Source: Gammaproteobacteria bacterium
GTDB taxonomy: Bacteria; Pseudomonadota; Gammaproteobacteria; Steroidobacterales; PWYM01
DNA length: 32,557 bases
Direction of reading: 5' to 3'
Assembly (NCBI GenBank): GCA_007693855.1
Contig: RECU01000015.1
Location: 1-32,557 of the forward strand
Below are positions 1-32,557 of the stretch, one piece after another; position 1 is the stretch's first letter; every line of letters starts with the position of its first letter. The position numbers and the translations under genes are program-made. A model generated the notes under the pieces. That model made no database searches. It saw only the letters and a list, made by a program, of their open reading frames with translations, and had not been told where the DNA came from.

Positions 1-344
1 CGCTTGAGAAAAAACTTCAGGAACGGGATGCGCCTGTTGAACACGCTCTGCAGCACGGGGATGTCCACCCAGCTCTGGTGGTTGCAGATCACCAGGTACC
101 ACTGGTCGGGTGACAGCCCCTCCAGGCCCTCGATGTCCCAGTGCACGTTCTGGGTGATGCGGAAGTTCAGCGTGTTGCCGGCGATCCAGTGTTCCGCCAG
201 CCAGACCAGGGCACGGTCGCAGTCCCGGCGCAGCGCCGGCACCGGCAGCAGCCTGACCAGCGCGACCAGGTACAGGGGGATCGCCCAGAACAGCAGGTTC
301 AGGACGATCAGCGTCATGCTGAGGATGCCGCGGAGGATGGTCAC
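1..344 (-). CDS. YihG-like lysophospholipid acyltransferase, 5' part only
   Basis: The gene runs off the left edge; the first ~114 residues are visible. It starts with GTG at 344 (an in-frame ATG lies nine codons further in). The N-terminus is a hydrophobic membrane segment (about residues 3-35). It is followed by a region close to E. coli YihG: 'LVICNHQSWVDIPVLQSVF' contains the NHxxxxD catalytic motif of PlsC-family acyltransferases (His and Asp transfer an acyl group to the sn-2 hydroxyl of lysophosphatidic acid or a related lipid). The visible end 'RRIPFLKFFLK' also fits YihG. The protein would act at the inner membrane. The downstream glycine-rich and proline motifs are outside the window, so intactness cannot be judged. 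Family assignment is firm; the exact acceptor lipid is not known. Confidence 0.85.
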   Translation of the reverse strand, partial: MTILRGILSMTLIVLNLLFWAIPLYLVALVRLLPVPALRRDCDRALVWLAEHWIAGNTLNFRITQNVHWDIEGLEGLSPDQWYLVICNHQSWVDIPVLQSVFNRRIPFLKFFLK

Positions 345-390
345 TTCGTGATTCTACCGCGCCTGGTGCCGCAGGCGTTCACCGCCAGCG

Positions 391-2235
<1,845 letters not shown>

Positions 2236-2251
2236 CGGCGCGGGCCGCCGC

Positions 2252-2581
2252 TCAACCGCGCGGTGTCAGGCGGGCGAGGTGCTTGCGTGTCAGCTCGATG
2301 AATCGGGGGGTCCTGCCGGCGTCCTCGTAGATGGGATCGCCGAACTCGTCCTCGCTGATGATCCTGTCGCCGGCCACATAAGGCATGGACTCGGCGAGTT
2401 CATCGAGGGCGCTGCCCAGCAGGTCCATGAGGATCTGCTCGCGGCCGACACCCGGAAACATCTCCGCGAGGGCCTCGACGCGCGCCGCGTCCTCGAGGCG
2501 CAGGCGCAGCGTGTATTCCTCGGCCGTCAGCGGGGTTTCCGGGGTCTCGTCCCAGCGGTGCAGCAGTGCCTTGAAACTCAT
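2252..2581 (-). CDS. Small conserved protein of unknown function
   Basis: A 109-residue soluble acidic protein starting MSFKALLHRWDE, with no signal peptide or membrane segment. The middle (about residues 20-65: EEYTLRLRLEDAARVEALAEM, then REQILMDLLGSALDELAE) looks like a short beta strand followed by two helices, reminiscent of ribbon-helix-helix proteins, but I cannot assign it to that fold. Similar short proteins occur in other gammaproteobacteria, sometimes labelled 'pilin assembly' or 'type 1 pili tip component'; I recall that label rather than deduce it, and nothing here supports a pilus role. It sits 16 bases upstream of the ABC exporter gene, so the two may form a transcript. Confidence 0.7.
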   Translation of the reverse strand: MSFKALLHRWDETPETPLTAEEYTLRLRLEDAARVEALAEMFPGVGREQILMDLLGSALDELAESMPYVAGDRIISEDEFGDPIYEDAGRTPRFIELTRKHLARLTPRG

Positions 2582-2700
2582 GGTGTCGACTCTCGACAGG
2601 GCTTCGAACCAAGGCCGGAAGTCTAGCGGTTCGCGGTCGCCGGGGGAAAGTGCGTTGCGCGCGATGCTTGGAGCGTCTGCCCCCGCCGTGCTAATGGTGC

Positions 2701-4572
2701 ATGTCTGTCCGTCGCCGGGATCACCGCGTGCCTCTGCCCGATCCGCACATCGTCGCCGTCTGGTTGCTGGTGCTGCTGGCCCTGTGGCTGTTCGCGCAGG
2801 ACCGGGTGGCGCACGAGTCTGCGGCGTTGGGTTTTCTGGTCGTCGTGCTGCTCGTGGTGCATTTTTTCCCTCTGCCAGCGGAGGTCGCAGCCCTGTCCCC
2901 CGGGGAGGTCGTTGCGAGACTCGGCCATCCCGCGCTGGTCACGATCATCGCGCTGGTGATCCTCGCCCGTGGACTCGAGTCCACCGGTGCCTTCGCACGG
3001 CTGTTCGAGGCGCTGGGCCGACTGTGGCAGCATCATCCGGGTGCCGGTCTGCCGGCGATGCTGCTGGTGGCCGGCGTGCTCAGCGCGGTCCTCAGCAATG
3101 CGGCGGTCGTGGTGATGATCATGCCCGCGCTGATCGGCATCGCGCTGCAACAGCAGCTGCGGCCCTCGCGTCTGCTGATGCCGATCGGTTTTGCGGTGTT
3201 GATCGGAGGGATGGCCTCGGCGATCGGCGCCTCGACCAACCTCGTCGCATTGGCGCTGGCCGCCGACCTCGGTGCACCACCGATCGGGATCGCCGAACTG
3301 GCCTGGCCGGTGTCCATTGTCGGGCTGCTGGCGCTGCTCTACCTGTGGCTGCTTGCACCGCGCCTGCTGCCCGAACGCAATGCGCCGCTGGGAGACACTG
3401 CCCCGCGCGTATTCGCCGCCGTGCTGCGCATTGATGAGGACAGCGCGGCAGCGGGCCTGACCCTGCCGGCGGTGCGGGCGCTGACCGACAATCAGTTGCG
3501 CGTCGACCGCGTGCAGCGTGGCGAGAACCTGTTTGTCGCCAAGCTCCCCTCGCTGGTGATCCAGCCCGGAGACCGCCTGCATGTCCGCGATCTGCCCGAG
3601 CGGCTGAAGCGTTTCGAACGGGCGCTCGGCGCCACGCTGGCCACCGAACTGCCCGGTGATGTCGTGGCCGGGACCCAGCAGGATGCCATCCAGGGCCAGC
3701 AGCTCGCCGAGGTCGTGGTCACCCGGGGTGCGCTGCTGCATCAATCCACGCTCGGCGAGACGCGCTTTGCCAGCCGCTTCGGCCTCCTGCCGCTGGCGCT
3801 GCACCGCGCCCGTGCCGAGGCACCGGGCGAACCGGTTGCCGACATCGCCAACACCGTCCTGCGCGCGGGCGACGTCATCCTCGTGCAGGGCAGCCGCCAG
3901 GCGCTGGAGCATGTCCGGCGCAGCGGTGATGCCCTGGTGCTGGATGGCACCATGGATCTGCCGCGCAGCCATCGCGCGCCGCGTGCCTTGGCCGTGTTCG
4001 CGCTGGTGGTGCTGCTTGCCGCGTCAGGCTGGCTGCCGCTGGCCGCCTGTGCCCTGGGGGGCGTCGCCCTGATGCTTGCGACGCGCTGCCTGGCCTGGCG
4101 GGACCTGCCGCAGGTGCTCAGTGCGCGACTGATTCTGACCGTGGCTGCTGGTCTGACGCTGGCGTTGCTGCTGGAGCGCTCCGGCGCCGCCGCGGCACTG
4201 GCCACCGGGCTCGTCCCGACACTCTCGGCCTGGCCGCCCGCACTGGTGCTGGCGACGTTCATGGGTGTCCTGCTGCTGGTCACTACGGTCACGGCCAACG
4301 TCATCGTTGCCGCCGTCGGGGTGTCTGTCGCCGTGCCGCTGGCCCTGGTCCTCGGCGCCCCCGTCCAGGCGTATGTGCTCGCCGCGCTGTTTGGCGCGAG
4401 CCTGAGTTTCATGCGTCCCGGCGGCTACCAGAGCAACCTGCTGCTGCTCAGTACCGGCGGCTACCGACGGGGCGACTTCGCACGGGTGGGCACACCCCTC
4501 GCGCTACTGCTCTGGCTGGCGTTCAGCGGCCTGCTCGCGTTGCGCTACGGGCTGCTGGAGGGCCTGGTCTGA
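2701..4572 (+). CDS. SLC13-family permease with TrkA-C-like regulatory domains
   Basis: A 623-residue inner-membrane carrier of the divalent anion/sodium symporter (DASS, SLC13) superfamily. About six hydrophobic segments (residues ~17-220) precede a soluble insert (~235-410) and a second membrane half (~420-620). The first half has the paired loop motifs LSNAAVVVMIMP (~124) and GASTNLVAL (~179), typical substrate/Na+ loops of this group. The insert contains repeats like TrkA-C (RCK-C) domains, for example 'GENLFVAKLPSLVIQPGDRLHV' (~280), and a second copy near 335-400, which may bind a regulatory ligand. Such proteins carry sulfate, dicarboxylates or related anions; the substrate cannot be read here. 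The frame is closed by a stop at 2692-2694, so ATG 2701 is the first possible start; it has no clear ribosome site. The gene upstream is divergent. Confidence 0.85.
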   Translation: MSVRRRDHRVPLPDPHIVAVWLLVLLALWLFAQDRVAHESAALGFLVVVLLVVHFFPLPAEVAALSPGEVVARLGHPALVTIIALVILARGLESTGAFARLFEALGRLWQHHPGAGLPAMLLVAGVLSAVLSNAAVVVMIMPALIGIALQQQLRPSRLLMPIGFAVLIGGMASAIGASTNLVALALAADLGAPPIGIAELAWPVSIVGLLALLYLWLLAPRLLPERNAPLGDTAPRVFAAVLRIDEDSAAAGLTLPAVRALTDNQLRVDRVQRGENLFVAKLPSLVIQPGDRLHVRDLPERLKRFERALGATLATELPGDVVAGTQQDAIQGQQLAEVVVTRGALLHQSTLGETRFASRFGLLPLALHRARAEAPGEPVADIANTVLRAGDVILVQGSRQALEHVRRSGDALVLDGTMDLPRSHRAPRALAVFALVVLLAASGWLPLAACALGGVALMLATRCLAWRDLPQVLSARLILTVAAGLTLALLLERSGAAAALATGLVPTLSAWPPALVLATFMGVLLLVTTVTANVIVAAVGVSVAVPLALVLGAPVQAYVLAALFGASLSFMRPGGYQSNLLLLSTGGYRRGDFARVGTPLALLLWLAFSGLLALRYGLLEGLV

Positions 4573-4640
4573 GGTTGCGATCTCGGGGTCGCGTACAATC
4601 GTCGGATCCGGCCATACCTGCAGCGGAACGGGGTGAAAAC

Positions 4641-5015
4641 ATGAGTGAGATCAGCGAAATGCCCGCGGGCCCACCGAGCAAGGAAGAGCGCAACTGGGCG
4701 CTGCTCGCACACCTGAGCGCAGTCGCGGGCGTCCTGCTCGCCGGGCTGGGCATGGTGCTGGGGCCGCTGGTGGTCTGGCTGCTCAAGCGCGAGGACAGTG
4801 AGTTCGTCGCCGATCAGGCCAAGGAGGCACTCAACTTCAACATCACCATGCTGCTCGGCTACATCGTCGGCGTGATTCTCATTCCGATATTGATCGGCGT
4901 GGTGATTCTGCCGGTGCTGGGACTGCTGCACCTGGTGTTCATGATCGTGGCGATGATCCGGGCCAGCGAGGGTCAGCGTTACCGCTACCCCTTCGCCCTG
5001 CGCCTGGTGAGCTGA
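4641..5015 (+). CDS. DUF4870 (Tic20-like) membrane protein
   Basis: A 124-residue membrane protein with the DUF4870 pattern: a polar N-terminus, 'ERNWALLAHLSAVAG' opening the first membrane helix, the conserved 'FVADQAKEALNFNITMLL' in the middle, and a C-terminal helix ending 'RYRYPFALRLV'. Three to four hydrophobic helices are expected. I chose ATG 4641 over an in-frame ATG at 4575 because a GGGG stretch sits 7-11 bases upstream and the product then begins exactly where the family begins. No biochemical role is established for DUF4870. It lies 68 bases after the permease gene and just upstream of the trp promoter, with no terminator visible between, so some read-through into the trp leader is possible. 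Confidence 0.85.
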   Translation: MSEISEMPAGPPSKEERNWALLAHLSAVAGVLLAGLGMVLGPLVVWLLKREDSEFVADQAKEALNFNITMLLGYIVGVILIPILIGVVILPVLGLLHLVFMIVAMIRASEGQRYRYPFALRLVS

Positions 5016-5024
5016 GCCCGCGGC

Positions 5025-5053
5025 TTGACGGGCAGGGCAGTGCCGGGAATACT
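5025..5053 (+). promoter_or_regulatory. Predicted sigma-70 promoter of the trp operon
   Basis: TTGACG (5025-5030) and AATACT (5048-5053) match the -35 (5 of 6) and -10 (4 of 6) hexamers with an ideal 17-base spacer. Transcription would begin around 5059-5063, that is at or within a few bases of the leader-peptide ATG at 5063. It is the only good match between the DUF4870 stop (5015) and the leader. I see no TrpR-like operator. Confidence 0.65.
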
Positions 5054-5062
5054 CCGTCCACG

Positions 5063-5143
5063 ATGCAGACTCAGGCAAGCGACATCCGCCGGTCACCGGC
5101 GCTGTGGTGGTGGCCTCTCCCAGCGGAGAGGGTCATCAGCTAG
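5063..5143 (+). CDS. trpL: Tryptophan operon leader peptide with three tandem Trp codons
   Basis: A 26-codon frame (ATG 5063 to TAG 5141-5143) encodes a peptide beginning MQTQASDIRR with TGG TGG TGG at 5105-5113 (residues 15-17), the hallmark of a Trp attenuator peptide. The stop codon lies 10 bases beyond RNA segment 2 of the attenuator, so a ribosome that finishes translation would cover that segment. No Shine-Dalgarno precedes the ATG, and the predicted promoter puts the RNA 5' end at or next to it, which suggests leaderless translation, as known for trpL of Sinorhizobium meliloti and actinobacteria. Its role is to sense charged tRNA-Trp: stalling at the Trp codons permits transcription of trpEGDCFBA. 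The frame is too short for ordinary gene callers. Confidence 0.92.
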   Translation: MQTQASDIRRSPALWWWPLPAERVIS

Positions 5144-5195
5144 GCGTCGCGGCATCTGACTGAAACCACCCATCTCCGCAGGGCCGGGGGTGGGT
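5114..5195 (+). promoter_or_regulatory. trp attenuator: 1:2, 2:3 and 3:4 alternative RNA structures
   Basis: Segment 1 (5114-5120, CCTCTCC) pairs with 5125-5131 (GGAGAGG) around a CAGC loop, starting on the base after the third Trp codon. Segment 2 (5123-5133) pairs with segment 3 (5168-5179): seven pairs, a bulged A5172, then four more, forming the antiterminator. Segment 3 (5168-5178) alternatively pairs with segment 4 (5185-5195) in an uninterrupted 11-pair stem (two G-U) with a 6-base loop, forming the terminator. 2:3 and 3:4 exclude each other base for base. A ribosome stalled at the Trp codons would mask segment 1, free segment 2 and allow the antiterminator; completed translation would favour 3:4. 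Confidence 0.92.
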
Positions 5196-5203
5196 TTTTT
5201 TTT
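5168..5203 (+). terminator. Attenuator terminator ahead of trpE
   Basis: The stem 5168-5178/5185-5195 with loop CAGGGC is followed by a run of nine T (5195-5203, the first paired with A5168). It ends 28 bases before the trpE start codon, so premature termination removes the whole operon. Confidence 0.92.
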
Positions 5204-5231
5204 GCCCTCGGCCCGCGGAATCGAGGAGCAC

Positions 5232-6617
5232 ATGCAGGCACCGTTCGACATTGCCGCCGACCTGGATACCCCGGTATCGGCGTATCTGAAACTTGGCGCG
5301 TTCCAGCCCCGCTTTCTGCTGGAGAGTGTGGAGGGCGGCCGCCATCTGGCGCGCTATTCCTTCATCGGCTTCGGCGAGGCCATGGAAGTGCGCCTCACGC
5401 CCGAGGCGCTGCTGGTGGACGGTCGTGAGATGCCGCGCCCGGAGGGTCGCGCGGCCCTGCTGGATGCCTGGCGAACGCTGCTTGCCCGGGCCCCGCAACC
5501 CGGTCCTGTGGTGCCCGGGATACCGTTTACCGGGGGGTTGGTCGGCGTTGCCGGCTACGATGTCGTGCGTTTCTTCGAGCGTCTGCCCTCGCGACATGCC
5601 CCGCATCCGGGGCTGCCGGAGGCGGCGTTCGTCGCGCCTGAATCGCTGCTGGTGTTCGACCATCTGACCCGCCGCGCGGCGCTGCTGCACGCCGGCGGTG
5701 AACAGGAGCGACAGGTCCTGCGTCGCGAGGTGATCGATGCCCTGGCCGGCGGTATCGCCCGCAGTGCCAGCCGTGGCACCTTCACGCTACCGCAGGGCAG
5801 CATGGACGAGGCGGCGTACATCGACGCGGTGGGCCGCGCCCAGGCCTCGATTGCCGCCGGCGACATCTACCAGCTGGTGCTGTCGGTGCGCTTTGCCGGG
5901 CGCTTCAGTCTCGATCCCTTCGAGGCTTACCGCGCCATGCGCCTGATCAATCCCTCGCCGTACATGTTCTTCTGTGACCTGGGGGATCTGCAGCTGGTCG
6001 GCTCCTCGCCCGAGGCGCTGGTGCGCTTGCACGGGCGCACCGCCTCGCTGCGGCCGATCGCCGGTACCCGTCCTCGTGGTGACAGCGACGATGCCGACCT
6101 CGCCCTGGAGCGTGATCTGCTGGCAGACCCCAAGGAGAATGCCGAGCACGTGATGCTGGTCGACCTTGCGCGCAACGATCTCGGCCGCGTGGCGCGTGCC
6201 GGCAGTGTGCACGTCGAGCCGTATCGTTCCATCGAACGCTACAGCCACGTGATGCATATCGTCAGCGGTGTGCAGGGCGAGCTCGCCCCGGATGCCGATG
6301 CCTTCGACCTGTTCGCCGCAGCGTTCCCTGCGGGCACGCTGGTGGGCGCCCCGAAGGTGCGCGCGATGCAGCTGATCGACGAACTCGAGTCGGTGTCGCG
6401 CGGGCTGTATGCCGGCACGGTCGGCTACTTCGGGCACGGTGGCGACATGGACCAGGCGATCGCCATCCGGACCCTGGTGTTCCATGGTGACGAGTACAGT
6501 TTCCAGGCCGGCGCGGGGATCGTCGCCGACAGCGTGCCGGCAAGCGAATATGCCGAGGTATTGGCCAAGAGCGCCATCCTGCGGCGTGCGCTCGCGATGG
6601 CGGAGAAGGGACTATGA
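5232..6617 (+). CDS. trpE: Anthranilate synthase component I
   Basis: With TrpG this 461-residue enzyme converts chorismate and glutamine (or ammonia) to anthranilate, the first committed step to tryptophan. ATG 5232 has GAGGAG four bases upstream; an in-frame ATG at 5190 lies inside the terminator and is not credible. The N-terminal domain has LLES at residues 29-32, the tryptophan feedback site in other TrpE proteins, so allosteric inhibition is probably kept. The C-terminal chorismate-binding domain shows 'GDIYQLVLS', 'RPIAGTRPRG', 'DPKENAEHVMLVDLARND', 'FPAGTLVGAPKVRAM' and 'AGAGIVADS', including the Mg2+ and chorismate residues of the family. It is a little shorter than the ~500 residues of many proteobacterial TrpE. 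First structural gene of the attenuated operon; its stop overlaps the trpG start (ATGA). Confidence 0.96.
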   Translation: MQAPFDIAADLDTPVSAYLKLGAFQPRFLLESVEGGRHLARYSFIGFGEAMEVRLTPEALLVDGREMPRPEGRAALLDAWRTLLARAPQPGPVVPGIPFTGGLVGVAGYDVVRFFERLPSRHAPHPGLPEAAFVAPESLLVFDHLTRRAALLHAGGEQERQVLRREVIDALAGGIARSASRGTFTLPQGSMDEAAYIDAVGRAQASIAAGDIYQLVLSVRFAGRFSLDPFEAYRAMRLINPSPYMFFCDLGDLQLVGSSPEALVRLHGRTASLRPIAGTRPRGDSDDADLALERDLLADPKENAEHVMLVDLARNDLGRVARAGSVHVEPYRSIERYSHVMHIVSGVQGELAPDADAFDLFAAAFPAGTLVGAPKVRAMQLIDELESVSRGLYAGTVGYFGHGGDMDQAIAIRTLVFHGDEYSFQAGAGIVADSVPASEYAEVLAKSAILRRALAMAEKGL

Positions 6618-7201
6618 GGCCGCGGCTGCTGCTGATCGACAACTACGATTCGTTCACCTATAACCTGGTGCAGGCCTTCCTGGTGTTGGGTGCTGACGTG
6701 CTGGTGCACCGGAACGACCAGATTGACGTGGCTGCGGCCCGGGCGCTGGCCCCCAGTCACCTGGTGATCTCTCCAGGTCCCGGGCGGCCGGAGGATGCCG
6801 GCGTGTCGATCGCCATGCTGGAGGCCTTCGCCGGCGAGCTGCCGATCCTCGGGGTGTGCCTGGGCCATCAGTGCATCGTGCAGCTGTTTGGCGGGGAGAT
6901 CGTGCGCGCGAGGCGGCTGATGCATGGCAAGACCTCGCTGGTGCATCACGACGGGCAGGGGGTATACGCCGGGTTACCCGATCCTTTCGAGGCGGGTCGC
7001 TACCACTCGCTGATGGCCGCCGACGAGAGCCTGCCCACAGAGTTGTTCGTCACCGCCAGGACCGATCAGCAGGAAATCATGGGGGTGCGCCACCGCAGCC
7101 TTGCGATCGAGGGCGTGCAGTTCCATCCGGAGAGTGTGCTGACCCCCCAGGGCGATACCCTGATGGCGAACTTTCTGGGTGTGGCCGGGGAGGCGATCTG
7201 A
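6614..7201 (+). CDS. trpG: Anthranilate synthase component II (glutamine amidotransferase)
   Basis: A 195-residue class I glutamine amidotransferase that releases ammonia from glutamine and passes it to TrpE. The triad is visible: Cys82 in 'GVCLGHQC', His171 and Glu173 in 'QFHPES'. The oxyanion loop 'SPGPGRPEDAG' (53-63) and 'RYHSL' (129-133) also match. PabA and TrpG are near-identical in sequence, so the protein may serve p-aminobenzoate synthesis too, but its place between trpE and trpD supports the Trp role. ATG 6614 overlaps the trpE stop by four bases; its stop overlaps the trpD start (TGATG). It stands alone, not fused to TrpD as in enteric bacteria. Confidence 0.95.
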   Translation: MRPRLLLIDNYDSFTYNLVQAFLVLGADVLVHRNDQIDVAAARALAPSHLVISPGPGRPEDAGVSIAMLEAFAGELPILGVCLGHQCIVQLFGGEIVRARRLMHGKTSLVHHDGQGVYAGLPDPFEAGRYHSLMAADESLPTELFVTARTDQQEIMGVRHRSLAIEGVQFHPESVLTPQGDTLMANFLGVAGEAI

Positions 7202-8232
7202 TGGCGGGGTCGTGGCGGGAGATGCTCGAACAGCTGCTCGCCGGACGTGATCTTGCACAAGCCCAGGCCGGTGAGCTGATGCGCGCCCTGGCCGCCGGCG
7301 AGCTGCCGGAGGCGCAGGCCGGCGGACTGCTGTGTGCCCTGCGCGCCAAGGGGGAGACGGCCGAGGAAATCCGCGGCTTCGCCGGCGTCATGCGTGAACT
7401 GGCGGTACGACCCTCGCTGCCGGTGGGCGGGCCTATCGTCGACACCGTTGGCACCGGCGGTGACGGCTCGGGCTCGTTCAACATCTCGACCGGCGCCGGC
7501 CTGCTGGCGGCGGCCTGCGGGGTGCGGGTCGTCAAGCATGGCAACCGCTCGATCTCCAGTCGCTGTGGCAGCGCCGACGTGCTCGAGCACCTCGGCCTGC
7601 CCATGCCGCTGCCCTCGTTGCAGGTCGGCGACTGTCTTGCCGCCACCGGCTTCACCTTCCTGTTCGCGCCGGCGTATCACCCCGCCATGCGCCACATCAT
7701 GCCGGTGCGCAGTGCGCTCGGCGTGCGGACGGTGTTCAATGTCCTGGGCCCGCTGACCAACCCCGCCGCCCCGGACTACCAGCTGATCGGCGCCTACAGT
7801 CTGGACATGGCCAGGTTGATGGCCGAGGCCCTGGCCGGGTTGCCCCTGTCCCGCGCGTTCGTGGTGCACGGCGAGCCGGGATGGGATGAGGCCACCCCCG
7901 CCGGGTGTTATGACCTCTTCGATGTGCGCCCCGGCGAGGTGCGCCATGAGCGTCGGGATCCGCTGGACGTCGGGCTGGCCCGTTGCGCCCCCGAGGCGCT
8001 TGCCGGCGGTGACGCCGCCGCCAACGCAGCCGGTCTGCGCGCCGTGTTCAGCGGCGAGGATCGCGGGCCCCACCGCGACGCCCTGGTGCTGAACGCCGGG
8101 CTGGTGCTGGAGCTGATGGGCGAGGCGGTCGATCTCGGCGAAGGGCTTGCGGCCGCGGTCGCGGCCATCGACGATGGCCGGGCGCGGGCAGTGCTGTCGC
8201 GGATTGCGGCCTTCGGCCGGGGCGTCGCGTGA
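7201..8232 (+). CDS. trpD: Anthranilate phosphoribosyltransferase
   Basis: A 343-residue enzyme that joins anthranilate to phosphoribosyl pyrophosphate, giving phosphoribosylanthranilate. An all-helical N-terminal domain (~1-75) precedes the phosphoribosyltransferase domain with the PRPP loop 'GTGGDGSGSFNIST' (84-97) and 'VKHGNRSISSRCGSADVLEHLG' near 111-132; the common Lys-Ser of that motif is Arg-Cys here. 'GVRTVFNVLGPLTNPA' is also well kept. ATG 7201 overlaps the trpG stop by one base and the stop overlaps the trpC GTG by four, so translation is likely coupled. Cytoplasmic, second step of the pathway. Confidence 0.96.
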   Translation: MAGSWREMLEQLLAGRDLAQAQAGELMRALAAGELPEAQAGGLLCALRAKGETAEEIRGFAGVMRELAVRPSLPVGGPIVDTVGTGGDGSGSFNISTGAGLLAAACGVRVVKHGNRSISSRCGSADVLEHLGLPMPLPSLQVGDCLAATGFTFLFAPAYHPAMRHIMPVRSALGVRTVFNVLGPLTNPAAPDYQLIGAYSLDMARLMAEALAGLPLSRAFVVHGEPGWDEATPAGCYDLFDVRPGEVRHERRDPLDVGLARCAPEALAGGDAAANAAGLRAVFSGEDRGPHRDALVLNAGLVLELMGEAVDLGEGLAAAVAAIDDGRARAVLSRIAAFGRGVA

Positions 8233-9056
8233 CCGCGGGGGAGGGCAACCTGCTCGAGCGCATGGCCGTGGCCGGCCGGGCGCGGGTCGAGGCGGCGCGC
8301 GCTCGCGAGCCGCTGGCCGCCCTGCGCGCCCGTGCTGCCGAGTGCCCGGTGCCGCCGGCACTGCGGCTCGACCCGCGCGGTTTCGACCTCATCGCCGAGG
8401 TCAAGCTGCGCTCGCCGTCGGCCGGCAGCCTCGCTGACGACACGCTCGATCCGGTGGCGCAGGCCGTGAGCTACGCCACGGCCGGCGCCGCGGCCGTGTC
8501 CGTGCTCACCGAGCCGCGCGAATTCGGTGGCAGTCTGGCACATCTCGAGGCGGTGGCTGCTGCGCTCGGGCCGATCGGTGTTCCGGCCATGCGCAAGGAC
8601 TTCCTCGTCGATGTCTACCAGCTGTGGGAGGCCCGCGCGGCGGGGGCGGGAGGCGTGCTGCTGATCCTGGCCATGCTCGACAATCGCGCCGTGATCGATC
8701 TCGTGCAGGCCGCGGCCGAGGCGGGCCTGTTCGTGCTGCTGGAGGCCTTTGACGGGGCTGAGCTCGAACGCGCCGCGATGCTGCTCCCACGCCTCGCCGA
8801 GGCCGAGGTGCTGCTCGGGCTCAACTGCCGCGATCTGCGCAGTCTGGAGGTCGATCGCCAGCGTTTCGAAATGCTGCGTGATCGCTTTGCGCCAGGCTGG
8901 CCGAGCGTGGCTGAGAGCGGGCTGGCGAGCGCCGAGGATGCGGCCTGGGTGTCGGGGCTGGGTTATGACCTCGCACTGGTCGGCTCGTCGCTGATGCGCG
9001 CCGCGGCGCCGGGCGAGTTGCTGGCTGAGATGCTGGCCGCGGGCCGCGCGGCCTGA
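8229..9056 (+). CDS. trpC: Indole-3-glycerol phosphate synthase
   Basis: A 275-residue TIM-barrel enzyme that closes the indole ring of CdRP with loss of CO2 and water. All expected catalytic positions are present: Glu57 and Lys59 in 'AEVKLRSPS', Lys123 in 'MRKDF', Glu172 in 'LLEAF', Asn199 in 'GLNCRDL' and Glu229-Ser230 in 'VAESG'. Surrounding residues differ from common proteobacterial TrpC (often 'KKASPS' and 'NNRDL'), so this is a divergent but apparently active member. The start is GTG 8229, overlapping the trpD stop (GTGA). It is not fused to TrpF, unlike the enteric TrpC-F. Stop overlaps the trpF start (TGATG). Confidence 0.94.
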   Translation: MTAGEGNLLERMAVAGRARVEAARAREPLAALRARAAECPVPPALRLDPRGFDLIAEVKLRSPSAGSLADDTLDPVAQAVSYATAGAAAVSVLTEPREFGGSLAHLEAVAAALGPIGVPAMRKDFLVDVYQLWEARAAGAGGVLLILAMLDNRAVIDLVQAAAEAGLFVLLEAFDGAELERAAMLLPRLAEAEVLLGLNCRDLRSLEVDRQRFEMLRDRFAPGWPSVAESGLASAEDAAWVSGLGYDLALVGSSLMRAAAPGELLAEMLAAGRAA

Positions 9057-9655
9057 TGGCCCTGTGGGTGAAGATCTGCGGCCTGCGCAGTGCCGCGGAC
9101 GTGGCGGCGGCGGTGGCTGCGGGTGCCGATGCGGTCGGTTTCGTGTTCGCGCCCTCGGTGCGCAGGGTGACGCCCGCACAGGCCCGGGCCGCCTGCGCGG
9201 CGCTGCCCGCCGGGGTGTTGCGGCTGGCGGTGATGCGCCATCCTGAGCCCGCAGAATGGCAGGCGGTGGCTTCCGGCTTCGCGCCGGACTGGCTGCAGAC
9301 CGACTGGCAGGATTACGCTGGTCTGGCGTCTGCCGCCGACGTGGGCCGGCTGCCGGTCTATCGCGACGATGCGCCCCCGTCCGAGGGGGTGGCGCTGCCC
9401 TCACCGATGCTGTTCGAGGGGCGTGACAGCGGCAGCGGGCGTCCCGCGGACTGGGCCCGTGCCGCAGAGCTTGCGGCGCGGACGCGCCTGGTGCTTGCCG
9501 GAGGCCTCGATGCGGATACGGTCGCCGAGGCGGTCCGCCGGGTGCGCCCCTGGGGTGTAGACGTGTCAAGTGGCGTGGAGGCCGCGCCCGGGGTGAAAGA
9601 CCCGGGGCGGATCCGCGCGTTTATTGCAGCGGCCCGAGCCGCTGCTGTGGAGTAG
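9056..9655 (+). CDS. trpF: Phosphoribosylanthranilate isomerase, divergent
   Basis: A 199-residue barrel enzyme that isomerises phosphoribosylanthranilate to CdRP. The N-terminus 'VKICGLRS' supplies the general-base Cys (Cys8), and the C-terminal phosphate-binding part 'LAGGLDADTVAEAV...GVDVSSGVE' is typical. Two usual landmarks are changed: the general-acid Asp (Asp126 in Thermotoga numbering, usually 'LLD') aligns with Glu121 in 'MLFEGRDSGSG', and the usual 'QLHGDE' strand reads 'LQTDWQD' (80-86). The assignment rests on the conserved ends and on being the one missing step between trpC and trpB. ATG 9056 overlaps the trpC stop. Probably active, but worth a check. Confidence 0.9.
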   Translation: MALWVKICGLRSAADVAAAVAAGADAVGFVFAPSVRRVTPAQARAACAALPAGVLRLAVMRHPEPAEWQAVASGFAPDWLQTDWQDYAGLASAADVGRLPVYRDDAPPSEGVALPSPMLFEGRDSGSGRPADWARAAELAARTRLVLAGGLDADTVAEAVRRVRPWGVDVSSGVEAAPGVKDPGRIRAFIAAARAAAVE

Positions 9656-9659
9656 CGGC

Positions 9660-10913
9660 GTGACGATTGAATTCAGTGAGACGGAGAAAGCCCGGTTGCT
9701 GGAGGCGACCATCGCCGGGCAACTGCCCGACGAGCGCGGGCGATTCGGCCCCTTCGGCGGACGGTATGTCCCCGAGACCCTGGTACCGGCGCTCGAGCGG
9801 CTGACCGAAGGCATGCACCGGCATCTCGCCGACCGGGCATTTCTCGAGCGCTTCCGCCATGAGCTCACCACCTGGGTGGGCCGGCCGACACCGTTGACCG
9901 AGGCGCCCAATCTGGGCCGGGCCTGGGGGGCACAGGTGTGGCTCAAGCGGGAGGATCTCGCCCACACTGGCGCGCACAAGATCAACAATGCCATCGGCCA
10001 GGCACTGCTGGCGAAGCTGCTGGGCGCCCGCCGCGTGATCGCCGAGACCGGCGCCGGTCAGCACGGCGTGGCCTCGGCGGCAGCCTGTGCCCGGGTCGGG
10101 CTGCCCTGTACGGTCTACATGGGTGCCGTCGACGTCGAGCGCCAGGCGCCCAACGTCGATCGCATGCGCAGGCTCGGTGCCGAGGTGCATGCGGTCCAGT
10201 CCGGCGACCGGACGCTGCGCTCGGCCATCGACGAGGCGCTGCGCGACTGGGTGTCCGATCCGGCCGGGACCTACTATCTGCTGGGCTCGGCCGTGGGGCC
10301 GCACCCCTATCCATACCTGGTGCGGGAACTCCACTGCGTCATCGGGCGGGAATCGCGCGCGCAGATGCTCACCGCGGCCGGGGCACTGCCCGATGCCGTG
10401 TTCGCCTGTGTCGGCGGTGGCTCCAATGCCATCGGCCTGTTTCACCCGATGGTGGGTGATCCGGGGGTGGCGCTGATCGGCGTCGAGGCGGGCGGCCGGG
10501 GCGGCGGGCTGGGCGAGCATTCCGCGACACTCTCGCGCGGGCGACCCGGGGTGCTCCAGGGCTGCTACACGCTGCTGCTGCAGGATGATGACGGCCAGGT
10601 GCAGGGTACCCACTCGATTTCCGCCGGTCTGGACTATCCGGGCGTAGGTCCGGAGCATGCGCTGCTGCAGAGCATCGGTCGGGTGCGCTACACCAACGCT
10701 CGCGATGACGACGCCCTCGATGCCCTCAACGAGTGCTGCGCCCTGGAGGGTATTCTGCCGGCGCTGGAGACCGCGCATGCCTTCGCCGGGGCCCGCGCCT
10801 GGGCCCGCGAAAACTCCGGCCGCCGCATCCTCATCGGCCTGTCCGGACGCGGCGACAAGGACATGCCGACGCTGAGCCGTTTCCCCATGGAGGCCCGACA
10901 TGCAACCGCATGA
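9660..10913 (+). CDS. trpB: Tryptophan synthase beta chain
   Basis: A 417-residue PLP enzyme that condenses indole with serine; partner of TrpA in the alpha2-beta2 complex with an indole channel. The PLP lysine is Lys107 in 'HTGAHKINN'; Glu129 in 'AETGAGQHGVA' is the catalytic acid/base; 'GGGSNAIG' binds the cofactor phosphate. I chose GTG 9660 because GGAG sits seven bases upstream (9649-9652), it follows the trpF stop by four bases, and the product then begins at the family's usual place. An in-frame ATG at 9624 lies inside trpF. The C-terminus is extended slightly and its coding end overlaps trpA by 14 bases. It belongs to the standard TrpB1 type. Confidence 0.96.
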   Translation: MTIEFSETEKARLLEATIAGQLPDERGRFGPFGGRYVPETLVPALERLTEGMHRHLADRAFLERFRHELTTWVGRPTPLTEAPNLGRAWGAQVWLKREDLAHTGAHKINNAIGQALLAKLLGARRVIAETGAGQHGVASAAACARVGLPCTVYMGAVDVERQAPNVDRMRRLGAEVHAVQSGDRTLRSAIDEALRDWVSDPAGTYYLLGSAVGPHPYPYLVRELHCVIGRESRAQMLTAAGALPDAVFACVGGGSNAIGLFHPMVGDPGVALIGVEAGGRGGGLGEHSATLSRGRPGVLQGCYTLLLQDDDGQVQGTHSISAGLDYPGVGPEHALLQSIGRVRYTNARDDDALDALNECCALEGILPALETAHAFAGARAWARENSGRRILIGLSGRGDKDMPTLSRFPMEARHATA

Positions 10914-11682
10914 GCGCATCACCGACAGTATCCGCCGTGCCAATGCCGCCGGCCGCCCGGCGCTGGTGGCTTTCATGACTGCGGGCCACCCCACGCCCGC
11001 GGGCTTCCTGCCATCGCTCTCGGCCATCGCCGCCGAGGCGGACGTGGTCGAGATCGGCGTGCCGTTCAGTGATCCGATGGCCGATGGCATGACCATCCAG
11101 CGCGCCAGCCAATCGGCGATCGCCCAGGGGGTGAGCCTGCGCTGGATTCTCGACCGGCTTGCCGAGCATGACGGTGATGGCAAGGCCCCGTTGCTGCTGA
11201 TGAGCTATCTCAACCCGCTGTTGAACTTTGGTTATGAGGCGCTCGCCCGCCGCGCGGCGGAGGTGGGCGTCTGCGGGTTCATCGTGCCGGACCTGCCGCT
11301 GGAGGAGAGTGCGCCACTGGGCGACGCGCTGGCCGCCGTCGGGGTGGGCCTGGTGCAGATGGTCACCCCGGCGACGCCGCTGACACGGGCCCGGCGTCTG
11401 TGCGAGGCCAGCCGCGGGTTTGTCTATGCCGTGACCATGACCGGCATTACCGGAGGCGCCGGCGGGTTGCCGGAGGGGGTCGCGGAGTATCTGGATGCGC
11501 TCTCCGAGGTGTCGCCGCTGCCGGTGTGTGCGGGTTTCGGTATCCGCAGTGCGGAGCAGGTGCGGATGATCGGTGGCCATGCCGCGGGTGCCGTGGTTGG
11601 CTCGGCGCTGGTGGAGGCGCTGGAAGACGGGCAGACTGACGTGGCCGCGTTTCTTCGCGGCCTGCGTGGCGAGGCGGCCTGA
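10900..11682 (+). CDS. trpA: Tryptophan synthase alpha chain
   Basis: A 260-residue barrel enzyme that cleaves indole-3-glycerol phosphate to indole and glyceraldehyde 3-phosphate, feeding indole to TrpB. Catalytic Glu51 and Asp62 lie in 'VEIGVPFSDPMADG'. 'SYLNPLLNFGYE' and 'GFIVPDLPLEE' match the family. The usual 'SRxGVTG' loop reads 'VTMTGITGG', an ordinary variation. GGAGG (10889-10893) precedes ATG 10900 within the trpB coding sequence, and the two genes overlap by 14 bases. No terminator follows; the next gene begins 14 bases after the stop. Confidence 0.96.
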   Translation: MQPHERITDSIRRANAAGRPALVAFMTAGHPTPAGFLPSLSAIAAEADVVEIGVPFSDPMADGMTIQRASQSAIAQGVSLRWILDRLAEHDGDGKAPLLLMSYLNPLLNFGYEALARRAAEVGVCGFIVPDLPLEESAPLGDALAAVGVGLVQMVTPATPLTRARRLCEASRGFVYAVTMTGITGGAGGLPEGVAEYLDALSEVSPLPVCAGFGIRSAEQVRMIGGHAAGAVVGSALVEALEDGQTDVAAFLRGLRGEAA

Positions 11683-11696
11683 GGGCGTCAGTACCC

Positions 11697-12029
11697 GTGA
11701 AAAAGGTCTACAGTCACGAGTCGATCGTCACCATCAATCACCTGCGCAATCTGCTGGAGGCCCAGGGGATCCCCGCCATGGTGCGCAACGACCGGCTGTT
11801 CGGCGTGCTGGGCGAAGTGCCTTTCATGGAGTGCTGGCCGCAGCTGTGGGTGCTTGACGATCTACAGGCCGACTACGCCGGCCAGGTGCTGCACGAGGCG
11901 ATGAGCGCACCGGACAGCGAAGCGCCGGAGTGGCGCTGCCCGGCCTGCGGCGAGCACGTGGAGGGGCACTTCGCCGTCTGCTGGAACTGCGGTGCTGGCC
12001 ACCCAGACGAGCGATCGGCACAGGATTGA
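11697..12029 (+). CDS. DUF2007 protein with C-terminal zinc ribbon
   Basis: A 110-residue soluble protein. Residues 1-70 match the DUF2007 'putative signal-transducing protein' domain: 'KVYSHESIVTINHLRNLLEAQGIPAMVRND' then 'WPQLWVLDDLQADYA'. Residues ~80-100 form a zinc ribbon, with CPAC (Cys81, Cys84) and CWNC (Cys95, Cys98). The domain is PII-like in shape and thought to be regulatory, but no target is known. The start is GTG 11697, 14 bases after trpA, and the stop is two bases before the ybdG-like start, so it sits inside the trp transcription unit as far as sequence shows. Whether it has any part in tryptophan metabolism is unknown. Confidence 0.88.
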   Translation: MKKVYSHESIVTINHLRNLLEAQGIPAMVRNDRLFGVLGEVPFMECWPQLWVLDDLQADYAGQVLHEAMSAPDSEAPEWRCPACGEHVEGHFAVCWNCGAGHPDERSAQD

Positions 12030-12031
12030 CC

Positions 12032-13324
12032 ATGAGCGCACCGGGCGAACGTACCCTGCTGCCGGACGCGGAAACCCTCAGGCACTGGCTTGCCTGGCTG
12101 GAAGTTCTCCCGCCGTGGGTGCAGATGGCGGTGGCGGGCGTGCTGGTGCTGCTGGCCGCCTGGCTGGCGCATCTCCTGACCCGGCTGGTTGTCGGCCGCC
12201 TGGTCACCGGGCTGACCACGCGGGTGCCGAGCTGGTGGGCCGGGGTGGTCAACGAGAACCAGGTGTTCCAGCGGCTGGTGCCGGTGGTGCCGGTGCTGGT
12301 CATCAATCGCGGTATCCTGCTGGTGCCCGATCTGCCAACCCTGGCGGTGGATTTCGTCCAGCGTGTGATGCTGGCGTTGATGGCCGTGCTCGTGGCCCGC
12401 GCCATCGGTGCGCTGATCAACGCAGCCCATGCCATCTACCAGCGCTACCCGATCGCGCGCGGCCGGCCCATCAAGGGCTATGTGCAGGTGCTCAAGCTGA
12501 TCGTCTACCTGCTCGCCGGCTTCATGGTGATCGCGGCGCTGGCGAACCAGTCGCCATGGTTCTTCATCAGCGGCCTGGGCGCGATGACCGCCATTCTGCT
12601 GCTGATTTTCCGCGACACCATTCTGTCGTTCGTGGCGGGTATCCAGCTGGTGAACAACGACCTGGTGCGGGTCGGCGACTGGATCGAGATGCCGCAGTTC
12701 AATGCCGATGGTGACGTCATCGACATTGCGCTCAACGTGGTCCGGGTGCAGAACTTTGACCGCACCATCATAGTCATCCCGACGCACAAGTTCCTCGAGC
12801 ACAGCTTTCGCAACTGGCGCGGGATGTTCGAGTCGGGTGGGCGGCGCATCAAGCGTACCGTGCACCTTGACCTGTCGACGGTGCGCTTTCTGACTCCCGA
12901 GGAAATCGCGCGCTTCCGGCGATTCCTGCTGCTGAAGGACTACATCGAGACCAAGGAGCGGGAGCTGGCCGAATGGAACACCGAACATTGCCCGCCAGAC
13001 CAGACCGACATCCTGGCCAACACCCGGCACCTGACCAATATTGGCACCCTGAGGGCCTACATCAGCGAGTATCTGAAGCGCCATCCGCAGATCCATACCG
13101 ATCGGCTCTTCCTGATCCGGCAGATGGAACCCACCGCCAAGGGGGTCGGGATCGAGGTCTACGTGTTTGCGAAAGACACCCGCTGGGTGTTCTACGAGGC
13201 GATCCAGTCGGACATCTTCGATCACATTCTGGCCATCGTTCCGGAATTCGGGCTGCGGGTGTTCCAGGAACCCACAGGCGCTGATTTCGCGCGTCTCGGC
13301 GGGCCTGCCAGCGACGCGACCTGA
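12032..13324 (+). CDS. ybdG: YbdG-like mechanosensitive channel (MscS family)
   Basis: A 430-residue inner-membrane protein that closely follows E. coli YbdG (miniconductance channel MscM component). About five membrane segments (residues ~20-215) end in the pore-lining helix and its continuation 'FFISGLGAMTAILLLIFRDTILSFVAGIQL' (~172-203). The cytoplasmic MscS beta domain follows ('VRVGDWIEMPQFNADGDVIDIALN') and then a C-terminal vestibule with 'SGGRRIKRT', 'NIGTLRAYISEYLKRHP' and 'IQSDIFDHILAIVPEFGLRVFQEPTG', all shared with YbdG. It probably releases solutes on osmotic down-shift. ATG 12032 was chosen because it follows the DUF2007 stop by two bases and gives a YbdG-sized product; in-frame sequence upstream lies within the DUF2007 gene. 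Confidence 0.92.
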   Translation: MSAPGERTLLPDAETLRHWLAWLEVLPPWVQMAVAGVLVLLAAWLAHLLTRLVVGRLVTGLTTRVPSWWAGVVNENQVFQRLVPVVPVLVINRGILLVPDLPTLAVDFVQRVMLALMAVLVARAIGALINAAHAIYQRYPIARGRPIKGYVQVLKLIVYLLAGFMVIAALANQSPWFFISGLGAMTAILLLIFRDTILSFVAGIQLVNNDLVRVGDWIEMPQFNADGDVIDIALNVVRVQNFDRTIIVIPTHKFLEHSFRNWRGMFESGGRRIKRTVHLDLSTVRFLTPEEIARFRRFLLLKDYIETKERELAEWNTEHCPPDQTDILANTRHLTNIGTLRAYISEYLKRHPQIHTDRLFLIRQMEPTAKGVGIEVYVFAKDTRWVFYEAIQSDIFDHILAIVPEFGLRVFQEPTGADFARLGGPASDAT

Positions 13325-13533
13325 AGCTCCTTCGGAAAGTCCTTATGCCGTCGCCGCGTTTGCCGTAATTCCCATTCCACCTCGTAAGTCTCACTATGCA
13401 ACTGACGTTGGCAGTTCCCCCCAGGTTGCCACGTCCGGACACGGTGCCCTGGATTCACCTGGCAAGACCCCCCAACTCGAGTGAACTCGAGATGCTTCGC
13501 CAGGATCGAGCCCCCTCCAGGCCGTGACCCTCC
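13325..13533 (+). other. Gene-free stretch, possibly a structured 3' UTR or small RNA
   Basis: There is no convincing coding frame in the 209 bases between the channel gene and the terminator at 13534. Several self-complementary stretches occur: CTCGAG (13476-13481) and CTCGAG (13486-13491) around a TGAA loop, AACTG/CAGTT arms near 13400-13416, and TTGCC near 13425 facing GGCAA near 13462. Together with the strong terminator this could be a folded 3' UTR or a processed small RNA. It does not match 6S, 4.5S, tmRNA, RNase P RNA or a riboswitch that I know, and I find no good promoter of its own. Confidence 0.35.
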
Positions 13534-13563
13534 ACGGGCGGTTTCTGACCGCCCGTTTTTTTT
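13534..13563 (+). terminator. Intrinsic terminator after the trp-DUF2007-ybdG unit
   Basis: ACGGGCGGT (13534-13542) pairs perfectly with ACCGCCCGT (13548-13556) around a 5-base loop, followed by a T run to 13563. It is the first terminator-like structure after the trpE attenuator. Confidence 0.9.
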
Positions 13564-13688
13564 GCCCGGACACGCGTGCGCGTCATCGCCGTTCGCCGCG
13601 GCTTCGGGCTCGCAGCCGGTTCGGCTCGCATCGGCGCGCAGAGGTCGTTTAAGCTTTGCCGTTGCATTCCAGGAGGGGGGGTCACCGC
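13564..13688 (+). promoter_or_regulatory. Upstream region of the M14 peptidase gene
   Basis: The promoter for the peptidase gene must lie here, since a terminator ends just before. TTTAAG near 13649 could be a -10 element, but no -35 hexamer at proper spacing is apparent. AGGAGG at 13671-13676, followed by a G run, is the ribosome site. Confidence 0.3.
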
Positions 13689-16238
13689 ATGACGCGTTTT
13701 CTCGGCATTTTCGGCCTTTGGCTGTTCTTGGGCGGCGCATTCCCGGCGTGGGCACAGGGCCTGCTGCCGGCGGACTTCGACCCCGATCCTGCGGTGCCCT
13801 CGCCGGCGGAGATTCTCGGTTTCGAGGCGGGTGAGCGCCATGTCACCCACCACGAGATGCTGCGGGTGTTCTCGACGCTGGCAGCAGCCTCTCCGCGCAT
13901 GCATGTGGAGGTGATCGGCGAGAGCCATGGGGGCCGCCCCCTGCTGCTGGCGTACTTCCACGCCGACGGCTCAGCCGAGCGGATCGCCGCCCTGCGCGAC
14001 GCGAGGCCCGATCAGGCTGCCGCCGGCGAGGGCCCGCTGACTGTCTGGTTGGGCTACCAGGTTCACGGTGACGAGGCCTCGGCGATGCCGGCGGCCATCG
14101 AAATCGCCTGGTACCTGGCGGCCTCGCGCAGCGAGCGGGTCCAGCGGCTGCTCGAGGAGGCCGTGGTCGTCGTCGAGCCCGCGCTCAATCCCGATGGCAC
14201 CGATCGCTTCGCCCAATGGGTCAACGACAATCGCGGCCGCCATCCCAACGCCGACCCGAACGATCGCGAGCATCGCCAGGGCTGGCCCACGGCGCGGACC
14301 AACTATTACTGGTTCGACCTCAACCGCGACTGGCTGCCGCTGGTGCATCCCGAGTCGCAGGCCCGCCTCGCGCACTACCACCAGTGGCTGCCGCACGTGG
14401 TCGGCGACGTGCACGAGATGGGTCATGCCACCACCTACTTTTTCCAGCCCGGCGTGCCGGAGCGGAACAACCCACTGACCCCGCAGGAAAACTTTGACCT
14501 TACCGGGCGTATCGCGGAGTTCCATGCGGCCGAGCTCGACCGCCGCGGTGAACCCTATTTCACCCGCGAGCTGTTCGACGACTACTACGTCGGCAAGGGC
14601 TCGACCTATCCCGATCTCACCGGCGGCATCGGGATCCTGTTCGAGCAGGGGTCGACGCGCGGGCATGTCATGGAGACCCCGCACGGGCTGCGGCACTTCC
14701 GCGACGCCATTGCCAACCAGGTCAGCACATCGCTGTCCACGCTCGCCGGTGCGCAGGCGCTCGCCGACGAGCTGCGTGGCTATCAGCGCAACTTCTTCAC
14801 CACTGGCCTCGAACAGGGTCAGCGCGCCGGCCACGCCGGCTGGCTCGTCGGCGACGGCGGTGAACCGGGCCGTGCCAGCCGACTGGTTGACCTGCTGCTG
14901 CAGCACCAGCTGCTGGTTCACGAGGCCCGCGGCCCGGTCACCATCGAGGGACGGGAGTACGCACGCGGTTGGGTGATCCCGGCGGCGCAACGTCATTTCC
15001 GCCTGGCTGCCTCGCTGCTCGACCCGGCACTTGAGTTTCCCCATGAAGAGTTCTACGACGTCTCGACCTGGTGGTTGCCGGCCATGTTCGACGTGCCGGC
15101 CACCCAGGTGCGCCGACTGCCGGCGCATGAGCCCCGGGCGCTCGGGGCCACGCCCGCGGTTGCAGGCAGCCTCCCGGCGGGTGACGAGGCGGTGGCGTGG
15201 ATCATTCCCTGGGATCAGCTGGCGGCCCCGCGCGCCCTGGACCGACTGCTCGAGGCCGGTGCACACGTGCGCGTGGCCACTCGCGAGATCGAAATCGACA
15301 CGGCCAACGGGACCCAGCGATTCGCGCGTGGGGCGCTGGTGCTGCTGCGTGGGCTGGACGTCCAGCCCGACCTGCGCGCCTTGCTCGCGCCACTGGCCCG
15401 TGAAGAGGGTCTCGTGGTCGCCGCCACCGCCAGCCTCCTGGCGCGCTCGGGGCCGGATCTTGGGGCCCCCTCGGTCCGGCCGCTGGAACCGGTCCGTCCG
15501 CTGCTGCTCACGGGGGTGGGCCTGTCACCGGGCTCTGCCGGCCAGATCTGGCACTGGTTCGATACCGTGCTCCAGCGCCCGCTGACCCGCGTCGAATGGC
15601 CGCGGATCCAGGCCGTCAATCTCGCCGACTACACCCATGTGCTGCTGCCGGACGGTGATTACGCTGACATGCCGGAACGGCTGGCGACCCAGCTGACGCG
15701 ATTCGTCGAGGCCGGAGGCATCGTGGTGGGCATTCAGCGGGGCGCCGAGTTTGCCGGGAGGCTGACGCTGGAGCCTGCCCTCGCGAGCCCGGCGGAGCCT
15801 GCGGCACAGATCGAGCCGCAGGCGCCGCCCGAGGCACGACGCTACGAGGACTTCATCATGGACCTCGCCGAGTTGCGTATTGCCGGCGCCATCCTGCAGC
15901 TGGAACTGGACACCAGCCATCCGCTGGCCTTCGGATTTACCCGCGCGAGCGTGCCTGTGTTTCGCCAGGGTGCCACGCTGTTGCCAGTGCCGGCGAATGC
16001 CTATGTGCAGCCGGGCCGTTATGCCAGCGAGCCCGTGCTCTCAGGCTACGTGTCCGCGGCGCGGCGCGAGGCGCTGGCCGGCGCGCCCGGGCTGCTGGCC
16101 GAGCCGCGGGGGCGCGGGCTGGTGGTGCGGGTGGCGGATGACTACCTGTTCCGCGGCACCCAGCTTGGCACCTGGCGGCTGTTCGCCAACCTGGTGTACT
16201 TCAGCCAGCTGGTCGAGGCGCGGGAACTGCCGCGCTGA
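13689..16238 (+). CDS. Secreted M14-family zinc metallopeptidase
   Basis: An 849-residue exported protein. A signal peptide (hydrophobic ~4-18, AWA cleavage near residue 22) precedes an M14 carboxypeptidase-like domain: zinc ligands His126 and Glu129 in 'VHGDE', His242 in 'DVHEMG', catalytic Glu319 in 'LFEQGS', and substrate Arg in 'DLNRDW' (~213). The long C-terminal part includes a stretch resembling the class I glutamine-amidotransferase-like fold ('HVLLPDGDYADMPERLATQLTRFVEAGGIVVGIQ', about residues 650-683), a domain pair seen in large M14 proteins of Xanthomonadales and relatives. It would trim peptides in the periplasm or outside the cell. ATG 13689 has a purine-rich site upstream. The gene stands alone, between a terminator and a hairpin. 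Confidence 0.9.
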   Translation: MTRFLGIFGLWLFLGGAFPAWAQGLLPADFDPDPAVPSPAEILGFEAGERHVTHHEMLRVFSTLAAASPRMHVEVIGESHGGRPLLLAYFHADGSAERIAALRDARPDQAAAGEGPLTVWLGYQVHGDEASAMPAAIEIAWYLAASRSERVQRLLEEAVVVVEPALNPDGTDRFAQWVNDNRGRHPNADPNDREHRQGWPTARTNYYWFDLNRDWLPLVHPESQARLAHYHQWLPHVVGDVHEMGHATTYFFQPGVPERNNPLTPQENFDLTGRIAEFHAAELDRRGEPYFTRELFDDYYVGKGSTYPDLTGGIGILFEQGSTRGHVMETPHGLRHFRDAIANQVSTSLSTLAGAQALADELRGYQRNFFTTGLEQGQRAGHAGWLVGDGGEPGRASRLVDLLLQHQLLVHEARGPVTIEGREYARGWVIPAAQRHFRLAASLLDPALEFPHEEFYDVSTWWLPAMFDVPATQVRRLPAHEPRALGATPAVAGSLPAGDEAVAWIIPWDQLAAPRALDRLLEAGAHVRVATREIEIDTANGTQRFARGALVLLRGLDVQPDLRALLAPLAREEGLVVAATASLLARSGPDLGAPSVRPLEPVRPLLLTGVGLSPGSAGQIWHWFDTVLQRPLTRVEWPRIQAVNLADYTHVLLPDGDYADMPERLATQLTRFVEAGGIVVGIQRGAEFAGRLTLEPALASPAEPAAQIEPQAPPEARRYEDFIMDLAELRIAGAILQLELDTSHPLAFGFTRASVPVFRQGATLLPVPANAYVQPGRYASEPVLSGYVSAARREALAGAPGLLAEPRGRGLVVRVADDYLFRGTQLGTWRLFANLVYFSQLVEARELPR

Positions 16239-16248
16239 GAGATCGCAG

Positions 16249-16294
16249 CCGCCACCAGGGCTTGTTGCGTCGGGCGCAGAGCCCTGGTTGGCGG
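16249..16294. repeat. Long hairpin between convergent M14 and ubiB genes
   Basis: Bases 16249-16262 pair with 16280-16294 (14 pairs, one bulged base), and a further inner stem TGCG/CGCA (16266-16269/16275-16278) closes the loop. It fills the 60-base space between two converging genes and could stop transcription from both sides, but neither side has a T run, so it may instead act as an RNA 3'-end stabiliser. Confidence 0.6.
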
Positions 16295-16298
16295 ACGG

Positions 16299-17948
16299 TC
16301 AGCCGCTCGGGCGGCTGAAGGCCATGAGCGCCACGCCGATGCCGCCCAGTGTCCACCCCAGCCACACCGGAGTGGTGGCCAGCCCGAGCCACAGGGTGCC
16401 GGCGATCAGCAAGCCGGCGCCGGTGATCGCCGCCTGGCGCTGGCGATGCGCCCGGTGGTTGTCTGCGCGCAGCCGCGCCACTTCGCGGTCTTCGATCTGC
16501 AGGCTCAGCTTGCCTTCCGAAGCACGCTGGATGAAGGTCTGCGCCAGCGACGGGAGAATCTGCAGGTTCTCGCTGATGTCCGGGTAGTGTCGCCAGAGTT
16601 TGCGTAGCAGCGTCTTGGGACTGGTGCGGTCGATCATCCAGGACTCGAGCACCGGCTGGGCGGTCTCCCACAGGTCCAGCTGCGGGTAAAGCTGGCGACC
16701 GAGGCCCTCGATGTTCAACAGGGTCTTCTGCAGCAGGACCAGTTGCGGCTGCACCTCCATGTGGAAGCGCCGAGCCGTCTCGAACAGCCGGATCAACACC
16801 TGCGCAAAGGAGATGTCCTGCAGGGGCTTGTCGAAGATGGGCTCGCAGACCGTGCGGATCGCCGACTCGAGCTCATCGACGCGGGTGTCGGGGGGTACCC
16901 AGCCTGAGTCGATGTGGGCGCGGGCAACACGGTGGTAGTCACGGTTGAAAAACGCCAGGAAGTTCTCGGCCAGGTAGTGCTGGTCGCGGTCGGTCAGCGT
17001 CCCCATGATGCCGAAGTCCACGGCCATGTATTTCGGGTACTCGGGATCACTGACGTCGACGAAAATGTTGCCCGGATGCATGTCGGCATGAAAGAAGTTA
17101 TGCCGGAACACCTGCGTGAAGAAAATTTCCACGCCGCTGGCCGCCAGCCGTCGGATGTTCGTGCCAGCAGCCTGCAGCGCCGCCATGTCGCTGATGTGTA
17201 TGCCATAGATACGCTCCATCACGAGCACGTCAGTGCGGCAGTACTCGAAGTGCACGCCAGGCACGTAAATCAGCTCCGAGCCCTCGAAGTTGCGCTTCAT
17301 CTGCGTGCAGTTGGCGGCCTCCCGCATGAGGTCGAGCTCGTCGATGATGGTTTTCTCGTATTCGCTGACGATCTCCACGGGGCGCAGCCGTTTGCCTTCC
17401 GGCCAGTAGCGCCAGGCGAGTTCGGCAATGGCGTACAGGACTTCGATATCCCGGTCGATCCGCTCTCGCATGCCTGGGCGCAGCACCTTGACGATGACCT
17501 CTTCGCCAGTGTGCAGTCGCGCTCCATGGACCTGGGCGATCGAGGCCGCGGCAATGGGCTCGCGGTCGAAGCGGGCGAATACCTGTTCCACGGGGGCACC
17601 GAGGGCTGCCTCGACCTGCGCGACCGCCTGTTCGACGGGGAAGGGCGGCACCCGGTCCTGCAGCTGGGCCAGCTCGTCGGCAATGTCGTCCGGCAGCAGG
17701 TCCCGGCGCGTGGAGACCGCCTGGCCGAACTTCACGAAGATCGGCCCGAGCTCGACCATTGCCATCCGCAAGCGGGCGCCGAGCGGCAGTTCGCGGTAGG
17801 GCCGGTGCCAGGAGAACGGATTGACCCGTTGCAGCGCCCTGAGCGGTCTGAACAGGTGGGTGGCGAGGATGATCTCGTCGAGCCCATAGCGCAGCAGGGT
17901 GCGCTGGATGACAAGCAGTCGCAGCAGCAGCCGCGGCCTGAGCTTCAC
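16299..17948 (-). CDS. ubiB: Ubiquinone biosynthesis ATPase/kinase-like protein UbiB
   Basis: A 549-residue atypical kinase (ABC1/ADCK/UbiB family) needed for ubiquinone synthesis in proteobacteria; it is thought to use ATP to help extract lipid intermediates from the membrane. The family marks are present: KFGQ (73-76, the KxGQ motif), an Ala-rich loop '[10 protein letters not shown]' (132-141) in place of the Gly-rich loop, Lys154 in 'VIVKVLRP', '[11 protein letters not shown]' and 'VDFGIMG'. Two C-terminal membrane helices (~505-545) anchor it. The start is GTG 17948, overlapping the ubiJ stop (GTGA), which implies coupled translation. Last gene of DUF971-ubiE-ubiJ-ubiB. Confidence 0.96.
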
Positions 17949-18565
17949 GTGGTCTGCCCCGAGGCACCCCGCAGCCGCTCGAGACGGCTGATGCGCGCTT
18001 CCAGCCGGGCGACATCGTCGCGCAGCCGGTCCACGTCATCCGCGAACCCCGTGACGTCAGCCCTGCCGGCCAGCGTGCCCGTATCCTCCTGCAGGTACGC
18101 GCCGACATCATGACTGGCTTGTGCGAGGCTCCGCCTGGCGAATGTGCTCATCGCCCGGACCGATTCGCCGATCTGGTGGGCAATGACATCTCCGGTCAGG
18201 CGCGAGAGTTCTTCCTCCCAGTCCGGGCGGGCGGCATTCAGCAGTACCTGGAATTGTTCGGCGATTTCGCCATCGCCCAGGAAACGCACCTGGCCTTCAC
18301 GCACTGCGGCCGCGCCCTCACCACTGGCCAGACGGCCCATCGCGACCACCGAGCCGACGACGCTGGCATCAGGCGTGCCCTCGAAGTGCCGGTCGATGGC
18401 GAGCTGGCCCGCCATGGCGGTGAGATAGAGCCCGAAAGGCGCGCCGGTGACGCGGATCTCGAGCACCCGGCCTTCCAGGTCGGCCAGGGCGCGGCTGGCG
18501 GTCTCCGAGGCGGCGATTCGGCGGTTGAGTTCGCGCTCCAGTGGCGTGAGCAGGAAGTCAGTCAT
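17945..18565 (-). CDS. ubiJ: Ubiquinone biosynthesis accessory factor UbiJ (SCP2 domain)
   Basis: A 206-residue protein with an SCP2/sterol-carrier-like domain (about residues 15-115: '[19 protein letters not shown]', '[10 protein letters not shown]', '[17 protein letters not shown]') and a charged heptad-like C-terminal helix (~170-200: '[21 protein letters not shown]'). UbiJ binds ubiquinone-precursor lipids and, with UbiK, scaffolds the soluble Ubi enzyme complex. The place between ubiE and ubiB is the standard one. I chose ATG 18565 because AAGGA lies just upstream and the product then starts at the family N-terminus '[14 protein letters not shown]'. Confidence 0.92.
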
Positions 18566-18590
18566 GGTGCATCCTTGCCGTGAATGACAG

Positions 18591-19376
18591 TCAGTACTTG
18601 ACGCCGACGTGGAGAGCGACGATGCCGCCAGCGAGGTTGTGATAGCGGACGGCGTCGAAACCGGCCTCGCGCAGCATCCCGGCCAACGCCTCCTGGTCGG
18701 GATGGACGCGGATGCTCTCGGCGAGATAGCGGTAGCTGTCAGCATCGCCGGCCACCAGCCGGCCCATCAGCGGCATCACCCGGAAGGAGTAGAAGTCGTA
18801 GGCCGGACGGATGGCCTCGAGCACCGGCTGAGAGAACTCCAGCACCAGCAGCCGCCCGCCGGGCTTCAGCACCCGGTACATCGAGCGCAGCGCCGCGGCC
18901 TTGTCAGTGACGTTGCGCAGGCCGAAGCCGATGGTCACGCAATGGAAGCTGGCCGTCGGAAAAGGCAGGGCCTCGGCGTCGGCCAGCACATACTCGACAT
19001 TGCCAGCGAAGCCGGCATCGGTGAGACGGCTGCGGCCCTGCTCCAGCATCGCGGGGTTGATGTCCGAGAGCACCACTCGACCCTGCTCACCGACCTGCCG
19101 CAACATGCCCATCGCCAGATCACCACTGCCGCCGGCCACATCCAGCGCCTGCTGCCCTGGGCGCAGCGTCGTCTGGGAGAGCGTGTAGCGTTTCCACAGG
19201 CGGTGCAGGCCGGCTGACATCAGATCGTTCATGAGGTCGTAGCGCGTCGCCACCGAGTCGAACACGTCCGCCACACGGCCCTTTTTCTCGCCCCGTGGCA
19301 CCCGCTGGAAGCCAAAGTCGGTGATCGGTTCGTCGTCGCCCGGGGCAACATCACCAGGGGACTGCTGAGTGCTCAT
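18591..19376 (-). CDS. ubiE: Ubiquinone/menaquinone C-methyltransferase UbiE
   Basis: A 261-residue SAM-dependent methyltransferase that methylates the benzoquinol ring in ubiquinone synthesis (and demethylmenaquinone where present). '[25 protein letters not shown]' (39-63) and motif I '[12 protein letters not shown]' (78-89) are nearly invariant in UbiE, as are 'FGLRNVTD' and '[14 protein letters not shown]'. The ATG at 19376 overlaps the stop of the upstream DUF971 gene (ATGA), which fixes the start better than an in-frame ATG 18 codons earlier. ubiJ follows after 25 bases. Confidence 0.96.
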
Positions 19377-19738
19377 GTCTCGTGCCTCTCGATCCCGGCG
19401 GCTGCCAGCCGCGCGAGATACGTCTGCCATTTCCGCGGATACTCGCGGCCCAGTTCGTGCAGTATACGCCAGCTGTACAGGCCGCTTGAGTGGCCATCAT
19501 CGAAGATCAGCCGCACGGCATAGTGTCCAATGGGCTCGATGCCGGTGATGTCCACCTGCTCCTTGCCAGTGACCAGGACGCCCTGGCCGGGCCCATGGCC
19601 CTGCACCTCCGCCGACGGCGAGTGCACGCGCAGGTATTCGAAGGGCAGCTCGAAGCTCGCGCCGTCATCGAAGCTCACGGCCAGCAGCCGCGAGCGCCGG
19701 CGCAGACGGATGTCCACGGGCATCGGATGATCAGGCAT
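19373..19738 (-). CDS. DUF971 (gamma-butyrobetaine hydroxylase-like N-domain) protein
   Basis: A 121-residue soluble protein of the DUF971 family, the stand-alone form of the N-terminal domain of gamma-butyrobetaine hydroxylase: '[27 protein letters not shown]' and '[25 protein letters not shown]'. Related domains are found with Fe-S proteins (ApbC/Mrp-like), but no activity is proven for the single-domain form. ATG 19738 has GGAG eight bases upstream and gives a family-sized product. It lies 19 bases after hslU and overlaps ubiE by four bases, the usual arrangement hslVU-DUF971-ubiE in related gammaproteobacteria. Confidence 0.9.
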
Positions 19739-19757
19739 GCTTGGCTCCGGCGGGCGG

Positions 19758-21074
19758 TTACAGGATGTAGCGGGACAGGTCCTCGTCCTTGACCAGCTCA
19801 GCGAGCTGGCCGTCGACATAGTCGCCGTCGATGACTATGGTTTCGCCGCTGCGGTCGGCGGCGCTGTAGGAAATCGTCTCCAGCAGCCGCTCGAGTACCG
19901 TGTGCAGCCGTCTCGCACCGATATTTTCGGTGCGGGAGTTCACCTGGAAAGCCACCTCGGCAATCCGCTGCACGCCGGATTCAGCGAAATCCACCTGCAT
20001 ACCCTCGGTGGCCAGCAGCGCCGTGTACTGCTGGGTGAGCGAGGCGTCGGTCTCGGTGAGAATCCGCACGAAATCCTCCACCGACAGCGCCGCGAGCTCC
20101 ACCCGGATGGGCAGTCGGCCCTGCAGTTCCGGGATGAGGTCGGAGGGCCGCGCGACGTGAAAGGCCCCGGAGGCGATGAACAGGATGTGATCGGTCCTGA
20201 TCATGCCGTGCTTGGTGCTGACGGTGCAGCCCTCGACCAGCGGCAGCAGGTCGCGCTGGACACCCTCGCGTGAGACGTCTGCGCCGGCGGTTTCCTGGCG
20301 CCGGCAGACCTTGTCGATCTCGTCGAGGAAGACGATCCCGTTCTCCTCGACCGCGCGCACCGCACGCAACTTGATCTCTTCCTCGTTGATCATCTTGGCC
20401 GCCTCCTCGTCGGTGAGGAGCTTCATGGCTTCCCTGATTTTCAGCTTGCGCGTGCGTGTGCGCCCGCCCGAGAGGTTCTGGAACATCGACTGCAGCTGGT
20501 TGGCCATGTCCTCCATCCCAGGGGGCGACATGATTTCCACGCCGACGGGGACGGCGCGGACCTCGGTCTCGATCTCGCGGTCATCGAGGCTGCCTTCCCG
20601 GAGTTTCTTGCGGAATTTCTGGCGCGTGTCCTGCTCGCTGCCGGACTGGATACCCTCGCGGCTGCCGGGCAGCAGGGCGTCGAGGACCCGTTCCTCGGCG
20701 GCATCGGCGGCGCGATGGCTGACCTTGGCCATTTCCTCCTCGCGCACCAGCTTGATTGCGACATCGGCGAGATCGCGGATGATGCTGTCGACTTCGCGAC
20801 CGACATAACCCACTTCGGTGAACTTGGTCGCCTCGACCTTGATGAACGGCGCGCGTGCAAGTTTCGCCAGCCGCCGAGCGATTTCCGTCTTGCCCACCCC
20901 GGTCGGGCCGATCATCAGAATGTTCTTGGGCGTGATTTCGGCACGCAGCGACGCCTCGACCTGCATCCGCCGCCAACGGTTGCGCAGGGCGATGGCCACC
21001 GCCCGCTTGGCGCCGTCCTGGCCAATGATGTGTTTGTCCAGTTCCTGGACAATTTCGCGTGGTGTCATGGACAT
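19758..21074 (-). CDS. hslU: ATPase subunit HslU of the HslVU protease
   Basis: A 438-residue AAA+ unfoldase (ClpY) that feeds substrates to the HslV peptidase. Walker A GPTGVGKT (56-63), Walker B 'GIVFLDEID', the '[15 protein letters not shown]' segment and pore-loop region, the inserted I-domain (~110-240, rich in charged residues), and the conserved C-terminus ending 'DLSRYIL', which docks into HslV, are all present. E. coli HslU is 443 residues. I chose ATG 21074 (MSMTPREI); a second ATG two codons later is also possible. It follows hslV by 67 bases. Confidence 0.97.
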
Positions 21075-21141
21075 GACAGGGGAACTCCATGGGGCCGCGG
21101 CATCCCGGCGCATCTCGCAGAGGCGGGCAGCCAGTGATCGG

Positions 21142-21681
21142 TCAGTCGTCGTTCAGGGTTTCGACGGCCAGATTACGGTTGGTATAGATGCAGATCTCAC
21201 CGGCGATGTTCAGCGCCTTCTCGACCACGCTGCGCGCGTCGAGTTCGGTGTTTTCGAGCAACGCGCGGGCAGCGGCCTGGGCAAAGGGGCCGCCCGAGCC
21301 AATGGCCATCAGGTCATCTTCCGGCTCGATGACATCGCCGTTGCCGGAAATGATGAAAGACTTCTCCCTGTCGGCCACGCACAGCAGCGCCTCGAGACGG
21401 CGGAGCCGCCGGTCGGTCCGCCATTCCTTGGCCAGTTCGATGGCTGCACGAGTGAGATTGCCGAACTGCTGCAGCTTGCCCTCGAAGAGTTCGAACAGCG
21501 TGAAGGCATCCGCGGTGCCGCCGGCGAAGCCTGCGAGCACGCGTCCGTCGTGGAGCCGGCGGACCTTGCGCGCATTGCCCTTGACCACGGTGTTGCCCAG
21601 CGTCACCTGCCCGTCGCCGCCAATGGCGACTTCGCGACCGCGTCTCACCGAGACGATGGTGGTGCCGCGGAACTGTTCCAT
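21142..21681 (-). CDS. hslV: Peptidase subunit HslV of the HslVU protease
   Basis: A 179-residue proteasome-like threonine peptidase. The catalytic threonine is in 'TTIVSVRRG'; here it is residue 7, preceded by a short propeptide MEQFRG, which must be removed to free it (E. coli HslV has only Met before Thr1). 'GDGQVTLGN', '[25 protein letters not shown]' and '[14 protein letters not shown]' match the family. ATG 21681 has AAGGAG upstream. It follows xerC by four bases, so the genes dapF-DUF484-xerC-hslV-hslU likely share a transcript. The six-residue propeptide is common outside the enterics. Confidence 0.97.
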
Positions 21682-21685
21682 TCGA

Positions 21686-22603
21686 CTACTCCTTGTCGGG
21701 GCCCGAACGTCGTCGTGCCCGGGGATGTGCCCGATCGTATATCTGGGCGAGATGCTGGAAATCAAGGTGGGTGTAGATCTGTGTCGTGGCAATATCTGCG
21801 TGACCCAGCAGCTCCTGCACGCCACGCAGGTCGCCGCTGGATTCCAGCAGGTGACTGGCGAAACAGTGGCGCAGCAGATGGGGGTGGACCGGAACCTGGC
21901 TGCCGGCACGTCGCGACCACCGGGCGATCCGCAGCTGCACCGCACGCGGCGTCAGCCGCCGCCCGCCCCGGCCGACGAAGACCGCTGTCTCGTCGGCGGC
22001 CGCCAGCCGGCCGCGGCGCGACAGCCAGGTCCGGAGTGCCTCGACCGCCTGGCGCCCGACCGGCAGTACCCGGGTTCTTGCGCCCTTGCCGGTGACCCTG
22101 ACGGTGGCGTCGGCAAGGTCGAGCTCGGTCAGGTCGATGGCCGTCAGCTCGGCCAGGCGCAGTCCCGAGGAATACAACAGCTCCAGCATGGCCCGGTCGC
22201 GGATGGCAAGGTCATCCTCACCGCCGATGGCGAGCAGGTGCGCGACCTGGTCGACATCCATGGTCCGTGGCAGCCGCTTGGGCGCCTTGGGCGGCTGCAC
22301 GTCGGCAGCGGGATCCGCCTCCAGCACGGCTTCGCGCATCAGATAGGCGAAGAAACTGCGGGCGGCCGACAGCCGGCGGGCGATGCTGCGCGGATGCAGA
22401 CCTTCGCGGTGACCCTGGGCGGCATAGGCGCGAAGCTGCCAGTTCGACAACGCGGCCCAGGTGGGAATCTCCTGGGTGTCCATGAAGTCCACCAGTTTGG
22501 CGAGATCGCGGGCGTAGGCGTCGATGGTATGCCCGGACAGCCGGCGCTCGCTGGCCAGGTGTCTCAGGAACCGGTCGATCCACTCCCGCTGGTCTGTCAG
22601 CAC
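21686..22603 (-). CDS. xerC: Tyrosine recombinase XerC
   Basis: A 305-residue recombinase that, with XerD, resolves chromosome dimers at dif during division. The catalytic set is complete: Arg149 ('SGLRLAEL'), Lys173 ('TGKGARTR'), His242 and Arg245 ('HPHLLRH'), His268 ('LLGHAD') and nucleophile Tyr277 ('TTQIYTHLD'). The N-terminal SAM-like domain aligns with E. coli XerC from its first residues. I chose GTG 22603 because it places Met-Leu-Thr-Asp at the E. coli N-terminus; sequence further upstream has no start codon with a ribosome site and runs into the DUF484 gene. Context (dapF-DUF484-xerC) is the classic one, so this is XerC and not a phage integrase. Confidence 0.94.
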
Positions 22604-22637
22604 CTCGTCTTCCCGCCCGTGTACCCCGGCGCCCGCC

Positions 22638-23345
22638 TCAACCGCGCCGCACGGCTGCGCTGACGGTTTCGCCAATGCGGCGCAGTACGTCGGTGCCCTT
22701 GCCCGGATTGAAGTGCTCGCGTTCACTGCTGCCCAGTGCGAGCAGCCCGGCGGGCTCGCGGCCGCCAAGCGGGATCATCGCCGCGGAACCAACCTCGTTG
22801 GTGTCCGTGCCGAACAGGAAATCACGTTGGCTGTCGCGGATCTGTCCGCAGCGCGGGTTGCCACCCTCCAGCAGGGTAGCGAAGGGTCGCAGCTCAGGAT
22901 CGTCCGGCGCCAGGACCCGCAGGAAACGGCCCAGCGCCAGTTCGCTTTCGGTTTCGGGCGTGCCGAACAGCACCATCACGGCCTGGTCTACACGGAAGCT
23001 CTCACGCAGCTGCGATTCCAGCACCTGCAGCCGCTCCCGCAGGCTGTTCCCGGCCAGCATCGCGACCGCAAGACCGTGGACCCGCTGTACCAGGGTTTCA
23101 TTTTCACGGGCGATCGTCACCAGTTCGCGCAGCTGCTTCTCGAGGCGGCCGTTTCGCGCGCGCAGTTGATCGAGCTGACGCTCGATCAGCGACACGGCCG
23201 CGCCACCGGTCGGGTGCGGGACCCGGAGACTGTCCAGCAGCTCGGGGTGCTGAGAGAAAAACTCCGGGTGTCGCGAGAGGTAGGCGCTGACCGCCTCGCC
23301 AGTCGGTTCGTCGACCAGGGCGCTCGCCTGTTGCCGTGTACTCAT
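22638..23345 (-). CDS. DUF484 (YigA-like, GAF-fold) protein
   Basis: A 235-residue soluble protein of the DUF484 family. The N-terminus 'AVSAYLSRHPEFFSQHPELLDSLRVPHPTGGAAVSLIERQLDQLRARN' is the family signature, followed by a coiled-coil-like stretch (~55-85) and a GAF-like domain (~95-230, ending with 'GREPAGLLALGSSEREHFNPGKGTDVLRRIGE'). Function is unproven. ATG 23345 overlaps the dapF stop (ATGA), so the pair is translationally coupled; the same gene order (dapF-DUF484-xerC) is conserved in enteric bacteria as dapF-yigA-xerC. Confidence 0.93.
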   Translation of the reverse strand: MSTRQQASALVDEPTGEAVSAYLSRHPEFFSQHPELLDSLRVPHPTGGAAVSLIERQLDQLRARNGRLEKQLRELVTIARENETLVQRVHGLAVAMLAGNSLRERLQVLESQLRESFRVDQAVMVLFGTPETESELALGRFLRVLAPDDPELRPFATLLEGGNPRCGQIRDSQRDFLFGTDTNEVGSAAMIPLGGREPAGLLALGSSEREHFNPGKGTDVLRRIGETVSAAVRRG

Positions 23346-24163
23346 AAATTCAACCGTCCCTCGTAAACCCTGACCGCCTCGCCGCTCATCCAGAGGGTCT
23401 CGCCTTCACCCTGCCAGCGGATCTCAAGCTCACCCCCGGGGAGTTCCACGGTGACTGCTGCGCCGAGTTGGCCGCGTTGCCGGCCTACGGCCACGGCCGC
23501 GCAGGCCCCGGTGCCGCAGGCGCGGGTCTCACCCACCCCACGCTCGTGGACCCGCAGGCGCAGCCGGGTGCTGTCGATGACCTGCATGAACCCGACGTTT
23601 ACGCGGTCCGGGAAGTCGGGGTGTCGTTCCAGCGCCGGGCCCAGTATACCGACTGCTGCCGCGGAGACGTCAGCCACCGGGATCACTGCGTGAGGGTTGC
23701 CCATCGACACGGCGCCGAACTCCACTGCCTGGCCGGCAACGTCGCGTCGGTAACTCGCCTGCCGTTGGCCGGCGAGAAAGGGCAACGCTGCCGGCGAGAA
23801 GTCGGGTACGCCCATCTCGATGTCGACCCTGCCAGGTGCACTCACGTGCGCGCAGACCGTGCCGCTGGGACTGGCCAGCCGCAGGCTGCTGAGCCCGTCA
23901 CGCTCGGCCACCCAGCGCGCCACGCAGCGCGCGCCGTTGCCACACTGGCCGGCCTCGCTGCCGTCAGCATTGAAGATACGGTAGGCCGCATCATGGTCGG
24001 CATCCGGCGCTGGCAGGACGACCATGAGCTGGTCGAAACCTACGCCGGTGCGGCGGTCGGCGAGCATGCGAACCCGCGCAGGCGTTGGCAGCTGCTCGGG
24101 CGTCCCGGTCATCACCAGGAAGTCGTTACCGAGCCCGTGCATCTTGGTGAAACTGCCGTCCAT
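23342..24163 (-). CDS. dapF: Diaminopimelate epimerase
   Basis: A 273-residue, cofactor-free epimerase that interconverts LL- and meso-diaminopimelate, providing the precursor of lysine and of peptidoglycan cross-links. Two catalytic cysteines are visible: Cys74 in 'GQCGNGARC' and the second in 'TRACGTGAC' near residue 217. The N-terminal 'FTKMHGLGNDF' and 'GNPHAVI' are typical. ATG 24163 has AGAGGA about seven bases upstream. It is the first gene of the dapF-DUF484-xerC-hslVU cluster and is divergent from the ParA gene, with an inverted repeat between them. Confidence 0.97.
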   Translation of the reverse strand: MDGSFTKMHGLGNDFLVMTGTPEQLPTPARVRMLADRRTGVGFDQLMVVLPAPDADHDAAYRIFNADGSEAGQCGNGARCVARWVAERDGLSSLRLASPSGTVCAHVSAPGRVDIEMGVPDFSPAALPFLAGQRQASYRRDVAGQAVEFGAVSMGNPHAVIPVADVSAAAVGILGPALERHPDFPDRVNVGFMQVIDSTRLRLRVHERGVGETRACGTGACAAVAVGRQRGQLGAAVTVELPGGELEIRWQGEGETLWMSGEAVRVYEGRLNL

Positions 24164-24203
24164 GCCGTTCCTCTGATTGGCGTCGTCACTCTAGCCTCCC
24201 CTG

Positions 24204-24224
24204 CCATGGATTGCGACTCCATGG
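24204..24224. promoter_or_regulatory. Perfect inverted repeat between dapF and the ParA gene
   Basis: CCATGGA (24204-24210) and TCCATGG (24218-24224) are exact inverted copies separated by seven bases. The dyad is centred 51 bases from dapF and 76 from the ParA start. It is a possible operator for one or both divergent genes. A weak minus-strand pair, TCGCAA and TAGAGT 17 bases apart, would place it over a dapF promoter. Confidence 0.4.
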
Positions 24225-24289
24225 ACTTTTGGCGTGTTGGCCGCTACGGTTACCCGGCGGTTGCGGGCGGGTAAGCGGAGCATTGTCGC

Positions 24290-24928
24290 ATGCGTCACAT
24301 CATGGTCATGAACAGCAAGGGTGGCTGTGGCAAGAGCACACTGGCCACCAGTCTGGCGGGGCTGTATGCCTCTGAGGGGTTCGAGACCGCATTGGTCGAT
24401 TTCGATCCACAGCGCTCCAGCCTGGACTGGCTGGCGGTGCGTCCGACGGACTATCCAAAAATCACCGGTGTGGCGGGTTTCGAGGACGGCCTGCGCAGCG
24501 TGCCGCGCAATGCCGATTTCGTCATCATCGACGCGCCGGCGCGGACCCATGCCAAGGAGCTCAACGAGCTGGTGCGGCGGGCCGAGACCATCATCGTGCC
24601 GGTGTTGCCTTCGCCGATAGATATGAAGGCCAGTGAGCATTTCATCAGCGAGCTGCTCAACGTGGGCAAGGTTGCCCGCAAGCAGGCAAAGATCGGCGTG
24701 GTGGCCAATCGGGTCCGTGAACATACGCTGATCTTCGAAGAGCTCGATGAATCGCTGCAGAAACTTCAGGTGCCCTATATCGGCCACCTGCGCGAGGCCC
24801 AGAACTACATTCGGGCGTACCAGCGCGGTCTGAGTATTTTCGAACTGCCCCAGTACCTGGCCTGGCCCGACTGGGAGCAGTGGGAGCCGGTTCTGGAGTG
24901 GCTCGACAGCCGCCGCAGCCAGCCCTGA
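24290..24928 (+). CDS. Orphan ParA-family ATPase
   Basis: A 212-residue deviant Walker ATPase. 'MNSKGGCGKSTLATSLA' (7-23) carries the deviant Walker A lysine (KGGxGKST), 'VDFDPQRSSLDWL' (36-48) is the A' motif, and 'VIIDAPART' (78-86) is Walker B. It lacks the N-terminal DNA-binding region of plasmid ParA and has no adjacent ParB or parS that I can see, so it is an orphan of the small ParA/MipZ/Soj-like group, which positions cargo (for instance chemosensory arrays, cellulose synthase, carboxysomes). The cargo is unknown. ATG 24290 has GGAG nine bases upstream. It is convergent with the SDR gene (7 bases apart) and divergent from dapF. Confidence 0.9.
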   Translation: MRHIMVMNSKGGCGKSTLATSLAGLYASEGFETALVDFDPQRSSLDWLAVRPTDYPKITGVAGFEDGLRSVPRNADFVIIDAPARTHAKELNELVRRAETIIVPVLPSPIDMKASEHFISELLNVGKVARKQAKIGVVANRVREHTLIFEELDESLQKLQVPYIGHLREAQNYIRAYQRGLSIFELPQYLAWPDWEQWEPVLEWLDSRRSQP

Positions 24929-24935
24929 GGCCCTG

Positions 24936-25817
24936 TCAGCCGCCGCGCTCGGCCTGCGGCTGGGTTGAGTCGGCAGCGCGGTCGGTCAGGGATGCGCGGA
25001 TACCGGCGACCGGATTGGCGTACCGTGGCGTCAGCCCCAGCACCTGGCGGGTGCGGGTATCGTCCAGCTCGCGCGTTTCCATCATGAACCCCAGCATCGC
25101 CGGCGACAGGCGGCGACGGGCGCTGTCCAGGTCGACGCACTCTGGGGGTGGCAGACCGGCCAGCTCCGCGACGGTGAGGAACCACTGCCCCAACGACCAC
25201 CGTGAGTCATCGCGAACCAGGTAAGTGCCGCCCGGCGATTCCGGATCCAGCGCCCGCTCGATGGCGGTGACCAGATCGTCCACGTGCACCCGATAGCTCG
25301 GCGGGGAGAGCGCGGGATCGAGCACAGGATCGCCGCGTCTCAGCCGCTCCAGCGGCAGGCGTCCAGGGCCGTAGATCGCGGGCAGCCGCAGCACCAGCAG
25401 GGGCACCTCACGTGCTGCACACCATTCGCCGAGGCGGCGCTCGGCGTCCGCGCGGCGGCGGGCCCGGGCCTGCGCCGGCCGTATCTCGGCGTTTTCGTCG
25501 AGCCGCTCGCCAGGACGATCGCCGTAGACCGCCGTGGTGCTCAGATAAACGATGCGTTCGGGCCGGCCCTCGAGCAGGCCCAGCCAGCGCGCCACACGCT
25601 CATCGTACTCACCCGCGGGGGGCGGCGGGATGGCGTAGACGATCGCATGGTCCTCCACCGCCAGCGCGCCCGCGCAGGGGCCGTCGAGATCAAGTGGCAT
25701 GCTGCCGCAACGCCCACTGGCGGAGTGCGCGCGCCACGCAACGCCTGAGGCATCGAGGCGTTGCGCGAGTCGGGTGGTGGTGTAGCCGAGGCCGGCCAGG
25801 AGGATCTGGCGGGTCAC
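24936..25817 (-). CDS. NAD(P)-binding protein, extended SDR (YeeZ-like)
   Basis: A 293-residue Rossmann-fold protein of the extended SDR/NDP-sugar-epimerase type. The N-terminus 'ILLAGLGYTTTRLAQRL' is a dinucleotide-binding loop; 'RIVYLSTTAVYGD' (~105) and 'LRLPAIYGPGR' are family marks. The usual YxxxK catalytic pair is not visible after the STTAVYG strand: the region reads 'ARARRRADAERRL'. YeeZ-type proteins are similarly atypical, so it may bind nucleotide without acting as a standard reductase. The GTG 25817 overlaps the hemY stop (GTGA), making it the last gene of hemCDXY-SDR, but no role in heme synthesis is known. Confidence 0.85.
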   Translation of the reverse strand: MTRQILLAGLGYTTTRLAQRLDASGVAWRAHSASGRCGSMPLDLDGPCAGALAVEDHAIVYAIPPPPAGEYDERVARWLGLLEGRPERIVYLSTTAVYGDRPGERLDENAEIRPAQARARRRADAERRLGEWCAAREVPLLVLRLPAIYGPGRLPLERLRRGDPVLDPALSPPSYRVHVDDLVTAIERALDPESPGGTYLVRDDSRWSLGQWFLTVAELAGLPPPECVDLDSARRRLSPAMLGFMMETRELDDTRTRQVLGLTPRYANPVAGIRASLTDRAADSTQPQAERGG

Positions 25818-27040
25818 GATCTGTCCGACCCGCCCTCGTTCGACGGGGGCGCCAGCGCGGGCAGGTCGCCTGCCGGGCCGGCGACCAGCGACAGGCCGCT
25901 GCGGAAGGCCTCCGCCGCCAGGTCGGCGTCGCCCAGGTGGGCCATCAGTTTCCCGTAGACCTGATAGCCGTCGGCCCGCGGTTTGAGCTCGAGGCTGGTC
26001 TCGAGATAACTGCGGGCCTTGCCCCACAATTCATTGGCGATGGCGAGGCGGCCGGCGGCCAGCAGCAGTTCGGCGTCTTCCGGGCGTTTTTCCAGCCATT
26101 TCTCGACCTGACGCAGACGGCGCTCGGCGTCGACACCGTCGAGCTCGCTATAGAGCAACACCAGCTCACCGTCCCAGCCTTGCCGGACGAGGTACTTCCG
26201 CAGCTCCTCCTCGCAGCGCTCGCCCTGCCCCAGCCGGACCAGCGCCCGGGCGCGGGCCCGCAGGAGTTCACTGTCCTGCTGCAGTGCCTTGGGCAGAGTC
26301 CGCCAGGTTCGCTCCAGTTCGTCGGCGTCGAGATCCGCCAGCCCCAGGACCCTTCCCACCGCGGTACGCGTGAGGCCCTCCATGCGGTGTTCTTCCAGCC
26401 GGGCATGGCTGCGCAGCTGGGGCAGCAGCGCGGCCAATTCGCGCCATTGGCTGCGCTGCTCATGCAGCCGTGCCGTGAGACTCAAGGCCTGGGGATGGTT
26501 GGCATGTCGTTCGTCGATACGCCGCAGCGTGGCCAGCGCCTCCTCATATTGTTCGTGCGCCAGCTGCAGCTCGGCCTGGGTCAGCAAGACTGCGGTCGCC
26601 GCCTTGGGCGTGCTCTCGTAGGCCAGTTTGAGCCAGCGATCGCGGCGCTCGTAGGCGCCCTGCAGCTGTGCTGCCCGCGCTGCCGTGAGATAGTGGATCA
26701 GTGGGGCATCGCTCCCGCCACCCCCGCGGGCGAGGATGCGCTCCCCGCGGGCCCACTGTCCCTCTGCATACGCGATCAGGCCGCGGGTAAATCGATTGCC
26801 GCTGCGCCGCTCCTGGTAGCGGCCCACCGCCTCGCCCAGCCGTCGCGGCGCCGACCAGGCCCACGCCAGCAGGCGCACCAGCAGATAGAGCACCAGCAGG
26901 ACCATCACCAGCACCGGCACGGAGGCCTCGGCCGTGTAGCCCAGGAAGCGGATCAGGACGTAGCCGCGATCCTCCAGCAGGAAGTGAGCCCCGAACGCGC
27001 CGGCAAGCAGCGCGACCAGCACCAGCAGCCCAACTCTCAC
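25814..27040 (-). CDS. hemY: HemY-like inner-membrane TPR protein
   Basis: A 408-residue protein with two N-terminal membrane helices (~3-22 and ~38-62) and a soluble part made of tetratricopeptide-like helix pairs ('LIHYLTAARAAQLQGAYERRDRWLKLAYE', 'LTQAELQLAHEQYEEALATLRRI', 'AAGRLAIANELWGKARSYLETSLELKP'). In E. coli the gene lies in hemCDXY; its product is not the protoporphyrinogen oxidase of the same name in Bacillus, and its role is unclear (possibly assembly or control of heme-synthesis enzymes). GTG 27040 overlaps the hemX stop (GTGA). Followed by the SDR gene in the same manner. Confidence 0.92.
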   Translation of the reverse strand: MRVGLLVLVALLAGAFGAHFLLEDRGYVLIRFLGYTAEASVPVLVMVLLVLYLLVRLLAWAWSAPRRLGEAVGRYQERRSGNRFTRGLIAYAEGQWARGERILARGGGGSDAPLIHYLTAARAAQLQGAYERRDRWLKLAYESTPKAATAVLLTQAELQLAHEQYEEALATLRRIDERHANHPQALSLTARLHEQRSQWRELAALLPQLRSHARLEEHRMEGLTRTAVGRVLGLADLDADELERTWRTLPKALQQDSELLRARARALVRLGQGERCEEELRKYLVRQGWDGELVLLYSELDGVDAERRLRQVEKWLEKRPEDAELLLAAGRLAIANELWGKARSYLETSLELKPRADGYQVYGKLMAHLGDADLAAEAFRSGLSLVAGPAGDLPALAPPSNEGGSDRS

Positions 27041-28308
27041 CCCTCGCGCTCCCGCAGCTGCGCATACTCGCGAAGCCGGCGCAGCGCACCATCCGCCGTC
27101 GGCAGCGACGGGGCGACATCGAGGCCGGCAAGTTCTTCCAGGCTGCTCTGGACGCTTGCGACGGCCGGGTGTTCAGGATCGAACCAGGCCTCCAGCCAGC
27201 GCATGGCGCTCTGCAGATGGTCCCGATACAGCGCCGTTTCACGCTGCAACAGCGCGAGTCGCGCGTTCTCGATCTGCAGCTCAAGATTACGGCGCAGGAA
27301 AAACACCTCGGCTGGCGCCAGTTGCGGGGTCAGGGGGGCGTCGTCACGGCGCACGCTCAGCATGCCCGAGAGGGCCTGGCGCAGCGCCGCCAGCGCGCGC
27401 TCCAGACCGGGCTCGGCGTCATCCGGACTGAGCGGCCGGTCTCCGGTAAACACGCCCGGGGCTGGCTGGGGTAGTGGCAGATCGTCGACCTGCTCGGCAA
27501 GACTGGCCAGGCGCAGGCTGATGCCGGCACGATCGACCCGTGGCACGGCCGCCAGCTGGGTCAGCTCGCGGGCGATCTCGGCGCGTACCGGCGCCAGTGC
27601 CGGCTCGTCGGCCTGCCTGAGGCGTGCGTCGGCCAGCTCGAGGGCACGCACGGCACGCTCCACGTCCGCCGTCAGCGCAAGCTCGGTATTGGCGATATTG
27701 AGGAAATACTCCGCCTCGGCCCGCAACCACCGCCGACGGGCATCATCCGAGACCCCGCGCAGGCTGGCCACGCTGTCTTCCAGGTCGGCAAGCCGCACAG
27801 GCCACTGCTCGAGATCCTCGCGCAGGCGCTGGATGTCGCGGCTGGTACTCTCGCGCAGCCGGGCAAGCTCCTGGTCGCTGTTCTCGCGCAGTCGGGACAC
27901 CTCGCGCGAAAGCGTGTCCTCGAGTGCGGTAAAGGCGCGGCGGCGGGTCTCGCCCTGCTCACGCAGGCTGTCGACGTCCGTGCGCAACGCCTCAAGGCGC
28001 CTGCGATTGCTGCCGGTGACCTCCAGCGCCTCGCGGGCAAGCTCATCGCCACCGCGCAGCTCCGCCAACTGCCGGGCCAGGCGCTCCTGCTGCCACCAGG
28101 CCGCACCACCAACACCCAGGGCGGCGAGCGCCAGCAGCAATGCCAGCGCGCCGGTGAAGCCCCCGCGGCGGCTGCGTGTTTCCGCCGGTCGTGGCCGTCG
28201 CCGACTGGCGTGCGCCTTCGACGAGGCGTCGTCTGCCGCCGCGTCCGGCGTGTCCCGGGTGGACGTTTCGGCTTCGGTGGCGGGGTCTGGGGATCTGGAT
28301 TCGCTCAT
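27037..28308 (-). CDS. hemX: HemX-like membrane protein (uroporphyrinogen III operon)
   Basis: A 423-residue single-pass protein. A charged, low-complexity cytoplasmic N-terminus (~1-50) leads to one membrane helix (~52-75: 'GALALLLALAALGVGGAAWW'), then a long coiled coil (~78-185, many Leu-Arg-Glu heptads) and the HemX domain ('WLRAEAEYFLNIANTELAL', 'FFLRRNLELQIENARLALLQ', 'YRDHLQSAMRWLEAWFD'). It was once called uroporphyrinogen III methyltransferase, but lacks SAM motifs; a structural or assembly role is more likely. ATG 28308 overlaps the hemD stop (ATGA), which selects this start over an in-frame ATG 12 codons earlier. Confidence 0.92.
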   Translation of the reverse strand: MSESRSPDPATEAETSTRDTPDAAADDASSKAHASRRRPRPAETRSRRGGFTGALALLLALAALGVGGAAWWQQERLARQLAELRGGDELAREALEVTGSNRRRLEALRTDVDSLREQGETRRRAFTALEDTLSREVSRLRENSDQELARLRESTSRDIQRLREDLEQWPVRLADLEDSVASLRGVSDDARRRWLRAEAEYFLNIANTELALTADVERAVRALELADARLRQADEPALAPVRAEIARELTQLAAVPRVDRAGISLRLASLAEQVDDLPLPQPAPGVFTGDRPLSPDDAEPGLERALAALRQALSGMLSVRRDDAPLTPQLAPAEVFFLRRNLELQIENARLALLQRETALYRDHLQSAMRWLEAWFDPEHPAVASVQSSLEELAGLDVAPSLPTADGALRRLREYAQLREREG

Positions 28309-29066
28309 GCACTGTCCGGGGCTGGGGGCGGTCGCCGCGACCATGCCTGCAGGCAGGCGCGCAGCGCTGAGACGTCAGGGCCACTGGCGCGGAGCACGCG
28401 CGCCACGCGGTCCCGTTCACGGGCGAGTTTTACCACACGATCACTCGCGGTCACCAATCCGTAGCATAGTGGCTCGCCCCCCAGCAGCGTGTGCAGGGCG
28501 GCCAGGCTCTCCACGCTGGTGGCCACCAGCCAGGGCGGGCCCGCGCCGGTGAGCAGCGCCCTGAGGTCCCGCAGGACGGCGGCGTCCGGCTGGGCAATCC
28601 GGCGTTCGTAGACCTCGATGTAGCGCACGTGTGCCCCACGCCGGGCCAGCGTCTCACCGAGGAGCGCTCGACCGCCGCGCCCACGCACGATCCAGATCTG
28701 CCTGCCAGCGACCTCGGCCAGGCCGGGTGCTGCCAGCAGGGCTTCGCTGTCGTAGCCATCCTGCGGGACGAGTTCCGGCGGATGACCGGCGGCACGAAGT
28801 TCTGCCGCCGTGCCGGCGCCGATGGCCCCGATCGTGGCCCCCGGTGCCGCGGCCAGCACCGCGGTGCCGTGCCGAACGGCATTCCGGCTGATAAAGATGA
28901 CGATGTTCGCCACCTCCGCCGGGGGGATGACCGCGACCAGCGGCCGGATCTCCAGCGAGGGAAAATGTCGGACGTCGAGGCCCAGCTCGCCCAGGGCCGC
29001 GCAAAGGCGCTCGCCGTCGGGCGTGGGTCGCAGCACCAGGCAGGGTTGGCCGACCAGGCGGTTCAC
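28305..29066 (-). CDS. hemD: Uroporphyrinogen III synthase
   Basis: A 253-residue enzyme that closes and inverts ring D of hydroxymethylbilane to give uroporphyrinogen III, the branch point to heme, siroheme and corrinoids. The family is poorly conserved, but the two-domain pattern is visible: 'VLRPTPDGERLCAALGELGLDVRHFPSLEIRPL' at the N-terminus, 'IVIFISRNAVRHG', 'IGAIGAGTAAEL', 'IWIVRGRGGRALLGETLARRGAHVRYIEVYER' and 'LVATSVESLAAL'. The start is GTG 29066, overlapping the hemC stop (GTGA). Position hemC-hemD-hemX confirms the call. Confidence 0.93.
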   Translation of the reverse strand: MNRLVGQPCLVLRPTPDGERLCAALGELGLDVRHFPSLEIRPLVAVIPPAEVANIVIFISRNAVRHGTAVLAAAPGATIGAIGAGTAAELRAAGHPPELVPQDGYDSEALLAAPGLAEVAGRQIWIVRGRGGRALLGETLARRGAHVRYIEVYERRIAQPDAAVLRDLRALLTGAGPPWLVATSVESLAALHTLLGGEPLCYGLVTASDRVVKLARERDRVARVLRASGPDVSALRACLQAWSRRPPPAPDSA

Positions 29067-29977
29067 GGCGCCTCGGCGGCGTCCAGCAGCTCGCCTGCGC
29101 CCTGGTTCAGCAGGGCTGTGGCCACCGAGCGGCCCAGCGCCTCCGGCGCGCGCTTCGGTCCCTGCGCTTCGGCCGCGAGGAGCTGTGTGCCGTCCACGGC
29201 CATCACCCTGCCGCGCAGCCGCAGGGTTTCCGGGTCCACAGCCTCGGCGTAGGCGGCAATCGGCGAACTGCAATCCCCGCCGAGCGCGGCGCCGAAGGCC
29301 CGCTCGGCGGCGATACGCGCGCCGCTTGCGGCGTCATGCAGTGGCAGCAGCTGACGCCGGATGTCGTCATCGCCCTGGCGGCATTCGATGCCGACCACAC
29401 CCTGGCCGATCGCTGGCAGCGACAGTTCCGCCGGCAGACGCTCACGGATACGCTCCCCGAGCCCAAGGCGCTCTAGTCCTGCACAGGCCAGGATGATGGC
29501 GTCGAATTCGCCGGCATCCAGCTTCCCCAGGCGGGTCTCGACGTTACCGCGCAGCAGGCCCACCCGCAGATCCGGGCGCGCGTGCAGCAACTGGCTGCGT
29601 CTACGGATACTGGCGGTGCCGATCCGGGCGCCGTGGGGCAACGCCGCGAAATTCTCGTGGTCATTGCTGACCAGCGCATCGAGCGGGCTGCCACCGGCGA
29701 GCACCACGGCCAGTTCGAATCCCGGCGGCATGTGCGCTGGCACGTCCTTCATGGAGTGCACCGCAATATCGGCCCGATGCTCTGCCATGGCCTGCTCAAG
29801 GGCCTTGATGAACAGGCCTTTACCCCCGATCCGGGCGAGGCTGCTGTCCAGCCGCTGATCGCCTTCGGTGACCATCGGCACCAATTCCACCTCGTTACCC
29901 AGAGCCTCAAGGCAACTGGCAACATGCTTGGCCTGCCACAGCGCCAGGCGGCTGCGGCGGGTCGCAATGCGAATCAT
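29063..29977 (-). CDS. hemC: Porphobilinogen deaminase (hydroxymethylbilane synthase)
   Basis: A 304-residue enzyme that links four porphobilinogens into hydroxymethylbilane. The dipyrromethane cofactor is held by Cys236 in 'LGGDCSSPIAAYA'; the catalytic Asp79 lies in 'AVHSMKDVP'; 'RIGTASIRRRSQL' and 'RGNVETRLGKLD' are the substrate-binding arginine stretches. 'IRIATRRSRLALWQAKHV' is the normal N-terminus. ATG 29977 has GGGGAG about nine bases upstream. It is the first gene of hemCDXY-SDR and probably has its own promoter in the 108-base gap behind the DUF4124 gene. Confidence 0.97.
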   Translation of the reverse strand: MIRIATRRSRLALWQAKHVASCLEALGNEVELVPMVTEGDQRLDSSLARIGGKGLFIKALEQAMAEHRADIAVHSMKDVPAHMPPGFELAVVLAGGSPLDALVSNDHENFAALPHGARIGTASIRRRSQLLHARPDLRVGLLRGNVETRLGKLDAGEFDAIILACAGLERLGLGERIRERLPAELSLPAIGQGVVGIECRQGDDDIRRQLLPLHDAASGARIAAERAFGAALGGDCSSPIAAYAEAVDPETLRLRGRVMAVDGTQLLAAEAQGPKRAPEALGRSVATALLNQGAGELLDAAEAP

Positions 29978-30015
29978 GACTGGGGACTCCCCGGGGCTGG
30001 TGGCATCAGCCTGCC

Positions 30016-30021
30016 ATTATC
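30016..30021 (-). promoter_or_regulatory. Possible -10 element for the hemC operon
   Basis: On the minus strand GATAAT (5 of 6 to consensus) lies 39 bases ahead of the hemC ATG. The -35 at normal spacing is poor, so this is only a candidate. Confidence 0.35.
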
Positions 30022-30077
30022 GCCCGGGGGTGCTGGAGGATGCACCCGCCGTCCTGCCGACGGCCAGTGGGGTCAGT

Positions 30078-30099
30078 CCTGGTGTTCAGTCACACCAGG
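30078..30099 (-). repeat. Hairpin across the stop codon of the DUF4124 gene
   Basis: On the plus strand CCTGGTGT (30078-30085) and ACACCAGG (30092-30099) are exact inverted copies with a six-base loop that contains the stop codon (30086-30088) of the minus-strand gene. No T run follows on the minus strand, so it is not a typical intrinsic terminator; it may protect the mRNA 3' end. Confidence 0.5.
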
Positions 30100-30508
30100 C
30101 GTCAACCAGTTCACGGGCTTCGTCGCGCAGCATCTCGATTTCTTCGTCAGCGAGGAACTGCCGCTCGCCGTCCGCGCCCTCCCGGTAGAGTCTCGGTGCA
30201 CGCTCGAGCTGCGACAGGCGGGCACGTGCGGCCTCGCAGTTCGCGCTGCGCTGCGCGTCCACCTGTTCCGGATCCGGTTCCGCGAAAAGTTTGCCCTGGG
30301 CGTCGCTGCCGGCGGGCACGTCGCCTGAGGGCGCCGGGGGGCGTGTCTCGGTCGGCCGCGGCGCGCGAACCGCGACCCGTTCGGCCTGCTCCGTGACCGG
30401 CCGGTCGGAGTAATGGACGATGCCGTTTGCGTCTACCCAGCGATAGACCTCGCTTGCATTCGCCGCAAGCATCGGCAGCAAGGCACAGCACATCAGGATC
30501 AGTCGCAT
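30086..30508 (-). CDS. Exported DUF4124 protein
   Basis: A 140-residue protein with a short signal peptide (MRLILMCCALLPML, cleavage near ANA at residue 18) followed at once by the DUF4124 domain 'EVYRWVDANGIVHYSDRPV' (20-38), a small beta-rich periplasmic module. The middle is Pro/Ala-rich and the end helical and acidic, with Cys residues near 90 and 139 that could form a disulfide. Function unknown; DUF4124 proteins are common in Chromatiales and Xanthomonadales. I chose ATG 30508 because it gives the signal peptide at the exact N-terminus. A 16-base palindrome lies 18 bases upstream of the start. Confidence 0.85.
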   Translation of the reverse strand: MRLILMCCALLPMLAANASEVYRWVDANGIVHYSDRPVTEQAERVAVRAPRPTETRPPAPSGDVPAGSDAQGKLFAEPDPEQVDAQRSANCEAARARLSQLERAPRLYREGADGERQFLADEEIEMLRDEARELVDAWCD

Positions 30509-30525
30509 GATGGTTTCCACGTCAT

Positions 30526-30541
30526 TTCGCCAGCTGGCGAA
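30526..30541. promoter_or_regulatory. Perfect 16-base palindrome upstream of the DUF4124 gene
   Basis: TTCGCCAGCTGGCGAA is exactly self-complementary, ending 18 bases before the DUF4124 start codon. It could be an operator for a dimeric regulator, or an RNA hairpin in the 5' UTR. I do not recognise it as the site of a known regulator. Confidence 0.4.
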
Positions 30542-30814
30542 TAGGGCCCCCGTCCGGGGCGCCACGGATTGTCGGTAGAGGCTAGCAAGGCCCCCGGCCG
30601 CAGAGCGTTAACCAGTCCTCAGTTTGTCCCATCGTGCGGGATAAAAAAAGCGGGCCCGGAGGCCCGCCTGAAGTGCGCTCATCAACCGCGTTTTGCGAGG
30701 TGCGGGGCGGGCCTGCCGCCGATGCCTGCCGTCGCAGGAATCGGGGGAGAAGCTCACGACCTGTGGACACGGCGACCGGCCGCCCCGCAATTGAGCGCTG
30801 CATTGCTCGGTAAA
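30542..30814 (-). other. Gene-free stretch between the DUF4124 and amtB genes
   Basis: I find no coding frame that looks real. The stretch holds the amtB terminator (30643-30667) and, to its right, about 147 bases of amtB 3' UTR (30668-30814) with no further motif that I recognise. To the left lie about 100 bases that must contain the DUF4124 promoter, for which no hexamer pair at good spacing is evident. Confidence 0.5.
30643..30667 (-). terminator. Intrinsic terminator of the glnK-amtB operon
   Basis: Read on the minus strand, GCGGGCC (30667-30661) pairs exactly with GGCCCGC (30656-30650) around a four-base loop and is followed by seven T (30649-30643). It lies about 147 bases past the amtB stop. 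Confidence 0.9.
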
Positions 30815-32068
30815 TTACTTCTCGCTGCGGGTGAACTCCGGGTAGGCCTCGAGGCCGCACTCGTGCAGGTCCACGCCGTCATATTCCTCTTCCTCACTGA
30901 CCCGGATGCCCATCACCATCTTGATGACGAACCACACCAGCAGGCTGACACCGAACACCCAGGCGAAGATCACGCCAAGTCCGGTCAACTGACCTATCAG
31001 GGTGGCCTCGTCGTTCGACAGCAGCACCGCGAGCACGCCCCAGATACCGGCCACGCCGTGCACCGAGATCGCGCCAACCGGGTCGTCGATCCGGAACTTG
31101 CGGTCGAGCAGTACGATCGAGCCGACCGCGATGAGCCCGCCGATGGCGCCGATCACGGTGGCCAGCAGGGGCGTGGGGGTCAGCGGCTCGGCCGTGATCG
31201 ACACCAGTCCGGCGAGTGCGCCGTTGAGTGCGAAGGTGAGATCCGCCTTGCCGAACCAGATCTTGGCCAGGATCAGCGCGGCGACCAGGCCGCCTGCGGC
31301 TGCGAGGTTGGTGTTGGTGAAGACCAGGGCCACCGCATTGGCTGACTCCACATCGGAGACCTTCAGCTCCGAGCCGCCGTTGAAGCCGAACCAGCCCATC
31401 CAGAGGATGAACATGCCAAGCGTGGCCAGCGGCAGGTTCGCACCGGGCAGGGCATTGACCTGACCGCCGGGGCCGTATTTGCCCTTGCGCGCGCCCAGCA
31501 GGATGACGCCCGCGAGTGCTGCGGCCGCGCCAGCCATGTGGACGATGCCGGAACCCGCGTAATCGGAGTAGCCGAGGTCATCAAGGAAGCCCTCGCCCCA
31601 GCTCCAGTAGCCCTGGATCGGGTAGATGAAGCCGGTCAGCACGACCGCGAAGGCCAGGAACGCCCAGAGCTTCATGCGCTCGGCAACCGCACCGGAGACG
31701 ATGGACATGGCCGTGGCCACGAACACCACCTGGAAGAAGAAATCCGAGAGATCCGAATAATACGGGGCATCCTCGCCGCCGCCGACGACATCCGCCACGC
31801 TGTTGTCCGCGCTGCCGAGAATGCCGAAGCCGCCGAAGAAGCTGCCGCCGTCACCGCCATACATCAGGTTGTAGCCGACCAGCATGTACATGATGCAGGC
31901 GATCGAATAGAGCGCCACGTTCTTGGTCAGGATCTCCGCGGTGTTCTTGGCCCGCACCAGGCCGGATTCCAGCATGGTGAAGCCGGCGGCCATCCACATG
32001 ACGAACGCGCCCGAGATCAGAAAATAAAACGTGTCCAGCGCGTAACTCAACTCCATGACTTGTTCCAC
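30815..32068 (-). CDS. amtB: Ammonium transporter AmtB
   Basis: A 417-residue, eleven-helix inner-membrane channel for ammonium. The pore twin histidines are His177 ('GSGIVHMAGA') and His337 ('ISVHGVAGIWG'); 'FFQVVFVATAMSIVSGAVAERM' (~111-132) and 'GWFGFNGGSELK' (~225-236) are typical family segments. There is no long N-terminal signal sequence. The C-terminal tail ends 'DGVDLHECGLEAYPEF', which matches the tail of family members that contacts GlnK. The start is GTG 32068, with AGGAGG well placed upstream; an ATG four codons later is too far from it. It follows glnK by 43 bases: low nitrogen should turn on both, and GlnK blocks AmtB when ammonium returns. Confidence 0.96.
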   Translation of the reverse strand: MEQVMELSYALDTFYFLISGAFVMWMAAGFTMLESGLVRAKNTAEILTKNVALYSIACIMYMLVGYNLMYGGDGGSFFGGFGILGSADNSVADVVGGGEDAPYYSDLSDFFFQVVFVATAMSIVSGAVAERMKLWAFLAFAVVLTGFIYPIQGYWSWGEGFLDDLGYSDYAGSGIVHMAGAAAALAGVILLGARKGKYGPGGQVNALPGANLPLATLGMFILWMGWFGFNGGSELKVSDVESANAVALVFTNTNLAAAGGLVAALILAKIWFGKADLTFALNGALAGLVSITAEPLTPTPLLATVIGAIGGLIAVGSIVLLDRKFRIDDPVGAISVHGVAGIWGVLAVLLSNDEATLIGQLTGLGVIFAWVFGVSLLVWFVIKMVMGIRVSEEEEYDGVDLHECGLEAYPEFTRSEK

Positions 32069-32111
32069 GAGTGTGTCCTCCTCGATTTGTGCTTACAGGC
32101 CGCGCTGGGCG

Positions 32112-32557
<446 letters not shown>

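Follow-up and report, generated by a model that had tools for sequence, protein, structure and literature searches.

In Escherichia coli, the 5′ UTR that precedes trpL contains a ribosome-binding site, and TrpR acts as a further repressor of the trp operon. Attenuation there involves, as at the locus described here, a Trp-codon peptide, competition among 1:2, 2:3, and 3:4 pairings, and an intrinsic terminator before trpE; the E. coli leader is represented in Rfam by the family Trp_leader. Proteobacterial attenuators were reportedly covered by a survey in 2004.

Leaderless trp leaders have been published from alphaproteobacteria and actinomycetes. The excerpted report on the alphaproteobacterium Sinorhizobium meliloti describes an rnTrpL transcript beginning with the trpL ATG and a trp operon without transcriptional repression (PMC7298713). 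Its trpLE(G) leader resembles ours in having consecutive Trp codons and, as is predicted for ours, a leaderless trpL, and differs in its 14-aa peptide, in the presence of three trp operons, and in the trans roles shown there. In the excerpt on the actinomycete Streptomyces lividans, trpL1 before trpE is a leaderless WWW peptide, MFAHSTRNWWWTAHPAAH, with hairpins and then U-rich sequence behind it (PMC8079986). A WWW leader peptide before trpE, leaderless there and predicted to be so here, is common to both loci, whereas in S. lividans trpE is monocistronic and the leader was found by RNA-seq. Caulobacter is described in part of a further report as having many leaderless mRNAs (PMC4117421). The excerpted text of a premature-terminator survey contains neither "trpE" nor "leaderless" (PMC2965389), and the only attenuator mentioned in that of a leaderless-translation review is a mycobacterial one among the references (PMC9031893). 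Among the matches listed from the open-access full-text literature, we found none that reports a leaderless trp attenuator from a gammaproteobacterium. Thus, the leaderless trp attenuator is a known kind, and the membership of the order that includes Woeseia (placed by NCBI in Woeseiales) appears to be new.

Here we analyze the region upstream of trpE in a 32,557-nucleotide stretch of gammaproteobacterial DNA (the window). Throughout, "the order" is the bacterial order of the window's bacterium and "the class" is Gammaproteobacteria.

Results

Mutually exclusive helices precede the trp operon

Direct reading of the sequence bore out, to the base, the elements that an earlier, sequence-only reading had described upstream of trpE (Table 1): a 26-codon frame from the ATG at 5063 to the TAG at 5141-5143, with TGG ×3 at 5105-5113; an 11-bp 2:3 pairing (the antiterminator) of GCGGAGAGGGT at 5123-5133 with ACCCATCTCCGC at 5168-5179, interrupted by one bulged A; and an 11-bp 3:4 pairing (the terminator), including two G-U pairs, of ACCCATCTCCG at 5168-5178 with CGGGGGTGGGT at 5185-5195, together with nine T. 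As that reading had proposed, the 2:3 and 3:4 pairings exclude each other because both need the overlapping bases of segment 3. The 1:2 hairpin was described too short. Its 7-bp core after the TGG codons (CCTCTCC at 5114-5120 with GGAGAGG at 5125-5131) is present, but the minimum free energy (MFE) stem is 13 bp long and begins at 5108, so that Trp codons 2 and 3 lie inside it.

Table 1. Features of the trp leader region and operon in window coordinates.
Feature	Position	Strand	Basis
-35 hexamer TTGACG	5025-5030	+	Sequence; TTGACN recurs in most order relatives
-10 hexamer AATACT, spacer 17 nt	5048-5053	+	Sequence; relatives; pattern scan
Predicted transcription start region, 5′ UTR ~0-4 nt	5059-5063	+	Inferred from -10 position
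trpL leader peptide MQTQASDIRRSPALWWWPLPAERVIS	5063-5143 (stop TAG 5141-5143)	+	Sequence; comparison with relatives
Sensor, three tandem Trp codons (TGG ×3)	5105-5113	+	Sequence; relatives; alignment
1:2 hairpin, MFE 13 bp (5108-5120/5125-5138, bulged base 5130)	5108-5138	+	Folding
Segment 2, antiterminator partner of segment 3	5123-5133	+	Codes for AERV of the peptide
Segment 3, common to antiterminator and terminator	5168-5179	+	Sequence; alignment; permutation test
Segment 4, 11-bp terminator stem with 5168-5178	5185-5195	+	Sequence; helix covariation; pattern scan
T9 tract	5195-5203	+	Sequence; pattern scan
Shine-Dalgarno-like GAGGAG of trpE	5223-5228	+	Read directly
trpE, 461 aa, first gene of the operon	5232-6617	+	Pfam Anth_synt_I_N and Chorismate_bind
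trpG, trpD, trpC, trpF, trpB, trpA, in that order	6614-11682	+	Pfam/NCBIfam profiles

The fold of 5063-5203 has an energy of −67.5 kcal/mol (z = −3.50), which none of 200 shuffles equaled; over all 121 nt of 5060-5180, z was −1.56 and 12 of 200 shuffles were as good. A pattern scan of 4800-5400 found a single terminator-like site, at 5168-5195 (shuffles 0.3 ± 0.5), and a single promoter-like site, at 5025-5053 (shuffles 0.1 ± 0.3). Rfam (4227 families searched) gave no match at gathering score in the whole window; the seven matches in region 5000-5260 were all below that score, and none was a trp leader.

The operon downstream of the attenuator is trpEGDCFBA, and its first gene begins 28 nt after the end of the T tract. 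Since the downstream genes are trpE, trpG, trpD, trpC, trpF, trpB, and trpA, the setting fits trp control; the best NCBIfam profile for trpE is trpE_most, with a score below the family cut-off. The locus combines the features by which we recognized an attenuator, namely a tandem-Trp frame before trp genes, a terminator with a U tract, and a 2:3 helix that shares segment 3. The genes upstream of the trp promoter are on the same strand. The interval 2701-5015 holds a CitMHS/TrkA_C transporter gene, separated from trpE by a DUF4870 gene that ends at 5015, and in several relatives a similar transporter frame seems, by eye, to finish just before the trp promoter.

The predicted promoter abuts the leader start codon

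The leader ATG is preceded, across a gap of 9 nt, by a sigma-70-like promoter (TTGACG-17-AATACT) that is absent from the sequence-only reading. Transcription usually starts 6-8 nt after the −10 element, so the RNA should begin within ~4 nt of the ATG, leaving no room for a Shine-Dalgarno sequence before trpL. Because the gap is 9 nt and the start is taken from the consensus, the 5′ UTR in the window could be ~3 nt rather than zero. In its sequence, then, the locus has a promoter-like site that would place the transcript start at, or a few nt from, the start codon, which is what we looked for in a leaderless attenuator, and trpL is predicted to be a leaderless reading frame. The earlier claim of a classic layout in every part fails at this point: unlike at E. 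coli trpL, the predicted promoter and start leave no space for a ribosome-binding site.

In E. coli, TrpR represses the trp operon; in this genome, the sole TrpR-family (PF01371) match lies directly before hisG. Given this position, the trp operon may be controlled mainly by attenuation. The TrpR-family gene (L166/L227, G000:C36:49670-50541) is itself preceded by a palindrome around GTGCTAGTACATTAATAC and is possibly a regulator of the histidine pathway.

We searched the genome for further loci of this layout with the strict pattern TTGAC-N17..19-ATACT-N6..10-ATG, which matched twice (reversed control, 0). One match was trpL; the other, on another contig (L160, G000:C55:53933-53969, minus strand), lies before a 104-codon frame that, read by eye, looks like a RelE/HigB-type toxin. 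With this frame as the only non-trpL match, the pattern gave no further candidate for a leaderless attenuator in the genome. By eye, no leader-type attenuator was visible in the ~500 nt before ilvB, leuA, or hisG.

Trp codons and both pairings recur in relatives

The sequence-only reading had proposed a comparison with regions upstream of trpE in related genomes as its check. Of 59 genomes approached via TrpE, 50 gave such a region, which we examined, the other nine having no usable full-length match. Outside the order, 103 genomes gave a match, and 88 loci (28 + 60) were examined. The TrpE of the window's type (at least 54% identity) occurs at 46 order loci (L001-L045 and L050), 45 of which have a short Trp frame abutting a promoter; most order loci with a leader also have a terminator with a T tract. 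The exception among the 46, L042, belongs to a small 1.6-Mb genome and has no Trp leader before its own-type trpE. Together with L065 and L066, it makes up the loci that have the window's TrpE type and no Trp leader that we could find. At L026 and L032, the Trp leader is kept and the terminator lacks a T tract, and control may differ there; the leader of L025 has one Trp only.

We aligned 54 cores (alignment A1). Of 58 leaders tried, L053 was not parsed; L026, L032, and L056 were omitted for want of a good terminator core, the duplicates L052 and L057 were dropped, and L065 and L066 (TrpE 63-65%, no Trp leader) stand outside the alignment. In statistics that take the sequences as independent and ignore their relatedness, pairing in the 3:4 helix held in 96.3% of cells, 7 of its 11 pairs (33 cells) had changed on both sides, and none of 500 shuffles was as high. 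The 2:3 helix was paired in 78.8% of cells and contained 36 double-changed cells versus 19.7 in shuffles (0 of 500 as high); over the same 54 cores, neither its count of covarying pairs (reached by 73 of 500 shuffles) nor its count of pair types (reached by 200 of 500) exceeded the shuffled level. Covariation is thus weaker, and the helix looser, in 2:3 than in 3:4. A register-free test under the same assumption of independence compared cognate with non-cognate segments, and own-species segments paired better for both 2:3 (−16.4 versus −14.2 kcal/mol) and 3:4 (−21.1 versus −17.9 kcal/mol), in each case with 0 of 5000 permutations as good.

The check therefore came out in favor of the earlier proposal: Trp codons recur and the 2:3 and 3:4 pairings co-vary. 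Conservation in relatives speaks against a chance origin of the elements. It also bears on whether the 3:4 stem might be a constitutive terminator, or that of the upstream gene, with the Trp frame incidental. The intrinsic terminator is indeed strong, and L065 keeps a similar one before trpE with no Trp frame seen, but Trp codons recur alongside a competing 2:3 helix whose partners co-vary, and we consider this explanation highly improbable. Ribosome-mediated trp attenuation, as the sequence-only reading had it, is supported by the recurrence of Trp codons, both pairings, and the U tract in most sampled order genomes.

Many of the leader peptides have an AERV-like end. Because this end is the translation of segment 2, it needs no function of the peptide, and segment 2 alone would explain it. 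A related question is whether attenuation is accompanied by trans action of the terminated leader RNA, the peptide, or both, as with rnTrpL and peTrpL of S. meliloti. The small frame, predicted to be leaderless, is of the S. meliloti type, and the 5′ end of rnTrpL, in the excerpted report, is the trpL ATG (PMC7298713); against this, the N terminus of the peptide already varies within one genus, in a comparison of four loci (L001-L004), and we regard added trans action as unlikely.

A covariance model recognizes the attenuator core within the order

Model R1 covers a core starting just before the Trp codons, so that promoter and start codon lie outside it. In searches run with stricter filters, which lose weak matches, R1 matched 223 of 247 order genomes at E ≤ 0.001 and 5 of 370 genomes of a class sample at E ≤ 0.0001. 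All five belong to the same order, and no genome outside the order matched in that sample. Within this sample, class-wide spread of the attenuator RNA was accordingly rejected, since only same-order genomes match, and those five had also given training sequences. Of the 24 misses within the order, 20 are listed, and eight of these fall in one family (f12), of which the four members examined (L046-L049) have a different TrpE, 45-46% identical. Some misses are the model's rather than the attenuator's, because genome G007 was missed although its leader, L024, was used in training.

The predicted leaderless layout recurs across the order

For a blind test of the layout, a promoter was picked by E. 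coli consensus alone, and we then asked for an ATG, GTG, or TTG 5-11 nt after the −10 element as the start of a frame no longer than 45 codons and containing two or more Trp. This test was passed by 44 of 50 order loci, whereas only 2 of the 88 class loci outside the order passed. The two class passes, L140 and L195, had lower promoter scores (6.6 and 7.7). Six order loci failed: L025 has a single Trp, L042 lacks a leader, and L046-L049 carry the different TrpE. In each of the 45 order loci that possess a leader, the −10 element is followed at +6 to +11 by an ATG or GTG. An SD-like motif precedes the leader start in 1 of these 45 and trpE in 24. By a crude regular expression, the first TGG was in frame with the start codon in 41 of 45; in the remaining four (L002, L008, L016, and L025), the expression had caught an unrelated TGG, and Trp is in frame there.

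A further test set comprised 54 loci that matched the model, had not been used in building it, and shared no core with the training set; four fetched loci were dropped as already seen. Here the leaderless layout was found in 49 of 54 loci, with a gap of 6-10 nt (7 nt in 26 of the 49). Of the five failures, four show the layout by eye and L292 has a weak promoter. Additional relatives mostly agree with the leaderless layout, the exceptions being L065, L066, and four loci with a weak or unrecognized promoter (L053, L054, L056, and L060).

These data also weigh on a classical attenuator with a conventional 5′ UTR, in which transcription would begin further upstream, from another promoter or by read-through out of the upstream DUF4870 gene, the promoter-like site would be unused, and trpL translation would not be leaderless. 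The start site in the window is taken from the consensus, the upstream genes are on the same strand, and in L053, L054, L056, L060, and L292 the promoter is weak or not recognized. Set against these points, the promoter-start codon distance stays at 6-11 nt in all 45 order loci with a leader while the surroundings change, and at 6-10 nt in 49 of the 54 further loci, and no SD-like motif precedes the leader start in 44 of 45. A conventional 5′ UTR therefore seems to us an improbable account. A leaderless trp attenuator that unites promoter, start codon, and sensor and is largely fixed in the Woeseia-containing order is a reading we hold tentatively, at slightly less than an even chance.

Outside the order, other Gammaproteobacteria likewise have short frames rich in Trp upstream of trpE, such as those with WRW in L134, L147, and L155, but these three lack a good promoter abutting the leader start codon. 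In L195, a promoter-abutting frame, MFAHGSYKWSKDWSCRWW, precedes trpE and is possibly a separate leaderless Trp leader within the class. On a deltaproteobacterial contig (L109), TTGACA-17-TAAGAT-7-ATG opens MNHEQRYHYISLGNWWWLNSDLS ~261 nt before trpE in a leaderless layout, perhaps a convergent one outside the class.

A folding model favors the antiterminator when the ribosome stalls

We consider it very likely that transcription of the trpEGDCFBA operon is controlled here by a ribosome-mediated attenuator whose leader peptide is leaderless. RNA polymerase would start at, or a few bases from, the trpL ATG, and the ribosome would initiate without a Shine-Dalgarno sequence, by analogy as a 70S ribosome on the 5′-terminal AUG. 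With Trp-tRNA plentiful, the ribosome would reach the stop codon and cover segment 2; 3:4 would then form, transcription would stop in the T tract with release of a ~140-nt RNA. With Trp-tRNA scarce, the ribosome would stall on the WWW codons and cover segment 1, segment 2 would capture segment 3, and the operon would be transcribed with no terminator formed.

A simple folding calculation with a ribosome footprint, rough and to be read for direction only, gave, for every one of the 57 leaders, greater upstream pairing of segment 3 with the ribosome stalled at Trp than with it at the stop codon. In this model, the mean upstream pairing probability over the 57 was 0.77 stalled, 0.41 at the stop codon, and 0.54 with no ribosome, and the terminator had a mean probability of 0.88 with the ribosome at the stop codon. 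The corresponding upstream pairing values for segment 3 of the window were 0.90, 0.59, and 0.17 (free). Both strict thresholds of the model were passed by 24 of 57 leaders, and segment 3 was free without a ribosome (≤0.3) in only 13 of 57.

Discussion

The mechanism proposed here is an ordinary one, well supported by comparison; the surprise, judged from sequence, would be a leaderless layout that runs through the order. With it, a large order gains a defined trp regulatory RNA that is unmatched in the copy of Rfam searched. The finding would add Gammaproteobacteria, the source of the textbook, SD-led trp attenuator, to the alphaproteobacteria and actinomycetes from which leaderless amino-acid attenuators have been reported, and it raises the question of whether attenuation is unchanged if the ribosome that acts as sensor enters at the 5′ end. 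If the leaderless reading is true, control rests on 5′-end 70S initiation rather than on Shine-Dalgarno recruitment, and trp expression would be tied to conditions that alter leaderless translation as well as to Trp-tRNA.
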